A stretch of DNA of 64,000 nt. Source: Flagellimonas sp. 389. GTDB lineage: Bacteria; Bacteroidota; Bacteroidia; Flavobacteriales; Flavobacteriaceae. The translations under genes and the position numbers were made by a program. Of the stretch, positions 1 through 64,000 are shown one piece after another. The notes beneath the pieces are model-generated. The model had not been told where the DNA came from and ran no database searches. It saw only the letters and a program-made list of their open reading frames with translations. The stretch lies in NCBI RefSeq assembly GCF_018449435.1, contig NZ_JAHCMU010000003.1, positions 203,584-267,583 of the forward strand. Reading direction: 5' to 3'. The first letter of the stretch is position 1. The number at the start of each line of letters is the position of its first letter.

Positions 1-33
1 AAAAATTTTTCTGCTCATTGGACAACTAAGATT

Positions 34-1071
34 TTAAGTTCTTGCCAAAAGGGCTTGATTAATTTTTTTGACAATTGCAGGGCCTTCATAAATGAACCCT
101 GTATACAACTGAATCAAATCTGCACCCGCATCCAGTTTTTCCAGAGCGTCTTCAGGAGAGTGAATCCCCCCTACTCCAATTATGGGAAATGCTTTGTTAC
201 TCTTTTCTGCTAACAATCGAATCACTTCAGTGCTTCTTTTGGCCAAAGGTTTTCCACTTAGCCCCCCCTTTTCTTCAACAATGGTCAAATGCGATTTAAG
301 ATTTTCCCTAGAAATAGTTGTATTGGTGGCTATAACCCCATCAATAGCGGTATCCTTCATTATACCAACAATATCCAGCAATTGGTCATCGGTCAAGTCA
401 GGTGCTATTTTTAATAAAATCGGTTTTTCCTTTACACTGTTTTTCTTGGCAAGTTTGCCGTTTTGTCGCTTTAGCTTATTAAGCAACTCCGTAAGCGGTT
501 TTCTATCTTGTAGTTCCCTTAAACCAGGTGTGTTTGGTGAGCTAACATTCACCACAAAATAATCTACATGCTCAAAAAGTGCATCAAAACAAATAAGGTA
601 ATCCTTAATGGCGCTTTTATTGGGAGTAACCTTGTTCTTACCAATATTACCACCTATTAACACTCGATGCTTCTTTTTTAACTGCTCAACTGCTTCAAAA
701 ACCCCTTTATTGTTGAACCCCATACGATTAATGATAGCTTCGTCATTTATCAATCGAAAAAGGCGTTTTTTGGGATTTCCATCTTGTGGTTTAGGAGTTA
801 AAGTGCCTATCTCTATAAAACCAAAACCCAAATCGGACAGTTCATTATACAATTTGGCATCTTTGTCAAAGCCAGCTGCGAGACCGACCGGGTTTTTAAA
901 TTTTAACCCAAAAACCTCTCGTTCCAGTTTAGAATCATTAATCACATAAGCTTTTCTGAACAACCTCCCCAAACCCAACCTTGAGAAGAACTTTATGGCT
1001 CCAAAAGAAAAATGATGTACAGCTTCAGCATCAAATAAAAATAGGATTGGACGGATGAGAATTTTGTACAT
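34..1071 (-). CDS. pyrD: Dihydroorotate dehydrogenase (quinone), class 2
   Basis: Oxidises dihydroorotate to orotate in pyrimidine synthesis and passes electrons through FMN to the membrane quinone pool. The 345-residue length and the N-terminal helix (near [18 protein letters not shown]) fit the membrane-associated class 2 enzymes. Visible family motifs are [36 protein letters not shown] (carrying the catalytic Ser of class 2) and [11 protein letters not shown] near the end. I chose the ATG at 1071 rather than the in-frame TTG at 1089, because that TTG lies inside a promoter-like TATTTTTG. The gene is cut off from its left neighbours by the window edge. pyrF, also of this pathway, lies 44 kb away. 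Confidence 0.95.
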
Positions 1072-1086
1072 CTTACATATTTTCCA

Positions 1087-1094
1087 CAAAAATA
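1087..1094 (-). promoter_or_regulatory. Candidate -7 promoter element of pyrD
   Basis: The minus strand reads TATTTTTG, matching the Bacteroidota -7 consensus TAnnTTTG, 15 bases before the chosen ATG. No good TTTG -33 box lies 19-21 bases upstream, so this is only a weak call. Confidence 0.3.
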
Positions 1095-1326
1095 TAAACT
1101 CTACATACAGAATTCATCGAATTGACTTTTTTTCGTTAATCCGTTTTCAGCATATGTATAAAAATGCAAATTGGTTGCATCGTATTATATGATTTTGTTC
1201 AGTTTCTTTACTAAAAAAGTTGTTTTAACTACGTCAATTTTTCAAAGCTTTGAAAGATACTTTTTAGCTTTCGTTTTTTCATAAAATCACGATTGAATAA
1301 ACGTTATTTTTGATGAAACGCACATT

Positions 1327-2556
1327 ATGGAAAAATTACTACCCCGATTTCTAGAATATGTGTCCATCGACACGCAAAGCGACCCTAACTCTAAAACCAC
1401 ACCGAGTACCAAAAAACAGTGGGATTTGGCAAAAAAGTTAGTGGTAGAGCTCCATCAAATAGGAATGCAAGAAGTCTCTATAGATGAGAATGCCTATATC
1501 ATGGCCACACTGCCCAGTAATATCGAAAAAAAGGTACCCACTATTGGTTTTATCTCTCATTTTGATACCACCCCAGATTTTACGGGGACAAATGTTCAGC
1601 CACAACTGACAAAGGATTATGATGGAAAAGATATTATCCTCAATCAGGATAAGAATATTGTGCTGTCACCAGATTATTTTGAAGATTTACTGCTATACCA
1701 AGGTCAGACCTTAATTACTACGGATGGAACAACATTACTGGGCGCAGATGATAAGGCGGGCATAGCAGAAATCATTACTGCTATGGAACACTTGATTAAA
1801 AATCCCGAAATAAAGCATGGTAAAATCAGAATAGCTTTTACACCCGATGAGGAAATAGGTAGGGGAGCACACAAGTTCGATGTGGAAAAATTTGGTGCAG
1901 CTTGGGCATATACCATGGATGGAAGTCAAGTAGGCGAACTTGAATTTGAAAACTTTAATGCGGCAAGTGCAAAAATTAAGATTGAAGGTAAAAGCGTACA
2001 CCCTGGTTATGCCAAAAACAAAATGGTAAATGCCATTGGAATTGCCAATGAGTTCTTAAGTCTTCTCCCACCTCATGAAGTCCCGGAACACACTACGGGC
2101 CGCGAAGGTTTTTTTCATGTGCACAAGATTAAGGGCGAAATTGAAAAAGTAGAAATAGAACTTATCATAAGAGATCATGATAAAGAACACTTTGAGGCCA
2201 GAAAAGAATTATTGAACGATATCGCCCTAAAGCTGGCAAAGAAATACGGAGACTTCATTACACTCAACATCGAGGATCAGTATAAAAACATGTGCGAAAA
2301 GGTAGAACCTGTGTTCCATATCGTAGAAATTGCCAAAGATGCCATGGAAGCTTTGGGAATAGAGCCTATTATTAAACCAATACGCGGAGGAACTGATGGT
2401 TCTCAACTAAGTTTTATGGGATTACCATGTCCAAATATATTTGCGGGTGGGCATAATTTTCATGGAAAATACGAATATGTACCTTTGGAAAGCATGGAAA
2501 AAGCAGCCCAGGTAATCGTGAAGATTTGTGAGCTAACTGCCGTTCAAATAAAGTAA
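1327..2556 (+). CDS. pepT: Peptidase T (tripeptide aminopeptidase, M20B)
   Basis: Cytoplasmic di-zinc aminopeptidase that removes the N-terminal residue of tripeptides. The 409-residue length is normal for PepT. Metal-ligand motifs of the M20 family are visible in order: [28 protein letters not shown] and, near the C-terminus, [18 protein letters not shown] is also typical. A TATTTTTG at 1305-1312 could be its -7 promoter element, although that would leave a very short leader. The YdeI-like gene starts 2 bases after its stop, so the two are probably co-transcribed. Confidence 0.95.
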
Positions 2557-2558
2557 TC

Positions 2559-3152
2559 ATGGAAAAAACCGATAAGCTTGATGCATACTATAATGAAGAA
2601 CACCAATTTAAAAAAGGGATTGCGGTACTTAGAAAATTGGCGTTACAAACAAATTGTACAGAAGACTATAAATGGAACATTCCAATTTATACAGTAAATG
2701 GTAAAAATATCTTTGGGATATGTAGATTTAAAAATCATTTTGGGGTATGGTTTTTCAATGGAGTTTTTCTAAAGGACCCAAAAAATGTTCTACGCAATGC
2801 CCAAGAAGGAAAAACAAAGGGGATGCGCCATTGGAACTTTTATTCTATAAATGAAATTGATTCAAAAAGTGTATTGCAATACATGATGGAATCTATCGAA
2901 AATCAAAAACAAGGAAAGGAAATTAAGATTGAGAGAACAAGAAAAGAGATAGAAATCCCTACGTTGTTGATTGACAAATTATCACAAAGTGATGGTTTAA
3001 AGTCTTCCTTTGAAAAATTATCTCTTTCCAAGCAAAAGGAATTTTGCAACTATGTTGCGGAGGCAAAACAAGAGAAAACAAAAATCCGTAGGTTGGACAA
3101 AATTGTTCCTATGATACAAAAAGGTGTTGGATTAAACGACGCTTATAAATAA
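2559..3152 (+). CDS. YdeI/OmpD-associated family protein (DUF1801 plus YdeI C-terminal region)
   Basis: A 197-residue soluble protein. Residues ~15-115 resemble the DUF1801 fold (the stretch KWNIPIYTVNGKNIFGICRFKNH with W-N-I-P is typical). Residues ~130-197 look like the helical YdeI-type C-terminal domain (FEKLSLSKQKEFCNYVAEAK, KTKIRRLDKIVPMIQ), which is common in Bacteroidota. The biochemical function is unknown. It follows pepT by 2 bases and ends just before a strong bidirectional terminator, so it is the last gene of a two-gene unit. The family call is confident; no role is inferred. Confidence 0.8.
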   Translation: MEKTDKLDAYYNEEHQFKKGIAVLRKLALQTNCTEDYKWNIPIYTVNGKNIFGICRFKNHFGVWFFNGVFLKDPKNVLRNAQEGKTKGMRHWNFYSINEIDSKSVLQYMMESIENQKQGKEIKIERTRKEIEIPTLLIDKLSQSDGLKSSFEKLSLSKQKEFCNYVAEAKQEKTKIRRLDKIVPMIQKGVGLNDAYK

Positions 3153-3156
3153 TAAA

Positions 3157-3185
3157 AAAGCACCTGGTTTCAGGTGCTTTCTGTT
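3157..3185. terminator. Bidirectional intrinsic terminator
   Basis: A 10-bp perfect stem AAAGCACCTG / CAGGTGCTTT with loop GTTT. It is flanked by A-rich sequence on the left and T-rich sequence on the right, between the convergent YdeI-like gene and yajC. Confidence 0.8.
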
Positions 3186-3203
3186 TTCAAAATTCATTAT
3201 AAA

Positions 3204-3494
3204 TTACTTCTTCTTTTCGGGAGTGTTCAGTTTCTTGCTCATTTCCAACGAAATAGCAGAACGATCAAACTTTAAGCGGCCTGCCATAGTTTCAATGACA
3301 CAGGAATAATCTTTGTCGTTCAACTCAACAACTTTTCCATGAAGTCCACTTTTTGTTATGATACGGTCTCCTTTCTTTAGCTCCGAAGCAAATTTCTTCT
3401 CATCCTTCTGACGTTTGATCTGTGGGCGGATCATAAAAAAATACGCCACTATAAAAATCAATATCAGTGGTAAAAACTGTCCAATGTTTTCCAT
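3204..3494 (-). CDS. yajC: Preprotein translocase subunit YajC
   Basis: Small accessory membrane protein of the Sec-SecDF translocon. The 96-residue length, one N-terminal membrane helix (LPLILIFIVAYFFMIRPQ) and the MIRPQ signature followed by a basic region are diagnostic. The cytosolic part (ELKKGDRIITKSGLHGKVVEL) is the typical small beta domain. It is the last gene of the minus-strand nusB-DUF1573-yajC unit and lies 13 bases after the DUF1573 gene. Confidence 0.93.
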   Translation of the reverse strand: MENIGQFLPLILIFIVAYFFMIRPQIKRQKDEKKFASELKKGDRIITKSGLHGKVVELNDKDYSCVIETMAGRLKFDRSAISLEMSKKLNTPEKKK

Positions 3495-3507
3495 TCAGGT
3501 GGTATCG

Positions 3508-3990
3508 CTATTTAACAGGACCTACCGCCTGCGCAGCATCCTTTGGATTAACAAAAGCCTTGATTCTCAAAAGTTCAGAACCTTTTTCAGTGTTTGCGGT
3601 AACAGTCACTGTTTTGGTAACTTGATTTTGACCTGACCCATTGAATTTAACCAACAGTTCACCTGTAGCTCCCGGTGCAATTGGTGTATTCTTCGGATAC
3701 TCAGGAATGGTACAACCACAGCTACTTTTAGCATCTGTAATAATTAAAGGTGCATTTCCTGTATTGGTGAATTTAAAGATGGTCTCTTGAGGTGTTCCTT
3801 GTGCTATGGTTCCAAAATCGTGTTCAGATTTTTCAAAACTCATTACTGGAAGTTGCTTTTGTGCTTCATCTCTACTGGTAGCACTTTCTACATTATCAGC
3901 AACTATTTTACTGGTGGCCTTATCCTTGCACGAAATAAAAACGAGGGATACTACCAAAATCAAACTTAAAAAAGATGTTATTTGTTTCAT
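3508..3990 (-). CDS. DUF1573 domain lipoprotein
   Basis: A 160-residue lipoprotein. The signal peptide ends at a lipobox VFISC (Cys21), so it is probably anchored in the envelope. Residues ~50-150 form the Ig-like DUF1573 domain: SFEKSEHDFGTIAQG, then FKFTNTGNAPL, the SCGCT motif and the GATGELLVKFN strand. The exact role of the family is unknown. The domain resembles the ASH/MSP-type beta-sandwich. It sits between nusB and yajC. Confidence 0.88.
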   Translation of the reverse strand: MKQITSFLSLILVVSLVFISCKDKATSKIVADNVESATSRDEAQKQLPVMSFEKSEHDFGTIAQGTPQETIFKFTNTGNAPLIITDAKSSCGCTIPEYPKNTPIAPGATGELLVKFNGSGQNQVTKTVTVTANTEKGSELLRIKAFVNPKDAAQAVGPVK

Positions 3991-4029
3991 GTTAAGTAAT
4001 TATTTTTTTCAAAATTAAAAAAATATTGT

Positions 4030-4977
4030 TTATTGTAGTCCTCTTCCCATTTTTTGTAGCTGCCCAGTGGACTTATATTCCTTTGCCAATTTGTCAAGTA
4101 CGCCATTAATGAAAATACTGCTCTTTGGTGTTGAATACTCTTTTGCAATTTCCAAATACTCGTTTAGCGTAACTTTTTCCGGTATGGATGAAAAATTAAG
4201 CAATTCGCATATGGCCATTTTTAAGATTATGGAATCGATCTCGGCAATACGGTCATTATCCCAATTGGGCGTTTTGCCTTCTATTTCTTTTTCCCATTTT
4301 GCATCGTTCAACAATGTCTTGGTCAATAGCTGATTTGCATACTGCAAATCTTGCTCATCTTTTAAGAGTTCAGGTAAAAAGAACGTTTCATTTACAGTGG
4401 CATTGGCTTTTCGCAACCGTTTGACCAAATAGGTGTTTACAATAGGGATATCATCAATCCATGTAAGCTTATCGTCCTCAAAATATTCATATATCTTTTC
4501 ATTCGGCGCAATTACATTCTTGAAAAGTTCAATAATCATAGTTTTGTCCGTGTCATAAGAACTTTTTTCGCTCGACATGTACGTTTTGTAGATATCACTA
4601 GCTACAACTTCCTTGTAGATAATTTTAACATACTCTTCATTAAGATACCAATTATTGAGTTTTCTTCCTTCCAGTTCCCTTTTCAGTGACTTGTTATTGG
4701 AGATTTGGAGTAAGAGTTCGTTTTCTATAAACTTTTTCCTGTTTGGGTATGCATCCTCTTCAGTGGCGAGATACTTTGTAGAGGCATGCTTTGCATGTTT
4801 TTCCGCTAGCCGATGAAGCTCGACCAATAGGCTTAGCATGAGCAAATAAAGCACATACATATTTTCGATACTTACTTTCAGGAATTTTTCCTGCTTCTCT
4901 AAAGAATCGTCCTTAGATTGAATCAATGCATAAATACATTGCATTACTTTTACTCTGATATGCCTTCTCGTAAGCAT
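4030..4977 (-). CDS. nusB: Transcription antitermination factor NusB, long form
   Basis: NusB binds boxA RNA with S10 and supports rRNA transcription. At 315 residues it is about twice the usual bacterial size. The start MLTRRHIRVKVMQCIYALIQSK resembles the usual NusB N-terminus. A long inserted or extended charged helical region follows (to ~residue 190), and the C-terminal half (DRIAEIDSIILKMAICELL, VTLNEYLEIAKEYSTPKSSIFINGVLDKL) is canonical NusB. Such long forms appear to be usual in Bacteroidota. A minus-strand TACTTTTG at 5019-5026 is a possible -7 element. Confidence 0.9.
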   Translation of the reverse strand: MLTRRHIRVKVMQCIYALIQSKDDSLEKQEKFLKVSIENMYVLYLLMLSLLVELHRLAEKHAKHASTKYLATEEDAYPNRKKFIENELLLQISNNKSLKRELEGRKLNNWYLNEEYVKIIYKEVVASDIYKTYMSSEKSSYDTDKTMIIELFKNVIAPNEKIYEYFEDDKLTWIDDIPIVNTYLVKRLRKANATVNETFFLPELLKDEQDLQYANQLLTKTLLNDAKWEKEIEGKTPNWDNDRIAEIDSIILKMAICELLNFSSIPEKVTLNEYLEIAKEYSTPKSSIFINGVLDKLAKEYKSTGQLQKMGRGLQ

Positions 4978-5157
4978 TTTTAAAGAACTTTTAAAGTCGT
5001 TATTTGGCTTTCTCAGCGCAAAAGTAATCTTATATTTCCACCCAACCTACCAAAGTTGTTTTCTTATTGGTTTTATAACATTTACTTTGTGGGTAAACCT
5101 ATATATTTGCCGTGCTATCGAACTATCTTCAAAATCTAAATCGATTTTTTCCCTTTT

Positions 5158-6909
5158 ATGAAGGAACTAAAACACCTGAACAAATACTTTAAAAAGTACT
5201 GGTTAAAACTATTGTTGGGTATTCTTATTACAATAGTGGCCCGTGTTTTTTCGCTTATAATGCCTTCCTATGTGAACAAATCCATTCAGGCGGTCGAAGA
5301 TTTTATATCGAACACGATTCCCGTATCGGAAGCCAAAGGGATATTGTTCGAATATATTTTAATAATCGTAGGTGCCGCACTGCTTTCTGGTCTTTTTACC
5401 TTTTTGATGCGGCAAACGATTATAAATGTCTCCCGTTATATTGAATACGATTTGAAAAATGAGGTCTTTGATCATTATCAATTCTTAAACCTTAACTTCT
5501 ATAAAAAGAATCGTATTGGGGATTTAATGAACCGAATCAGTGAGGATGTCAACCAAGTTCGAATGTACGGTGGACCGGCCATTATGTATGGGATACAGAC
5601 CATTACACTCTTTGTTTGTTTAATTCCATTGATGTTCATAAAAGCTCCGACCTTGGCAGCTTATACCTTGCTGCCGCTGCCGTTTTTATCGGTCCTGATA
5701 TACCAAATCAGTAAAATCATACATAAAAGAAGCACAAAAGTTCAAGAATACCTGTCCACACTTTCAACGTTTACTCAGGAATCGTTCTCTGGGGTAGCGG
5801 TAATAAAAGCGTACGGACTTGAACCAAAAATAAATGCTGAACTCAGTGATTTGGCTTTAGAAGGAAAAAATACCAGTATGGATTTGGCAAAGGTAAATGC
5901 CTGGTTTTTCCCATTGATGATTCTACTTATTGGAGTTAGCAATATTTTTGTTATCTACATTGGCGGAAAACAATATATAAATGGTGAAATCGCAACTATT
6001 GGTATTATAGCTGAGTTTATCCTGTATGTAAATATGTTGACCTGGCCAGTGGCCATAGTGGGGTGGCTTACCTCAATTATACAACGAGCCGAGGCCTCAC
6101 AAAAAAGAATCAACCAGTTTTTAAAGGTGCAGCCAACCATCAAAAATGAGGTTCAAGAAGCTACTCCAATCAAGGGAGATATAGAATTTAAAAATGTGAC
6201 CTTCACTTATGAAGATACGGATATAACCGCTTTGGAAAATATTTCTTTTCATATAAGAGCTGGTGAAACCGTAGCTTTTTTAGGAAAAACAGGTTCTGGA
6301 AAGTCTACTATTTTGGATTTAGTGGCCCGTTTATACGATGTGTCTTCCGGTGAAATATTGATTGATGGCACTCCTATACATCAATTAAATTTAAATAGTC
6401 TGCGAAGTGCTACCGGGGCGGTACCACAGGATGCCTTTCTTTTTTCAGATACCATTGCAAACAACATCCGTTTTGGTGATGAAGACGCTTCTTTTGAAGA
6501 TATTGTCACAGTTGCAAAGAAAGCTGTAGTACACGAAAATATAGAAGGTTTCACTAAAAAATACGACACGATTCTAGGCGAACGGGGCATCACCCTAAGT
6601 GGAGGGCAAAAACAGCGTGTCTCTATAGCCCGAGCGTTGTTAAAAGACCCAAGAATATACCTTTTTGATGATTGCCTTTCTGCAGTGGATACCGAAACTG
6701 AAGAAGAAATACTTAATAATCTAAAGCAGCTGTCCGAAGAGAAAACCACCTTATTGGTAAGCCATAGAGTATCGACAGCAAAAAATGCCGATAAGATTAT
6801 TGTACTCGAAAATGGCAAAATATTGCAGGAAGGAACACATGAGCAATTGAACAGTGCAGAAGGATACTATAAAGAATTGTATCTTAACCAACTCTCCGAG
6901 AAAGAATAA
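5158..6909 (+). CDS. ABC exporter, fused membrane and ATPase half-transporter
   Basis: A 583-residue half-transporter of the multidrug/lipid exporter type (MdlB/MsbA-like). It probably works as a homodimer in the inner membrane. Residues ~15-310 form the six-helix ABC membrane domain. Residues ~335-575 form the ATPase with Walker A GKTGSGKST, a Q-loop (GAVPQDAF), signature LSGGQ, Walker B IYLFDD and the H-loop SHR. The D in FDD replaces the usual catalytic E of FDE, which may lower hydrolysis. Substrate unknown. It stands alone and diverges from nusB. A TATATTTG at 5102-5109 is a plausible -7 box. Confidence 0.9.
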   Translation: MKELKHLNKYFKKYWLKLLLGILITIVARVFSLIMPSYVNKSIQAVEDFISNTIPVSEAKGILFEYILIIVGAALLSGLFTFLMRQTIINVSRYIEYDLKNEVFDHYQFLNLNFYKKNRIGDLMNRISEDVNQVRMYGGPAIMYGIQTITLFVCLIPLMFIKAPTLAAYTLLPLPFLSVLIYQISKIIHKRSTKVQEYLSTLSTFTQESFSGVAVIKAYGLEPKINAELSDLALEGKNTSMDLAKVNAWFFPLMILLIGVSNIFVIYIGGKQYINGEIATIGIIAEFILYVNMLTWPVAIVGWLTSIIQRAEASQKRINQFLKVQPTIKNEVQEATPIKGDIEFKNVTFTYEDTDITALENISFHIRAGETVAFLGKTGSGKSTILDLVARLYDVSSGEILIDGTPIHQLNLNSLRSATGAVPQDAFLFSDTIANNIRFGDEDASFEDIVTVAKKAVVHENIEGFTKKYDTILGERGITLSGGQKQRVSIARALLKDPRIYLFDDCLSAVDTETEEEILNNLKQLSEEKTTLLVSHRVSTAKNADKIIVLENGKILQEGTHEQLNSAEGYYKELYLNQLSEKE

Positions 6910-6915
6910 TAAAAA

Positions 6916-6939
6916 AGTTGCTGTTTTAGCTTTTTTTTT
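6916..6939 (+). terminator. Weak intrinsic terminator after the ABC exporter
   Basis: A short GCT-GTTTT-AGC hairpin with flanking A and T runs (nine T) follows the stop codon. The stem is poor in GC. Confidence 0.4.
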
Positions 6940-6988
6940 ACATTTTTGGTAGAATTATTCATCATTGCACTAAATTATACTAGACCAT

Positions 6989-7360
6989 ATGGGAGATAAA
7001 GATATAATGGACCAAGAGGAAATTTACTCCAAAGTCTTAAGGGCCGGGAGAAGAACTTACTTTTTCGATGTAAGAAGTACTAAAGCCGGTGACTATTATC
7101 TGACCATCACAGAAAGCAAAAAATTTACCCATGACGATGGTTCCTTTCATTACAAAAAGCATAAAATATACTTGTATAAAGAGGATTTTACCGCTTTCAA
7201 GGATATCATGGAAGAAATGATGGACTACATCATAGACGAAAAAGGACAAGAAGTTATTTCGGAACGCCATCAAAAAGATTTTAAGAAAGAAGAAGAGAGT
7301 AGCCCAAATGATGGCGAGACCAAGAGCAATTTTACCGATGTAGATTTTGATGATATCTAA
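6989..7360 (+). CDS. DUF3276 family PUR-alpha-like nucleic-acid-binding protein
   Basis: A 123-residue protein. Residues ~10-85 match the DUF3276/PUR domain of Bacteroidota and spirochaetes (EIYSKVLRAGRRTYFFDVRST, DYYLTITESKK, KHKIYLYKEDF). Known relatives bind single-stranded DNA or RNA through a whirly-like fold. The C-terminal 35 residues are acidic and probably disordered. A second ATG seven codons in (MDQEEIYSK) is an alternative start. It ends in front of a strong terminator and is probably a single-gene unit. Confidence 0.85.
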   Translation: MGDKDIMDQEEIYSKVLRAGRRTYFFDVRSTKAGDYYLTITESKKFTHDDGSFHYKKHKIYLYKEDFTAFKDIMEEMMDYIIDEKGQEVISERHQKDFKKEEESSPNDGETKSNFTDVDFDDI

Positions 7361-7382
7361 GTAGAAACTTTAAAAAAACCTT

Positions 7383-7416
7383 AAAACGACCTGTATTACG
7401 CAGGTCGTTTTTTATT
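7383..7416 (+). terminator. Intrinsic terminator after DUF3276
   Basis: An 11-bp perfect stem AAAACGACCTG / CAGGTCGTTTT with loop TATTACG, followed by a T run. Confidence 0.85.
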
Positions 7417-7447
7417 TTTAACAACTAACTAACTTAAAGAGAATTTA

Positions 7448-9967
7448 ATGCGATTAATCTGCTCCTTGCTTTTTGTATTCTTCTGCTTTACCCTTACTGC
7501 CCAAAATGTAACATTGGATTATTATCTACCTGATGATGTTACTTATGACCAAAATATTCCAAAACCATCAGAAATTATTGGACATGAAGTTGGGGAGTGG
7601 CATGTAACGCATGATAAACTTATGTTCTATATGCAACAACTGGCTGCTTCCAGTGATAGGATAACTATAGAAAATCGTGGAGAAACATTTGAGGGCAGAC
7701 CTATACTTTTACTTACGATTACCACACCTGAAAATCATCAGAATATTGAAAATATACGGCAACAACATATTGGGCTGTCCGAGGGAAATACTGGTCTGAA
7801 TACATCTGAAATACCCATCATAGTGTATCAAGGATTTTCCATTCACGGAAATGAACCAAGTGGGTCCAACGCTTCTTTGGCCTATGCTTATTATTTGGCT
7901 GCGGCACAGGGTCCAGAAATTGAAGCCATGCTGGACAATATGGTCGTTCTATTGGACCCCTGTTTTAATCCTGATGGGCTCCAGCGTTTTGCGTATTGGG
8001 CCAATGTAAATAAAAGCAAGAATCTGAACCCTGACAACAACGAAAGAGAGTATCATGAAGTATGGCCAGGAGGAAGAACGAATCATTACTGGTTTGATAT
8101 GAACCGTGATTGGCTACCTGTTCAATTACCCGAAAGTAGGGCACGTATTGAAACGTTCCATAAATGGTTACCCAACATCCTTACCGACCATCACGAAATG
8201 GGAACAAACTCAACATTTTTCTTTCAACCGGGAGAACCAAGCAGGGTAAACCCGTTGACGCCAAAAATCAATCAAGAGCTCACAAAGGAAATTGGAACCT
8301 ATCATGCCAAGGCATTGGATAAAATAGGCTCGTTGTATTATTCAGAGGAAAACTATGACGATTATTATTACGGAAAAGGCTCTACTTTTCCAGATGTAAA
8401 CGGTAGCATAGGTATTCTTTTTGAACAAGGAAGCTCAAGAGGGCATATTCAAGAAAGTGAAAACGGCATCTTAACGTTTCCGTTCACTATTCGGAATCAA
8501 TTCACAACTGCCATGTCAACCATAGAGGCCGCCAAAAACATGCGTACCAAAATACTTGACTATCAACAAAAGTTTTATGGCGATATGCGCAATGAAGCGG
8601 CCAAGAGCAAAACAAAAGCAATTGTCTTTGGTGATAGCAAGGATGCCTACAAAACATGGCATTTAGCCGAAATATTGAACAGGCACAAGATAAAATTTCA
8701 CGAGTTGGCCTCTGACACCAAAATTGGAGGGGAAACGTATAAAAAAGGATATAGCTATGTGGTTCCCATGAATCAAAAAAATCCGAGACTTATCAATGCT
8801 ATGTTCGAGAAAAGAACAACCTTCCAAGACAGTCTTTTTTATGACATATCCGCTTGGACTTTTCCTTTGGCGTTCAATTTAGATTATGCAAACCTTACTT
8901 CACTATCCAATGCAGGTGATGAAGTAATAGATTTTAAACCTCCTAGTGGCGGAGTCGATAAGCAAAGTAATTATGCTTACCTATTTGAATGGAACGAATA
9001 CTATTCTCCAAAAGTGCTGAACAAAATTTTAGAAAAGGGGTTAAGGGCAAAAACGGCTAAATCTCCATTTACTTTGGAAGGGAAAGATTATGATTACGGT
9101 ACTATTATGATACCAGTGCATAATCAGGAAATGAATCCCAAGGAACTGCATGGTTTTTTAAATGAAATTGCCAAAGAAAGTGGTATTAAAATCACAGCTG
9201 TTTCCACTGGCCTTACGCAAGGAATCGACTTGGGAAGCAATGATTTTGACCCTATCGAAAAACAAAAAGTGGCAATTTTAGTGGGCGATGGTATACGCCC
9301 TTACGACGCAGGCGAAATCTGGCATCTTTTCGATACGCGTTACGACATAAAAATCACAAAAATAGATACCCGTTACTTTAATACAGTGGATTTAACGGAA
9401 TACTCAGATTTAATCATTCCCAGTGGTTGGAGGAGTAGCATTTTGGATAAAAAAGGAGCGGAAAAAATTAAAAGTTGGGTAAAGAGCGGCGGTACTATCA
9501 TTGGATATAGAAACACCGCCAATTGGTTTAAAAAACATGAGTTCTTAAAACTACAAATGAAGGAAGATACATTGGTCGCCAAAAATATTCCATTTGATCG
9601 TAAACGCGATTTTAGTGGGGCACAAGTCACTGGTGGTGCAATCTTTGAAGCTAAACTAGACCGCTCCCACCCCATCAATTATGGTTATAAAAATGATAAA
9701 TTGGCATTGTTCCGAAATACCAATATTTATTTAAAGCCAGAAAAAAACAGCTACGATAATCCAATCCAATATACCAACGACCCATTGTTGAGCGGTTACA
9801 TTTCCGAAGAGAATGAAGAACTCATCAAGAACAGTGTACCTTTTAAAGTAAAAAGAATGGGAAAAGGAAGGGTTGTTCTATTTACGGATAATACTAATTT
9901 TAGGGCGTTTTGGTATGGAACCAATAAGTTGCTCATGAACGCTATTTTCTTTGGACAAATGATGTAA
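7448..9967 (+). CDS. Secreted M14-family zinc carboxypeptidase
   Basis: An 839-residue exported metallopeptidase with a signal peptide (residues 1-18, ending LTAQ). The M14 zinc site is visible: HGNE (His133, Glu136) and the third ligand in TDHHEMG (~248/249). The substrate-binding Asn-Arg pair is in FDMNRDW (219-220), and a candidate catalytic Glu is in GILFEQG. The C-terminal part (~610-700, VAILVGDGIRPYDAGEIW to GGTIIGYRN) resembles a class I glutamine-amidotransferase-like fold, as in other large Bacteroidota M14 proteins. It probably degrades peptides outside the cytoplasm. A thioredoxin-like gene follows 13 bases later. Confidence 0.88.
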   Translation: MRLICSLLFVFFCFTLTAQNVTLDYYLPDDVTYDQNIPKPSEIIGHEVGEWHVTHDKLMFYMQQLAASSDRITIENRGETFEGRPILLLTITTPENHQNIENIRQQHIGLSEGNTGLNTSEIPIIVYQGFSIHGNEPSGSNASLAYAYYLAAAQGPEIEAMLDNMVVLLDPCFNPDGLQRFAYWANVNKSKNLNPDNNEREYHEVWPGGRTNHYWFDMNRDWLPVQLPESRARIETFHKWLPNILTDHHEMGTNSTFFFQPGEPSRVNPLTPKINQELTKEIGTYHAKALDKIGSLYYSEENYDDYYYGKGSTFPDVNGSIGILFEQGSSRGHIQESENGILTFPFTIRNQFTTAMSTIEAAKNMRTKILDYQQKFYGDMRNEAAKSKTKAIVFGDSKDAYKTWHLAEILNRHKIKFHELASDTKIGGETYKKGYSYVVPMNQKNPRLINAMFEKRTTFQDSLFYDISAWTFPLAFNLDYANLTSLSNAGDEVIDFKPPSGGVDKQSNYAYLFEWNEYYSPKVLNKILEKGLRAKTAKSPFTLEGKDYDYGTIMIPVHNQEMNPKELHGFLNEIAKESGIKITAVSTGLTQGIDLGSNDFDPIEKQKVAILVGDGIRPYDAGEIWHLFDTRYDIKITKIDTRYFNTVDLTEYSDLIIPSGWRSSILDKKGAEKIKSWVKSGGTIIGYRNTANWFKKHEFLKLQMKEDTLVAKNIPFDRKRDFSGAQVTGGAIFEAKLDRSHPINYGYKNDKLALFRNTNIYLKPEKNSYDNPIQYTNDPLLSGYISEENEELIKNSVPFKVKRMGKGRVVLFTDNTNFRAFWYGTNKLLMNAIFFGQMM

Positions 9968-9980
9968 TCAAATCTATCTA

Positions 9981-10544
9981 ATGGCTCGTACACTAAGTAA
10001 TATGTTGCCTTTGGGCACAAAAGCACCATCATTCACCCTCCATGATACCGTGACGGATAAATCTCGCACCCTTGAAGAATTGAAAGGTGAAAACGGTACA
10101 TTGATCATGTTTATTTGCAACCATTGTCCATTTGTGATCCATGTTAACCCAGAGATTTCCAAAATGGGAAGAGCCTACCAAGGTAAGGGCATAAATTTTA
10201 TAGCTATTTCCAGTAACGATATTGTCAACTATCCACAAGATGCACCTCACTTAATGAAGCTGAAAGCTAAAGAAGCGGAGTATTCGTTTCCGTACCTGTA
10301 TGATGAATCGCAAGAAGTAGCCAAAGCATACGATGCGGCATGCACTCCAGATTTTTATCTTTTTGATGCAACCTTAGAACTGGTCTATAGAGGTCAATTG
10401 GACGACTCCAGGCCTGGCAATGGAATCCCGGTCACTGGTTCAGATTTAAGAGGAGCGATGAATTCGCTTTTAAATAGTGAAGCCATTAGTGCTAATCAAA
10501 AACCAAGTATTGGTTGCAACATAAAATGGATTGATACGATTTAA
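9981..10544 (+). CDS. Thioredoxin-like/AhpC-TSA family protein with CNHC motif
   Basis: A 187-residue protein with a thioredoxin fold. FICNHCPFV carries a CxxC at the usual active-site position after the first beta-alpha unit, and residues ~8-35 (PLGTKAPSFTLHDTV) are typical of AhpC/TSA-TlpA proteins. No signal peptide is seen, so it is probably cytoplasmic. It is likely a thiol-disulfide oxidoreductase or peroxiredoxin-like protein; the substrate is unknown. It lies 13 bases after the M14 peptidase, suggesting co-transcription. Confidence 0.85.
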   Translation: MARTLSNMLPLGTKAPSFTLHDTVTDKSRTLEELKGENGTLIMFICNHCPFVIHVNPEISKMGRAYQGKGINFIAISSNDIVNYPQDAPHLMKLKAKEAEYSFPYLYDESQEVAKAYDAACTPDFYLFDATLELVYRGQLDDSRPGNGIPVTGSDLRGAMNSLLNSEAISANQKPSIGCNIKWIDTI

Positions 10545-10583
10545 TGTTCACCTTCATAAATCGGGAGTACTAAAAACTAAAAA

Positions 10584-11105
10584 ATGGAGATTACGTTGGA
10601 ACCTGTAACCGCTACAACGATGAGCGATTATATTGCTGTAGGGACAAAATCGTACAAAGAACATTACCTTCATTTATGGGAAAGTGAAAACCCAACCCCA
10701 TATATCGAAAAAAGTTTCACCAAAGACGTAGTCAAAACTGAATTGGCGAATGCGAATATGGTCCACTTTTTAGTGAAAGCTGAACATACAACTATAGGAA
10801 TTGTTAAGCTTGTGATAGATTGCCCATTAGATGAACTTCCAGCAAACGATTTGGTATTGATTGAAAAAATCTACTTGCTACGAGAATTTTCTGGTAAAGG
10901 AAACGGAAAAAAAGCATTGCAATTAATTGAAGCTTATGCAAAAGGGCTCAGGAAAAAGATGATATGGTTGGACACCATGAAAAAAGCAAACGCCATCAAC
11001 TTTTATATAAAGAATGGTTTTCAGATAAAAAGGGAAAGTGAACTTACACTTAAAGGGGTAAAACCGTCAGAAAAAGCGATATGGATTTTAACCAAATCCA
11101 TTTAA
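10584..11105 (+). CDS. GNAT family N-acetyltransferase
   Basis: A 173-residue acetyl-CoA-dependent acetyltransferase. The acetyl-CoA-binding motif A lies near residues 90-115 (IEKIYLLREFSGKGNGKKALQLIEAYA, with GKGNGK as the pyrophosphate loop). The C-terminal NAINFYIKNGFQ is the typical GNAT beta-bulge/helix region. The substrate cannot be predicted. It follows the thioredoxin-like gene by 39 bases and ends 1 base from the convergent DinB-like gene. Confidence 0.85.
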   Translation: MEITLEPVTATTMSDYIAVGTKSYKEHYLHLWESENPTPYIEKSFTKDVVKTELANANMVHFLVKAEHTTIGIVKLVIDCPLDELPANDLVLIEKIYLLREFSGKGNGKKALQLIEAYAKGLRKKMIWLDTMKKANAINFYIKNGFQIKRESELTLKGVKPSEKAIWILTKSI

Positions 11106-11106
11106 A

Positions 11107-11649
11107 TTACCAGCCTTCTCTTTCGATTAAATTTTTAATATGTGCAAAATGGTGGCTACCATGCCAAGCATAGCGACCCACATTTTCCAATAAGGTTGTT
11201 TCCTCATCCCCCACCGGATGTATAAATTTTCGCTGAAGTTGCTCACTGGAAAGCCCTTTTAGCAGGTAAACCAATTTGGCATGGACAGCTTTAAGATGGT
11301 CCAGTGACATTTGAATGGGTGCAGTCTTTGCATCGAATAATTTGGACCACTCTTTCTCAAAATAAGGTTTTATAACGGGTGTATCTTCCGTTAGAGCCCA
11401 TTTAAATCGTATGTAACTGTGGTGGTGGCTGTCCGAAATATGATGTATCAGCTGCCTAACGGTCCATCCATCAGGCCTATATGGAGTCTCTAATTGTTGA
11501 GGGGTAAGCGGAATTACCATGTCATGCAATCGCTTGGGCAAATTTTCCAATATGGCAATCCATTCCTTTAAATGATTTTCAGTAATCTTCTCAGGAACCT
11601 CATATGTACCAATGGGATATCGTAGTTTTTCCAATATATCATTTTCCAT
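11107..11649 (-). CDS. YfiT-like DinB-superfamily metal-dependent protein
   Basis: A 180-residue DinB/YfiT four-helix bundle. Likely metal-binding His residues are in LIHHISDSHHHSYIRFKW and YAWHGSHHFAHI, the pattern of YfiT (annotated as putative metal hydrolase or bacillithiol S-transferase). The start RYPIGTYEVPE is characteristic. Bacteroidota relatives are annotated as thiol transferases by homology only, so the reaction is uncertain. It converges on the GNAT gene with 1 base between stop codons. Confidence 0.85.
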   Translation of the reverse strand: MENDILEKLRYPIGTYEVPEKITENHLKEWIAILENLPKRLHDMVIPLTPQQLETPYRPDGWTVRQLIHHISDSHHHSYIRFKWALTEDTPVIKPYFEKEWSKLFDAKTAPIQMSLDHLKAVHAKLVYLLKGLSSEQLQRKFIHPVGDEETTLLENVGRYAWHGSHHFAHIKNLIEREGW

Positions 11650-11811
11650 AGGTTAAAAATAACAAACTTTCATGTTTATCGCCCTAGTTACTTAGCTTGT
11701 GCCCTTCAAAGCTCAAAACTTTAATACACTTTTAACGAGAACTAAAACATTAAGAAAAACAATCTACTAATTTTGTAGGGTAATTTATTATTCAATTTTA
11801 ACAAAATATAT

Positions 11812-12450
11812 ATGGCTACAATTAGATTAGGCGATACAGCTCCCGATTTTACTGCTGAAACTTCACAAGGAGCATTAAATTTTTATGATTACCTAGGTGA
11901 TGGGTGGGGAATATTGTTTTCCCATCCTGCAGATTTTACACCAGTTTGCACTACAGAATTGGGAACAGCGGCCAAATTCAAGGATGAGTTTGAAAAGCGC
12001 AATGTAAAAATAATGGCCTTGAGTGTAGATGGTGCGGAATCTCATGCTGAATGGATAAAAGACATCAACGAAACTCAAGATACTATAGTTAATTTTCCGA
12101 TTATAGCGGACGAAGATAGAAAGGTGTCCGATTTGTACGATATGATCCACCCTAACGCGGACGATACGCTAACAGTACGTTCGGTTTTCATCGTCGACCC
12201 CGACAAAAAAGTTAAGCTAATCTTAACCTATCCAGCTTCGACCGGACGTAATTTTTATGAGTTATTGCGCGTAATTGATTCATTACAATTAACTGCGCAC
12301 CATAAAGTTGCGACACCGGCAAACTGGGAACATGGAGAAAAAGTGGTTGTAAGTCCATCAATACCAACCCAAGAGGCGAAGGAGATTTTTTCCAAAGGAG
12401 TTGAAGAAGTCAAGCCTTACCTGCGTTTAACACCGGACCCGACAGCGTAG
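11812..12450 (+). CDS. 1-Cys peroxiredoxin (Prx6 type)
   Basis: A 212-residue cytoplasmic peroxidase that reduces hydrogen peroxide and alkyl peroxides. The peroxidatic motif P-x3-T-x2-C is clear in HPADFTPVC (Pro39, Thr43, Cys46). No other Cys is present in the protein, which supports the 1-Cys Prx6 class with an external thiol reductant. The long C-terminal dimerisation region (from ~160) also fits. A TAATTTTG at 11768-11775 could be its -7 box. It is preceded by a divergent YfiT-like gene and followed by a cold-shock gene. Confidence 0.93.
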   Translation: MATIRLGDTAPDFTAETSQGALNFYDYLGDGWGILFSHPADFTPVCTTELGTAAKFKDEFEKRNVKIMALSVDGAESHAEWIKDINETQDTIVNFPIIADEDRKVSDLYDMIHPNADDTLTVRSVFIVDPDKKVKLILTYPASTGRNFYELLRVIDSLQLTAHHKVATPANWEHGEKVVVSPSIPTQEAKEIFSKGVEEVKPYLRLTPDPTA

Positions 12451-12536
12451 AAAACTTTTCAAAAAAAAATAAAAAATCCTAGTTTCCAATAAATTAACTG
12501 TACATTTGCAGCTCAAATTAATTTTTAGTTTTTATT

Positions 12537-12731
12537 ATGAGTAAAGGAACAGTAAAATTCTTCAATGATTCAAAAGGCTATGGCTTTATTACTGAAGAAG
12601 GTTCAAACACAGATCACTTCGTACACGTTTCAGGCTTAATTGACGAAATTAGAGAAGGTGACGCCGTAGAATTCGAACTACAGCAAGGTAAAAAAGGATT
12701 GAACGCCGTAAATGTACAAGTTATAGATTAA
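12537..12731 (+). CDS. Cold-shock domain protein (CspA family)
   Basis: A 64-residue RNA/ssDNA-binding OB-fold protein. RNP1 is KGYGFITEEG and RNP2 is HFVHVS; the start MSKGTVKFFNDSKGYGFI is canonical. A promoter-like TACATTTG at 12501-12508 leaves a leader of only ~25 bases, unlike the long structured leaders of E. coli cspA. It is followed by a strong terminator and then by two tiny membrane-protein genes. Confidence 0.95.
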   Translation: MSKGTVKFFNDSKGYGFITEEGSNTDHFVHVSGLIDEIREGDAVEFELQQGKKGLNAVNVQVID

Positions 12732-12757
12732 GGTAACAGCACACTTTTTTATAAGAC

Positions 12758-12786
12758 AAACCCAAGCTAATGCTTGGGTTTTTTTA
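12758..12786 (+). terminator. Intrinsic terminator after the cold-shock gene
   Basis: A 10-bp perfect stem AAACCCAAGC / GCTTGGGTTT with loop TAAT and a following T run. Confidence 0.85.
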
Positions 12787-12881
12787 TTTACTTTTTGTTT
12801 AACCTAAACGCAACCTCTTCACTTTTTTTCATCTAAACATTAAACAAACCAAGCTTTCCCACATTTTAAATAGACAACACT

Positions 12882-12968
12882 ATGGGAACCTTTTTTGCAA
12901 TTCTATCAGTTTTACTGGTAGTTAATATAGTATTGCTTTTATTGAGTCTGACTGGTTCTAAGAAGTAA
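12882..12968 (+). CDS. Tiny single-pass membrane protein, copy A (28 residues)
   Basis: ATG to TAA gives a 28-residue peptide beginning MGTFFAILSVLLVVN and ending SLTGSKK: almost entirely one hydrophobic helix with a short basic tail. I do not recognise a named family. It is called because two other peptides in this window share its pattern M-x-T-F-F-x-x-L-x-x-L-L-x-x-N-x-x-L-L-x-x-S: copy B, 126 bases downstream, and copy C at 28906. Shared sequence over the whole helix, including a mid-membrane Asn, is unlikely by chance. Function unknown. Confidence 0.6.
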   Translation: MGTFFAILSVLLVVNIVLLLLSLTGSKK

Positions 12969-12980
12969 ACTTTTATGATT

Positions 12981-13037
12981 CTTTCACTTAATGAAAGCCC
13001 CGAATAATGCTATTGTACAATATAGTAGGGTTTTTTT
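12981..13037 (+). terminator. Hairpin and T-run region between tiny genes A and B
   Basis: A CTTTCA/TGAAAG hairpin at 12981-12997 is followed by CCC at ~12999, a perfect 12-base palindrome TATTGTACAATA at 13011-13022, GGG at 13028-13030 and seven T. The CCC/GGG pairing around the palindrome and the T run look like an intrinsic terminator of copy A. The palindrome could instead be a protein-binding site ahead of copy B. Confidence 0.4.
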
Positions 13038-13094
13038 CCGTTCGGTTGTTGTTAGGATAGGACAATTATCTACGAAAAATAATATAGGTTACAG

Positions 13095-13178
13095 ATGGGC
13101 ACATTTTTTACAGTTTTACTTTTATTACTAGCACTTAACCTTTGTCTGTTATTGGTAAGTGTAAATAAGTCAAAATAA
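13095..13178 (+). CDS. Tiny single-pass membrane protein, copy B (27 residues)
   Basis: A 27-residue peptide, MGTFFTVLLLLLALN then a second hydrophobic half and the tail SVNKSK. It repeats copy A's design: identical MGTFF start, Asn at residue 15 in the middle of the helix, and a Ser then basic end. It is closely followed by its own terminator, which supports a real short transcript. Function unknown. Possible roles include a small membrane regulator or a toxin-like peptide, but nothing in the sequence decides between these. Confidence 0.6.
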   Translation: MGTFFTVLLLLLALNLCLLLVSVNKSK

Positions 13179-13203
13179 AAGCTCCCAAGATTTGAGAGCT
13201 TTT
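13177..13203 (+). terminator. Intrinsic terminator after tiny gene B
   Basis: AAAGCTC / GAGCTTT stem, extended by CAA/TTG after one mismatch, and followed by TTTTG. It overlaps the stop codon of copy B and can also serve the convergent peptidylprolyl isomerase gene. Confidence 0.65.
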
Positions 13204-13226
13204 GTTTATTTTGAAGTTAAATAGTT

Positions 13227-14159
13227 TTATTTAACGTTCATCAATTCAACGTCAAATATCAAAGTCGCATCAGGAGGAATAACTCCACCGGCACCAGCAC
13301 TACCGTAAGCCAAATGTGATGGTATTACAAAACGAGCTTTATCACCCACTTTTAATAACGCAATACCTTCATCCCATCCAGAAATTACTTGGCCTACGCC
13401 CAACGTAAAATCTATAGGTTCATTTCTACTGTACGAGGAGTCAAAAACTTGTCCGTTCGTTAAGCTACCTTCGTAGTGTACCGATACCGTTTTACCTTTT
13501 TCCGCTTTTGCTCCACTACCCTGTTGAATCATTTGATAACGCAGACCAGATTCAGTTGTATCAAAACCAGCTGCTAATTTTTCCATTTCTGTTTCTGCCT
13601 GTGCCTTTTGTTCTGCAATCCGCTTCTCCCTAGCTCCTTCAAAAGTTCTAAATGCTTCAATGGCATTCCAACTTTCTGCTTCAGACCCTACTCTTACAAT
13701 TTCAAGTGTTTCAAGAACATCGTTTTGGGCAATGGCATCAACAACTTCTTGTCCATGTTCCACAAAACCAAAGACGGTATGTTTGTTATCTAACCAAGGC
13801 GTAGCAACATGCGTTATAAAAAACTGACTGCCATTGGTTCCAGGACCTGCATTGGCCATGGATAGTACTCCCGGTCCTTCATGCGTAAGTTCTGTGTGAA
13901 ATTCATCATCGAACTTATATCCAGGATCACCAGTTCCCGTTCCTTGAGGACATCCTCCTTGAATCATAAAATCCTGTATGACACGGTGAAACTTAAGTCC
14001 ATCATAGTAGGGCTTCCCTTGTGGTTTGCTACCATTTTCCATATTGCCCTCTGCCAAGGCTACAAAGTTGCCTACCGTACCAGGGGTTTTATCATGGGTC
14101 AATTTTACTAAAATCTCCCCTTTTGTAGTATTAAATTTTGCGTAAATTCCGTCTTGCAT
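13227..14159 (-). CDS. Cyclophilin-FKBP fusion peptidylprolyl isomerase
   Basis: A 310-residue two-domain prolyl isomerase. Residues ~1-165 form a cyclophilin with FHRVIQDFMIQGGCPQGTG, SMANAGPGTNGSQFFI and ATPWLDNKHTVFG (the Trx-like Trp of cyclosporin-binding forms is present). Residues ~215-310 form an FKBP domain with VSVHYEGSL, GQVFDSS, VISGWDEGI and AYGSAG. The ~50-residue linker (EGAREKRIAEQKAQAETEMEKL) is charged and helical. Such cyclophilin-first fusions (CFBP) are known from Flavobacterium relatives. No signal peptide is visible, so it probably acts in the cytoplasm as a folding helper. Confidence 0.92.
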   Translation of the reverse strand: MQDGIYAKFNTTKGEILVKLTHDKTPGTVGNFVALAEGNMENGSKPQGKPYYDGLKFHRVIQDFMIQGGCPQGTGTGDPGYKFDDEFHTELTHEGPGVLSMANAGPGTNGSQFFITHVATPWLDNKHTVFGFVEHGQEVVDAIAQNDVLETLEIVRVGSEAESWNAIEAFRTFEGAREKRIAEQKAQAETEMEKLAAGFDTTESGLRYQMIQQGSGAKAEKGKTVSVHYEGSLTNGQVFDSSYSRNEPIDFTLGVGQVISGWDEGIALLKVGDKARFVIPSHLAYGSAGAGGVIPPDATLIFDVELMNVK

Positions 14160-14303
14160 CTCTTTTCTATTATAGTATTAACCTGAAATTTTAAAGAATG
14201 CAAAGGTAGCGGTTTTATTGATTGTCCACAGGATCAAAAAAGACATCAATTTGAAATCTAGAAAAATAGAAAATATTTAAGATTTATTGTTTAGTAGCTC
14301 TTT

Positions 14304-15701
14304 TTAGCCCTTTATCTTTTTAGAAGTAATTGTTCCATATTTATCAAAAAGATACACCAAACTTGCCATGGTAGCAGCACCTAGCTCCAGTTCACGCTTA
14401 TTTACATGCTCGAAAGTATCATTTTCCGCATGGTGATGATCAAAATAACGTTGGGAATCTGGTCTCAACCCAGCAAGTACTAAATCGTCAGTTTTTAAAG
14501 GTCCGATATCAGCTCCACTACCACCTTTCACGAACATATGTATCAAATACGGCTCAAATAGTTTTTCCCAGCCGAGTACCTGATCAAAATTTTCATTGGT
14601 GCAATCAAAGGAAAAACCTCTTGGTGTAAATCCTCCAGCATCACTTTCCAAAGCAAAGACATGGTTCTCTTTTTTACTTTTGGCAACTTCGGCATATTTA
14701 TTCCCCCCTCGCAAACCATTTTCCTCGTTCATAAATAAAACAACGCGTAACGTTCTTTTGGGTTTGTAGCCATTGGCCTTTATTAATCGTAAGACATCCA
14801 TACTCTGGACCACACCTGCGCCATCATCATGGGAACCATCACCTAAATCCCAAGAATCCAGATGTCCGCCAACTATCATAATTTCATTGGGGTACGTAGA
14901 TCCTTTAATTTCCCCAATGACATTGTATGATTGAACATCATCAAACTGTTTACAATTTTGTTTGAAATAAAACTTAATATCAGGGTTCAACGTAAGGGTA
15001 GTACTCAACAATTCTGCACCTTTTGTACTGATTGCCGCAGCTGGAATTCTTTTAGAAACAGGAGTATCTCCATAACTCATAGAGCCTGTATGTGGATAAT
15101 CATCCAAACGCAAGTTCACGGAACGTACGATTACCCCAGCAGCACCATACTTGCCCGCTTCGGCTGCTCCGGAATAACGTTGGTCCACACAACCGGAATA
15201 AGATGAAAACGTGCTTATTTTGGTTGGGTCCATAGGACGATTGTAAAAAACGATTTTACCTGCTATTTTATCCTTTCCCAATTTTTCCAAATCCTCTATC
15301 CCCTGTACCTCAACAATATTGGCCTTTAAGCCTCCATCTGGTGTAGCCACTGAACCGCCAAGTGCACAAATAGGCACATTAGTGGTAAGTCCGGGTTTTG
15401 TCTCTATATATGCAAATTCCGGAGTTCCCCTAACCCATTTTGGTACCATTACAGGTTGCAGCCATACTCTATCCAATCCAATGGAATCCAATTGTTTTTT
15501 TGTGTAATCAATTGCTTGTTGAGCCTGTATAGATCCAGATAGACGGCCACCAATCTGATTGGAAAGGTGGTTCAGCCAATCATAAGCTTTTCCATTGGTC
15601 AGGGCCTTATCATATATTGCCCTGAGTTGTTTTTCATCATCTGACTGTGAAAAAAATGGGGTGCTGACCAAAAAAATGGCCATTAGTACGATTGTTCTCA
15701 T
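14304..15701 (-). CDS. Secreted M28-family zinc peptidase
   Basis: A 465-residue exported peptidase with a signal peptide (1-18, ending STPFFSQ). Di-zinc ligands are visible in GGHLDSWDLGDGSHDDGAG, the catalytic pair in MNEENGLRGG, then ESDAGG and the final HHHAENDTFEH. An inserted PA-like region lies at ~120-230 (IVEVQGIEDLEKLGKDKIAGKIVFYN). This layout fits glutamate-carboxypeptidase-like aminopeptidases. Its ATG overlaps the PPK2 stop in a TAATG arrangement, so the two are translationally coupled although their functions seem unrelated. Confidence 0.9.
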   Translation of the reverse strand: MRTIVLMAIFLVSTPFFSQSDDEKQLRAIYDKALTNGKAYDWLNHLSNQIGGRLSGSIQAQQAIDYTKKQLDSIGLDRVWLQPVMVPKWVRGTPEFAYIETKPGLTTNVPICALGGSVATPDGGLKANIVEVQGIEDLEKLGKDKIAGKIVFYNRPMDPTKISTFSSYSGCVDQRYSGAAEAGKYGAAGVIVRSVNLRLDDYPHTGSMSYGDTPVSKRIPAAAISTKGAELLSTTLTLNPDIKFYFKQNCKQFDDVQSYNVIGEIKGSTYPNEIMIVGGHLDSWDLGDGSHDDGAGVVQSMDVLRLIKANGYKPKRTLRVVLFMNEENGLRGGNKYAEVAKSKKENHVFALESDAGGFTPRGFSFDCTNENFDQVLGWEKLFEPYLIHMFVKGGSGADIGPLKTDDLVLAGLRPDSQRYFDHHHAENDTFEHVNKRELELGAATMASLVYLFDKYGTITSKKIKG

Positions 15702-16582
15702 TAGGATTCTTTTTCCAATTCTTGCTTAAAGCTTTCTAAATTAACTCTTATTTTCTCTTCTAACTCAGGTTCTTTGACATCTTTATACTTTTTTAACTCT
15801 TTCAATAAGATAGAAGCAACGATGACCCGCGCTGCTTTTTTATTGTCAGCAGGAATCACATACCATGGAGCATGGGGTTTTGATGTTTTATTAATGGCTT
15901 CTTCATAGCAGTTTTGATAGTCATCCCATAACTTTCGCTCTTTAAGGTCACTAGGAGAAAATTTCCAATTCTTTTCTCTTAGCCTTAGTCTACGTAACAA
16001 ACGTTGCCGTTGTTCTTCTTTGGAAAGGTGAAGAAAAAATTTAAAGATTATAGTACCGTTTTCGGTGATATGCTTTTCAAAATCGTTGATTTGCCTATAC
16101 CGGTTTTCCCAAAACGTTTCATCTATATCGGATACCGATTCAATTCCTGGAATATTTTCTCCTAAAATATACTCGGGATGTACTTTGGTTACCAATACAT
16201 TTTCATAATGGGTTCTGTTAAAAATACTGAACTTACCCCGTGCGGGCAATGCAATATAATGGCGCCAGAGATAGTCATGCTTTAGTTCCAATTCAGTAGG
16301 CACCTTAAAACTATGAACCACTACACCCCGTACATTGAAGTCTTTAAAGACCTCCCGTACCAAACTGTCCTTACCGGAAGTATCCATTCCCTGAAGGCAA
16401 ATGAGTACACTATACTTTCCATGGGCGTAGAGCGTATTCTGGAATTCTCCCAAATCCTTTCTGATATCCTTGAGTTCGTCTTTGAGTTTCTCTTCCCCTG
16501 TACCAAAATCTTCTAAAGTGGAGCATTTTGAAAGTGTTATCTCTTTTTTCACCAAGTATTCTCCTGTATCAACTTTTTTCAT
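15701..16582 (-). CDS. Polyphosphate kinase 2 family nucleotide phosphotransferase
   Basis: A 293-residue PPK2 enzyme, which moves phosphate between polyphosphate and nucleotides. The P-loop is GMDTSGKDS (~residues 66-74), the Walker-B-like motif is FNRTHYENVLVTKVHP, and the lid is RRLRLREKNWKFSPSDLKERKLWDDY. Single-domain size and sequence fit the class that phosphorylates AMP and/or ADP, but the nucleotide preference cannot be read here. It is upstream of and overlaps the M28 gene. Confidence 0.9.
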   Translation of the reverse strand: MKKVDTGEYLVKKEITLSKCSTLEDFGTGEEKLKDELKDIRKDLGEFQNTLYAHGKYSVLICLQGMDTSGKDSLVREVFKDFNVRGVVVHSFKVPTELELKHDYLWRHYIALPARGKFSIFNRTHYENVLVTKVHPEYILGENIPGIESVSDIDETFWENRYRQINDFEKHITENGTIIFKFFLHLSKEEQRQRLLRRLRLREKNWKFSPSDLKERKLWDDYQNCYEEAINKTSKPHAPWYVIPADNKKAARVIVASILLKELKKYKDVKEPELEEKIRVNLESFKQELEKES

Positions 16583-16760
16583 GGTAATGAATATACTTTT
16601 TTTTCACCAATACTCCATTCACCGCCTCAAAACAACTATTCACCGATCCTTAATGCAACTCATAGCGATTGATTGTTTTTTAACGATTTTTTTGGCTTTC
16701 ATATGATTCTTGAACTAATTTAGTAGGAATAATAAGACGCAAAGTCCCAAATCTAGCGTT

Positions 16761-17471
16761 ATGAGAACTAAAAAGGTTATTCTTTTCATCATCTTTATTA
16801 TAGGTGTCATCAGTCTACTTCTATTATCTTCTTTTAGCATACGAAATGCATGTGAGTATGCCAATTCCAACTTAGAGTATATAAAAAGTCAGACGCAAAG
16901 GGCCATTGTAGCCGATGACTTTAACAGGTCTAAATATTATGCTTATAAAGCACTCAACGGAATCGAAAAGACCAAATACAATTTTATAGACTGCGGTTGT
17001 GAAGGTACCATTGAAAGCCTTGATAAAACCCTTGCCCACCTGAAAACCGCTACAAAAGCAATTTCTTTTGAGGAATCTAAAAAGTCATTGCACAATGCAT
17101 TGAAAAGTACTGAAATTGGGATGAACGTTCTTAAGAACTATGATCAAGACTTTTCCAGTGTATACGGTAATAATATGTTGGTATTAAACACGAAAGATGC
17201 ACTGCTCTCCCAAAATGGCGTTATTGAACCACATATAAAGCCTTCAAGGCAACAAATACATAATTGTTTATTAGGCTTTGAAAATTCTTTGGATAAAGTA
17301 GTAAAAGAGGTGAATTGCAAAGTGGCCTTTGAATTTATTTCAAAAACAAGTGAAGAAGCACGATTGACTCTTTTGAATACGGAGCTATCCGAGCCTAAAA
17401 AACAATACTATCAACGCGTAAAGACCCTTTCTGATGAGGCACTCTCGCGTTTGGGAGATTGCTCTAAATAA
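16761..17471 (+). CDS. Hypothetical membrane-anchored helical protein
   Basis: 236 residues that I do not recognise. Residues ~5-27 form an N-terminal membrane helix (VILFIIFIIGVISLLLLSSF), so the rest is probably outside the inner membrane. The remainder is helical, with repeated ~40-residue amphipathic segments and Cys residues at NACEY, DCGCEG, HNCLLG, VNCKV and GDCSK. These could form disulfides or bind metal. It stands alone between PPK2 (divergent) and the response regulator (convergent). Confidence 0.65.
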   Translation: MRTKKVILFIIFIIGVISLLLLSSFSIRNACEYANSNLEYIKSQTQRAIVADDFNRSKYYAYKALNGIEKTKYNFIDCGCEGTIESLDKTLAHLKTATKAISFEESKKSLHNALKSTEIGMNVLKNYDQDFSSVYGNNMLVLNTKDALLSQNGVIEPHIKPSRQQIHNCLLGFENSLDKVVKEVNCKVAFEFISKTSEEARLTLLNTELSEPKKQYYQRVKTLSDEALSRLGDCSK

Positions 17472-17483
17472 GAACCTCCTTTG

Positions 17484-18647
17484 CTACTTGCTGGCAAATA
17501 GCTTCACATCATCTTCGGAGACTTCTTTACCTCCAAGAATAATCAATCGTTCTACTACATTACGTAACTCTCGTACGTTTCCTGTCCAATCATATCCTTT
17601 TAAAAGCGCAATGGCCTTTTTTGAAAAACTTTTTTGGGCTGTGCCCTGTTCCGAAGCTATTTTTTCCGAAAAGAAGTCGATCAGCATAGGAATATCTTCT
17701 CGCCTATCGTTCAATGCCGGCACTTTTATTAAAATGACCGCCAAACGATGATACAGGTCTTCCCTAAATTTACCCTCTTCTATTTCTTTCTTTAGATTTT
17801 TGTTGGTGGCCGCCAAAACACGAACATCTACTTTTATGTCTTTATCCGTACCAACCCTAGAAATCTTATTTTCTTGTAGCGCCCTAAGCACCTTGGCTTG
17901 AGCGGATAAACTCATATCCCCTATTTCATCCAAAAAAATAGTTCCCTTGTTGGCTGCTTCAAATTTACCGGCCCTATCTTTTACTGCGGATGTAAATGCC
18001 CCTTTAACGTGACCAAAAAGCTCACTTTCTATTAATTCCGATGGGATTGCAGCGCAGTTGACCTCAATAAAAGGCGCTGAGGACCTAGGGCTTTTTTCGT
18101 GTAGCCAATGTGCAACAAGTTCTTTTCCCGTTCCATTGGGGCCAGTAATCAAAACACGGGCATCTGTTGGAGCGACCTTCTCGATCATATCTTTTATAAC
18201 GCCTATTTCCTGGCTCTCACCTACCATTTCGTAGTTCTTGGAAACTTTCTTTTTAAGAATCTTGTTTTCCACGACCAATTCTTTGCGGTCAAGTGCATTT
18301 CTGACCGTAGTCAACAATCGGTTTAAATCTGGGGGTTTAGAAATATAATCAAATGCTCCAAGACGCATTGTATTTACGGCAGTATCCAAGTCACCATGAC
18401 CCGAAATCATAATAAACGGTATCTCTGGCTTAATCTTTTTTGCAGCTTCAAGTACTTCAACACCATCCATCTTTGGCATTTTTATATCACAAAGCACCAA
18501 ATCAAAATCCTCCTTTTTTATGGCCTCAATACCTCTTAGGCCATCTTCGGCCTCAAGTACATTATAGGTATCACTTTCTTCACCCAAAATCTTTACCAAA
18601 ACTCTACGTATGGCAGATTCGTCCTCTATTACCAATATTTTTGACAT
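17484..18647 (-). CDS. NtrC-type response regulator lacking a DNA-binding domain
   Basis: 387 residues. A receiver domain (1-120, phospho-acceptor Asp54 in VLCDIKMPKMDG, Lys104 in ISKP) is followed by a sigma-54-type AAA+ domain (~140-370; Walker A GPNGTGKE at 169-176, Walker B TIFLDEIGD, R-finger region FREDLYHRL). The sigma-54 contact loop reads GAFTSA at 216-221 instead of GAFTGA. The protein ends at EDDVKLFASK, with no Fis-type helix-turn-helix. It may activate sigma-54 promoters from solution or have another target. No partner kinase is in the window. Confidence 0.88.
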   Translation of the reverse strand: MSKILVIEDESAIRRVLVKILGEESDTYNVLEAEDGLRGIEAIKKEDFDLVLCDIKMPKMDGVEVLEAAKKIKPEIPFIMISGHGDLDTAVNTMRLGAFDYISKPPDLNRLLTTVRNALDRKELVVENKILKKKVSKNYEMVGESQEIGVIKDMIEKVAPTDARVLITGPNGTGKELVAHWLHEKSPRSSAPFIEVNCAAIPSELIESELFGHVKGAFTSAVKDRAGKFEAANKGTIFLDEIGDMSLSAQAKVLRALQENKISRVGTDKDIKVDVRVLAATNKNLKKEIEEGKFREDLYHRLAVILIKVPALNDRREDIPMLIDFFSEKIASEQGTAQKSFSKKAIALLKGYDWTGNVRELRNVVERLIILGGKEVSEDDVKLFASK

Positions 18648-18657
18648 AATGTGTTAT

Positions 18658-19506
18658 TTAAAAAATTCCAATCTTGAACCCTGTTCTAATATAAAGATTT
18701 GATTCGTCATTCAATAAAAAAACGTCTTCCCTATTATCGTTTCGTAAATTCCCTCCTTGTTCAAAGGAACGCCCAACCAAGGCATAAAGAGACATCCGTT
18801 TTGACATATTGTATTGATAGCCAATCGCTCCCACTAATGCGGAAAGGGTTATTCTTGACCCAACTCGATTATCCGGCAAAAGAATATCGTTCTGTAGATT
18901 GATAAAATATCCATCTAATAACAGTGTGGTTTCCAACGTATGCTTTTTGGTGATATGGTATTTAAAATTTGTACGGGGTATGCCCAAGGTATACGACCAA
19001 TTTGGATGAAATCTTTTATAGTAACTAACGATAGGTAGCGGAATGGGAAGACCGGCAGTACTGTTATAGGAAAGCCCTAAAACAATTCGAAACGGTTTGT
19101 CCGCCTTAGAGTTCTCCTTCCATAAGGTGGCCGTTGCGTTCATAAAAAAATCATCTGTCATAGCTCCGTTTATGAAATTGGAAGCCAACCTTGGCGTAAG
19201 TATTGTTACCAGGTTCCAATTTTCGTTCCATTTTGTGATGTATCCCAAGTTAAAGTCCACCACGTGAAACCTATTTAATTCACTACTGTCAAAAGGAAGA
19301 TCCTGAGAGTACCCAATATCCAGTTTGTTGTACTCAACACCAGTGATTAGGTAGTCTTTCTTTTCATTCAGTTTTATAGGAAGGTTAAAGAGAAATCTAT
19401 AGCGTTGTGTTTTAATCCCCGTATCATTTTCCGGAATGTTCAGATACTCCAATCTAAAGATATCCGAACTCTGGCCTAAAGCTATTTCACTGTATAATAT
19501 GCCCAA
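18658..19506 (-). CDS. DUF6268 family outer-membrane beta-barrel protein
   Basis: About 282 residues rich in alternating amphipathic strands ending in KIGIF, consistent with an outer-membrane barrel; the pattern fits DUF6268. The start is unclear. The first usable codon is TTG at 19506, which leaves only the tail of a signal peptide (GILYSEIALGQ). Upstream in-frame codons read T-V-T-R-L-I-F-I-L-L, an excellent signal-peptide core, but without ATG, GTG or TTG before it. A rare start codon or a sequence error is possible. It follows the MscS gene. Confidence 0.72.
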   Translation of the reverse strand: MGILYSEIALGQSSDIFRLEYLNIPENDTGIKTQRYRFLFNLPIKLNEKKDYLITGVEYNKLDIGYSQDLPFDSSELNRFHVVDFNLGYITKWNENWNLVTILTPRLASNFINGAMTDDFFMNATATLWKENSKADKPFRIVLGLSYNSTAGLPIPLPIVSYYKRFHPNWSYTLGIPRTNFKYHITKKHTLETTLLLDGYFINLQNDILLPDNRVGSRITLSALVGAIGYQYNMSKRMSLYALVGRSFEQGGNLRNDNREDVFLLNDESNLYIRTGFKIGIF

Positions 19507-19568
19507 TAAAATAAAGATTAGCCTTGTTACTGTATGATATGTTGGTGTTTTTATATGTTCTAGGGGTT

Positions 19569-20447
19569 TTATTGTTTTAAATGAACATCTCGTTGAGGGA
19601 ATGGGATATTGATTTCGTTTTCTTTGAATTTGGTATTTATATTATAGCGAATCTCACTTTTAATTTTTGGATCACCAAAACTATCATTGGTAAAAAAGTG
19701 AAGTGAAAAAAGAAGTGCCGAATCTCCAAAATCATCAAAAAGAACAAATGGTTTTGGATTTTTTAGCACTTGTTTCTGCTCAGCAGCAACTTCTTCTAAA
19801 ATTTTAGTGACCAAGGCAACATCGCTTCCGTAAGCTACCCCAATATTTACCTTTTCGCGTGTAGTTCTGTGGTTCTGCGTGTAATTATATACAATATCGC
19901 TAACAAATTTATGATTGGGAATAATAATGACTTTATCATCACGGGTCAATGCTCTGGTTGTTCGTAATTTTATCTCAAATACTTTACCAACTTTTCCATC
20001 GACCTCAACAATATCACCAACTTGTAAAGATTTATCAATGATAATAAAAATACCTCCCAGAATATCTTGAAACAGTTCTTGCAATGCCAGTCCCAATCCT
20101 ACAAACAAAGCTGCAGAAGCGGTAATGATAAGTGTAATGTCGATTCCGGCAGCGCTCAATGTAACCAGCACGACCACCAGATAAATCACATAATTGATAA
20201 ACTTAAAAACACTGGCAAATTTTCGTTTATCCTCCAGGTCCATTTTTCTGGTGAACAAATGTTTTAGCCATTTCATTACAAACTTGGTAAAAACAAAGGC
20301 TACAGTGACAAGCAACAACAAGCCAACGGTCAGGTTGATGGATTTATCGCCTTCACCAAGGTGAAATCCAAAGTCCAGAAATTCTTTAATGGTACCCCAG
20401 ATATCCTCTTCAATAATTTCTTTTATCTCACTGGTTTCTTCCTGCAT
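19569..20447 (-). CDS. Small-conductance mechanosensitive channel (MscS family)
   Basis: A 292-residue inner-membrane channel that releases osmolytes on hypo-osmotic shock. Three membrane helices lie between ~37 and 150. The pore helix is GLGLALQELFQDILGGIFIIID, followed by the MscS beta domain (VGDIVEVDGKVGKVFEI, then DDKVIIIPNHKFVSDIVYNYTQ). The C-terminal alpha-beta part contains VNIGVAYGSD. Length is typical of minimal MscS proteins. It starts 6 bases after the ABC permease gene on the same strand. Confidence 0.92.
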   Translation of the reverse strand: MQEETSEIKEIIEEDIWGTIKEFLDFGFHLGEGDKSINLTVGLLLLVTVAFVFTKFVMKWLKHLFTRKMDLEDKRKFASVFKFINYVIYLVVVLVTLSAAGIDITLIITASAALFVGLGLALQELFQDILGGIFIIIDKSLQVGDIVEVDGKVGKVFEIKLRTTRALTRDDKVIIIPNHKFVSDIVYNYTQNHRTTREKVNIGVAYGSDVALVTKILEEVAAEQKQVLKNPKPFVLFDDFGDSALLFSLHFFTNDSFGDPKIKSEIRYNINTKFKENEINIPFPQRDVHLKQ

Positions 20448-20453
20448 TTCAAA

Positions 20454-21794
20454 TTAATATCTCAACCATTTAAATAATTCTTTATAAGTAGGTCTTTTTC
20501 CATACATTAAAATACCCACCCGGTAAATTTTAGCCGCCAACGATACTATGCCCAAAAAAGTAGCAATCAGCAAACCAATGGACAACAACAATTGCCACAA
20601 AGGTACTCCACCTTCCCCAATACCCCCGGGTAGCCGCATCAACATAACTATAGGGGAAGTTAACGGAAATAATGAAAAGCCTACCGCAATAGGCCCATTA
20701 GGGTTACTGAACACCGAAAAGAAACCAACATAAATCCCAAGCATCAGCGGTAATATAATTGGAAAAATAAACTGCTGGGTATCCGTTTCATTATCTACGG
20801 CCGCTCCGATGGCAGCATAAATTGAACTGTAAATAAGATATCCCAAAACAAAGTAAACCAAAAAAGAACTTATCAAAAGCATCCAGGGAATATTTAGGAT
20901 TTCGTTGGCATAAAGCATAGTATCGCTGTCAAGTGAATTAGAAAATTGAGCTACCCCTCCAATTGGTCCTGGTGGCATCGAGGCATTTGAGTCCATCGCA
21001 CCAAAATCAATTCCGAAGAAAAATGCGATAAGAAACAGCAAAAGTGATGCCGATAGTATCCATATGGTGAATTGGGTTATTCCCGCTAGAGAAGTTCCTA
21101 TAATTTTCCCTAACATAAGTTGAAACGGTTTTACCGAAGAAATGATGACCTCTATAATTCTACTGGTTTTTTCCTCGATGACACTACGCATAACAAAACC
21201 ACCATAAATGATAATGAACATCATAATGGCATAACCAAACCCACCCCCAATAAAAGCCTTGATCTCGTTGATTCCCTTTATACTCTTTTCTCCACTAAAT
21301 GCAGCTAAATTTATTTCGAACTGCGCTTCGATATCAGAGAACTGTTCCGAAGAAACCCCCAGCTTTCCCAATCTTTTTTGAAGTAATTGCTTTTGAAAAA
21401 CACTTTCTATGCGTTGGGTTACACTCGTATTGGGGTTATCCTTTGTAAATAGATAAGAGGACCTGGCAACATTTTCTAGATCTATACCTTTAGGAAGATA
21501 GAGCAAACCATAATAGCCCAATGAAACCGTTGAATCTTTAGCTTCTTGTAATGTAAGGTCCTTAAAAAGAACATAGGACATGCTTTCTGTAGGTTCAAAT
21601 TCTTTTGAAAGAAATTCACTTTCATTAAGAACCGAAATAATCCGCTTTTCACTGTCATTGATTTTTGCAAGATAAACTATCAAAACAATCATTCCCACTA
21701 TGAGAATAGGACTGAGAAATGTCATGATAATAAATGACTTGTTTCGCACCTTTGCCAAATATTCCCGTTTTATAATCAACCCCAGCTTACCCAT
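20454..21794 (-). CDS. ABC-2 type permease (NatB-like)
   Basis: A 446-residue membrane protein with one N-terminal helix (~20-42), a ~120-residue extracytoplasmic domain, then about five helices from ~185. The start GKLGLIIKREYLAKVRNKSFIIMTFLSPILIV is typical of NatB/YhaP-like permeases. The ATPase gene overlaps its start by 8 bases, so the two form one exporter. The Na+ role of NatAB is known in Bacillus; the substrate here is unproven. Confidence 0.88.
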   Translation of the reverse strand: MGKLGLIIKREYLAKVRNKSFIIMTFLSPILIVGMIVLIVYLAKINDSEKRIISVLNESEFLSKEFEPTESMSYVLFKDLTLQEAKDSTVSLGYYGLLYLPKGIDLENVARSSYLFTKDNPNTSVTQRIESVFQKQLLQKRLGKLGVSSEQFSDIEAQFEINLAAFSGEKSIKGINEIKAFIGGGFGYAIMMFIIIYGGFVMRSVIEEKTSRIIEVIISSVKPFQLMLGKIIGTSLAGITQFTIWILSASLLLFLIAFFFGIDFGAMDSNASMPPGPIGGVAQFSNSLDSDTMLYANEILNIPWMLLISSFLVYFVLGYLIYSSIYAAIGAAVDNETDTQQFIFPIILPLMLGIYVGFFSVFSNPNGPIAVGFSLFPLTSPIVMLMRLPGGIGEGGVPLWQLLLSIGLLIATFLGIVSLAAKIYRVGILMYGKRPTYKELFKWLRY

Positions 21795-22725
21795 TATCCT
21801 CTTTGTTGTTTACGGTCTGAATAAATATATCGTTTGCTGAGGGAATGGTCTCCTCAAATCGATTGACATTTGCTTGTTTGGATATTTCCAAAAGCACATC
21901 TCTAGTATTATTTGATGGTAATTGTACCGTAAAATCCAGTTGTTTTTCTTGAATATCAAAACTGGAAGATAGAATATGGAATTTTTCCTCCAATTGTTTT
22001 AGCAGAGTATCTCCATTTTGTTCTATTTCTAGCCCTATTTTGAAAATATTGTTTTTATATTCCTTTTTTATTTCTGATAGTTTACCATCTAATATTTTTT
22101 CAGACTTGTGAATCAATGCCATATATTCACATAATTCCTCTACAGACTCCATACGATGGGTAGAAAAGATAATCGAAGTACCTTTGTCTCTCAACTGTAA
22201 GATTTCATCTTTGATGATGTTGGCATTGATAGGATCGAAACCGCTAAAAGGCTCATCAAAAATCAATAACTTGGGTTCATGGAGTACGGTTACGATAAAT
22301 TGGATTTTTTGGGCCATTCCCTTAGAGAGTTCTTGAATTTTTTTGTTCCACCAGTCTCCTATGTTCAATCGATCAAACCAAAACCTCAACCTTTTTTTTG
22401 CATCTTGTTTAGATAATCCTTTAAGTTGTGCAAGGTACAATGCCTGCTCCCCTACCTTCATGCTTTTGTACAGACCCCTTTCTTCTGGTAGATACCCTAT
22501 GTGGGAAATATGTTCGGTCGCTAGTGGTTCACCATTGAATAAAACTTCTCCTTTATCCAGGTATGTTATCTGATTTATAATTCTGATAAACGTAGTTTTA
22601 CCTGCCCCATTGGGCCCTAAAAGGCCATAAATACAGTTTTTGGGTATTTCTAAAGATATGTTGCTCAATGCAGTATAGTCTCCATAGGATTTGGAAACAT
22701 TTTTGGCAACAAGGATGTTATCCAT
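21787..22725 (-). CDS. ABC transporter ATPase (NatA-like)
   Basis: A 312-residue ATPase partner of the downstream NatB-like permease. Walker A is GPNGAGKTT, the Q-loop region is GYLPEERGLY, the signature is LSKGMAQK (Ser-Lys-Gly form common in this family), Walker B is LLIFDEP and the H-loop is STHR. The C-terminal ~90 residues are the usual DUF4162-like tail. I chose the ATG at 22725 (MDNILVAKN) over the upstream in-frame codon at 22785, because the ABC domain starts there. Confidence 0.9.
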   Translation of the reverse strand: MDNILVAKNVSKSYGDYTALSNISLEIPKNCIYGLLGPNGAGKTTFIRIINQITYLDKGEVLFNGEPLATEHISHIGYLPEERGLYKSMKVGEQALYLAQLKGLSKQDAKKRLRFWFDRLNIGDWWNKKIQELSKGMAQKIQFIVTVLHEPKLLIFDEPFSGFDPINANIIKDEILQLRDKGTSIIFSTHRMESVEELCEYMALIHKSEKILDGKLSEIKKEYKNNIFKIGLEIEQNGDTLLKQLEEKFHILSSSFDIQEKQLDFTVQLPSNNTRDVLLEISKQANVNRFEETIPSANDIFIQTVNNKEDNG

Positions 22726-22908
22726 GTAAACAATTTTTTCAAAGATATGTATTTGGACAAGAAGACAAGGTGGTTTAAAAAACAAAACCCACCCTTAAAA
22801 AAATTCAAGGATGGGAAAAAAATTGCTATGAAAAAGAAAATTTGATATCGGTTTCCCAACATCAGTTTCAAATATACGTTTTTTATTTAAACAGAAACCT
22901 AATATTCG

Positions 22909-24027
22909 TTAGGAGAACATATCTTTAACTTTTTCAAAAAAGGACTTGTCTGATTTTTCGGGTTTTGGCATAAAATTCTCATCATTTTGCATGCGTTCAA
23001 AAAACTCTTTTTGTTCTCTGTTCAACTCTTTTGGAGTCCAAACATTAACGTGAACCAACAAATCACCACTACCATATCCGTTTATACTGGAAATTCCTTT
23101 TCCTCGTAATCGTAATATTTTTCCCGATTGAATTCCAGGCTCTAATTTTATCCGAACTTTTCCAGTTACGGCATCTATTTCTTTGGAACTTCCTAAGACA
23201 GCTTCAGAAAAACTAATGTAAAGGTCATAGTGTAAATTATCTCCTTCTCTCTTTAACGTGGCATGCTCGATAGTTTCAATAGCGACCAATAAATCCCCTG
23301 GTATACCATCGCCTGGAGCACCATTACCTTTACCAGTGACCTTCAACTGCATCCCTTCTTCCACTCCTGGTGGGATTTTAATGGAAACAGTCTCTTCCTC
23401 TACTTTCAATCCTTGGGCATCGGCACCACTTGGTCTTTTATCAATGGTCTGACCGGCTCCTCCGCAGGTACTACAAGTGGTGGCTGTTTGCATCCTGCCC
23501 AGTATGGTATTCGTTATTTTGGTAACCTGTCCACTACCATTACATGTAGGACACGTTTTATAAGTTACTCCAGCTGCCTGGATTTTTCGTCTGACCTTTA
23601 CTTTCTTCTCTACACCATTGGCAACTTCTTCCAGAGTCAGTTTAACCCGTATACGTAGATTACTTCCTTTGACTCGTCGTTGTCCGCCTCCACCAAATCC
23701 TCCAAAGCCACTAAATCCTCCTCCGAAAGCGCTTCCAAAAATATCTCCAAATTGACTGAAGATGTCATCCATGTTCATACCACCTCCGCCAAATCCTGCA
23801 CCTCCCTCAAAAGCAGCATGACCAAATTGATCGTACTTGGCACGTTTATCGGGATCGCTCAAAACTTCATAAGCTTCAGCAGCTTTTTTGAACATTTCCT
23901 CAGCTTTTGAATCGCCAGGATTTTTATCTGGGTGAAATTCTATGGCTTTTTTCCTGTAAGCCTTTTTAATTTCAGCTGCTGATGCGCCCTTGGAAATACC
24001 TAATATTTCATAAAAGTCCTCCTTCAT
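22909..24027 (-). CDS. dnaJ: Chaperone DnaJ
   Basis: A 372-residue Hsp40 that delivers clients to DnaK and stimulates its ATPase. The J domain (1-70) has HPD in FHPDKNPGD. A Gly/Phe-rich linker spans ~75-115. The cysteine region shows only two CxxCxGxG motifs (CPTCNGSG and CSTCGGAG), whereas the classical form has four, so one zinc site seems absent. The C-terminal substrate domains are normal. It lies 6 bases after grpE, with which it forms an operon. Confidence 0.95.
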   Translation of the reverse strand: MKEDFYEILGISKGASAAEIKKAYRKKAIEFHPDKNPGDSKAEEMFKKAAEAYEVLSDPDKRAKYDQFGHAAFEGGAGFGGGGMNMDDIFSQFGDIFGSAFGGGFSGFGGFGGGGQRRVKGSNLRIRVKLTLEEVANGVEKKVKVRRKIQAAGVTYKTCPTCNGSGQVTKITNTILGRMQTATTCSTCGGAGQTIDKRPSGADAQGLKVEEETVSIKIPPGVEEGMQLKVTGKGNGAPGDGIPGDLLVAIETIEHATLKREGDNLHYDLYISFSEAVLGSSKEIDAVTGKVRIKLEPGIQSGKILRLRGKGISSINGYGSGDLLVHVNVWTPKELNREQKEFFERMQNDENFMPKPEKSDKSFFEKVKDMFS

Positions 24028-24033
24028 ATATTC

Positions 24034-24609
24034 TTAGTTACCGACCACCACTTTTGGGTGTCTTATGATACGGTCTCCTAGTTTAAATCCTTTTTCGACC
24101 ACATCTATTATTTTTCCTTTCATTTTTTTGTTAGGCGCTGGAATTTGGGTAATCGCATCATGTACCTCTGCATCAAAAACATCTCCTGCACCAACTTCAA
24201 CCTGCTCCAGTCCTTTTCCTTTGAGCGTTTCCTTGAACTTATTGCTGATGAGCTCAACTCCTTTGAACATTTCTTTGTCCTCAGATTTTGAAATCTCTTT
24301 GAGTGCTCTTTCAAAATCATCCATAACAGGTAAAAGTGATACGATTACTTCTTGGCCAGCAGTTTTAAAAAGCTCAACACGTTCTTTTGAAGTACGTCTC
24401 TTAAAATTTTCAAATTCGGCAAAAAGTCGAAGAAATTTATCTTTTTCCTTTGCCAAATCTTCACGTAATCGTTCTTCTTCGGAAACTTCTTCTATTTCTT
24501 CATTTTCGTTTTCAGCATCTGCATTTTCATCGTTCAGTTCAGGAGTCTCCAGCGTTTGGGAATCATTAAGCTCGCTGTCCCTTTCCTCAACTTTACTTTT
24601 CTTGTTCAT
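24034..24609 (-). CDS. grpE: Nucleotide exchange factor GrpE
   Basis: 191 residues. The N-terminal ~50 residues are acidic and low in complexity (NENEEIEEVSEEERLRE), followed by the long dimerising helix (FLRLFAEFENFKRRTSKERVELFKTAGQEVI) and the beta wing with the DPxxHxAI-like motif as DAEVHDAI. The final VVEKGFKLGDRIIRHPKVVVG is canonical. The ATG at 24609 was chosen, because the upstream extension to 24657 overlaps the promoter. It precedes dnaJ in a heat-shock operon. Confidence 0.94.
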   Translation of the reverse strand: MNKKSKVEERDSELNDSQTLETPELNDENADAENENEEIEEVSEEERLREDLAKEKDKFLRLFAEFENFKRRTSKERVELFKTAGQEVIVSLLPVMDDFERALKEISKSEDKEMFKGVELISNKFKETLKGKGLEQVEVGAGDVFDAEVHDAITQIPAPNKKMKGKIIDVVEKGFKLGDRIIRHPKVVVGN

Positions 24610-24642
24610 ATACTTTAATTTTATTTTCAATTTCTGAAGTGG

Positions 24643-24675
24643 CAAAAGTACTGCCAATTGTCCAAAAATGTCAAA
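24643..24675 (-). promoter_or_regulatory. Promoter of grpE-dnaJ
   Basis: On the minus strand, a TTTG -33 box (24672-24675), a 21-base spacer and TACTTTTG (24643-24650) match the Bacteroidota housekeeping consensus. It lies 34 bases before the grpE ATG. No CIRCE inverted repeat was seen. Confidence 0.55.
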
Positions 24676-24692
24676 ATGTCACAAGAAATCAC

Positions 24693-24718
24693 AAAAAAAT
24701 CCGCCTTATCGGCGGATT
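24693..24718 (-). terminator. Intrinsic terminator of the TIGR01777 gene
   Basis: AATCCGCC / GGCGGATT stem with a 5-base loop. On the minus strand it is followed by seven T, so it terminates the transcript arriving from 24746. Confidence 0.8.
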
Positions 24719-24745
24719 GTATTTTAAGTATATTAAGGCAACTTG

Positions 24746-25711
24746 CTAAACCAGCTCTTCATTTAAACTAGCAGTCTTGGTTTCGCATGCTGCTGTCTTT
24801 TCTGTAGTATATAAGTCTTCGATGGCGCAACATATATTAGAAAATTCAAAATTGAACCCTTTCTTTTCGATACGTTTACTACTTACCCTATGACTTGCAA
24901 AAAGTAGATAGGACATCTCCCCTAGAATGAGTTCCATTACTGGCTTTGGAACATTGGGTAATACCAAAGGTTTTTTGAGAACTTTTGCTAATTCTTTGGT
25001 CATTTTGCTATTGGTCACTGGATTGGGCGCTACCGCATTAAAGGTTCCCCTTAACCTATTCTCCAAAGCAAATACAAACATATTGGCCAAATCATCAATA
25101 TGAATCCAGGATTGCCATTGTTTACCATTTCCAAAAGCTGCTCCAACATAATTTTTAACAGGCATGGCCATTCTTGGTAAAGCTCCCCCTTCGGCAGATA
25201 AAACAATTCCAATCCTTATTTTGGCCAAATTAAAATCGAAAACTTTCAAAGTGTCTATTTTTTCTTCCCATTCTTCCACCACTTCACCTAAGAAACTGTC
25301 ATCCACCGCAGTCTCTTTCTCATCATAATACGAAAAGAGAGAAGAGGGATAAATACCAATTGCCGAGGCAGAAACAAAGGATTTGATTTGAGAAGCATCT
25401 ATTTTTTTCAGCCCATCATGCAATGTTTGAAGGCTGTCTACCCTGCTTGATAGCACCTTTTTCTTATAAGCGGTTGTCCATTTATCAGCTATGCTTGCAC
25501 CCGCTAGATTAATAATTGCCGAAACTTCTTCAAAACAAGCTATATCGATTTCACCATCAGCAGGATTCCAATAGAAACCATTATAGTTTTCTTTTGAAAC
25601 CATTTTATTCTTACTAGTGGTCAAGTAATTAACGGCGATACCTCTAGTAAGCAAAACCTTTGTAATGGCTTTACCGACTAAACCCGTAGCACCCGTAATC
25701 AACACTTTCAT
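24746..25711 (-). CDS. TIGR01777-type NAD(P)-binding epimerase-like protein
   Basis: A 321-residue short-chain dehydrogenase-like protein (YfcH/TIGR01777 group). The N-terminal dinucleotide motif is VLITGATGLVGKAI. FVSASAIGIYPSS holds the family's S-A-x-G-I-Y motif, and RIGIVLSAEGGALPRMAMPVK and GNGKQWQSWIHIDDLANMFVFAL are diagnostic. The last ~45 residues are DUF1731-like. Substrate unknown. It is a single-gene unit ended by the terminator at 24698-24718. Confidence 0.9.
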   Translation of the reverse strand: MKVLITGATGLVGKAITKVLLTRGIAVNYLTTSKNKMVSKENYNGFYWNPADGEIDIACFEEVSAIINLAGASIADKWTTAYKKKVLSSRVDSLQTLHDGLKKIDASQIKSFVSASAIGIYPSSLFSYYDEKETAVDDSFLGEVVEEWEEKIDTLKVFDFNLAKIRIGIVLSAEGGALPRMAMPVKNYVGAAFGNGKQWQSWIHIDDLANMFVFALENRLRGTFNAVAPNPVTNSKMTKELAKVLKKPLVLPNVPKPVMELILGEMSYLLFASHRVSSKRIEKKGFNFEFSNICCAIEDLYTTEKTAACETKTASLNEELV

Positions 25712-25845
25712 AAAATCGTTTTGAACAAATTTAATAGTTTAACTTGCTGTTTTTGAGCTATTAATTAAGGTTTAACATAAATGTTTAAACTTTAATTGTT
25801 TTTAAGACAACTTGAATAGGTTACTTAACAAAATATTATGAAAAG

Positions 25846-26508
25846 CTAATTCTTTATTGCTCTGAGCATTTCACGTTTACCAGGAGGTCCCGGTAATCGC
25901 TCAACGGAAAAACCAACTGCTTCCAAAGCCCTACGAACACTGCCTTTTGCAGAATATGTAACCAAAACACCTTCTCTTTTTAATGCGCGGTACATTTTCA
26001 AGAACAGTTCTTCCGTCCATAAATCAGGTTGTACCCTTGCTCCAAAAGCATCGTAATAAACAAGATCGAACAAATTAATGTCGTTTATGGATTTAAAATC
26101 CTTCAATTGCTTCAGTAATTGAAAGTTCTGAGCAATTTTAACTTTAGTTTCCCAAGATGAGCTGTGCATCTTTTCAAAAAGCTCCTGATGTTCATGGGCA
26201 TTTAAATTCTCGATGTAGTTTAATGCTGTTATTTCTCCCATTTTCACTGGGAATGCTTCCACGCCTACATAGTCTATGGATAAGTTTAAATTCTCACGCT
26301 CCAAAAAGGTTACCAGTGCATTAAGACCTGTACCAAATCCTATCTCTAAAATTTTGATACTTGTATCTTGAAATAGCCGTAGACCATTCTTGATAAAAAC
26401 ATGATAAGCCTCTTGAACAGCACCGTGCTTTGAATGGTACTGCTCGTCCCAATCTTCAATTTGGATGGTTTTAGAACCGTCGGCAGTAGTAATAATTTTA
26501 CGCTTCAA
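25846..26508 (-). CDS. mnmD: tRNA (5-methylaminomethyl-2-thiouridine34) methyltransferase MnmD
   Basis: 220 residues corresponding to the methyltransferase half of MnmC, without the FAD oxidase half. The SAM-binding motif is ILEIGFGTGLNALVTF, and VYYDAFGARVQPDLWTEELFLKMYR is the diagnostic DUF752 region. LVTYSAKGSVRRALEAVGF and RLPGPPGKREMLRA close the domain. Stand-alone MnmD proteins are known outside the gamma-proteobacteria. It starts 2 bases after the DUF4920 gene. Confidence 0.9.
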   Translation of the reverse strand: MKRKIITTADGSKTIQIEDWDEQYHSKHGAVQEAYHVFIKNGLRLFQDTSIKILEIGFGTGLNALVTFLERENLNLSIDYVGVEAFPVKMGEITALNYIENLNAHEHQELFEKMHSSSWETKVKIAQNFQLLKQLKDFKSINDINLFDLVYYDAFGARVQPDLWTEELFLKMYRALKREGVLVTYSAKGSVRRALEAVGFSVERLPGPPGKREMLRAIKN

Positions 26509-26509
26509 A

Positions 26510-26974
26510 CTACTTTTCTATCTGAACTCCGGACGCTTCAAACCTTAAGGTTTTTTTAGGCTTGGTTATTTTAGCAACTTCTTCCTTGGATTTTCCTGCA
26601 TCCTCTGCATAATGCCGTTGTTCATCTACCGAAACTTCTTCAACAAACGCAATTCCATCCATAACTACCTTTCCATTTTCCGAATCCGTGGGGACAAAAA
26701 AGCCATAGTCCTTGAACTTTACAAAAACTTCTTCTTCATTTCCCATAGCTACTTTCATCCAACATCCTTTAGCTTTACATACATCTACGATAGTTCCTGA
26801 TATTTGGGTTGCAATAGTATCTTTTACACCTATTTTCTCAAAAACTTCATTTTCAAGGTCTGAAGTTTCCTTTGCCTCGAACGAGGCGCCATAAGTTTCA
26901 AAACCTGTATTCTGAGCGTGGGCAACCGTTTGAAACAGTAAGAATATGGCAGTTAAAATGTTAAATACTTTCAT
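26510..26974 (-). CDS. DUF4920 domain secreted protein
   Basis: 154 residues with a signal peptide (FNILTAIFLLFQTVAHA). The mature part (~25-150) matches DUF4920: FEKIGVKDTIATQISGTIVDVCKAKGCWMKV, with a C-x4-C pair that could bind metal, and VFVKFKDYGFFVPTD. The family resembles a small OB-like envelope domain; its function is unknown. I chose the ATG at 26974 over the upstream TTG at 26980. It is co-transcribed with mnmD. Confidence 0.85.
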   Translation of the reverse strand: MKVFNILTAIFLLFQTVAHAQNTGFETYGASFEAKETSDLENEVFEKIGVKDTIATQISGTIVDVCKAKGCWMKVAMGNEEEVFVKFKDYGFFVPTDSENGKVVMDGIAFVEEVSVDEQRHYAEDAGKSKEEVAKITKPKKTLRFEASGVQIEK

Positions 26975-27082
26975 AATCAAAAAAAATAAATAAAGTGTGA
27001 ACGAATAACTTGATTTTAAATAGATAAAGCACGAAAAAATAGGGATAATTAGCTAATTTTATCTGTTAATATTTTTTTCGAT

Positions 27083-28147
27083 ATGGAAACAACGACTAAA
27101 GCTATCAAGGTAGAAAAATCCAAAACCTCCAAAATTCATGATGTTGATTTTGACAATCTTTCATTTGGAAGTATTTACACAGATCATATGTTAGTCTGTA
27201 ATTTTGTCAATGGTTCATGGCAAACTCCCGAGGTCATACCTTACCAACCTTTAACTTTGGAGCCTTCAGCGAAAATATTCCACTACGGACAGTCTATTTT
27301 TGAAGGAATGAAAGCCTATAAGGATGAAGCAGGAGATACCTGGCTTTTTAGACCTTTGGAAAACCATAAGCGCTTAAATAAATCTGCCAAAAGGTTGGCA
27401 ATACCAGAACTTCCTGAATCTTATTTTATTGATGGCCTGATTACTTTACTGCAAACAGACTCAGACTGGATTCCGCAAACACCGGGCAGCTCCCTATATA
27501 TTCGCCCTTTTATGCTAGCATCCGGCACAGGATTTCATGCTTCGCCAGCGGACGAGTATAAATTTATTATAGCCTGTGCGCCATCGGGTTCTTATTTCTC
27601 TGGTAAGGTCAAAGTTTTGATCGAAGAGAAATATTCCCGTTCAGCTAACGGTGGGGTGGGTTTTGCAAAAGCCGGAGGGAACTATGCAGGTCAATTTTAT
27701 CCAACACAGCTTGCTATTGAAAAAGGATACAATCAAGTTATCTGGACAGACGACAACAACCACGAATTTATAGAGGAAGCGGGTGCCATGAATATTTTCA
27801 TTCGTATCAACAACACTCTTATTACAGGACCTACCAGTGACCGTATTTTAGATGGTATTACCCGTAAAAGCATTTTAGATATTGCCAAAGACGAAGGTAT
27901 TACGACCGAAGTAAGAAAGATTAAGGTAAATGAAGTTGTGGATGCGGCAAAAGACGGAACGCTCAAAGAAATGTTTGGCGCCGGAACAGCTGCGGTAATT
28001 TCACCAATTTCTACTTTTGGGCATAAAGAAACAGATTATGATTTACCTGAATTATCAGAAAGTTACGCTGCACTTCTAAAAAAACGAATTACCGATATTC
28101 AATACAACCGCGCAGAAGATAAATTTGGATGGCGCTTTAAAGTATAA
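27083..28147 (+). CDS. ilvE: Branched-chain amino-acid aminotransferase
   Basis: A 354-residue PLP enzyme catalysing the last step of Val/Leu/Ile synthesis and the first step of their breakdown. YIRPFMLASG, the PLP lysine in GGVGFAKAGGNYAG, the EEAGAMNIF motif and GTAAVISPI are all present. Length and motifs fit the longer (type II, BCAT-like) group. It is monocistronic, ending at a strong bidirectional terminator shared with the MazG-like gene. Confidence 0.95.
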   Translation: METTTKAIKVEKSKTSKIHDVDFDNLSFGSIYTDHMLVCNFVNGSWQTPEVIPYQPLTLEPSAKIFHYGQSIFEGMKAYKDEAGDTWLFRPLENHKRLNKSAKRLAIPELPESYFIDGLITLLQTDSDWIPQTPGSSLYIRPFMLASGTGFHASPADEYKFIIACAPSGSYFSGKVKVLIEEKYSRSANGGVGFAKAGGNYAGQFYPTQLAIEKGYNQVIWTDDNNHEFIEEAGAMNIFIRINNTLITGPTSDRILDGITRKSILDIAKDEGITTEVRKIKVNEVVDAAKDGTLKEMFGAGTAAVISPISTFGHKETDYDLPELSESYAALLKKRITDIQYNRAEDKFGWRFKV

Positions 28148-28154
28148 CACAAAG

Positions 28155-28182
28155 AAAAAGCACCTTAAAGGTGCTTTTTTAT
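28155..28182. terminator. Bidirectional intrinsic terminator
   Basis: An 11-bp stem AAAAAGCACCT / AGGTGCTTTTT with a 3-base loop, between the convergent ilvE and the MazG-like gene. It overlaps the last codons of the latter. Confidence 0.85.
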
Positions 28183-28565
28183 TTTTCGAGAACGCCTTCT
28201 ATATTGGGTTTAAAATAATTTGGCCCTTTTAGGACTTTTCCATCTTCACGATAAATAGGTTTGCCGTCCAATCCTAATTTACTCATATTGCTACGTTGAA
28301 TTTCTTCGAAAACCTCTTCAATTTTATACTGCATTCCATGTTCTAAGATTGTCCCACAAAGAATATAGAGCATATCTCCCAGTGCATCGGCAACTTCAAC
28401 TAAATCCCCCTCATTGGCAGCCTCTAAATACTCTTTGTTTTCTTCATCCATAAGATTAAATCGCAACTTGTTTTTTGCCGCTCCTAAGTCTGCTTTCGGT
28501 TCTTGGAGCACCCCAAGACCAAAAGAGTTATGAAACAGCTCCACCGCCTTTATTTTACTTTCCAT
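28179..28565 (-). CDS. MazG-like nucleoside triphosphate pyrophosphohydrolase
   Basis: A 128-residue all-alpha NTP pyrophosphatase. Metal-binding acidic residues are visible in MDEENKEYLEAA and EVADALGDMLYILCG, the E-x-x-E ... E-x-x-D pattern of the MazG/dUTPase superfamily. The single-domain size and the tail FEEIQRSNMSKLGLDGKPIYREDGKVLKGPNYF are typical of Bacteroidota homologues. It probably cleans the nucleotide pool; the true substrate is unknown. Confidence 0.87.
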   Translation of the reverse strand: MESKIKAVELFHNSFGLGVLQEPKADLGAAKNKLRFNLMDEENKEYLEAANEGDLVEVADALGDMLYILCGTILEHGMQYKIEEVFEEIQRSNMSKLGLDGKPIYREDGKVLKGPNYFKPNIEGVLEK

Positions 28566-28605
28566 TATTACTGTTTTGATTTAGCTTTGCGTAAAAATAG
28601 AAAAT

Positions 28606-28794
28606 ATGTTCAGTACAGGACAATTAATTTTTGCCGCCCTTTTCGTTGTAGTTTTTATTGCCATAATCTTAATATCTTATCGGAAGGACAAATCCTTACA
28701 TAACAAAAATTACAAAGGAGTAAAGTGGGTTATGATTTCTTTTATCACATTCATAATAATTTTATTCCTGATCAAACATTTTCTTAAAAATTAA
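28606..28794 (+). CDS. Small two-helix membrane protein (62 residues)
   Basis: 62 residues with helix 1 at ~6-24 (GQLIFAALFVVVFIAIILIS), a basic loop (YRKDKSLHNKNYKGVKW) and helix 2 at ~43-60. The loop is very basic, so it should face the cytoplasm. No family name is recognised, but the clear ATG, charge distribution and position argue for a real gene. It lies just upstream of tiny membrane protein C and crcB on the same strand. Confidence 0.65.
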   Translation: MFSTGQLIFAALFVVVFIAIILISYRKDKSLHNKNYKGVKWVMISFITFIIILFLIKHFLKN

Positions 28795-28905
28795 CAGCAA
28801 GTTTGATTACACCACAAAAATTAACCGTTTTACAACTTTATTCATAAGGCAATACGTACAATGTAGTAAAAGACGTACTTTTGTTTAACGTTAGTTTTGT
28901 ACAAG

Positions 28906-29085
28906 ATGACAACATTTTTCGGCCTCCTTTTAGTTTTACTTATTGTTAATGCATTGCTCTTATTTCTTAGTGTTAATGGTTCTAACAGTAAGTTAAACAA
29001 TATAGCTTCAAAGAAACCCGAAGCTTCTGTAACAAAAATTTTCCCTAAAGAAGCTTCTAAAAGTCAATATAAGAAAGCGGTTTAG
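28906..29085 (+). CDS. Tiny membrane protein, copy C with extended tail (59 residues)
   Basis: 59 residues. The first ~26 (MTTFFGLLLVLLIVNALLL then FLSVNGSN) follow the pattern of the tiny proteins at 12882 and 13095: M-x-T-F-F, mid-helix Asn15 and Ser after the helix. A Lys-rich soluble tail of ~33 residues follows. The ATG at 28906 is preferred to an in-frame TTG at 28897, because the family begins at this Met. A TACTTTTG at 28876-28883 is a possible -7 box. crcB begins 17 bases after its stop. Confidence 0.68.
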   Translation: MTTFFGLLLVLLIVNALLLFLSVNGSNSKLNNIASKKPEASVTKIFPKEASKSQYKKAV

Positions 29086-29101
29086 TTTGTACTTTTAATG
29101 A

Positions 29102-29476
29102 ATGAAGCAAGCTTTTCTTGTTTTTCTTGGTGGCGGTCTTGGTAGTGTGCTCCGCTATGTCATTACCAAACCTTTAAACAATATCTTTCCAAATTTCTTC
29201 TTGGGAACTTTTTTAGTGAACATTATTGGTGCGTTGCTCATTGGTTTAATTTTGGGAATAGCATCAAGAAGCAGTTTATTATCCTACAACAGCACATTAT
29301 TTCTTGCTACAGGTTTTTGTGGAGGTTTCACTACATTTTCCGCATTTGCATTAGAAAAACACAGTTTATTAAAAAGCGGTGATTTTTTTCATTTTTCTTT
29401 CTACTTGGCATTAAGCATTATTCTAGGTGTTTTAGCCGTTGCAGTTGGGCTATGGCTCTCTCGATTAGGAAATTAG
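29102..29476 (+). CDS. crcB: Fluoride channel CrcB/Fluc
   Basis: A 124-residue four-helix dual-topology channel that exports fluoride. Diagnostic motifs are GGGLGSVLRY, LGTFLVNIIGALLIG and GFCGGFTTFSAFALE. Length is typical. No fluoride riboswitch fold was recognised in the short upstream gap, which is mostly coding. It lies 17 bases after the tiny membrane protein C and may be co-transcribed with it. A hairpin with a T run at 29624-29652 could end this transcript. Confidence 0.93.
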   Translation: MKQAFLVFLGGGLGSVLRYVITKPLNNIFPNFFLGTFLVNIIGALLIGLILGIASRSSLLSYNSTLFLATGFCGGFTTFSAFALEKHSLLKSGDFFHFSFYLALSIILGVLAVAVGLWLSRLGN

Positions 29477-29623
29477 TTATAAATCAACTTTTCTCAGTAT
29501 TTTTTGTTGATTATTAAACATTTTTTATAAAAATGAGCACTTACCATCAATAACCTCTATTTTTTGATCCTAATGCTAAGAAAAAATCATCAAATGTTTA
29601 ATAAAACTATCTTCAAAATAAGT

Positions 29624-29652
29624 TACCCCTAAAATACTAGGGGTATTTTTTT
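29624..29652 (+). promoter_or_regulatory. Inverted repeat TACCCCTA-N6-TAGGGGTA upstream of the P-II/AmtB genes
   Basis: A perfect 8-base inverted repeat (29624-29631 and 29638-29645) centred ~78 bases before a TATATTTG -7 box of the P-II gene. A similar CCCTAT-N5-ATAGGG-GTAA site lies between the two glutamine synthetase genes at 55036. It may be a nitrogen-control operator. The seven T that follow make an intrinsic terminator of crcB an equally simple reading. Confidence 0.5.
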
Positions 29653-29712
29653 CATAAGTATAAAAATCCATACAACTACCTGACATTTATCATAGTCTCT
29701 TTTGATTTAACA

Positions 29713-29720
29713 TATATTTG
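29713..29720 (+). promoter_or_regulatory. -7 promoter element of the P-II/amt unit
   Basis: TATATTTG matches TAnnTTTG, 24 bases before the P-II ATG. A -33 TTTG at the ideal distance is not clear, which would fit an activator-dependent promoter. Confidence 0.4.
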
Positions 29721-29743
29721 GGAAATCAATTAACTATTTAATT

Positions 29744-30082
29744 ATGAAAAAAGTCGAGGCAATTATTAGAAAATCCAAATTCGATGAGGTGAAAAAAGCA
29801 CTTCATGGAATTGAGGTCAACTTCTTTAGTTACTGGGATGTAACTGGAGTTGGAAATGAAAAACAGGGGCACGTTTATCGCGGCATCTCCTACAGTACTT
29901 CAGACATACAAAGAAGGTATTTGGTCATTGTTGTATCTGATGACTTTCTAGAGCGAACAGTAAATACGTTGATAGAAGCAGCAGCAACTGGAAATGTGGG
30001 AGACGGCAAAGTATTCGTTTCTGATGTCATTGAAGCCTACCGAATAAGAACCAAGGAAAGCGGTAGTGCTGGAATTAACTAA
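29744..30082 (+). CDS. P-II family nitrogen regulator
   Basis: A 112-residue trimeric sensor of 2-oxoglutarate and ATP/ADP that controls AmtB. The start MKKVEAIIRKSKFDEVKKAL and the C-terminal TGNVGDGKVFVSDVIEAYRIRTKESG are canonical. The T-loop is unusual: it reads GVGNEKQGHVYRGISY where E. coli GlnB has GFGRQKGHTELYRGAEY. The uridylylatable Tyr is kept as Tyr50, but the region of Gln39, which helps bind 2-oxoglutarate, is changed. It lies 34 bases before amtB, as in typical glnK-amtB pairs. Confidence 0.93.
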   Translation: MKKVEAIIRKSKFDEVKKALHGIEVNFFSYWDVTGVGNEKQGHVYRGISYSTSDIQRRYLVIVVSDDFLERTVNTLIEAAATGNVGDGKVFVSDVIEAYRIRTKESGSAGIN

Positions 30083-30116
30083 ACAACTCAACTAACACTA
30101 ACAATATTTAAAGATT

Positions 30117-31373
30117 ATGGACGCAGGATTATTTACAGCGAATAACGTATGGATGATGATCTGTACAGGACTAGTGTTTTTTATGCACTTGGGTTTCTCT
30201 TTTTTAGAAATCGGTCTTACCAGACAAAAGAATACCGTAAACATATTATTTAAGAACGTATTTATAATATGTGTTGGCTTACTACTTTATTACGTAGGAG
30301 GATTCAATTTAATGTACCCAGGTTTTGAGGATGGAGATTTAGGGTTTTTAAAATTTGCAGGCTTCGGTATTGCAGCTCCAGAAAATGGCATGACACCAGA
30401 ATATGCAGATGGAGGCTATACTTGGTGGACAGACTTCCTCTTCCAAGGAATGTTTGCCGCGACCGCAGCAACAATAGTTTCTGGAGCCGTTGCAGAACGG
30501 GTAAAAATTGGAGCATTTATGCTATTTACAATCATATACGTAGGGCTTATTTACCCTATAGTAGGTTCATGGCAATGGGGAGGTGGTTTCCTTTCTTCAC
30601 TTTCTTATGGTACAGCTGAAGGATTCTATGACTTTGCAGGTTCTACCTTGGTACACTCTGTAGGTGGATGGGGCGCATTGATCGCTATTTTCTTACTCGG
30701 TGCTAGAATAGGGAAATTTGGCGAAGACGGTAAACCCAAAGCAATTCCAGGACACAGTTTACCTTTTGCAGCAGCAGGGGTACTCATTCTATGGTTGGGA
30801 TGGTTTGGTTTTAACGGAGGATCCGTACTTTCGGCCGACCCAGAATTAACGTCATTGGTATTGGTCACAACCTCTTTAGCAGCCGCTGCTGGAGGTGTAT
30901 CCGCATTTTTAACTTCATTAATCGCCTATAAAAATTACGATTTGACCATGTTCTTGAACGGTATCTTGGGCGGTTTGGTAGGAATTACGGCAGGGGCAGA
31001 CCAAATGTCCCCCAACGAAGCAGTAATCATAGGCTTAATTGCCGGTGTTGTCATTGTATTTGGTGTAGCACTTATCGATAAATTGAAACTAGATGACCCC
31101 GTAGGTGCGGTTGCCGTTCACTTAATATGTGGTATCTGGGGTACGCTTGCCGTTGGAATCTTTGGAAGTTTAGCCAGTTTTGACCAATTCTTGGTACAAC
31201 TTGCAGGTGTTGGAGCAGCAGCTACATTCTGTTCGGTCTCGGCATTCATCATTCTATTTGCCATTAAGAAAATCTCTGGCCTTCGGGTTTCGGAAGAGGA
31301 AGAAGTGGAAGGTTTGGACATTCACGAACATGGAATGGATGCTTATGCGGATTTTAGAATGAATCAGCATTAA
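30117..31373 (+). CDS. amtB: Ammonium transporter (Amt/MEP/Rh family)
   Basis: A 418-residue inner-membrane ammonium channel with 11 predicted helices. Amt signatures are present: GAVAERVKIGAFMLFTIIYVG, DFAGSTLVHSVGG (first His of the twin-His pore pair) and GAVAVHLICGIWGTLAVGIFG (second His). The N-terminus starts directly with a helix, so no signal peptide is needed here. The acidic, His-containing cytoplasmic tail (EEEEVEGLDIHEHGMDA) is the likely P-II docking side. It is co-transcribed with the P-II gene. Confidence 0.96.
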   Translation: MDAGLFTANNVWMMICTGLVFFMHLGFSFLEIGLTRQKNTVNILFKNVFIICVGLLLYYVGGFNLMYPGFEDGDLGFLKFAGFGIAAPENGMTPEYADGGYTWWTDFLFQGMFAATAATIVSGAVAERVKIGAFMLFTIIYVGLIYPIVGSWQWGGGFLSSLSYGTAEGFYDFAGSTLVHSVGGWGALIAIFLLGARIGKFGEDGKPKAIPGHSLPFAAAGVLILWLGWFGFNGGSVLSADPELTSLVLVTTSLAAAAGGVSAFLTSLIAYKNYDLTMFLNGILGGLVGITAGADQMSPNEAVIIGLIAGVVIVFGVALIDKLKLDDPVGAVAVHLICGIWGTLAVGIFGSLASFDQFLVQLAGVGAAATFCSVSAFIILFAIKKISGLRVSEEEEVEGLDIHEHGMDAYADFRMNQH

Positions 31374-31380
31374 AAAAGGA

Positions 31381-31408
31381 AACGGAGCGTTTGGCAGAAC
31401 GCTCCGTT
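31381..31408 (+). other. mRNA hairpin between amtB and the barrel gene
   Basis: An 11-bp perfect stem AACGGAGCGTT / AACGCTCCGTT with loop TGGCAG, 7 bases after the amtB stop. It lacks an immediate T run (AAATAACCTTTTT follows). It may act as a leaky terminator or a 3'-end stabiliser that lowers expression of the downstream barrel gene. Confidence 0.6.
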
Positions 31409-31490
31409 AAATAACCTTTTTCAATTACAAAAACTCAATAACAATATTAAATGGTCCTCTTTATGAGGGCACCTAAAACTGATTATGATT

Positions 31491-32531
31491 ATGAAAACGA
31501 TTATAACAACAAAGTTCGTAAAAAATTTAGCTTTCGCCATATTGGCACTAGTATCTTTTGCTGCATTTGCGCAAGAGGAAGAAGAAAAAAAACCAGTGTC
31601 CATTAGCGGTAGTGTGGACGCTTATTACAAAACCAACCTTAGCGCTACAGATAGAGCATTGGGCGAAGAAAATCCAACCTTTATTACCCCAGGAACTTCA
31701 TTTGCAACCGAAACGGGATTTGCTTTGGGTATGGCAAATATTATTGCCGCATATGAAGGGGAAAAAGTTGGAGCTGTTGCTGATTTGGTTTTTGGTCCAC
31801 GGGGAGATGATGCCACTGGTGGTTTTAACATAAACCAATTATATGCATACTGGAACGTATCTGAAGGAACTACATTTACTGTTGGACGTTTCAACACTTA
31901 TTTAGGGTATGAGGTTATTGCACCTGCTGCCAATTTCAACTATAGTACTTCTTATATGTTCTCTTATGGTCCATTCTCACATGTTGGCCTAAAGGCAGAT
32001 TTTTCTTTATCCGATGATTTTAGCTTAATGTTAGCTGTAATGAACCTGACGGACGAAAACAGCAACCTTACAGGAGAATATTCTGTTGGCGCACAATTGG
32101 GTTATGCAGGACAGTTTTTGAATTTCTACTATGACGGAGAAGCTAAATTAGGTTTTGAAATTGACTATACCGGTGGTTTTGACCTTTCTGAAGATTTCTT
32201 TTTGGGAATAAACGCTGCCTACCAAGATAATGATGGTCTTGGTTTTTATGGTGCTGCACTATATCCACAATATGCAACTTCTGAAAATTTCACCCTTGGT
32301 TTAAGAGGAGAATATTTTGCAGAAATGGGTGACTATGGCGCAATAGGAACAGGAGTTGAGGATTCCAGCGTTTTTGCAGTCACCCTAACAGGAAGCTATA
32401 CCATTGAAAATTTAATCATTAAACCAGAAGTACGATTAGATAGTGCTTCAGATGATGCTTTTCTTGACAATGATTTGGCCGGCACCAAAAGCCTCTCATC
32501 ATTTTTAGTAGCTGCTATCTACTCTTTCTAG
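31491..32531 (+). CDS. Porin-like outer-membrane beta-barrel protein (OmpL/bbp2-like)
   Basis: 346 residues with a signal peptide ending SFAAFAQ and a mature acidic start (EEEEKKPVSISGSVDAYYKTN). Repeated amphipathic strands end in a C-terminal aromatic (VAAIYSF), as in outer-membrane barrels. FTVGRFNTYLGYEVIAPAANFNYSTSYMFSYGPFSHVG is typical of the putative porin-2 (bbp2) group. It follows amtB, so it may let ammonium or nitrogen compounds through the outer membrane. An ATG two codons upstream (31485) is also possible. Confidence 0.82.
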   Translation: MKTIITTKFVKNLAFAILALVSFAAFAQEEEEKKPVSISGSVDAYYKTNLSATDRALGEENPTFITPGTSFATETGFALGMANIIAAYEGEKVGAVADLVFGPRGDDATGGFNINQLYAYWNVSEGTTFTVGRFNTYLGYEVIAPAANFNYSTSYMFSYGPFSHVGLKADFSLSDDFSLMLAVMNLTDENSNLTGEYSVGAQLGYAGQFLNFYYDGEAKLGFEIDYTGGFDLSEDFFLGINAAYQDNDGLGFYGAALYPQYATSENFTLGLRGEYFAEMGDYGAIGTGVEDSSVFAVTLTGSYTIENLIIKPEVRLDSASDDAFLDNDLAGTKSLSSFLVAAIYSF

Positions 32532-32553
32532 ACCAAAGAATTATTTTAATACT

Positions 32554-32588
32554 AAAGCCTTACATCTATTTGGTGTTAAGGCTTTTTT
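32554..32588. terminator. Intrinsic terminator after the barrel gene
   Basis: AAAGCCTTA / TAAGGCTTT stem with an inner CA/TG extension, followed by six T. It lies between convergent genes and overlaps the end of the DUF1684 gene. Confidence 0.75.
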
Positions 32589-33222
32589 AGTCTTTTACAA
32601 AAGCTTTCACTCCTGCTCTCACACTAGTTCTCAAATAATTTTGCCTTGGCACTAGAGGGCAGGAGTACTTTTTATTATAAACACAATACGGATTATACGC
32701 CTTATTGAAATCTATTGTGATCGTATCTCCCTCCGGAATTGTTAAGTCAATATAACGACCCCCACCATATGTCTCCGCACCATTCGTTTCATCTAAAAAT
32801 GGTAAGAATAAATAGTCCCTGTATTGCTTTTGGGAAATTAAATCGAGACTTTGGTAAATCTCTAATTCATGTTCAATACCATTTAATTGAAAGTGTGCGA
32901 TACCATAAACAATTTCTCTTGTTTTTTCATCGGTTGTGCTAGGCATCAAAAAAGGCACTGCATCTGGAGTTCTTTCAAATCTGGCTTTAACCACATAAGT
33001 CGTATCGGGTACGAAAAAATCAAGTCCTTCAAAATCTTTTCTAAACCTATCCGGCAATGGTGAAGAATTGGGGTTTTTAAATGTAGCATCCAATTCCTTT
33101 TGAAATGCAACAATATCCTTTATTGCTGCGGACCCAGACTGAAGCTTTTCAGAAGCATGATACTTTTTATCGGGTTTACAGGCAACCATCAAAAGCACTA
33201 GTATTGGTAAAACATATTTCAT
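32587..33222 (-). CDS. DUF1684 domain lipoprotein
   Basis: 211 residues with a lipoprotein signal (LPILVLLMVAC). The mature part matches DUF1684: FRKDFEGLDFFVPDTTYVVKARFER, then GRYIDLTIPEGDTITIDFNKAYNPYCVYNKKYSCPLVPRQNYLRTSVRAG, where the N-P-Y-C-x-Y ... C-P motif is diagnostic. Function unknown. I chose the ATG at 33222 over the in-frame GTG at 33228. It diverges from the PfpI-like gene. Confidence 0.87.
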   Translation of the reverse strand: MKYVLPILVLLMVACKPDKKYHASEKLQSGSAAIKDIVAFQKELDATFKNPNSSPLPDRFRKDFEGLDFFVPDTTYVVKARFERTPDAVPFLMPSTTDEKTREIVYGIAHFQLNGIEHELEIYQSLDLISQKQYRDYLFLPFLDETNGAETYGGGRYIDLTIPEGDTITIDFNKAYNPYCVYNKKYSCPLVPRQNYLRTSVRAGVKAFVKD

Positions 33223-33304
33223 TCCCACAAAATCTTTCCTGTAAAAGTAGCGGAAATCATTCTTAATATTACCTTAGCCTATTACTCTAAATAAAAAAAT
33301 CATC

Positions 33305-34042
33305 GTGATAAAACATCTGATATCCATACTGCTCTTGATTTTGTCCGTTTCTTGTGTTGACAAACAACAACGAGCAAATGCTTCAAAAGAATTAAAAAGA
33401 GAACTTCCCGAGCTGGAGCCCGGAAGATACAATGTCGCATTTTTAATAATGGATGGTGTTTACAACACAGAATTCACAGCACCCTATGATATTTTCCAGC
33501 ATACACAGTTCCGGAAGAATATCAAATCCATGAACACGTTCTCTGTTGCCAATACCCTAGAGCCCATAACCTCTTTTGAAGGAGTTCGGATTTTACCCGA
33601 TTTTGATTACACAAATGATTCAATTCCCAAAATTGATATTTTGGTCGTACCGAGCGCAGAACACCATTTGGATACCGACCTAAAGGATTCCATAATGCTG
33701 AATTTTGTACAAAAGGTGGATAAAGAAGCCATGTTCGTCACCTCGCATTGCGATGGCGCTTTTGTGTTGGCCAAGGCTGGGCTTTTAAACGATGTTGTCT
33801 CTACTACATTTCCCAGTGATATTGAAAAGTATAGAACCATGTTTCCAAAATTAAAAGTAAAGGATAGTGTACTTTTTGTGCATGACGGAAAATATATCAC
33901 CTCCGCTGGTGGCGCCAAAAGCTTTGAGGCAGCACTCTACCTTTGCGAACATTTATATGGAAAAGAAATCGCAGCGTCTCTCGCTAAAGGTCTTGTTATT
34001 GATTGGGATTTAGAGGAAATCCCAAGATTTATTGGTCGTTAA
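33305..34042 (+). CDS. DJ-1/PfpI family lipoprotein
   Basis: 245 residues, apparently starting at GTG, with a lipoprotein signal (LISILLLILSVSC). The mature domain is DJ-1/PfpI-like: YNVAFLIMDGVYNTEFTAPYDIFQHT, then the nucleophile elbow FVTSHCDGAFVLAKAGLL with the conserved Cys, and ITSAGGAKSFEAALYL. This subgroup resembles the N-terminal domain of GATase-type AraC regulators, here as a secreted lipoprotein. The activity is unknown. Its last 14 bases overlap the convergent gene at 34029. Confidence 0.85.
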   Translation: MIKHLISILLLILSVSCVDKQQRANASKELKRELPELEPGRYNVAFLIMDGVYNTEFTAPYDIFQHTQFRKNIKSMNTFSVANTLEPITSFEGVRILPDFDYTNDSIPKIDILVVPSAEHHLDTDLKDSIMLNFVQKVDKEAMFVTSHCDGAFVLAKAGLLNDVVSTTFPSDIEKYRTMFPKLKVKDSVLFVHDGKYITSAGGAKSFEAALYLCEHLYGKEIAASLAKGLVIDWDLEEIPRFIGR

Positions 34043-35444
34043 TTCGATACCTTGAATCCTTCAAATACTTAGCCACCAATTCATTGAATTTTGGTGTTAT
34101 TCTAAACAAGCCGGTATCTGGTAGATTATACAATTTTTCTTTGTCATCAAAACCTTTCTTTAGGGCTTCTTCTAGATAAAACAAAGCAGTTCCAAAATCT
34201 TCATTTTTTACACTTAGAGATATTATGTTCATGTAATGCTCAAAGTTCTCAGGCTCCAAAATGGTCTTTAGCATATACAAAAATGCAAGTGCATCCTCAT
34301 CTATAAGTGCTTCGGATTTTACCATATCAATATTGTCTTCTGCCAACGCATTAACATAGCCCAACAAACGATTTCCCATTTGTTTTTCATAAATATTACT
34401 GGCAGAAATAAACTTATTGATCTCTGTCATTTGATAATTCCACCAACCCAGATTATTAAAATTATGGGTGACGACGTCTTCTTCTATATAATATTGATAA
34501 TCTTCTTTTAAAAGTGACTCCTTAAAGAACGTTGCATTTTCTGCTCTTTTCATTCCTTTAAACACACGGTCCCGTCTCAGGTTTTTTTGAACTTGCCGTA
34601 AAGAATCCAGATTTTTGTGCACACCATAAATAGACATCATCTCTCCCATATATTGCTCTGCAAATAGCAACTTGTTCGAATTCTTCAACCTATTGACTTT
34701 GGCTAAATCTTTCTTAAAGGCCTTTTCAATATAACTGGAATCCATGGCCGCCAATTTTTTACCCATTGCCGATAATGTGAACAGCTGCATGGCTTTTTGA
34801 AAATATTTTACATCTGGCCATTTTTGTTCTTCATCGTACAACAATATCTGATTTGGAAACTTAAACCGATCTAAAACCTTTTCTACATTTAGCATTTGGG
34901 TGTAGTTGAAATCATTTTTCCCGATTATTCCAATGAAATGAAAAGAACGCTTAGGGTTTAATAGGTCTGAGTTTGCAATAGAAGCACCTGCAGAAATGGT
35001 ACCTGCGACGTCCTTTATAAAAATTGGAACCAGATTGGCAAAACGTGCCCCAGAAGAAATACCAGCGGTATATACTCTCGATTTATCAACGGGTAAAATG
35101 CGTGATATTTTATTTAGAACATTACTCGCACTTATCATATTGTTAGATAAGGGAACAGTATCGGACAGTTTTGGTGCCGCCAATAGATACCCTTCCTCCT
35201 CGGCTGCCTGCAAGAACATGGACATCGACTGCCGTTCTTTTCCATCCAAATCAAACACCAATAATAAAGGCCACTTTTTGGTAGTCGTAAAATGGGTAGG
35301 CAAATAAAGAGAAAATGTGTCTGGAATGGTATCGTTTACGACCAGCGAGTCTATAATCTTTCCTTTTTTAAGTACTAATTCTTGCGTAAACGCACTTTGA
35401 AACAAAAATGTGGCAAAAAAAAGTATAGCATATTTTTTTTTCAT
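34029..35444 (-). CDS. Secreted alpha/beta-hydrolase-like protein with helical C-terminal domain
   Basis: 471 residues with a signal peptide (ILFFATFLFQSAFTQ). Residues ~30-230 resemble an esterase or depolymerase fold: WPLLLVFDLDGKERQS and the nucleophile elbow-like YTAGISSGARFANL (G-x-S-x-G). A clear catalytic His was not found, so it may be inactive. Residues ~235-470 are helical and repeat-like, ending in a TPR-like segment (FGTALFYLEEALKKGFDDKEKL). The role is unknown. It stands alone, with an Lrp regulator upstream. Confidence 0.7.
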   Translation of the reverse strand: MKKKYAILFFATFLFQSAFTQELVLKKGKIIDSLVVNDTIPDTFSLYLPTHFTTTKKWPLLLVFDLDGKERQSMSMFLQAAEEEGYLLAAPKLSDTVPLSNNMISASNVLNKISRILPVDKSRVYTAGISSGARFANLVPIFIKDVAGTISAGASIANSDLLNPKRSFHFIGIIGKNDFNYTQMLNVEKVLDRFKFPNQILLYDEEQKWPDVKYFQKAMQLFTLSAMGKKLAAMDSSYIEKAFKKDLAKVNRLKNSNKLLFAEQYMGEMMSIYGVHKNLDSLRQVQKNLRRDRVFKGMKRAENATFFKESLLKEDYQYYIEEDVVTHNFNNLGWWNYQMTEINKFISASNIYEKQMGNRLLGYVNALAEDNIDMVKSEALIDEDALAFLYMLKTILEPENFEHYMNIISLSVKNEDFGTALFYLEEALKKGFDDKEKLYNLPDTGLFRITPKFNELVAKYLKDSRYRINDQ

Positions 35445-35518
35445 AACGCTGTATCAACAAAAATCTGGCCAAAACGAAAAGGCTGTTTATCCTTTATAAA
35501 AATAAACGAAATTTATCA

Positions 35519-35965
35519 CTAATTCTTACTTTGTTTAATTGGTGCATTTGCGACAATATTGGACAATACTATGTGTGTTCTACATTCTCCGTACACTATT
35601 AGTTCATCAATAAATTTTTCCAAATGGGCTTGATCCTTTAACACTACCTCCATGATGATGTTCTCGTTACCAGTAATCCGATAGCAGTTGACCACTTCTT
35701 GAAACGATTTTACTTTGTTAAGAAATGGTTTGAGCTTGCCCATAAAGGCACGAAGCATAATGATCGCTTTTAACTGATGCCCTGCCAAAGCATAAGAAAC
35801 GGTAGTACCATATCCTTCTATCAATCCCAAGTCTTCCATTTTTTTTACGCGCTCTGCTATAGCTGGTGGGGTAAGCCCAACTTTACGCCCAATATTTGCA
35901 AAAGACTCTCTAGCATCTTGCTGTAGATAGCCCAGAATTTTCCAATTTAAATCATCTATTTTCAT
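35519..35965 (-). CDS. Lrp/AsnC family transcriptional regulator
   Basis: 148 residues. The N-terminal winged HTH (DDLNWKILGYLQQDARESFANIGRKVGLTPPAIAERVKKMEDLGLI) is followed by the RAM ligand-binding domain (residues ~65-148, with VVNCYRITGNENIIMEVVLKD). It is a DNA-binding regulator that usually responds to amino acids. It diverges from the hypothetical gene at 36090, with ~125 bases between, where it may bind. The target cannot be told from the sequence. Confidence 0.92.
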   Translation of the reverse strand: MKIDDLNWKILGYLQQDARESFANIGRKVGLTPPAIAERVKKMEDLGLIEGYGTTVSYALAGHQLKAIIMLRAFMGKLKPFLNKVKSFQEVVNCYRITGNENIIMEVVLKDQAHLEKFIDELIVYGECRTHIVLSNIVANAPIKQSKN

Positions 35966-36089
35966 ATTTAAAGTGATTTATCGTTAATACCTAACATTCA
36001 ATAGTAAATAATCATTTTCTATTTTAAAAACAAATTTACATTATCTATTTCATATGTAATTTTAACTTTCTAAACTGTCTTGAAAAGAA

Positions 36090-36491
36090 ATGGAAAGGAG
36101 TTCTTTAAATTCTCTTGTAATATATAGAAAATCACTAGCGCTTAGAGATTTAAGCGAAGCTGTGGCTTCTTACTTTTCCCGAAATAAAGAAGCATTGTCC
36201 TTACGGAATTATCAAAGCTTTCGGGATGATATTTCCAAGTCCCTGCGTACCGATGCAATTTTAATCACCAAAGAGGTAGAACAAGCTGCTTTAAGTAGTT
36301 CTTATTCCGTAAAAATGGAAAGCCTTACCTTTATCAACATCATGACACGTAATATTTTAGCATATTGCAACGGTCTTGAAAGAGATGGTGTAAAAGAAAA
36401 AGAATACCTCAATCTTTTACGAAAGGAAATCAAACTGTTTAGGTCTTCTTTCAAAAAATGGAGAAAGTCCTTTAAAAACGGAAACGACTAA
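36090..36491 (+). CDS. Hypothetical helical protein
   Basis: 133 residues, nearly all predicted helical, basic, and without a signal or membrane helix. The sequence (IYRKSLALRDLSEAVASYFS, SFRDDISKSLRTDAILITKEVEQAAL, KMESLTFINIMTRNILAYCNGLERDG, then a Lys-rich end) suggests a four-helix bundle somewhat like the S23/IVP class, but I do not recognise it firmly. It diverges from the Lrp gene and converges on icmF, which ends 20 bases later. Confidence 0.6.
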   Translation: MERSSLNSLVIYRKSLALRDLSEAVASYFSRNKEALSLRNYQSFRDDISKSLRTDAILITKEVEQAALSSSYSVKMESLTFINIMTRNILAYCNGLERDGVKEKEYLNLLRKEIKLFRSSFKKWRKSFKNGND

Positions 36492-36510
36492 CTATTTTCC
36501 TATCTAAATC

Positions 36511-39500
36511 CTACATGTTACGCCTATACTGCCCACCCACCTGAAACAGTGCGTTGGTAATTTGTCCCAATGAAGCGTATTTGGTTACCTCCATAAGTTT
36601 TTCAAATAGATTTTCATTGTTTACAGCCGCTTCTTGAAGCTCTTTTAATTGGGCTTTGGTTTCCGTTTCATTCCTAGAATGTAGGTTTTCTAAAATGACT
36701 ATCTGATTCTTCTTTTCTTCCTCGGTTGCCCGTATGACTTCTGCAGGAAGTACGGTTGGCGATCCTTTAGAACTTAAAAAGGTGTTCACCCCAATAATTG
36801 GATATTCCCCAGTATGCTTTAAGGTTTCATAATGCAAACTTTCTTCCTGTATTTTGGAACGTTGGTACATGGTTTCCATTGCCCCCAAAACTCCACCACG
36901 TTCCGTTATTCTATCAAACTCTACTAGCACTGCCTCTTCTACCAAATCCGTAAGTTCTTCAATGATAAAAGAACCTTGGATAGGATTTTCATTCTTGGCC
37001 AATCCTAGTTCTTTATTAATGATCAATTGAATGGCCATGGCCCTTCGTACGGATTCTTCTGTAGGGGTCGTAATAGCTTCATCGTAGGCATTGGTGTGGA
37101 GTGAATTACAATTATCGTAAATGGCATACAACGCCTGCAAGGTGGTGCGTATATCATTAAAATCAATTTCTTGGGCATGCAAACTTCTACCAGATGTTTG
37201 TATATGATATTTTAACATCTGGGCACGTGAATCGGCGCCATACTTTTCCTTCATTGCCTTTGCCCATAAGCGTCTAGCTACTCTTCCAATTACTGCATAT
37301 TCAGGGTCCACTCCGTTTGAGAAAAAGAACGAAAGGTTAGGACCAAATTTATTAATGTCCATTCCCCTACTTAAATAATATTCTACATACGTAAACCCAT
37401 TGGAGAGTGTAAAGGCTAGCTGTGTGATAGGATTTGCTCCTGCTTCGGCAATATGGTATCCAGAAATTGAGACCGAATAAAAGTTACGTACGAGATTATC
37501 AATAAAATATTCTTGTACATCGCCCATTAATCGCAATGCAAATTCCGTGGAAAAAATACAGGTATTCTGTGCCTGGTCTTCTTTTAAAATATCTGCCTGT
37601 ACCGTTCCCCTTACCTGATTTAGTGTATCTTTTTTAATCTGGCTGTAAATATCTTTGGGCAGAACTTGATCTCCCGTCACCCCCAAAAGCATAAGTCCCA
37701 ATCCATTATTTCCATCGGGAAGCGCCCCAGAATATGAAGGTCTATCACTATCTTTCTTTTTGAAGATTGAAGTTATTTTTTTCTCAACTTCTTTTTCCAA
37801 TCCATTTTCCCTGATGTATTTTTCACAGTTTTGGTCAATGGCGGCATTCATAAAAAACGCCAATAACATAGGTGCAGGACCATTAATGGTCATACTTACA
37901 GAGGTCATTGGGTCGCTCAGATCAAACCCGGAATATAGTTTTTTGGCATCGTCCAAACAGCAAATAGAGACTCCCGCATTTCCAATTTTACCATAAATAT
38001 CTGGTCTATGGTCTGGATCATTACCATATAGAGTTACAGAATCAAATGCCGTGGATAGGCGCTTTGCCGGCATATCCAAACTTACATAATGGAAACGTCT
38101 GTTGGTTCGCTCTGGTCCACCTTCACCAGCAAACATCCTGGTAGGATCTTCCCCCACTCTTTTGAACGGGTACAATCCGGAAGTATACGGAAACTCCCCC
38201 GGAACATTTTCCTGTAAGCTCCATCTAAGGATATCTCCCCAAGCTTGATACTTAGGCAATGCTACCTTAGGTATTTTACTATGCGAAAGTGATGTTGTAT
38301 GGGTTTCGATATGCACTTCCTTACCTCTCACCTTAAAGGTGTATTGCTCGGATTTATACTGATTCACTTTGTTTTGCCATTTTAAAATGGTTCCCCAATT
38401 GTGGGGGTCAAGGTTCATTTTAACTTTATCAAACTGTGCCAACAATAATTTTACAAATACGATTTCGTCATCTTGTACCTGTTTCAAGATGGCATCGGCA
38501 TCAAGTCCTGGTTTTACCAGATAGGATTGCTCATTTATGTTTGGAATAATGGATAAAATCGTTTGATGGATACCAAACAATTTTTGTGCTACAATAACTT
38601 GTTGATCAACCTTTTTGTCATACGCCCTATTACTTTCCGATATTTCAGAAAGATATCTTGTTCTTGCGGGTGGAATAACAAAGACCTTTTCTGTAAGCTC
38701 ATTGGAAACTTTAAAATTGGATTCCAGTTTTGCTCCTGCTTTATCGGTCAAAGTTTCCATAACAATTTTATAGAGCCTGTTCATTCCAGGGTCGTTAAAT
38801 TGCGAAGCAATGGTTCCAAAAACAGGCAAATCGTTCTGATCAATATCCCATAATCCCTGGTTTCGCATGTATTGTTTTTTTACATCGCGCAACGCATCCA
38901 AAGCACCTCTTTTATCAAACTTATTGATAGCTACAACATCTGCAAAATCCAGCATGTCTATCTTTTCCAGCTGGGTTGCCGCACCAAATTCTGGAGTCAT
39001 TACATATAGGGAAACATCACTATGTTCCAGAATTTCAGTATCAGATTGACCAATACCAGAAGTTTCAAGTATGATTAAATCAAAATTGGCCGCTTTAAGT
39101 ATTTGTACCGCTTCTGCCACATGTTTGGAAAGTGCAAGGTTTGAACGCCTGGTTGCCAATGAACGCATGTAAACGCGTGTATTGTTAATTGCGTTCATGC
39201 GGATTCTATCGCCCAACAAGGCACCTCCCGTTTTTCTCTTGGAAGGGTCTACGGAAATAATGCCAATATGTTTATCTGAAAAATCACCTAAAAATCTACG
39301 GACAAGTTCATCCACTAAACTGGACTTTCCCGCTCCACCTGTTCCTGTTATCCCCAACACTGGTACTTTATTGGGATTCTTTTTGATAATAGCTTGATGA
39401 TTTTCAAAAAGCTCGTGCTTGTTTTCTGCCAAGGATATTAATCGCGCAATGGCATTTACATCTTTCTCCTTTAGCAATTCTTCTAAACTTTTTCCTTTTG

Positions 39501-39957
39501 AAAGCTTCAAATCAGGTACATCAGTATCGCAGCGCATTACCAAATCATTGATCATCCCTTGCAAGCCCAATTCACGGCCATCATCTGGAGAATAGATACG
39601 CTCAACCCCGTAATCCATCAACGCTTTGATTTCCTCTGGAAGGATTACTCCACCGCCACCGCCAAAAATCTTGATATGTTCCGCACCTCTTTCTTTTAAC
39701 AGGTCGTACATATATCTAAAATATTCATTGTGCCCGCCTTGATATGAGGTCATCGCAATTGCATTAGCATCTTCTTGCACTGCGCAATCGACAACTTCGG
39801 CGACACTTCTATCATGTCCTAAATGAATCACTTCAACCCCGGTCGATTGAATAATTCGACGCATAATATTAATTGCAGCATCGTGTCCATCGAACAAAGA
39901 AGCTGCGGTAACGATTCTAATCTTATTTTTGGGCTTGTAGGGCTTTATTTGTTCCAT
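36511..39957 (-). CDS. icmF: Fused isobutyryl-CoA mutase (IcmF)
   Basis: A 1,148-residue B12 enzyme that interconverts isobutyryl-CoA and n-butyryl-CoA and carries its own G-protein chaperone. Domain order: B12-binding (~10-140, [18 protein letters not shown] with the base-off His); MeaB-like GTPase (~195-420, P-loop [12 protein letters not shown]); linker; and C-terminal acyl-CoA mutase barrel (~560-1110, [50 protein letters not shown]). This three-part architecture is specific to IcmF. ATG 39957 is preferred to TTG 39963. It is involved in branched-chain acid or fatty acid metabolism. Confidence 0.94.
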
Positions 39958-40100
39958 TGGCAATAAAGGGTCTTATTTCACTATGCAATTTACAGAAAAT
40001 GCAACATAAAATTGGTTTTGATTAGAATTTTATAAAAACTAAAGGTGCTTTGGGTTACTTTTTTTGAATATCATAATTTTATTGCGCTCAAACTACCCAT

Positions 40101-40949
40101 ATGAAACTAACTATCCTTATTCACTGCCCAGACCAATCGGGAATCATAAGTGCGGTAACGCGCTTCATCCACGAAAAAAAGGGAAACATTATTTATTTGG
40201 ATCAGCATGTCGACAAGGAAGCTGGGGTATTCTTTATGCGATTGGAAAGTGAATTTAACGCTGATTTTAGTTTACTAAATTTTGAAGGTGGGTTTGAAGA
40301 ACAATTGGCAAAAAAGTATAACATGTATTGGAACATCTATTTGGAAGCGACAAAACCCAAAATGGCGATTTTTGTTTCTAAATACAATCATTGCATATAT
40401 GACCTTTTAAGCCGCTACAATTCAGGGGAACTTTCTGTTGATATTCCATTCATTTTAAGCAATCATCCAGATCTTGCGTATGTAGCTGATCAGTTTCATA
40501 TTCCATATTATCATATTCCTGTAACCAAGGAAAACAAGGCATCTGCAGAAGATCAACAACTACATCTTTTAAAAGAACACAATGTTGATTTCATTGTGCT
40601 AGCCAGATATATGCAAATCCTTTCGCCAAAAGTAATCGATGAATTTCCACAGCAAGTCATTAATATTCACCATTCCTTTTTACCTGCATTTGCCGGAGCC
40701 AAACCCTATCATGCCGCTTTTGAAAGAGGGGTCAAGATTATTGGTGCTACAAGTCATTATGTAACAGAAGCATTGGATGCAGGCCCCATCATAGCGCAAG
40801 ATGTTGTCACGGTATCCCATTCGCATGCTATCAAGGATTTTATTGCAAAGGGAAGAGACTTGGAAAAAATCGTACTTTCCAGGGCGGTACAGCTTCATGT
40901 GGATAGAAAGACCATGGTCTATAATAACAAAACGGTTATATTTTCTTAA
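40101..40949 (+). CDS. purU: Formyltetrahydrofolate deformylase
   Basis: A 282-residue enzyme that hydrolyses 10-formyl-THF to THF and formate, balancing one-carbon units. An N-terminal ACT domain (1-80, LTILIHCPDQSGIISAVTRFI) is followed by the formyl-transferase fold. Catalytic residues are in VINIHHSFLPAFAGAKPYHAAFERGVKIIGATSHYVTEALDAGPII (Asn, His, Asp). It diverges from icmF and precedes the DUF4197 gene by 69 bases. Confidence 0.94.
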   Translation: MKLTILIHCPDQSGIISAVTRFIHEKKGNIIYLDQHVDKEAGVFFMRLESEFNADFSLLNFEGGFEEQLAKKYNMYWNIYLEATKPKMAIFVSKYNHCIYDLLSRYNSGELSVDIPFILSNHPDLAYVADQFHIPYYHIPVTKENKASAEDQQLHLLKEHNVDFIVLARYMQILSPKVIDEFPQQVINIHHSFLPAFAGAKPYHAAFERGVKIIGATSHYVTEALDAGPIIAQDVVTVSHSHAIKDFIAKGRDLEKIVLSRAVQLHVDRKTMVYNNKTVIFS

Positions 40950-41018
40950 ATATATTCTGACAGCATTCAGTTTTCTCAGCTTATGTAGTAATTTCACCTC
41001 AACTATAAAAACAACACT

Positions 41019-41723
41019 ATGAAACGATTTTTATTGGCGCTTTTAATTTTTCAGTTAGTTGGTTGTACAGAGTTACAACAAGTCGTTAACCAACTTCCAC
41101 AAGGAACAACTGGCATTGGAAACGTAGAAATAGCGCAAGGTTTGCGAGATGCGCTTAACCTGGGAATAGATAAACAAGTAGACAAATTGGCCCTTAAGGA
41201 CGGTTTCTTTAAAAATGAGCTTGTCAAAATTTTGCTTCCAGATGAACTTAAAAAAGTTGATAAAACACTTAGGGATGTCGGCTTGGGCAGTTTAGCCGAT
41301 AAAGGGCTACAGATACTCAACCGAGCTGCGGAAGATGCCGTAAGTGAGGCTACACCAATTTTTGTGGATGCAGTAAAGGGAATTACGTTCAATGATGCCA
41401 AGCAAATTTTGTTGGGAAATGATAATGCCGCTACCAATTATTTGGAGCAATCCACAAAATCCAAGTTGTATGACAAATTCAACCCCATTATCGAAAAATC
41501 TTTTAAGAAAGTTGGAGCCGACCAAATTTGGAGCAACATCATTACCAAGTACAATAACCTTCCACTTACCAATAACGTAAATCCAGATTTAACAGATTAT
41601 ACAACACAAGAAGCATTAGAAGGTGTGTATACAATGATTGCTGTTGAGGAAAAAGAAATTAGAACAAAAATTTCTTCAAGAACCACAGATCTACTGAGAA
41701 AAGTTTTCGCACTACAAGATTAG
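41019..41723 (+). CDS. DUF4197 domain lipoprotein
   Basis: 234 residues with a short lipoprotein signal (FLLALLIFQLVGC). The mature part matches DUF4197: GLRDALNLGIDKQVDKLALKDGFFKN, ILLPDELKKVDKTLRDVGLG, LNRAAEDAVSEATPIFVDAVKGITFNDAKQILLGND and the final TTQEALEGVYTMIAVEEKEIR. It is helical; its function is unknown. It follows purU on the same strand. Confidence 0.87.
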   Translation: MKRFLLALLIFQLVGCTELQQVVNQLPQGTTGIGNVEIAQGLRDALNLGIDKQVDKLALKDGFFKNELVKILLPDELKKVDKTLRDVGLGSLADKGLQILNRAAEDAVSEATPIFVDAVKGITFNDAKQILLGNDNAATNYLEQSTKSKLYDKFNPIIEKSFKKVGADQIWSNIITKYNNLPLTNNVNPDLTDYTTQEALEGVYTMIAVEEKEIRTKISSRTTDLLRKVFALQD

Positions 41724-42080
41724 CCAAAGATTTTTCCTACGCACAATATTCGTGAATTTTATGCGTTCTAAACTCAAGAAAACAAGACAATTATAACAAA
41801 ATCCTAAAGTTTAATTAACCTCGGTACAGTGGTTAAAATAGAATTTTGTAAAAGATTATCTGAGTTAGCATTTTTTTGAGTTAGTTAGTTTAAAACCGGT
41901 GTTAGCACCGGTTTTTTCTTTTACCCTATTTTAACTTCTGAAGCATTTTTTATCTAAAAAGTAGCCTTTAAGCATTATAAAAAAGGTAAGTTCTTATCGG
42001 AGTTTACTTTTTTTAAGATTTCATTAACAAATCGTTTTTTGTAATTCACTAATTTCAAGGGAGTTAATTCATCAATCAAA
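41724..42080. other. Gene-free stretch with a terminator
   Basis: 357 bases between DUF4197 and the AraC-type gene. The only clear structure is the terminator at 41894-41919, which lies ~170 bases after the DUF4197 stop. That distance leaves room for an unannotated small RNA or a long 3' UTR. No tRNA or good ORF was seen. Confidence 0.5.
41894..41919 (+). terminator. Strong intrinsic terminator
   Basis: A 10-bp perfect stem AAAACCGGTG / CACCGGTTTT with loop TTAG, followed by a T run. Confidence 0.85.
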
Positions 42081-43601
42081 ATGAGATGGTCAAAATTCTT
42101 TTTTTTCCTGTCTTTAATCTGCTGTACATTCAATTCGATTGGAGTATATAGTTGTTATGAATCTGGTCAACCCAATACCATTTCGGTATATGATTCGCTG
42201 AAATGGGCCGACTATTATTATAACATACAGCGATATAATAAAGCAATACCTATATATGAGAAAAATCTGGTCAATCCCGATGCAAAGAAAACGCATATTC
42301 TAAAAAGACTTGCGCTTAGTGAAGCTGCATTGAATCATGTGGATAGGTCTACCACCAATTTAACCAAATATCTACAACTGGAATTCAAACCAAATTTTTT
42401 GCTCAACGAAGGGTTTGACCCTATACGTAAGGAACAAGGGTTTAAAAAGATATCGGACAAAGTGATACCCAAAGTGAACACTTGGTCATTATTTTATCTC
42501 TTTGTTGCCGTTGTAGGTTTCTATGTGGTACTTATTCTATGTTTGAATAAACAGATATATCGTTCATCCCGTTTTTTGATAGCTTCGTTTATATTTATTC
42601 ACTCTTTGTTCATTCTGCATCTTAGCATAAATTCCGCAAACTATTTCTTTCAATATCCCCATACCTATTTAATGTCAACTTGGGCCATATTTTTGTACGG
42701 ACCATTATTATATTTTTATTTTAAGAAGACCACAACTGATTATACATTCAGGCCTATCGATATATTACACTTACTACCAAGCCTAGTACTTCTAACGTAT
42801 CTTGTATTAAATGTTTATACACTCACTGAGGAAAGCAAGATAACCTTGATGCTTTCCAGAATGCAAAATGGATTGGGGCCCCAAGATTCTAACAGGTTGG
42901 TCATCTTGGTCATCTTTAAAATCATTTCGTTAAGTGTGTATGGTTATTTTATTGGTAAAGTTTATAACGCGGGTAAAAACAATAAACTGCTTGACCTGAA
43001 AAGCCTTACCTGGCAAAAAAATGTATATCACATACATATATTGTATGTGTTTACGTATGCCGCATACGGCATAGTTATCATCAATGGTTACTCCAATGGT
43101 GTCCTTTTTGACATATCTGCGGCTACGATGGCATTTATGGTGCTATATGTAGGTTATTCAGCCAATATACAACCCGACGTGTTCAGCGGTATTTATGCCT
43201 ATAAGAATAGATTGTTTCCAAAGTATGAGAAATCTGGTCTAACACCTAGTCTATCGGACGAACTAAAAGAAAACCTACTACATCTTTTTGCCATTGAAAA
43301 AATCTACAAGGAAAATAATATAAGCCTGGACATGGTTGCAAAACGCCTAAATACTACAAGACATAATGCATCTCAAATTATCAACGAACATTTTAATGTT
43401 AGTTTTCATGAATTTGTCAATATATACAGGATAAGAGAGGCCAAACAATTACTTATGGACAATGAGTCCCATAAGTTGAACATTATCCATGTGGCCTATG
43501 AAGTAGGCTATAACAATAAAGTAACTTTTAATAAGGCTTTTAAGAAGGACACAGAACTTACACCTTCAGAATTTCAAAAAGCAGTTGCAAGGACATCTTG
43601 A
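42081..43601 (+). CDS. Membrane-anchored AraC-type transcriptional regulator with TPR-like sensor
   Basis: 506 residues. A signal sequence or helix (KFFFFLSLICCTFNSIGVYS) is followed by a ~100-residue extracytoplasmic TPR-like part (DYYYNIQRYNKAIPIYEKNL). Seven or so membrane helices lie between ~135 and 380. The C-terminal AraC-type DNA-binding domain occupies ~400-505 (NISLDMVAKRLNTTRHNASQIINEHFNVSFHEFVNIYRIREAKQLL, then HVAYEVGYNNKVTFNKAFKKDTELTPSEFQ). It is a one-component receptor linking an outside signal to DNA. Ligand and targets are unknown. It stands alone. Confidence 0.87.
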   Translation: MRWSKFFFFLSLICCTFNSIGVYSCYESGQPNTISVYDSLKWADYYYNIQRYNKAIPIYEKNLVNPDAKKTHILKRLALSEAALNHVDRSTTNLTKYLQLEFKPNFLLNEGFDPIRKEQGFKKISDKVIPKVNTWSLFYLFVAVVGFYVVLILCLNKQIYRSSRFLIASFIFIHSLFILHLSINSANYFFQYPHTYLMSTWAIFLYGPLLYFYFKKTTTDYTFRPIDILHLLPSLVLLTYLVLNVYTLTEESKITLMLSRMQNGLGPQDSNRLVILVIFKIISLSVYGYFIGKVYNAGKNNKLLDLKSLTWQKNVYHIHILYVFTYAAYGIVIINGYSNGVLFDISAATMAFMVLYVGYSANIQPDVFSGIYAYKNRLFPKYEKSGLTPSLSDELKENLLHLFAIEKIYKENNISLDMVAKRLNTTRHNASQIINEHFNVSFHEFVNIYRIREAKQLLMDNESHKLNIIHVAYEVGYNNKVTFNKAFKKDTELTPSEFQKAVARTS

Positions 43602-43829
43602 CAAACATCATAGCACTGAAAAAGGGTAAAGGTTTATCAGATGTTGCTCTTTTCGTTTTTTATCCATCTATTTTTAAGACAGAAAACAGCTCGCTAGGCA
43701 ATAGTAAGACATTTATGGTCTCAACTTTAAGGAATGATTGAATTAGTCAGCAATACTACCCTTTACCTAAGAGCTGTTTTATTTTTTCACAGATTCTTAA
43801 AAAAGAAAAGGTGACACTACCATTTGTAA

Positions 43830-44612
43830 CTATTCAACATTTTTAAGGTAGGTGATTACTCTTTCGTTAAAGACTGTTGGTTTTTCAACATTGACAACAT
43901 GGCCACAATCCTCGATAACGAACAAAGTAGACTCTACATGAGAGTTAACAACTTTCTTTATAGTAGGAAGAAATAGATAATCTTCACCTCCCATGATATA
44001 AAACGTTGGTATTTTGATATCGACCGCTCTAAAAAAACGTAACAGCGGATTAATTTCCGAAGTCAACTTAAACCATCTGATAAATTCCTTTTGATATAGT
44101 TTTTTAGCTTCTCTCACAAATAAGGAGCGGGACTCCCTATGATTTTTATTCGGCATAATTACGAACGCGAAAAACTTATACAACCAAATATATGGTACAA
44201 TGGATTTGAATATAACCCCCAAACGCATTAGAACTTGAGACCTTAGGTTAAGCTTCATTATAGCTCCGCCCATGACCATACTAACCACTCTATTGGAATA
44301 TTTTTCTGCTAAATTTCGTATTAAAATGGTCCCTAACGATATTCCAATAAAATGGGATTTCTCAATCTTTTCATGGTCCAATACCTCGATGATGTCTGCA
44401 GTAATGGAGTCAAAGGTATATTTGTCGCTGAACGCATCCTTTATGTTCGGCTTGGAATTTCCATGACCTCTCAAATCCAACAAAAGTATATTGAAATGTT
44501 TTTTAAAGTCTCTTAATTGTTTGTACCAAATAGTAGAACTACCTCCTGCACCGTGTACGAAGGTTACCCAATCTTTTGATGTTTCATGTCTGTATGCCGT
44601 GTAGTGTAGCAA
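43830..44612 (-). CDS. Alpha/beta hydrolase
   Basis: 260 residues with the alpha/beta-hydrolase fold. The oxyanion region is VTFVHGAGGSSTIWYKQL, the nucleophile Ser is in HFIGISLGTILIRNLAE, and the Asp and His are probably in YIMGGEDYLFLP and VIEDCGHVVNVEKP. The substrate is unknown; it could be an esterase or C-C hydrolase. No ATG is found in frame: upstream codons run R-T-F-I-K-K-Q-S to a stop, so TTG at 44612 is the likely start. The 228-base gap on its left holds no gene. Confidence 0.82.
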   Translation of the reverse strand: MLHYTAYRHETSKDWVTFVHGAGGSSTIWYKQLRDFKKHFNILLLDLRGHGNSKPNIKDAFSDKYTFDSITADIIEVLDHEKIEKSHFIGISLGTILIRNLAEKYSNRVVSMVMGGAIMKLNLRSQVLMRLGVIFKSIVPYIWLYKFFAFVIMPNKNHRESRSLFVREAKKLYQKEFIRWFKLTSEINPLLRFFRAVDIKIPTFYIMGGEDYLFLPTIKKVVNSHVESTLFVIEDCGHVVNVEKPTVFNERVITYLKNVE

Positions 44613-44789
44613 AGATTGTTTTTTTATAAAAGTACGTTAATTTTTTACTTACAAAAGGTTAGATCAAAATGATGACAATCTCGATTTTGTTAAATTTTAG
44701 ATAAAGTACCTGATTTCTAGGTGTGTAACGTGGCATTCCGTAGTCCATAGCTGGGTTTTCAACGTATCTTTGTTATAACAAATCTTGTA

Positions 44790-44987
44790 ATGATGAGTGA
44801 GCAATATTGTAAAGTTGGAGCTGTGACTCCAATAACTAGCGGAAGTCAAGCGATATCAGTTTTAGAGTTTATGTATCAGAATTTTATGGAAAAAGCATCT
44901 GATGCAACACATATGGACACTAATTTGAGAGAATTTTTCACCAAGAAAGCGCAGGGAATTAAAAAGACGTTGGAGAGCTTGGTATAA
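44790..44987 (+). CDS. Small hypothetical protein (65 residues)
   Basis: 65 residues starting with two Met (MMSEQYCKVGAVTPITSG) and then a mostly helical part (QAISVLEFMYQNFMEKASDATHMDTNLREFFTKKAQGIKKTLESL). I do not recognise a family. Its ending 4 bases from the convergent pyrF stop, with compact spacing, and its balanced composition suggest a real cytoplasmic protein, but support is limited. Confidence 0.5.
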   Translation: MMSEQYCKVGAVTPITSGSQAISVLEFMYQNFMEKASDATHMDTNLREFFTKKAQGIKKTLESLV

Positions 44988-44991
44988 CGAT

Positions 44992-45813
44992 TTAGTTCAA
45001 GTTATTCAATTCAATCTCCATTTCCTTTTGTATACTTTTAGCTTTTTCTGTAGCAGCATGCGCAAAATTATGGTCATGCGAAGCATATAGAATTCCTCTG
45101 GAAGAATTTACCAACAACCCCACGTTTTCCGTAATACCGTATTTACAGACTTCCTGTAAGCTACCCCCTTGTGCGCCAATACCAGGGACCAATAAAAAGC
45201 TTTCTGGGATGATTTTTCGTATGTCTCCTAAGTAAGATGCTTTGGTAGCTCCTACCACGTACATTAACCTATCTGCATTCTTGTAATTTCTAGACGTTTC
45301 CAAAACCTCTTTATAGAGCTCATGTTTTCCTATACTCTTAGTTTGAAAATCAAAAGCCCCTTGATTGGATGTTAGTGCCAACAGAATCGTATGCTTATTG
45401 TCAAACGCTAAAAACGGTTCTACAGAATCCTTCCCCATATACGGCGCTATGGTGATCGAATCAAAATTCAATGTTTCAAAAAATGCCTTGGCGTATCTTG
45501 TGGACGTATTCCCAATATCCCCTCGTTTTGCATCCGCAATTGTAAAAATATCGGGATGATTCTCGTTTAAGTACTCCATAGTGCGTTCGAGCGATTTCCA
45601 TCCCTCAAGACCATACGCTTCATAAAATGCAATATTGGGCTTATAGGCAACACAATATTGGTGTGTAGCATCAATAATCGCTTTGTTGAATGAAAAAATT
45701 GGATCTTCTTCTTTAAGAAGATGTTGGGGTATTTTATCAAGGTCCGTATCCAGACCAACACATAAAAAGGACTTCTTTTGGTGAATCTGGGATATTAAAT
45801 GGTCTATTTTCAT
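44992..45813 (-). CDS. pyrF: Orotidine 5'-phosphate decarboxylase
   Basis: A 273-residue enzyme for the last step of UMP synthesis. It is the longer type 2 form: FLCVGLDTDLDKIP at the start, the catalytic FTIADAKRGDIGNT (Asp-x-Lys-x2-Asp pattern), YMGKDSVEPF, and the phosphate-binding PGIGAQGG plus NSSRGILYA. It lies downstream of prfA on the same strand, separated by a 96-base spacer that contains repeats. Confidence 0.94.
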   Translation of the reverse strand: MKIDHLISQIHQKKSFLCVGLDTDLDKIPQHLLKEEDPIFSFNKAIIDATHQYCVAYKPNIAFYEAYGLEGWKSLERTMEYLNENHPDIFTIADAKRGDIGNTSTRYAKAFFETLNFDSITIAPYMGKDSVEPFLAFDNKHTILLALTSNQGAFDFQTKSIGKHELYKEVLETSRNYKNADRLMYVVGATKASYLGDIRKIIPESFLLVPGIGAQGGSLQEVCKYGITENVGLLVNSSRGILYASHDHNFAHAATEKAKSIQKEMEIELNNLN

Positions 45814-45825
45814 TAAAATTGGTTA

Positions 45826-45849
45826 TCGACTGCGCTCGAACTGACAATC
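45826..45849. repeat. TCGACTGCGCTCGA-type interspersed motif
   Basis: TCGA-CTGCGC-TCGA followed by ACTGACAATCA. From memory, closely similar motifs recur between genes in many flavobacterial genomes. Only one copy was noticed in this window. Confidence 0.4.
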
Positions 45850-45856
45850 AACTTGG

Positions 45857-45907
45857 AACTACTAACTACTAACTACTAACTACTAACTACTAACTACTAA
45901 CTACTAA
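45857..45907. repeat. Heptanucleotide tandem repeat (ACTAACT)n
   Basis: About 7.3 perfect copies of ACTAACT (six full units 45861-45902 plus partial units on both sides) in the prfA-pyrF spacer. It carries no spacers and is not a CRISPR. A 7-base unit lies between genes and is prone to slippage. Confidence 0.92.
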
Positions 45908-45909
45908 AA

Positions 45910-46986
45910 TTAAAAAATCTCCGATGCCTCCTTCAATTTCTCGGTATTCTCCACGAGCATCAATTCATCTATAATTTTCTGGATGTCCCCATTGATTATG
46001 TTCTGTAAATCATAAAGGGTCAGACCAATTCTATGATCTGTTACCCTACCCTGAGGATAATTGTAGGTTCTAATTTTTGCCGAACGGTCGCCACTGCTCA
46101 CCTGCGAGTTTCGTTTGGCAGCATCTTCTTCCTGCTTTTTGGCCAATTCCAAATCGTAAAGCCTTGAACGTAATACCTTAAAGGCTTTTTCTTTGTTCTT
46201 GTGCTGGGATTTCTGATCTTGGCATTGCGCAACTAAACCCGTGGGAACGTGTGTTAATCTAACTGCAGAATAGGTAGTGTTTACCGATTGTCCACCGGGA
46301 CCGGAAGAACAGAAAAAATCGATACGTACATCTTTTGGGTCTATTTGGACATTAAAATCCTCTGCTTCTGGAATTACCATTACCGTTGCGGCACTGGTAT
46401 GCACTCTGCCTTGAGTCTCGGTTTGTGGCACACGTTGCACACGATGTACGCCAGCTTCAAATTTTAGGGTACCGTACACATCTTCACCGGTTACTTCAAA
46501 ATGGATTTCCTTGTAACCGCCACTGGTTCCTTCGCTTAAATCCATAATATTGGTTTTCCAACCTTTGGACTCACAGTATTTTGCGTACATACGATATAAA
46601 TCCCCTGCAAAAATACTTGCTTCGTCACCCCCGGTTCCTGCACGAACCTCCATCACCACATTCTTTTCATCCTCTGGGTCCTTGGGTATCAAAAGCATCT
46701 TTATTTCTTCTTCCAATTTTGGAAGGGAGCTCTTGGCTTCGTCCAGTTGCATTTTGGCCATTTCCAACATTTCGGCATCACTACCATCAGAAATAATTTC
46801 GTCTGCCTCGCTCATATTATTGTTGAGCGTTATGTATTCTTCACGTTTGTCAACAAGCACTTTTAAGTCTTTATATTCCTTATTGAGCTTTACATATCGT
46901 TTCTGGTCAGAAATGATATCTGGTTGAATGATAAGGTCGGAAACCTCATCAAAACGCTGTTTTACTATATTGAGTTTGTCAAGCAT
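45910..46986 (-). CDS. prfA: Peptide chain release factor 1
   Basis: 358 residues; recognises UAA and UAG. The catalytic GGQ is in [20 protein letters not shown], and the codon-recognition P-x-T motif of RF1 is PQT in [21 protein letters not shown]. The N-terminal helical domain and the [15 protein letters not shown] motif are standard. A normal full-length gene, followed by the repeat-bearing spacer and pyrF. Confidence 0.96.
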
Positions 46987-47044
46987 AAATCAATCTTCGT
47001 TAAGAATACGAATTTACAATTAATTTGTACATTTAAATCTAGCT

Positions 47045-47353
47045 ATGGCTGTACTACTCCGTCTTACTTCTTATTCTTTAGCTTTTTTCTTTAGCAAGTC
47101 AATTTTGGTCATTTCTATTATTGTGACTGCCTTCCTAAGTTATGCAAATGTTCCATTTTTAGCAATAGTACTTTGTAAAGTAGTGTTTGCTGGTTTTGTA
47201 TTTTTTCTTTTTGAAGAAGAAAAATTAAAGCAAAAGCTTGTTTTTTATCAGAATTTCGGACTTTCCAAAACTTTGCTTTTTTTGATTTCGTTTGCTTATG
47301 ACACTTTAGTATCCACAATCATTTATTTAATCTTTTTGCAAGTTGGTTCTTGA
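47045..47353 (+). CDS. Small multi-helix membrane protein paired with an ABC ATPase
   Basis: 102 residues with three or four hydrophobic segments (~7-33, 38-55, 73-98) and one charged loop (FEEEKLKQKLVFYQNFGLSK). The loop then helix resembles a coupling element of ABC permeases, but the protein is far shorter than known permeases. The downstream ATPase gene starts inside its end, so the two are translationally coupled. Family not recognised. It could be a minimal membrane partner or a regulator of the ATPase. Confidence 0.68.
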   Translation: MAVLLRLTSYSLAFFFSKSILVISIIVTAFLSYANVPFLAIVLCKVVFAGFVFFLFEEEKLKQKLVFYQNFGLSKTLLFLISFAYDTLVSTIIYLIFLQVGS

Positions 47354-48002
47354 AATAGACAACATAGAACTGAATTTTGGTTCCAAAAGAATATTATCGG
47401 GCATCTATCTTAAAGCAATTGAAGGCGAAGTAACAGGAATTTTAGGAAGAAATGGGTGCGGAAAAACATCGCTGCTAAAAATACTATTTGGGAGCTTGCA
47501 ACCAAAATACAAGACCATAAGAGTTAATGGTAAGAACTGCAAGGGCAAGTTGTACCTATCGAACAACATAGCATATCTTCCCCAGCACAAATTATTACCT
47601 AGCGGAATCACAATCAAAAGAATATTCAATCTATATAAGGAAGACTGGTATAAGTTCACTGATTTTTTTGATAGCTTCAAAATTTATAAGAACCATAGCG
47701 TTTCAGAACTTTCAAGTGGAGAAATAAGAATATTGGAAACCTACCTTGTATTGAATCGGCATTCAAAAATAATTATGTTGGATGAGCCTTTTTCATTTAT
47801 CGCCCCAATATATGTAGATGTTTTCAAAAAAATGATTCAGTCCAAGAAAAAAGAACGGATAGTCATTATTACTGACCATTTCCACAATGATGTGATGGAT
47901 ATTGGAGATACTTTTTATTTAATAAAAAACGGAAATTCCAAACTTATAACCAATAAGGATGATTTGGTCAGGGATGGATACTTATCCTCTAATTCCCAAT
48001 AA
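47343..48002 (+). CDS. Short ABC-type ATPase
   Basis: A 219-residue single ABC ATPase domain. Walker A is LGRNGCGKTSLLK, the Q-loop is AYLPQHKLLP, the signature is LSSGEIRIL (LSSGE for LSGGQ), Walker B is IIMLDEP and the H-loop is ITDHFHND, all present. The start is TTG at 47343 (next to VLEIDNIEL), overlapping the stop of the 102-residue membrane protein. No usual permease gene is nearby, so it may act with that small protein. It overlaps the convergent DUF3570 gene by 14 bases. Confidence 0.8.
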   Translation: MVLEIDNIELNFGSKRILSGIYLKAIEGEVTGILGRNGCGKTSLLKILFGSLQPKYKTIRVNGKNCKGKLYLSNNIAYLPQHKLLPSGITIKRIFNLYKEDWYKFTDFFDSFKIYKNHSVSELSSGEIRILETYLVLNRHSKIIMLDEPFSFIAPIYVDVFKKMIQSKKKERIVIITDHFHNDVMDIGDTFYLIKNGNSKLITNKDDLVRDGYLSSNSQ

Positions 48003-49359
48003 ATGTTGTTCCCAAAGTAATAATGTAAGCGTTAAGACCATCGCTCCTATCGTATTGACTTAGCTGTAAATCGATAGTTTTTAGACCGAAGGACAAAATC
48101 TTGGAATTAGCGAAGATATCCTTATATTGAATTCCCAACCCGTATTGGTGGGCATCATATTGGGACAGGTCATAATCCGAAGTATAAAACTCAAATGTGG
48201 AGAGCGCATCCTCTTTAGCATAAAAATAGTCCGCTGCTGATTGGGTATAATAGCGATAGGTAGGATACAATGTAAACTTGTCAGTTACTTTGACCGGTGC
48301 TTCCAAACTTGCGGTATGCGAGGTTATGCCCCAATTATCCCAATAAAAACGGTAGTACGAACGCAGTATTAAAAAATCGTTCACATAATAGTTTAACCTC
48401 CCGCCAATGGGAACTTTAAATCTGCTTTCCGGTAATCGCTCCACATCATCGGCCAATTGAAAATCATCAATAAAAAAAGCTTCCGTATCTCCAAAATAGA
48501 CCCGCTGAAAAGGAGTGCTGAGCAATCCATTTTGAGAAACCAAGTCCATGAAAAGTGCACCTTGCAATTTCTTGCTCAAGATTTGGGAGAAACCTAAGGA
48601 TAAAGAATAGGAATTCCTGTTTTCATTTTCAAACTCTAAAAAATTTGGATTATAGGTGCCATTTCCTGTAATACGGTCATCAAAAAATCCTTGCCGCAGT
48701 TCAATAGGATAAATTGCGTTCCATTTATCTAAAAATACCTTGCCACTTATAGAAATTTCAGTGTTTTTTTCATTGAAAAGTTTTGTATAGCCTCCTCCAA
48801 AACCTATAGAAACATAGTCATATTCATTTGAAAAATAGGCATTAGCGCTCCAAATAGTATTTCTGTCTTCTGAACTGTGCTGATAACTGGGGTTTATATA
48901 GGCTAACAAATCTTGTCTTGATTCCCCAGAAGATGCATCAAAAGGGGAAGTGTTCAGGTTGGTTCCATCCAATGGGTTCACATTGCTTGAGGATGCAGAG
49001 GTATAGGCGGATATTCCAACATCTACTGTCAACACATCATCCTCGTTCATGGGCATACGCAGGACAATGGTAGACGTCGCATCGGTGAGCTCTTCGGTAC
49101 CTTCTCCTCCCGTAACCGCGGCATTTTGCCCATCTTGTTCATAATAACTGAACAAGAAGTCTATTTCACTAGATTCTAAAACCCTTTTGGTATATGACGT
49201 ATTTTGTTGTGCAAATCCACTATAGCCAACAATCAAAAAACCTGTAAGAAGTAATTTATAAAATGGTTTTTCCAAAAACTGAAACTTAAAAAAAGTAACT
49301 CGTTCCCTTTCGCTAATAGCTTTAATTACACCCACAGCCACCTCCTGTTTTTCCGCCAT
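47989..49359 (-). CDS. DUF3570 outer-membrane barrel-like protein
   Basis: 456 residues. The start MAEKQEVAVGVIKAISER precedes a signal sequence (FYKLLLTGFLIVGYSGFAQ). The remainder is strand-rich with alternating pattern, as in outer-membrane barrels, and fits DUF3570. A sequence D-A-S-S-G-E-S (codons 48919-48939) resembles the Dxx(S/T)GA(S/T) site flavinylated by ApbE, whose gene lies two genes upstream. The C-terminal region ends in LGTTFIGN. The start at 49359 overlaps the DUF4266 gene by 38 bases. Last gene of the Rieske-Trx-ApbE-DUF4266 operon. Confidence 0.83.
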   Translation of the reverse strand: MAEKQEVAVGVIKAISERERVTFFKFQFLEKPFYKLLLTGFLIVGYSGFAQQNTSYTKRVLESSEIDFLFSYYEQDGQNAAVTGGEGTEELTDATSTIVLRMPMNEDDVLTVDVGISAYTSASSSNVNPLDGTNLNTSPFDASSGESRQDLLAYINPSYQHSSEDRNTIWSANAYFSNEYDYVSIGFGGGYTKLFNEKNTEISISGKVFLDKWNAIYPIELRQGFFDDRITGNGTYNPNFLEFENENRNSYSLSLGFSQILSKKLQGALFMDLVSQNGLLSTPFQRVYFGDTEAFFIDDFQLADDVERLPESRFKVPIGGRLNYYVNDFLILRSYYRFYWDNWGITSHTASLEAPVKVTDKFTLYPTYRYYTQSAADYFYAKEDALSTFEFYTSDYDLSQYDAHQYGLGIQYKDIFANSKILSFGLKTIDLQLSQYDRSDGLNAYIITLGTTFIGN

Positions 49360-49531
49360 TGGCACCCGCCGAAGCCTCCCTATAAATTTGAAAGTTCGTC
49401 TCAAAACGTTCAGATGCCCTTGCCCCCAATTGCATTTCGGCAGCATTGATATAAACCTTGTCGTACTCCCTAACCACCACACACGAACTGGTAACTAGCA
49501 ATAGGGCAAAGAGGTACAAGAGTTTTTGCAT
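49322..49531 (-). CDS. DUF4266 domain small lipoprotein
   Basis: 69 residues. The lipoprotein signal (YLFALLLVTSSC) is followed by the family motif VREYDKVYINAAEMQLGARASERFETNFQIYREASAG. A Gly-Cys tail ends GGGCGCN and may bind metal, cofactor or form disulfides. DUF4266 genes commonly sit beside DUF3570 and ApbE genes. Its coding end overlaps the start of DUF3570, and it follows apbE by 9 bases. Confidence 0.85.
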   Translation of the reverse strand: MQKLLYLFALLLVTSSCVVVREYDKVYINAAEMQLGARASERFETNFQIYREASAGANGGKTGGGCGCN

Positions 49532-49540
49532 ATTTTAAAA

Positions 49541-50536
49541 TTACGGCTTTTTGTCAAAAACGATTCCGGAGCTTTTATGGATTTTATTATCAGAATCTAC
49601 CAGCACCACCTCTACCCCATCAATCTGATTCACCATATGGATTCCACTATCTTTTCCCATTATAAAAACAGCAGTTGCCAATGCATCGCACAGTTCCGCG
49701 GTCTTTGCAAAAATAGAAACGCTGTTGATACCTACCGTAGGATAGCCCGTTCTTGGGTCAATAATGTGGGAATATTTTTTACCATCGAGCGTCACATACT
49801 TTTCGTAATTACCAGATGTTGCCACGGAAGACTCTACTACGGGCAACCAACTAAACACTTTATCCTTGTCCAGAGGATTGGATATTCCTATAACCCATTT
49901 TTCTCCAGAGGCTTTTGTGCCCCATGTGGTTAAATCTCCTGAAGCGTTGATAATTCCGCCTTTCACCTGTTTGGAAACCATCAGCTCTTTTGCCTTATCT
50001 GCGGCGTACCCTTTCCCAATAGCGCCAAAACTAATGCGCATTCCAGGTTCTGTTAAATAAACCGTCTGTTCTATGGGGTCCAGCTTTATTTTTTTGTGTC
50101 CAATTTTGGCAACGGATTGTTGTATGTTAATTTTAGGCGGTACTTCTTTCATGGTACCGTCAAACCTCCACACCCTGTCTATGGATGCATACGAAATATC
50201 GAAAGCCCCATCGGTGATTTCGGATATTTTTTTTGAGCGTTCTATTAACTGAAATAATTCAGATGATACTTTTACCGGTTTAATCCCGGCATTTTTGTTG
50301 ATCAATGATGTTTCTGAAGCTTCATCCCATGAAGATATCATTTTTTCGATTCGCTTTATTTCCGAAACCGCTTCATCAATATCAAGGTAGCCAATGTCCT
50401 CGTTAGGCGCAACCACAATTATTTCGAACGTAGTTCCCATTAGCTTCAACGTACGCTTTACGGTAACATCTTCTTGCCGCTGCCCTTGGGAAAGCATACA
50501 GCATAAGCTACAAAAAATGATCAATACTGTTCTCAT
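49541..50536 (-). CDS. apbE: FAD:protein FMN transferase (ApbE)
   Basis: A 331-residue enzyme that transfers FMN from FAD to Thr/Ser of target proteins. Its signal peptide (ending CMLSQGQ) puts it outside the cytoplasmic membrane. Family motifs: MRISFGAIGKGYAADKAKELM, GIINASGDLTTWG, ATSGNYEKYV, SHIIDPRTGYPT and ELCDALATAVFIMG. No classical target (NqrC- or RnfG-like) is in the window, so its target may be in this operon. Its ATG overlaps the thioredoxin stop by 4 bases. Confidence 0.93.
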   Translation of the reverse strand: MRTVLIIFCSLCCMLSQGQRQEDVTVKRTLKLMGTTFEIIVVAPNEDIGYLDIDEAVSEIKRIEKMISSWDEASETSLINKNAGIKPVKVSSELFQLIERSKKISEITDGAFDISYASIDRVWRFDGTMKEVPPKINIQQSVAKIGHKKIKLDPIEQTVYLTEPGMRISFGAIGKGYAADKAKELMVSKQVKGGIINASGDLTTWGTKASGEKWVIGISNPLDKDKVFSWLPVVESSVATSGNYEKYVTLDGKKYSHIIDPRTGYPTVGINSVSIFAKTAELCDALATAVFIMGKDSGIHMVNQIDGVEVVLVDSDNKIHKSSGIVFDKKP

Positions 50537-50970
50537 TCCAGAAACCCGTTCAGTACCGAAACATAGTCTTCCGGTGAATTCTTTTTAGAGAAACCTGTTT
50601 TTCCCAACACCACTTGCTGCTTGTCCATGAGTACGACCAAAGGAAAGTATCCTCTTGGATTATACTTTTCCGCCAAGGATTTATTGGTGTTCAACTTATC
50701 TAAGGGAAGTTGATTTTTTTTCTTTCTTGGAAAATCGGCATTGTATAAAATATAGTTGGCAGATGCGTACGTTTTAAAATAATCCGATTCAAGAATACTT
50801 CGTTTTAAACGAATGCAGGGCGCACACCAGTCCGACCCCGAAAAAACCAAAACAATGGGTTTGTTCTCTTCATTTGCTTGATCAATAGCACCATCAAAGG
50901 TTTCTTGCCACAATTGCGCTTGCAACGTGGCAACAAAAAAATAAAATGCCATAAGCATAACATTTTTCAT
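50533..50970 (-). CDS. Exported thioredoxin-family protein
   Basis: 145 residues with a signal peptide (FYFFVATLQAQ). The thioredoxin-like domain has the active-site CAPC in SGSDWCAPCIRLKRS. The rest (YNPRGYFPLVVLMDKQQVVLGKTGF) is typical of the thioredoxin_7/DUF255-like group. It is probably a periplasmic thiol-disulfide protein maintaining Cys residues in this operon's products, such as the Rieske or DUF4266 cysteines (inference). Its stop overlaps the apbE ATG. Confidence 0.87.
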   Translation of the reverse strand: MKNVMLMAFYFFVATLQAQLWQETFDGAIDQANEENKPIVLVFSGSDWCAPCIRLKRSILESDYFKTYASANYILYNADFPRKKKNQLPLDKLNTNKSLAEKYNPRGYFPLVVLMDKQQVVLGKTGFSKKNSPEDYVSVLNGFLE

Positions 50971-50991
50971 AAACCTAGATTAAGTGTACCT

Positions 50992-51447
50992 CTATTCAAA
51001 AACACGAAGGGTAGAATCCGTAAGTTCTGTATTAAAGACCCGTAAAGGGTTGCTTGTTATCGAATTTAAAGGTGTACCATCCTGATCGAACCTTGAACCA
51101 TGGGTAGAACATCTGAAAATCCCACCATCTTCAGAAATAAAACGCACCTCCTCAGTTTGCTGATGACTACAAATCTGACTTGCAGCAATTAAATTGCCCT
51201 CAAGATTTCTGGCGACGACGATGTCTGTGTACCCTAAACTTTGACTTGATTTCACGAGGATGAATCCCCCGTTGTCAGCTAATGGAGCAGCTTCAGCAGA
51301 TGTCAAATCTATTGTAAAGTCAACTCCGTCCGGTTCTGGGAATTGCTCCAAATCTTCTGAATCATTAGAACAACCATGTAAACAAGGAAAAGTAAGGGCA
51401 AAAGCAGCGCCTGCACCCAAACTCCTTAAAAAAGCTTTTCTTTCCAT
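50992..51447 (-). CDS. Rieske [2Fe-2S] lipoprotein
   Basis: 151 residues. The N-terminus has a Tat-like ERKAFLRSLG (RK instead of the RR pair) and a lipobox-like CLHGC, suggesting a membrane-tethered envelope protein. Cluster ligands are visible: CSHQQ (C-x-H) and FRCSTHGSRFD (C-x2-H). It is probably an electron carrier for the operon. It is the first gene of the Rieske-Trx-ApbE-DUF4266-DUF3570 unit, 47 bases after purM. Confidence 0.9.
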   Translation of the reverse strand: MERKAFLRSLGAGAAFALTFPCLHGCSNDSEDLEQFPEPDGVDFTIDLTSAEAAPLADNGGFILVKSSQSLGYTDIVVARNLEGNLIAASQICSHQQTEEVRFISEDGGIFRCSTHGSRFDQDGTPLNSITSNPLRVFNTELTDSTLRVFE

Positions 51448-51494
51448 AGCGTGGGGTTATGTAGAAATAACGTTAATTTGACCTAAATCGTATG

Positions 51495-52673
51495 TCAATA
51501 TTCAAACTTGCCAAACTCACTTTTGATGGTCAATTTTTTAGAGCCGGCATCTTCTACTCTTCCTATAATTTGGGCATCTACGTCAAAGCTTTGCGAAATT
51601 TCAACAATATCCGATGCAATCTCCTCATTCACATAAAGTTCCATACGGTGGCCACAGTTAAAAACCTGATACATTTCTTTCCAGTCGGTCCCCGATTGCT
51701 CTTGTATCAATTTAAAAAGCGGAGGAATGGAAAACATATTGTCTTTGATAATATGAAGATTTTCGACAAAGTGAAGGATTTTTGTCTGAGCTCCCCCACT
51801 GCAATGCACCATACCATGGATGTCCTTAGCTGTATAGTTTTCCAATACTTTTTTGATGATAGGGGCATATGTTCTGGTAGGTGAAAGCACTAGCTTACCA
51901 GCATCCAATGTAGAATTAGGCACATCTGCCGTAAGCTCTGTAGCACCAGAATAGACCAGTTCATCGGGAACGGATGCATCAAAACTTTCTGGATATTTTT
52001 TGGCCAAGTACTTTCCAAAGACATCATGACGGGCAGAAGTTAGACCGTTACTGCCCATGCCTCCATTGTATTCATTTTCATAGGTTGCCTGACCAAAAGA
52101 GGCCAACCCTACGATAACATCTCCTGCCTTTATATTGGCGTTATCAATAACATTTTTTCGTTCGATGCGGGCCGTAACCGTTGAATCTACGATAATGGTG
52201 CGTACCAAATCCCCTACATCGGCAGTCTCACCGCCGGTAGAATGAATGGTGATTCCATGCTTTTTCAAATCAGCAATTAACTCCTCGGTTCCATTGATGA
52301 TAGCGGAAATAACTTCTCCTGGTATTCGGTTTTTATTCCGCCCTATGGTCGAGGATAACATAATATTGTCTGTTGCCCCCACACAAATTAGATCGTCCAC
52401 GTTCATGATGAGCGCGTCTTGGGCAATCCCTTTCCAAACCGAAATATCCCCCGTTTCCTTCCAATACATATACGCCAAAGAAGACTTTGTACCAGCTCCA
52501 TCTGCATGCATCACCAAACAATGCTCGCTACTACCTGTGAGATAATCAGGTACTATTTTACAAAAAGCCTTGGGAAAAAGCCCTTTGTCAATATTTTTTA
52601 TGGCGTCGTGTACATCTTCCTTTGAAGCTGAAACTCCACGTTGGGCATATCTTTTACTGGTGTCTGAAGACAT
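51495..52673 (-). CDS. purM: Phosphoribosylformylglycinamidine cyclo-ligase (AIR synthase)
   Basis: A 392-residue enzyme making AIR in purine synthesis. Features: MHADGAGTKSSLAYM, DDLICVGATDNIMLSSTIGRNK, STGGETADVGDLVRTI, AGDVIVGLASFG, and the GG/H region MVHCSGGAQTKILHF. It is longer than E. coli PurM (~345 residues), with extra loops, matching the Bacteroidota form. It is followed by the Rieske operon on the same strand. Confidence 0.9.
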   Translation of the reverse strand: MSSDTSKRYAQRGVSASKEDVHDAIKNIDKGLFPKAFCKIVPDYLTGSSEHCLVMHADGAGTKSSLAYMYWKETGDISVWKGIAQDALIMNVDDLICVGATDNIMLSSTIGRNKNRIPGEVISAIINGTEELIADLKKHGITIHSTGGETADVGDLVRTIIVDSTVTARIERKNVIDNANIKAGDVIVGLASFGQATYENEYNGGMGSNGLTSARHDVFGKYLAKKYPESFDASVPDELVYSGATELTADVPNSTLDAGKLVLSPTRTYAPIIKKVLENYTAKDIHGMVHCSGGAQTKILHFVENLHIIKDNMFSIPPLFKLIQEQSGTDWKEMYQVFNCGHRMELYVNEEIASDIVEISQSFDVDAQIIGRVEDAGSKKLTIKSEFGKFEY

Positions 52674-52773
52674 AAATTTGGTTTGGGCAAAAATAGCGGA
52701 AAGCTGTTAATTAACCCGAAATATGATTTTATTCTTTTAAGTTCTGCTAACGCCGGCTTTCATCTTTTCTTGA

Positions 52774-54957
52774 TCACCTCGCAAATAGCAACTCCCTATA
52801 CTTGGTGAATGGCCATAAATCGTCCGAAATCAATTTTTCCAACTTGTCAGATTGCTCCCGTATGGTTTCAAAATAGGGTTTTACGTTATTACAATACGCT
52901 TGAGCTTTTTTATTGATTGTAGAGAGTCCATTGGCACGTCTACGAGCAGCAGTCATATCATCCGTTTGTTTTTTGATTTCCGATATGTGCTCCCCGATCT
53001 GTTCCAGAATATTCAATTGCCCCTCGGCAACTTTTTTATGAGCTGCACCATAGACTTCTTTAAGGCCTTTTATATTTTCCAAAAGCAAATTCTGATAACG
53101 TAATGCTGACGGTATAATATGATTGTACACCATTTCCCCCAGCACCCTTCCTTCAATCTGAAGGTGAAAAATATAGGCTTCCAGCTCTACTTCTTGATGC
53201 GCTTTTAGCTCCACCTCACTCATTACATCCATATCTTTAAAAAGTGCAATACTTTCTTTGGATGTCAACACCTGTAATGCTTCGGGGGTATTTTTATTAT
53301 TGCTAAGTTTTCTTCTTCTGGCTTCTTGTTGCCATTCCATTCCGTAACCATCTCCATCAAAACGGATTCGTTTTGAGGTTTTGATATATTCTCGCAACAC
53401 ATTGAAAACAGCCTCATCTTTTTTAAGGCTCTTTTTATCGATCAATGCATCAACTTCTTTCTTGAATGCGGTAAGTTGTTTTGCCACTATGGTATTGAGC
53501 ACGGTCATGGGCTTAGCGCAGTTGGTCTTTGCCCCTACGCCCCTTATTTCAAATTTATTCCCTGTAAAAGCGAAAGGTGAAGTCCTGTTTCTGTCTGTAT
53601 TGTCCAATAAAATTTCAGGAATTTTACCAACTACATTCAGTTTAAGTTCTGTTTTCTCCTGAGGCGATAACTTTCCTTTAGAAACGCCTTCCAACTCATC
53701 GAGAACATCACTCAATTGTTTTCCAATAAAAATAGAAATAATGGAAGGTGGTGCTTCATTGGCGCCCAATCTATGGTCATTGCTCGCAGATGCAATGGAG
53801 GAACGCAACAACTCCTCATAAATGTCAACAGCTTTTATCGTATTTATAAAAAAGGTGAGGAACTGAAGGTTCTTCATTGGTGTTGAGCCCGGGCTCAAGA
53901 GATTGACCCCAGTATTTGTTGCCAAAGACCAATTGTTGTGCTTTCCCGAGCCATTTACACCAGCGAAGGGCTTTTCATGAAAAAGGACGGTAAAATTATG
54001 TTTATCAGCAATTTCCTCCATGACATCCATCAACAACAAATTGTGATCTACGGAAAGGTTTGCTTCTTCAAAAACGGGCGCAAGTTCAAACTGATTTGGG
54101 GCCACTTCATTATGGCGAGTCTTGACCGGAATACCCAACTTGGTACACTGTTTTTCCAAATCACTCATAAAATTGAGTGCTCTGGCAGGAATCACGCCAA
54201 AATAATGGTCGTCCAATTGTTGGCCTTTTGCGGCAGGGTTGCCCACCAAGGTACGTCCTGTCATTACAATATCCAGCCTTGACTGGGCAAGTGCCTTGTC
54301 CACAAGAAAATACTCTTGTTCCCAACCTAAAGTTGCATAGACTTTACGTACATTTTTATCAAAATATTGCGCTACCGCAGTTGCAGCTTCATCCACAGCA
54401 TGTAAGGCTCTTAGCAATGGAGCTTTGTTGTCCAGTGCTTCACCTGTGTACGCAACAAAAATTGTTGGAATACAAAGTGTTGTTTTATAAATAAAGGCTG
54501 GTGATGTCGGGTCCCAAGCTGTATATCCCCGTGCCTCAAACGTATTGCGTATTCCACCACTTGGAAAACTGGATGCATCTGGTTCTTGCTGTACCAGTTG
54601 AGCTCCCTCAAATTTCTCCATTGCCCTGCCATCTGGCAGTATATCAAAAAATGCATCGTGTTTTTCCGCTGTGGAACCTGTTAAAGGCTGGAACCAGTGT
54701 GTGTAATGCGTAGCACCCATAGACAGTGCCCATGCTTTCATACCTTCAGCAACTTGGTCCGCAATCTTTCTATCTATCTTACTTCCTTGAAAAATGGCAG
54801 ATTTGACCTTTTCAAAAGCTTCCCTGGTCAAAAATTGAAGCATTCGTTCTTCATTAAAGACATTTTTTCCGAACAATTCAGAACGTCTGCCTATTTCTCC
54901 TGTTGTGCGAACCCTTTTTTGGCTCTCTGCTAGCGCTTCAAATCTTGTGTTTGGCAT
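52774..54957 (-). CDS. glnN: Glutamine synthetase type III
   Basis: A 727-residue GSIII, the large double-ring form first known from Bacteroides. It makes glutamine from glutamate, ammonia and ATP. Signatures: GATHYTHWFQPLTGSTAEKHDAF, LGWEQEYFLVDKALAQSR, RHNEVAPNQFELAPVFEEANL, FHEKPFAGVNGSGKHNNWSLAT (the GS glycine/ATP region), and NDHRLGANEAPPSIIS. The C-terminal ~180 residues are helical, as in GSIII. It diverges from a type II GS; a palindromic site lies between. A minus-strand TAGCTTTG at 54976-54983 is a possible -7 box. Confidence 0.95.
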   Translation of the reverse strand: MPNTRFEALAESQKRVRTTGEIGRRSELFGKNVFNEERMLQFLTREAFEKVKSAIFQGSKIDRKIADQVAEGMKAWALSMGATHYTHWFQPLTGSTAEKHDAFFDILPDGRAMEKFEGAQLVQQEPDASSFPSGGIRNTFEARGYTAWDPTSPAFIYKTTLCIPTIFVAYTGEALDNKAPLLRALHAVDEAATAVAQYFDKNVRKVYATLGWEQEYFLVDKALAQSRLDIVMTGRTLVGNPAAKGQQLDDHYFGVIPARALNFMSDLEKQCTKLGIPVKTRHNEVAPNQFELAPVFEEANLSVDHNLLLMDVMEEIADKHNFTVLFHEKPFAGVNGSGKHNNWSLATNTGVNLLSPGSTPMKNLQFLTFFINTIKAVDIYEELLRSSIASASNDHRLGANEAPPSIISIFIGKQLSDVLDELEGVSKGKLSPQEKTELKLNVVGKIPEILLDNTDRNRTSPFAFTGNKFEIRGVGAKTNCAKPMTVLNTIVAKQLTAFKKEVDALIDKKSLKKDEAVFNVLREYIKTSKRIRFDGDGYGMEWQQEARRRKLSNNKNTPEALQVLTSKESIALFKDMDVMSEVELKAHQEVELEAYIFHLQIEGRVLGEMVYNHIIPSALRYQNLLLENIKGLKEVYGAAHKKVAEGQLNILEQIGEHISEIKKQTDDMTAARRRANGLSTINKKAQAYCNNVKPYFETIREQSDKLEKLISDDLWPFTKYRELLFAR

Positions 54958-55035
54958 TATTTAGAATTTAAATCACAAAGCTACAATTAACAATTTAATA
55001 ATATATCCTTCAAAATTTACTTTTTTTTCATTGAG

Positions 55036-55056
55036 CCCTATCCAAAATAGGGGTAA
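55036..55056. promoter_or_regulatory. Palindrome between the two glutamine synthetase genes
   Basis: CCCTAT (55036-55041), 5-base spacer, ATAGGG (55047-55052), then GTAA. It shares TAGGGGTA and the inverted CCCTA half with the site at 29624-29645 upstream of the P-II/AmtB genes. The spacers differ (N5 here, N6 there, depending on how the halves are drawn). A candidate nitrogen-control operator serving both genes. Confidence 0.45.
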
Positions 55057-55121
55057 TTTAAATTATACGTACTAGTTTGTGATTTTAGCCCTTAAAAAAC
55101 CATATTATGAAACGAAAAATA

Positions 55122-55144
55122 TATTTTTGTAAATCATAAATTTG
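55122..55144 (+). promoter_or_regulatory. Candidate -7 boxes of the type II GS gene
   Basis: Two TAnnTTTG matches, TATTTTTG (55122-55129) and TAAATTTG (55137-55144). The second is 24 bases before the ATG, the same distance as in the P-II gene. No clear -33 box. Confidence 0.35.
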
Positions 55145-55167
55145 AGAACTAAATAACTGCAGGAATT

Positions 55168-56178
55168 ATGAGCAAATCTAAATTAGAGTATATCTGGTTG
55201 GATGGATACAAACCAACCGCCAACTTAAGAAGTAAAACAAAAATCGAAGATGATTTTAGTGGTAAACTAGAAGACTGCCCAATGTGGTCTTTTGACGGAA
55301 GTTCTACAAAACAAGCAGAAGGTGGTTCTTCTGACTGTTTGTTGAAGCCCGTAGCGATTTATCCCGATCCTGCTCGTATCAACGGATATTTGGTTATGAC
55401 CGAAGTATTAAATGCCGATGGAACGCCGCATGAGTCAAACTCTAGAGCAACCATTGATGACCCTGATTCTGATTTCTGGTTCGGTTTTGAGCAGGAGTAC
55501 TTTATAATGGATACGCAGACACTTTTGCCGCTTGGCTTCCCCATTGGAGGATACCCAGGTCCACAAGGACTGTATTATTGTTCTGTTGGTGGAAGAAATA
55601 CATGGGGCCGTGATTTAGTCGAAGAACACGCCAATCAATGCATTGATGCCGGATTAAACTTTGAAGGTATCAACCAAGAAGTAGCCGCTGGCCAGTGGGA
55701 ATTTCAATTGTTCGCCAAAGGTGCACAGAAAGCAGGTGATGAAATCTGGATCGCCAGATATCTACTTGACCGTTTAACAGAGTCTTATGGTTACTACATT
55801 GAATATCACCCAAAACCTGTAAAAGGAGACTGGAACGGTTCTGGTATGCACGCAAACTTCTCAAACACAACATTGAGAACTGCTGGTTCTAAAGATGTTT
55901 ATGAAAAAATATGCGAGGCTTTTAGACCTGTAACAAAAGAGCATATTGCAGTATATGGTGAATTTAACGATCAACGTTTGACCGGAGACCATGAAACTGC
56001 ATCAATAAAAGATTTTAGTTATGGTGTATCCGATAGAGGAGCTTCTATTCGTATTCCTATCATGACCGTTGAGAAAGGCTGGAAAGGTTGGTTGGAAGAT
56101 AGAAGACCTGCTTCTAATGGAGATCCGTACAAAATTGCTGCACGTATCATCAAAACCGTTAAGTCAGCGGACATATAA
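55168..56178 (+). CDS. glnA: Glutamine synthetase type II
   Basis: A 336-residue GSII, the eukaryote-like decameric form. Signatures: YIWLDGYKPTANLRSKTK at the start, WSFDGSSTKQAEGGSSDCLL, FWFGFEQEYFIMD (metal-binding Glu), GLNFEGINQEVAAGQWEFQ, GDWNGSGMHANFS (ATP and glutamate loops) and GVSDRGASIRIPI. The N-terminal beta-grasp is short, as usual in GSII. It is paired head to head with GSIII. Having both types gives alternate ways to assimilate ammonia. Confidence 0.95.
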   Translation: MSKSKLEYIWLDGYKPTANLRSKTKIEDDFSGKLEDCPMWSFDGSSTKQAEGGSSDCLLKPVAIYPDPARINGYLVMTEVLNADGTPHESNSRATIDDPDSDFWFGFEQEYFIMDTQTLLPLGFPIGGYPGPQGLYYCSVGGRNTWGRDLVEEHANQCIDAGLNFEGINQEVAAGQWEFQLFAKGAQKAGDEIWIARYLLDRLTESYGYYIEYHPKPVKGDWNGSGMHANFSNTTLRTAGSKDVYEKICEAFRPVTKEHIAVYGEFNDQRLTGDHETASIKDFSYGVSDRGASIRIPIMTVEKGWKGWLEDRRPASNGDPYKIAARIIKTVKSADI

Positions 56179-56212
56179 TATTAGATTAATTGTTGAATAC
56201 ATTTTTAGAAAG

Positions 56213-56238
56213 CCGCCTCAACTTGGGGCGGTTTTTTA
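56213..56238. terminator. Intrinsic terminator after the type II GS gene
   Basis: CCGCCTC / GGGGCGG stem (one G-T pair) with loop AACTT, followed by six T. It lies between convergent genes. Confidence 0.78.
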
Positions 56239-57840
56239 GTTTTCAATTCTTTTAAAAGGTGTGTTCATCCAGTAATCCCCGCTACTACCATCTTTATCGA
56301 GAATTAAAGGTTGCTCTGGGCTATATAAAGGTTCAGTCTTTAAAATAAGTTTTAATTTGTCCATAGGTAGTGAATCTCTGCCATCTTCAACAACCTTTTG
56401 AGTGAAAAACTCTCTAAATTGATTCAAATGTTCCGGCTTTTGTTCATTTAATTTATTCCCATCCACATCCATCAGTTTTGGTATTCGCAGAAAGAATTTT
56501 CTCTCTATGGAATCTGCTGACCCTGAGAACAATTCATTAAGTATTTCTACCTGTCCTCTATTTGTACTGAACTCTAATACTACCCTATTTTCAGTAACCT
56601 TTATCAACTTTTTAAAGTGTATTTTCTTTTCCCCATACCGCAAATCAAAATCGGCTATTCTGAGTTCATCCTGATTCACAGCTGGATGATTGAATTCCAC
56701 TCCTAAATAGTCCTTGTCTTTATCCAAAAACATTTTCTGGATTTTAAAGATTGGTGGGCGAAGAATAGTAAACGTATTATGAAAAGATATATAATTCAAG
56801 TACATTTTTTCATTCAAATCGGCATACTCTACTGTAATGTCATAAATTAATTCCTCAGCTTTTGAATGGTATTGTATCGTAGAACCGTTCCATTTATCAT
56901 TTACTTTTTGTTTGTAAACGCCATATCTCATTTTTCGAATAGCATAATCGTCCTTATCAATATAAATAGTTCCCCATATCTGAAAAGGATGTTTATTTTT
57001 TCTGATAGTAATTTCATATACAGCTTCATCCCCGTAAAATGTATCCCCTACTAATGAAAATCGATGTTGTTTCACAAAATCATCGACCATCTTATCGACA
57101 TAAGAATAAGTAAGTATATTGTGATTTCTTATAGCATCATGAAGGTAGAGCAAAACCAATTCGTTTCCCACGTAATTGCCCAATAGCTCAACATGGGGTA
57201 TGATCTTCTCTTTATTGGAATAATTATAAGGTCTGGCAGCAAGGGAATCCACTTTAAATTCATTATTTTTTGAATACGTATACAAACCATACTGCGTTTC
57301 TTTATAATCATCAATTAGAAAACCACCATCATAGATTTTGACAATTGCTTCGTTCAGATTAATGTATTCATCATCTTGTAATTGATAGTCCCTATAATAG
57401 CCCACAAGATTGAAAGGGCTAACCGGATAGTTCTCAGGTATCCGTTTTAATGCTTTATTTATAATTTGCCTGACCGTTAACTTTTTCCGTTTTCCAGTAA
57501 CTACAGTTTCGGTCAACTGCATTAAAGCAGGAATCATCAAGATTTTATTGGTTTCTTTTTTCTCTAAAGAAGAAAACTCAATATTCTTTGTTTGATAACC
57601 TAAGCAGGATATTTCCAAAAAAGCCCCTTCATGTTGAAAATGCATTGGAATTTTGAATCCCCCGTCTTGATTAGATATTACACCTAATGCCTTCCCTTTT
57701 ACCCTAATGGTAGCAAATATGACAGGTTCATTGGAATTTGCGTCCAACAACCGACCTTGAACGAACTCTTGTTGCCCCCAAGATTGGGTCTGACACAGGA
57801 AAACCAAGCCAATTTGTAAGTACCTCAATACCGAATACAA
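56236..57840 (-). CDS. Carboxypeptidase-like regulatory domain envelope protein
   Basis: 534 residues with a signal peptide (QIGLVFLCQTQSWGQ). Residues ~25-110 form a CarboxypepD_reg-like (beta-sandwich) domain (FVQGRLLDANSNEPVIFATIRVKGKALGVISNQDGGFKI). Next comes the linker TVVTGKRKKLTVRQIINKALKRIPENYP, which is typical of this family. The remainder is strand-rich. Exported, probably periplasmic or outer-membrane associated. Function unknown. Its stop overlaps the terminator next to the GSII gene. Confidence 0.8.
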   Translation of the reverse strand: MYSVLRYLQIGLVFLCQTQSWGQQEFVQGRLLDANSNEPVIFATIRVKGKALGVISNQDGGFKIPMHFQHEGAFLEISCLGYQTKNIEFSSLEKKETNKILMIPALMQLTETVVTGKRKKLTVRQIINKALKRIPENYPVSPFNLVGYYRDYQLQDDEYINLNEAIVKIYDGGFLIDDYKETQYGLYTYSKNNEFKVDSLAARPYNYSNKEKIIPHVELLGNYVGNELVLLYLHDAIRNHNILTYSYVDKMVDDFVKQHRFSLVGDTFYGDEAVYEITIRKNKHPFQIWGTIYIDKDDYAIRKMRYGVYKQKVNDKWNGSTIQYHSKAEELIYDITVEYADLNEKMYLNYISFHNTFTILRPPIFKIQKMFLDKDKDYLGVEFNHPAVNQDELRIADFDLRYGEKKIHFKKLIKVTENRVVLEFSTNRGQVEILNELFSGSADSIERKFFLRIPKLMDVDGNKLNEQKPEHLNQFREFFTQKVVEDGRDSLPMDKLKLILKTEPLYSPEQPLILDKDGSSGDYWMNTPFKRIEN

Positions 57841-57851
57841 AAAATAAGATT

Positions 57852-58826
57852 TTAGCTAATCGTAAAATAAATAAATGTTGCATAATAGGCCACAAGAACT
57901 ATACCATCACGCCATCCTAATCGTAACCCTTTTGGGATAAAAACCAACGGAAGTATCAAGAAAGAAATCCCAAGCATCCAAAAAATGTCGCTAGAGAGCA
58001 ACCCTTGGTCAATAACAGTTATTGGTGTAATTATGGAAGTTATCCCAAGAACAGCGAGAAGGTTAAAAATATTGGAGCCGATCAGGTTGCCCAGAGAGAT
58101 AGCCTTCTCTTTTTTGATAATAGCGATAATGGATGCTGCCAATTCTGGGATACTTGTGCCGACAGAGACAATGGTAACACCAATGACCCTATCGCTCACT
58201 CCAAATGTTGATGCCAGACCCACAGCGCCATCTATCAATAACTCCGAGCCACCCCAAAGAGCAGTTCCCCCTATCCCTAGAAACAGCGCAATTTTATATA
58301 AGGGTAACGGAACATCATCTTCCGGCATTTCATCAATTACCGCTGTTTTCTGAAATCTAAGCAAATAGATTAAGAACAAAAACAAAATGACAACCATGAT
58401 AATGCCTTCATACTGCTCCAAAACCCCATCAAAATAAACAAAGCCTACAAATAATAAGGATGCCGCCATCATCACTGGCCAGTCTGTAGTGTAAAAGTTC
58501 TTGCGCACATCTATGCTTCCCAACAGTACCGTAATGCCAAGTACTAGGCCCAGATTAGCAATATTTGAACCTACAACATTACCAAGGGACAAATCAGGAA
58601 ACCCATCCAAGGCTGCTTTAATACTAACAATAAGTTCCGGGGCAGAGGTGGCGAAAGAAACCACCGTCATACCTATAACTATTTTTGGAATTTCAAGTCT
58701 AAGGGACAAAGCCACCGCAGCTTTTAACAACCAATTCCCTCCCAAAATTAGCAGTGCCAGACCAAGAACAATTAAAAGTAGATTTCCCAAAAATAATTTT
58801 TGATGTAAATATAGAAGAAGATTCAT
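57852..58826 (-). CDS. Calcium/sodium antiporter (CaCA family)
   Basis: 324 residues, about ten membrane helices in two inverted halves. Both alpha-repeats are clear: SFATSAPELIVSIKAALDGFPDLSLGNVVGSNIANLGLVLG and SVGTSIPELAASIIAIIKKEKAISLGNLIGSNIFNLLAVLG, with the ion-binding Glu and Asn residues. It exchanges Ca2+ (or K+) against Na+ across the inner membrane. I chose the ATG at 58826 over an upstream TTG at 58847. It lies upstream of the envelope protein gene, 11 bases apart on the same strand. Confidence 0.9.
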   Translation of the reverse strand: MNLLLYLHQKLFLGNLLLIVLGLALLILGGNWLLKAAVALSLRLEIPKIVIGMTVVSFATSAPELIVSIKAALDGFPDLSLGNVVGSNIANLGLVLGITVLLGSIDVRKNFYTTDWPVMMAASLLFVGFVYFDGVLEQYEGIIMVVILFLFLIYLLRFQKTAVIDEMPEDDVPLPLYKIALFLGIGGTALWGGSELLIDGAVGLASTFGVSDRVIGVTIVSVGTSIPELAASIIAIIKKEKAISLGNLIGSNIFNLLAVLGITSIITPITVIDQGLLSSDIFWMLGISFLILPLVFIPKGLRLGWRDGIVLVAYYATFIYFTIS

Positions 58827-59050
58827 TCGTCGATAGCTTAGTGACAAAAAAATGTTTCATAAAACATTTAAACCACAAATAAATTAGGGTGATAAAATAT
58901 CCAAAAAATACAGAAAACCCGTTACGCAATGAACTGCCCAAAGAATCAATAATCTATTTCTCCAAAAGAATGGAATGGTAAAAAAAGGTGATTTTTTAAA
59001 TGAAACGCTCCTTGGTTTTTGAAATTAACACAAAAAGATAGCTTTATTTA

Positions 59051-59095
59051 TTATGATTTGTAATATGATTTCAAAAATTACATTATAAATCATAA
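59051..59095. repeat. Interrupted AT-rich inverted repeat
   Basis: TTATGATTTGTAAT (59051-59064) pairs with ATTAC (59077-59081) and AAATCATAA (59087-59095) with a 5-base bulge, giving 14 perfect pairs, followed by eight or more T. It is AT-only apart from three pairs. It could be a transcription terminator, an RNA structure or a binding site. Confidence 0.55.
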
Positions 59096-59271
59096 TTTTT
59101 TTAAAGCAAGTCACATCATTCCTAAAGTTGATTTCATTTTTAAAGCTACAATCTTGTATTCAATTTGATTAATTCTTAGCTAAGTATTTGGAAACCTGAC
59201 AATTCTCATTTTATATTCAAAAAACATAACCGGTTCACAACAAATATTCACCCTTTAAATTAATCAATACA

Positions 59272-59334
59272 ATGATAACCATAGTTAAGTTTTTAGTGAT
59301 GTTGCTTATACAGCTCATTGCATCTTTTGTGTAA
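59272..59334 (+). CDS. Candidate 20-residue hydrophobic micro-ORF
   Basis: ATG to TAA encodes MITIVKFLVMLLIQLIASFV. A single hydrophobic helix with one Lys is possible as a leader or toxin-like peptide, but it is unlike the MxTFF family and could be chance in AT-rich DNA. Confidence 0.2.
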   Translation: MITIVKFLVMLLIQLIASFV

Positions 59335-59402
59335 CCAAAAAGCTAATACATTAGTCTGTGTTATTTTAAGTATTTTGCATTTGAAATGTTTAGCTATTTG
59401 AA

Positions 59403-61184
59403 ATGACAAAAAAAATAACTCTTTTATACACCATACTTGTTTCATTCTTTTCGTGTAAACAAGAACCAAAGCAAGTGAACACTCCAGGCCTCAGCGCGAA
59501 TTTTTCCACAATTCTGGACAATTATTATGAAGATGGTCTAAAATTGAACCCAATCAATGCTACAATGGCGGGAGACCATCGTTACGATGATATTTTTATC
59601 AATTTACTTTCAGATGAGTATTTGGACAGAATTAAAACGCATTACAATACATATAAAAATGAATTGGACGCTTTTTCAGATGAAGACCTTTCAGACAGTG
59701 AAAAAATGAGCAAGGCAATTTTGATATGGGAATGCAATATGAATTTGGAAGAACAAAAATTCAATGCAAACCTCACGCCTATTGATCAAATGTGGTCTCC
59801 CAATCTATTTATGGGGCAATTGGCAAGCGGCTCCAGCGCTCAACCTTTCAAGACTGTAGAGGATTATCAAAAATGGCTGAAAAGAGTGGATGGCTATTTG
59901 GAATGGCTGAATTCTGCGGAAGAAAGAATGCGTGAAGGAATGGAAAAAGGTCATGTACTTCCAAAATCCTTAATTGTAAAGGTGCTACCACAATTAGAAT
60001 CGCTCACCGAAAGAAATTTAGAGAACCATCTTTTCTACAAGCCTATCAAAAAGTTTCCTATCGACTTTTCCGAAGAGGAAAAATCCAACTTGGAAGAGGG
60101 CTTCACAAAGATGATACTCGAGAAAATAGTACCTGCCTACGAACGCTTGCATAAATTCATGAGCGAGGAGTATCTTGACGCTGGTCGTGAATCAAGCGGT
60201 ATACAAGGAGAACCGGATGGTGACGCTTACTATGCCCATCAAATTAAGAAGTATACTACTACGAACATGACTGCTGCCGAAATACACGAATTGGGGCTTA
60301 GCGAAGTTGCTAGAATTCGCTCTGAAATGGAAAAGATAAAAATAGCGGTTGGTTTTGAAGGTGATCTAAAAGCCTTTTTCGATTTTGTAAGAAGTAATAA
60401 GGAACTTATGCCCTATAAAGACCCGAATGAAGTAATCGATAACTTTAATGCTATCCATGAGCACATGAAGCCACAGATAGAAAAACTGTTCGATGTAAAG
60501 CCCAAAACTGCTTTTGAAGTAAGGCGAACCGAAGCTTTTAGGGAAAAATCCGCAAGCGCCGAGTACAATCCGGGTTCATTGGATGGCACAAGGCCCGGTA
60601 TTTTTTATGTGCCCATTCCAGATGTTATGGTATACAACACATACTCGGATGAATCACTTTTCTTGCACGAAGCGATTCCCGGACACCATTACCAAATATC
60701 CCTGACACAAGAAAGTGATGTTTTGCCCAAGTTTAGGAAAACGCTTTGGTACAGTGGTTATGGTGAAGGTTGGGCTTTGTACAGTGAATCACTAGGTACT
60801 GAGTTAGGGCTTTATACAGACCCCTACCAGCTTTTTGGTATGCTAGGAGCCGAAATGCACCGTGCAGTGCGTTTGGTGGTGGATACTGGACTACATTACA
60901 AAGGATGGACAAGAGAAGAGGCCATTCAGTACTCTTTGGATAATGAAGCTGAATCTGAAGCAAGTATTACATCAGAAATAGAACGTTATATGGCCAATCC
61001 AGGGCAAGCACTTTCTTATAAAATTGGACAATTAAAAATTAGGGAATTACGTGAAAAAGCTGAAAAAGCCATGGGAGAGAATTTTGATATTCGAAAATTT
61101 CACAATCAAGTATTGGAAACCGGCTGTGTTCCCTTAGCTTTATTAGAGGATAAAATAAATAGTTGGATAAAGGTCAACAATTAG
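59403..61184 (+). CDS. DUF885 family lipoprotein, probable zinc peptidase
   Basis: 593 residues with a lipoprotein signal (TILVSFFSC). It is helical throughout, as in DUF885/M32-like proteins. The metal motif is HEAIPGHHYQ, which is H-E-x-x-x-x-H-H rather than strict HExxH; this is the usual DUF885 pattern. GYGEGWALYSESLGTELGLY provides a likely further ligand Glu. It is a surface or periplasmic peptidase by family resemblance. The substrate is unknown. Confidence 0.87.
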   Translation: MTKKITLLYTILVSFFSCKQEPKQVNTPGLSANFSTILDNYYEDGLKLNPINATMAGDHRYDDIFINLLSDEYLDRIKTHYNTYKNELDAFSDEDLSDSEKMSKAILIWECNMNLEEQKFNANLTPIDQMWSPNLFMGQLASGSSAQPFKTVEDYQKWLKRVDGYLEWLNSAEERMREGMEKGHVLPKSLIVKVLPQLESLTERNLENHLFYKPIKKFPIDFSEEEKSNLEEGFTKMILEKIVPAYERLHKFMSEEYLDAGRESSGIQGEPDGDAYYAHQIKKYTTTNMTAAEIHELGLSEVARIRSEMEKIKIAVGFEGDLKAFFDFVRSNKELMPYKDPNEVIDNFNAIHEHMKPQIEKLFDVKPKTAFEVRRTEAFREKSASAEYNPGSLDGTRPGIFYVPIPDVMVYNTYSDESLFLHEAIPGHHYQISLTQESDVLPKFRKTLWYSGYGEGWALYSESLGTELGLYTDPYQLFGMLGAEMHRAVRLVVDTGLHYKGWTREEAIQYSLDNEAESEASITSEIERYMANPGQALSYKIGQLKIRELREKAEKAMGENFDIRKFHNQVLETGCVPLALLEDKINSWIKVNN

Positions 61185-61254
61185 TTTTTTCACAAATTTT
61201 TAAAGGCTAATGTAGTAACTTCTTGGCTATATTTGTTTTATCAATATACTAACA

Positions 61255-61401
61255 ATGTTTTATAGACTTCTGGCTAGAATGAATAAAGCTCTTCTCCCTT
61301 CTTATTCAAAAAAAGGGTTGGATTTGTCAAAAGCTTCTAAAATACAAATGGCGATAATAGGCTGGCGCTATTTTATAACCACTAAAGCATTGGGTCAATA
61401 G
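61255..61401 (+). CDS. Conserved-type small basic protein (48 residues)
   Basis: 48 residues: MFYRLLARMNKALLPSYSKK, then GLDLSKASKIQMAIIGWRYFITTKALGQ. It is basic and amphipathic. I recall very similar 45-50 residue proteins in many flavobacteria (some labelled SsrA-binding protein, without clear basis), so I judge it real, although it is short. Its last 7 bases overlap the end of the convergent apt gene. Confidence 0.65.
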   Translation: MFYRLLARMNKALLPSYSKKGLDLSKASKIQMAIIGWRYFITTKALGQ

Positions 61402-61907
61402 TTCAACAGTGCTTTGATTTCATAATTTTTAAGTTTAGCTGCTCCATTTAAAAAACCAAGTTGAATCAAAAAATTACATTGTACCACTTCTCCCCCCAAT
61501 TTTTCCACTAGTTTGCAAACTGCATTTGCGGTTCCACCAGTTGCCAACACATCGTCATGTACCAATACTTTTTCGCCCTTTTGTATTGCATCCGTATGAA
61601 TTTCCAAGGTGTCCTCACCATATTCCAAGGAGTAGGACTCCGAAATTATTTTATATGGCAATTTTCCTTTTTTACGCACAGGAACAAAACCGGCATTGAG
61701 TTTTGATGCAATTAAGGGTGCGAAAATAAAACCTCTGCTATCTACACCAACCACCTTGTCAATAGCATAATCTTTAACCATATCGCAAAGTGTTTCACAA
61801 GCTTTGGCAAGTGCTTGAGGATCTTTTAAAAGAGGGGTGATATCCTTAAAAACGACACCAGGTTGAGGAAAGTCTTGTATATCACGAATGTAGCGTTCAA
61901 AATCCAT
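61395..61907 (-). CDS. apt: Adenine phosphoribosyltransferase
   Basis: A 170-residue purine-salvage enzyme (adenine + PRPP to AMP). The PRPP-binding motif is VLVHDDVLATGGTANAV, and the start IRDIQDFPQPGVVFKDITPLLKDP is canonical. GVDSRGFIFAPLIASKLNAGFVPVRKKGKLP completes the family pattern. Normal length. It is divergent from the tRNA-Arg gene. Confidence 0.95.
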   Translation of the reverse strand: MDFERYIRDIQDFPQPGVVFKDITPLLKDPQALAKACETLCDMVKDYAIDKVVGVDSRGFIFAPLIASKLNAGFVPVRKKGKLPYKIISESYSLEYGEDTLEIHTDAIQKGEKVLVHDDVLATGGTANAVCKLVEKLGGEVVQCNFLIQLGFLNGAAKLKNYEIKALLNY

Positions 61908-61925
61908 TATTTTTGGTTATGAGGT

Positions 61926-61956
61926 TTTGTCGTAAATTTAAAAAGAAATATATTTG
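61926..61956 (+). promoter_or_regulatory. Promoter of tRNA-Arg
   Basis: TTTG (61926-61929), an exact 19-base spacer and TATATTTG (61949-61956), a full match to the Bacteroidota consensus. It lies 14 bases before the tRNA 5' end. Confidence 0.75.
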
Positions 61957-61970
61957 CACCCCATAAAAAA

Positions 61971-62044
61971 GGCCTCGTGGCGCAACTGAATAGCGCATCT
62001 GATTACGGCTCAGAAGGTTACAGGTTTGAATCCTGTCGAGGTCA
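61971..62044 (+). tRNA. tRNA-Arg (anticodon ACG)
   Basis: A 74-base cloverleaf with acceptor GGCCTCG/CGAGGTC (one G-T pair), D-stem GCGC/GCGC, anticodon stem TCTGA/TCAGA with loop TTACGGC, and T-stem ACAGG/CCTGT with T-loop TTTGAAT. The discriminator is A, and CCA is not encoded. Position 19 in the D-loop is A rather than the almost invariant G, and position 56 in the T-loop is T rather than C, so an A19-U56 pair could replace G19-C56. An integrase gene lies 235 bases downstream, so this is a likely attachment site. Confidence 0.93.
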
Positions 62045-62069
62045 CTAAAAAAACTTGTAAAAAGTTTCA

Positions 62070-62106
62070 AAACCGTGCAAATCCTATGATTTGCGCGGTT
62101 TCTTAG
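62070..62106 (+). terminator. Intrinsic terminator downstream of tRNA-Arg
   Basis: A 14-bp stem (one G-T pair) AAACCGTGCAAATC / GATTTGCGCGGTTT with loop CTAT. The following T run is short (CTTAGTTTTT). Confidence 0.65.
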
Positions 62107-62128
62107 TTTTTGGGCCATCATTTAAATT

Positions 62129-62205
62129 GATTTGATTTGATGTAAAAAGGTCACAGACCGTCAACAAAATTTTAGACCGTCAACATTGTTGACGATTTGA
62201 TTTGT
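62129..62205. repeat. Direct and inverted repeats between tRNA-Arg and integrase
   Basis: AGACCGTCAACA occurs twice (62155-62166 and 62174-62185), the second running into a GTCAAC-N3-GTTGAC palindrome (62179-62193). GATTTGATTTG also repeats (62129-62139 and 62194-62204). Such paired sites beside a tyrosine recombinase gene resemble arm-type integrase binding sites or an operator. Confidence 0.6.
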
Positions 62206-62278
62206 GAACACATAAGCTACTCAGTATAGTTGATTTGACTTTCGTCTTACTAAATGTTTAATTTAAAAGACAACAACT

Positions 62279-63538
62279 ATGAGAACATCAAACACATTTG
62301 CAATCCTTTTTTGGGCATACTCTACTCGTGCCAAAAATAACCTAACCGGTATGTACGCCAGAATTACAGTAAATGGAAAAAAAGTCAACATTAGCTTAAA
62401 ACAGCAAGTTGATGTGAGAGTATGGGATTCAAAAAGGCAGCGAGCAAAAGGGAATAGTGAAACGACAAGGGCTTTAAATTCTTATTTAGACCAAGTTCAT
62501 GCACAACTCGTGCAACTTTATCAAGATTTAAAATTTAAAGGGCAATTAATTACCGCTGAGTTAATCAAGGCTGAATATTTAGGTGAAAGTGATAATTCTA
62601 AGACTCTTCAAAACCTTCTTGAATATCACAACAAAAAAACTGAAAAAACATTAGCCGTCGGAACCTTGAGGAATTTTAGAGTAACTGAAGGTTACCTTAA
62701 CAAGTATTTAAACAATGTATTGAATACTTCAGATATTTTTTTAAAAGAACTCAACTACAAATTTATTTGCGATTTTGCTAATTTCCTAATTTGCTTTTGG
62801 CCCAAGGGACACCTTAAAGCAATGAGCAATAATACGGTTATGAAACATATTCAAAGGTTTCGAAAAATCATAACTCTTGGTTATCACATAGAATGGATAG
62901 ACAAAGACCCCTTTGTTAGGTGGAAACCTACTTATGAAAAAAGAGAACGCCCGTTTTTAACTGAAAACGAATTATCAAACATTGAAACCTATCATCTTCC
63001 GATTGCTCGATTAGAAAGAGTACGAGACTTATTCATCTTTAGTTGCTATACGGGAATTGCATATATAGATATTATGAATCTTACAAATGATAACATTCTT
63101 AAAGGAATAGATGGCAACGATTGGATTTTTATGAATCGGCAAAAAACGAAATCACCAGTAAAAGTTCCATTGCTTGGAAAGGCAAAAGAATTACTTATTA
63201 AGTACGAAAGTCATCCAATGACAGAGATTACAGGGACTTTATTTCCGGTAATCACGAATGAAAAAGTAAATCTATATTTAAAGGAAATTGCTGAAGCTTG
63301 CGGTTTAAAAAAGAATCTTACATTTCATATGGCCCGGCACACATTTGCCACTACAGTAACACTAAGTAATGGTGTACCGATAGAAACTGTTTCCAAACTT
63401 TTAGGACATTCTAAAATTGCTTCTACACAAGTCTATGCCAGGGTTGTTGAAAGAAAGGTAAGCCAGGATATGTTGGCGTTAAGAAATAAAATAGAGGCTC
63501 CTGATAAAAATGAACTTCAAATAAAACATAATATGTAA
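62279..63538 (+). CDS. Tyrosine recombinase/integrase of a tRNA-targeting element
   Basis: 419 residues. The N-terminal arm-binding domain (~5-95) is followed by an SAM-like core-binding domain (~105-205) and the catalytic domain (~225-400). Catalytic residues seen: Lys near QKTKSPVKV, His350 and Arg353 in FHMARHTFA, His377 in LGHSKI, and Tyr386 in STQVYARV. The first catalytic Arg is replaced: CYTGIAYID has Ala261, a change shared by many Bacteroidota integrases, including the IntDOT group. It lies 235 bases downstream of tRNA-Arg, same strand, consistent with an element integrated at that tRNA. Confidence 0.93.
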   Translation: MRTSNTFAILFWAYSTRAKNNLTGMYARITVNGKKVNISLKQQVDVRVWDSKRQRAKGNSETTRALNSYLDQVHAQLVQLYQDLKFKGQLITAELIKAEYLGESDNSKTLQNLLEYHNKKTEKTLAVGTLRNFRVTEGYLNKYLNNVLNTSDIFLKELNYKFICDFANFLICFWPKGHLKAMSNNTVMKHIQRFRKIITLGYHIEWIDKDPFVRWKPTYEKRERPFLTENELSNIETYHLPIARLERVRDLFIFSCYTGIAYIDIMNLTNDNILKGIDGNDWIFMNRQKTKSPVKVPLLGKAKELLIKYESHPMTEITGTLFPVITNEKVNLYLKEIAEACGLKKNLTFHMARHTFATTVTLSNGVPIETVSKLLGHSKIASTQVYARVVERKVSQDMLALRNKIEAPDKNELQIKHNM

Positions 63539-63555
63539 GTATCAATATTAAAGGG

Positions 63556-63591
63556 AAAATGCTTTTGATAAATTCAAAAGCATTTTTTTTT
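63556..63591. terminator. Bidirectional intrinsic terminator after the integrase gene
   Basis: A 13-bp perfect stem AAAATGCTTTTGA / TCAAAAGCATTTT with loop TAAAT and long T/A runs, between the convergent integrase and the DUF4138 remnant. Confidence 0.82.
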
Positions 63592-63904
63592 AGTTTTTCA
63601 ATACTATTTTCCTACTCCCCTTCAGTTCCTTCAATTCAATCATTAGCCTCTCATTATCCCCAAGAACAAATTTTGGAAGTACATAAACAAATCGCTTTCT
63701 TTCTTTGGTTTTTATTTCATTAGGTAATTGATATTGATGAATTACTTTCTGTTCTAATCTTTGAAAAGAGGCCTTACGCTTTTTATTTCCATTTGTTCGA
63801 TAAATTTTGAGATAGTCAATCTCAAAATCAATTTCAGACTTATTCTTGATTTCTAAAACCAAATAAACTTCGGAAGCATTATAAGCCATTTTCTGTAATT
63901 GCAA
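63590..63904 (-). pseudogene. 3' remnant of a conjugative-transposon TraN-like gene (DUF4138)
   Basis: A 104-codon open frame. Its sequence (LQLQKMAYNASEVYLVLEIKNKSEIDFEIDYLKIYRTNGNKKRK, then LPKFVLGDNERLMIELKELKGSRKI) resembles the C-terminal part of Bacteroidota TraN/DUF4138 proteins, which normally have ~280-330 residues. The N-terminal two-thirds is absent: upstream the frame runs into an IS-like end and stops at 63953-63955. It is most likely a gene cut by insertion, from a conjugative element. The only possible starts are a TTG (63904) or a later ATG. Confidence 0.6.
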
Positions 63905-63906
63905 TT

Positions 63907-64000
63907 TGATGTAAGCTTCCCTTAAAATAGGACAGCTTAAAATTAGAATTTTCTAACTTTAAATTTTAACTGTCACATGAAAAAAAGCAAGTTTACCGAG
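63907..64000 (+). mobile_element. Left end of an IS3-like insertion sequence (partial)
   Basis: From ~63907 (TGATGTAAGCTTCCC) the sequence no longer matches TraN. At 63977 an ATG begins a transposase-like reading frame, so the boundary of an IS lies at about 63907-63912. IS3-family ends start with TG, as here. The inverted repeat and the right end are outside the window, so the exact boundary is uncertain. Confidence 0.5.
63977..64000 (+). CDS. Start of an IS3-family transposase OrfA (partial)
   Basis: The last 24 bases encode MKKSKFTE, the usual beginning of IS3-group OrfA proteins (HTH protein starting M-K-K-S-K-F/Y-T-E). The rest lies outside the window. Only eight residues support this, so the call rests on a short but characteristic match. 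Confidence 0.55.

Follow-up and report, generated by a model that had tools for sequence, protein, structure and literature searches.

Three tiny predicted membrane proteins in the window

The window analysed here is a stretch of 64,000 nucleotides from Flagellimonas sp. 389 (contig NZ_JAHCMU010000003.1, positions 203,584 to 267,583), and coordinates are counted from its first base. It contains three short open reading frames for peptides that share one predicted membrane helix:

12882..12968, + strand: peptide A, 28 amino acids, predicted single membrane helix, MGTFFAILSVLLVVNIVLLLLSLTGSKK
13095..13178, + strand: peptide B, 27 amino acids, predicted single membrane helix, MGTFFTVLLLLLALNLCLLLVSVNKSK
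28906..29085, + strand: peptide C, 59 amino acids, same helix with a longer polar tail ending in YKKAV

An N-terminal MxTFF (MTTFF in C), a hydrophobic helix, Asn15, Ser22 and a positively charged tail are common to A, B and C. A preliminary description of this DNA had listed three frames of 28, 27 and 59 codons with M-x-T-F-F, Asn15 and a Ser-containing end, and had placed A and B 126 bases apart; both statements were confirmed from the open reading frames. It had also known no named family for the peptides, and the searches agreed: A and B matched no Pfam or NCBIfam family at E ≤ 1, leaving the curated cut-offs unmet, and C had sub-threshold matches only. When the own genome was searched with A as the query, the matches were A, B and C, with no fourth at E ≤ 10. 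Judged by their sequences, A, B and C are a paralogous family without a Pfam or NCBIfam model, and their predicted place is the inner membrane, with a single pass.

Distribution of the family

Peptide A alone matched 42 of 299 Flavobacteriaceae genomes at E ≤ 0.1, the own genome counted. A profile of 35 short relatives, whose rows were chosen by a pattern demanding Asn near position 15, matched 171 of the 249 Flavobacteriaceae genomes that were at least 95% complete at E ≤ 0.1, and most of those matches weaker than about 1e-3 could be divergent or due to chance. In a phylum-wide draw 36 of 296 genomes matched; matches outside Flavobacteriaceae were dropped as members, the best of them (about 1e-3) being a frame without a start codon. 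Homologues were found beyond close strains, across many genera of Flavobacteriaceae. Such short genes are missed by annotation. When C was used to search 5.8 billion predicted proteins, a single relative (59 amino acids, 42% identical) was recovered, compared with the 171 genomes reached by the profile. Searches of open-licence papers found no description of these peptides.

Scored against a profile lacking the four own-genus rows, A, B and C reached 45.3, 44.9 and 41.8 bits, respectively. For each of them, none of 2000 shuffles of the whole peptide and none of 2000 shuffles of the helix alone reached the real score, which rules out hydrophobic composition alone as the cause of the similarity.

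Upstream elements and terminators

The following features flank the three genes:

12808..12836, + strand: element upstream of A, ACGCAACC-N14-CATCTAA, proposed ECF promoter of A
13025..13050, + strand: element upstream of B, GTAGGGTTTTT...TTGTT, proposed ECF promoter of B, containing a T-run
13177..13203, no strand assigned: terminator stem, possibly shared by B and the convergent FKBP-cyclophilin gene
28876..28899, + strand: a pair of TAnnTTTG boxes that lie 30 and 14 bases ahead of C, a housekeeping-type promoter box

The A pattern, CGCAACCN{14,16}RTCT, had a single match in the window (0.07 expected). The B pattern had two (0.32 expected), the other lying at 2936-2962, where it overlaps an opposite-strand open reading frame. 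The survey of these elements covered 162 copies of the family that scored at least 20 bits with the profile, after removal of copies that did not differ between 30 bases upstream and the stop codon. CGCAAC was present in 76 of the 162 upstream regions (shuffles: mean 1.5, at most 6) and, counted from one base after it, the next ATCT, GTCT or GTAT followed at 16 bases in 45 of the 76 and at 15 bases in 22. GTAGGG was present in 57 of 162 regions (shuffles: 0.8, at most 4), with TGTT 16 bases beyond it in 49 of 58 occurrences. The consensus was CGCAACC-N15/16-ATCT for the A-type element and GTAGGG-N16-TGTT for the B-type element. By element, 73 copies were A-type, 55 were B-type and 34 (17 short and 17 long) had neither. 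Among the long copies, 12 ending in YKKA[VI] or YKEAI had neither the A nor the B element, and 11 of these 12 carried TAnnTTTG, which the excerpted text of a study of Flavobacterium psychrophilum describes as its housekeeping box (PMC9723704).

The C-type tail (window 28906-29085; L017, L019, L047, L059, L062, L063, L108, L109 and others) ended in YKKA[VI] in 11 of the 12 copies picked by that ending and in YKEAI in one, and KIYP often stood some 15 residues before the ending. At another place in the own genome, a 57-amino-acid open reading frame with a predicted membrane helix (L226:1500-1763) has a B-type element (GTAGGGTTTTTGGTGCGATAGTTGTT) in front of it.

A and B had each been credited with a hairpin and T-run of their own. 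This held for B, which is followed by the stem at 13177-13203, but not for A, since the T-run 3' of A (13031-13037) lies within the B upstream element (GTAGGGTTTTTTT). A fold pairing the B element was predicted in 10 of 30 foldable relatives, and in most cases it did not outperform shuffles; for the window, 6 of 100 shuffles were equally stable. By a simple test, 3 of the 73 A-type copies had a terminator-like signal behind them (1 after shuffling), as had 19 of the 55 B-type copies (0 after shuffling). As A seldom comes with its own terminator, the A pathway would probably yield both peptides, and the B pathway only B.

Gene neighbourhood

The usual place of A and B is between the csp and peroxiredoxin genes and a convergent FKBP-cyclophilin gene, and that of C is beside crcB and the gene for a 62-amino-acid membrane protein. 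Among the best 80 loci, the closest named relatives of the FKBP gene of the window were from Flagellimonas and Allomuricauda. The 62-amino-acid protein (28606-28794 in the window) is predicted to have two helices, had no Pfam family over the cut-off, and many relatives retain its gene next to the C position.

A short copy (MKILLILSVLIVINLILLAFSVNKKTEP-like) lay beside the 62-amino-acid gene at nine loci of other genera (L090, L091, L092, L094, L098, L100, L101, L103 and L117) and beside crcB at two further ones (L088 and L096). The first copy at these eleven loci had an A-type element of 23.8-37.4 bits (L103 being represented by L065 from the same genome). Both L088 and L096 also had a second copy in tandem (MDILIIIFFLIVINALLLFFSVNKKMEP-like) with neither element; at the other locus, too, the members of a tandem pair can thus differ in their upstream regions.

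The preliminary description had read a possible stress link from the position of the peptides just after the cold-shock gene. Of the 80 loci, 44 had a boxed peptide and 36 did not; a csp gene lay within 3.2 kb in 33 of the former and in none of the latter, a distribution that favours A and B as accessory peptides of the cold-shock gene. However, csp was not found at the remaining 11 of the 44 loci, A-type copies sit elsewhere in other genera, and csp in the window has its own terminator at 12758-12781. We consider such an accessory role highly improbable, and the csp neighbour looks incidental. A stress link remains a viable guess on other grounds, namely that the upstream elements also occur at two ECF sigma systems.

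The peptides are short and very hydrophobic and occur in tandem copies, as would a membrane-damaging, type I toxin-like peptide silenced by an antisense RNA. Their location is stable across genera, however, and 11 of the 12 C-type copies have an ordinary promoter box. In addition, opposite-strand TAnnTTTG boxes over the gene and the 80 bases downstream, a count limited to the housekeeping-type box, were found in 6 of 128 cases compared with 11.0 in shuffles. A toxin of this kind is very unlikely.

Selection and the conserved helix face

The ratio dN/dS was 0.36 over 34 non-overlapping A-type pairs (bootstrap 0.27-0.47) and 0.35 over 22 such B-type pairs (bootstrap 0.27-0.44). Pairs were drawn greedily, and any that had fewer than two differences or a pS exceeding 0.65 were excluded. 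The reading frame is under purifying selection. Because the profile rows had been preselected for Asn, counts of this residue among profile hits are biased, and a profile-free count was relied on. The profile-free set comprised the first ATG or GTG open reading frame downstream of an A or B element, at most 3.2 kb from the FKBP gene, in the 80 named loci. An element was present in 44 of the 80 loci; among the 66 locus-class pairs, 2 were without an open reading frame and 62 had one of at least 26 amino acids. These 62 frames had Leu11 in every case, Asn15 in 61, Phe4 in 60 and Ser22 in 59, and the sole frame without Asn15 encoded a lipoprotein. In a comparison addressing gene conversion between A and B, identity was 0.54 within a locus, 0.56 among A-type copies, 0.52 among B-type copies and 0.51 between A and B of different loci.

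The data support A, B and C as a real, selected family of tiny membrane proteins, of which the mid-helix Asn is the hallmark. The earlier claim of selected peptides with such an Asn stands, with dN/dS at about 0.36 and Asn15 in 61 of 61 profile-free frames of the family; the comparison of synonymous with non-synonymous rates and the shuffled controls, which it had named as checks, both came out on its side. A lipoprotein reading of A, B and C was rejected, as they have no Cys at the helix end. Some distant copies read FSCN and could be lipoproteins (L026, L064, L089, L099, L104, L107, L112 and L113).

Conservation was concentrated on one helix face formed by F4, I7, L8, L11, N15, L18, L19 and S22. 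Among the angles tried, the conservation moment over positions 4-22 peaked at 100 degrees, with a value of 0.65 that none of 5000 permutations reached; the underlying 122 unique A- and B-type peptides were aligned on Asn, which is invariant by construction. With N15 flattened the moment was 0.57 (0 of 5000 permutations), and the profile-free peptides gave 0.644 (0 of 5000; 44 unique peptides from 46 of the 80 loci). A single-sequence structure model of C had a helix at residues 2-24 and a low-confidence tail. Among the short copies, residues 1-5 were neutral in 130 of 143 and the tail was net positive in 135 of 143. By the positive-inside rule, the neutral N-terminus and positive tail predict an orientation with the N-terminus out and the C-terminus in. 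A polar Asn within such a helix face is known to drive helix-helix contacts. From the one-sided conservation and the Asn in the face, we propose that the helix docks on a membrane partner.

The leaders have a conserved C-rich segment: 41 of the 73 A-type leaders contain CCCC, compared with 5.9 in shuffles, as do 11 of the 55 B-type ones, compared with 1.9. The segment often reads TTCCCC, mostly 19-29 bases before the start codon in A-type leaders and less regularly in B-type leaders; the leader of A in the window has CCC only (TTTCCC at 12855-12860). A conserved leader would suit transcripts that act as regulatory RNAs or leaders, with the open reading frame incidental. The dN/dS values and the one-sided conservation of amino acids argue against this explanation, no Rfam family was detected in 12400-13400, and a leader would have nothing to control because the next gene is convergent. 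We regard a purely RNA-level function as barely credible.

Sigma factor systems that share the elements

The own genome had 38 Sigma70_r4_2 matches, and the 30 loci over the cut-off were scanned for the A- and B-boxes with matrices whose training set was limited to the sites of the peptides. The best A-box (22.9 bits) preceded an operon for a lipoprotein, an ECF sigma factor (ECF-A) and an anti-sigma factor downstream of recA. The best B-boxes (30.9 and 26.4 bits) flanked one ECF gene (ECF-B), one lying before its FecR neighbour and one before a divergent gene. Weaker sites were detected in the own genome before a second fecR gene (B-like, 13.3 bits, L244) and in five other sigma loci (A-like, 10.0-17.5 bits; L246, L252, L257, L264 and L271), so the assignment of an element to a sigma factor is not exclusive. 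With A and B each behind the element of a different sigma factor operon, the pair is likely switched on by two stress pathways, and the elements may be the promoters that those ECF sigma factors read.

Relatives at E ≤ 1e-30, paralogues included, were present in 135 of 149 Flavobacteriaceae genomes for ECF-A and in 117 of 149 for ECF-B. All of the 30 best ECF-A loci, among them the own one, had an A-box (threshold 12 bits) upstream of the sigma gene, against 2 of 600 shuffled regions, and all 30 had recA motifs upstream as well. At ECF-B, a B-box (threshold 13 bits) occurred on the divergent side in 30 and on the FecR side in 29 of the 30 best loci. An ECF-B of at least 70% identity was found in 29 genomes, 28 of which also have a listed peptide match (the exception being G104); co-occurrence of sigma genes and peptide was kept out of the evidence, as it is confounded by descent and genome size.

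The gene for the ECF-A sigma factor (L278:3000-3530, Sigma70 regions 2 and 4) is followed by that for the anti-sigma factor (L278:3542-5107). The latter had no Pfam match; read from its sequence, it has one membrane helix (...VPFWWRMGGVAALLAILFYVI...), then a long low-complexity stretch, and a C-terminal Phe. Many outer-membrane barrels end in Phe. The neighbour of ECF-B matched FecR (PF04773, 76.8 bits) and FecR_C (PF16344, 45.7 bits), both above cut-offs, and the divergent gene had no Pfam family.

The anti-sigma operon and peptide A share one upstream element, an arrangement that would suit a feedback part in which the peptide helix binds the anti-sigma transmembrane helix and tunes sigma release. 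In 27 of the 29 ECF-A loci that could be read (L311-L339), GG follows the WW of the anti-sigma helix, the WW being demanded by the search pattern, and peptide-less Flavobacterium loci with the operon (L351, L354, L356, L358 and L368) have SG in 4 of 5 and CS in 1 of 5, but this sample is small and follows phylogeny. G104 (L328) has GG, yet no listed peptide match, and feedback leaves both the housekeeping copy C and the placement of B under another sigma factor unexplained. A feedback role is accordingly tentative and, in our judgement, unlikely.

The strict A pattern was found in 16 of 26 Flavobacterium genomes. The 31 distinct sites (30 loci) preceded lipoprotein-like open reading frames in 17 cases (16 identified by pattern and L368 by eye) and other frames in 7, with none within reach in 7, and no frame behind these sites scored above 4.1 bits with the peptide profile. 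As A elements occur in Flavobacterium without the peptide, the A pathway can do without the peptide and the element serves other genes. A-type elements stand before lipoprotein-like frames both in the own genome and in Flavobacterium (L213, L217, L372 and L341-L370), and these frames are likely an envelope regulon of the recA-linked ECF sigma factor. At L360, L363 and L369 in Flavobacterium, A-type elements precede another short, very basic frame of 33-34 amino acids that ends in FISEKIIHR or FISKKIIHR, with a second A element about 180 bases off in two genomes. Searches of open-licence papers found no description of the targets of an ECF-A-like system in Flavobacteriaceae.

Proposed mechanism

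The reading that we favour, with a probability of about 0.6, is that A and B are induced by two ECF sigma factors and C by the housekeeping sigma factor, and that all three dock their conserved face on a shared membrane partner. The ECF-A sigma factor would drive A from the element at 12808..12836, and the transcript would probably run into B. The FecI-type ECF-B sigma factor would drive B alone from the element at 13025..13050, and the housekeeping sigma factor would drive C from a TAnnTTTG box. The same helix, made from all three promoters, would then dock by its conserved face, with Asn15 in the middle of that face, on the membrane partner. Retention of the A-type element with the peptide at the other locus counted for this explanation, and the 34 of 162 copies with neither element, 17 of them short, counted against it, as did the weaker sites at further sigma loci and the peptide-free A elements of Flavobacterium.

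Comparison with known systems

The type I toxins Fst, Ldr and TisB are short hydrophobic peptides that occur in tandem copies. Unlike them, the peptides described here have a conserved location and one conserved face, and housekeeping-type antisense boxes are not enriched at their genes.

The B pathway is like FecI/FecR in that an ECF sigma gene lies beside that of a protein with FecR and FecR_C domains; the likeness rests on this pair, the divergent gene being without a Pfam family. The ECF-A operon resembles the Dma/Das systems, which control outer-membrane vesiculation in Bacteroides (PMC13088901). The excerpted text of that study describes the dma2 operon of Bacteroides thetaiotaomicron as encoding an unknown protein, an ECF21 sigma factor and a membrane-spanning anti-sigma factor, the loss of which raises vesicle output through the sigma factor (PMC13088901). 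As in Dma/Das, the ECF-A operon has three genes, for a protein of unknown function, an ECF sigma factor and an adjacent anti-sigma factor, and its anti-sigma factor is Dma-like: the cytosolic part is short, there is one membrane helix, and the tether is long and of low complexity. The comparison is one of gene layout and of anti-sigma helix and tether, and membership in Dma/Das is not claimed. A small membrane peptide is not mentioned for Dma/Das in the excerpted text (PMC13088901).

In a wider reading, the peptides would be a common output module of Flavobacteriaceae envelope-stress circuits with Dma-type, FecI/FecR-type and housekeeping wiring, and A would dock on the Dma-type anti-sigma helix and set the gain of the response; we consider this doubtful. 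For two ECF sigma systems, the family offers a target gene that is defined and can be tested.

MgtS, AcrZ, KdpF and CydX are proteins of about 30-50 residues with one helix that act by binding a larger membrane protein. A and B are like them in size class and in having a single helix. Unlike them, A and B have no Pfam or NCBIfam match, and the paralogues of the family are split between two ECF-type elements and a housekeeping-type box. Such split wiring of one tiny helix is unusual, and it poses the question of what role the peptide has when the signal differs but the binding face stays.
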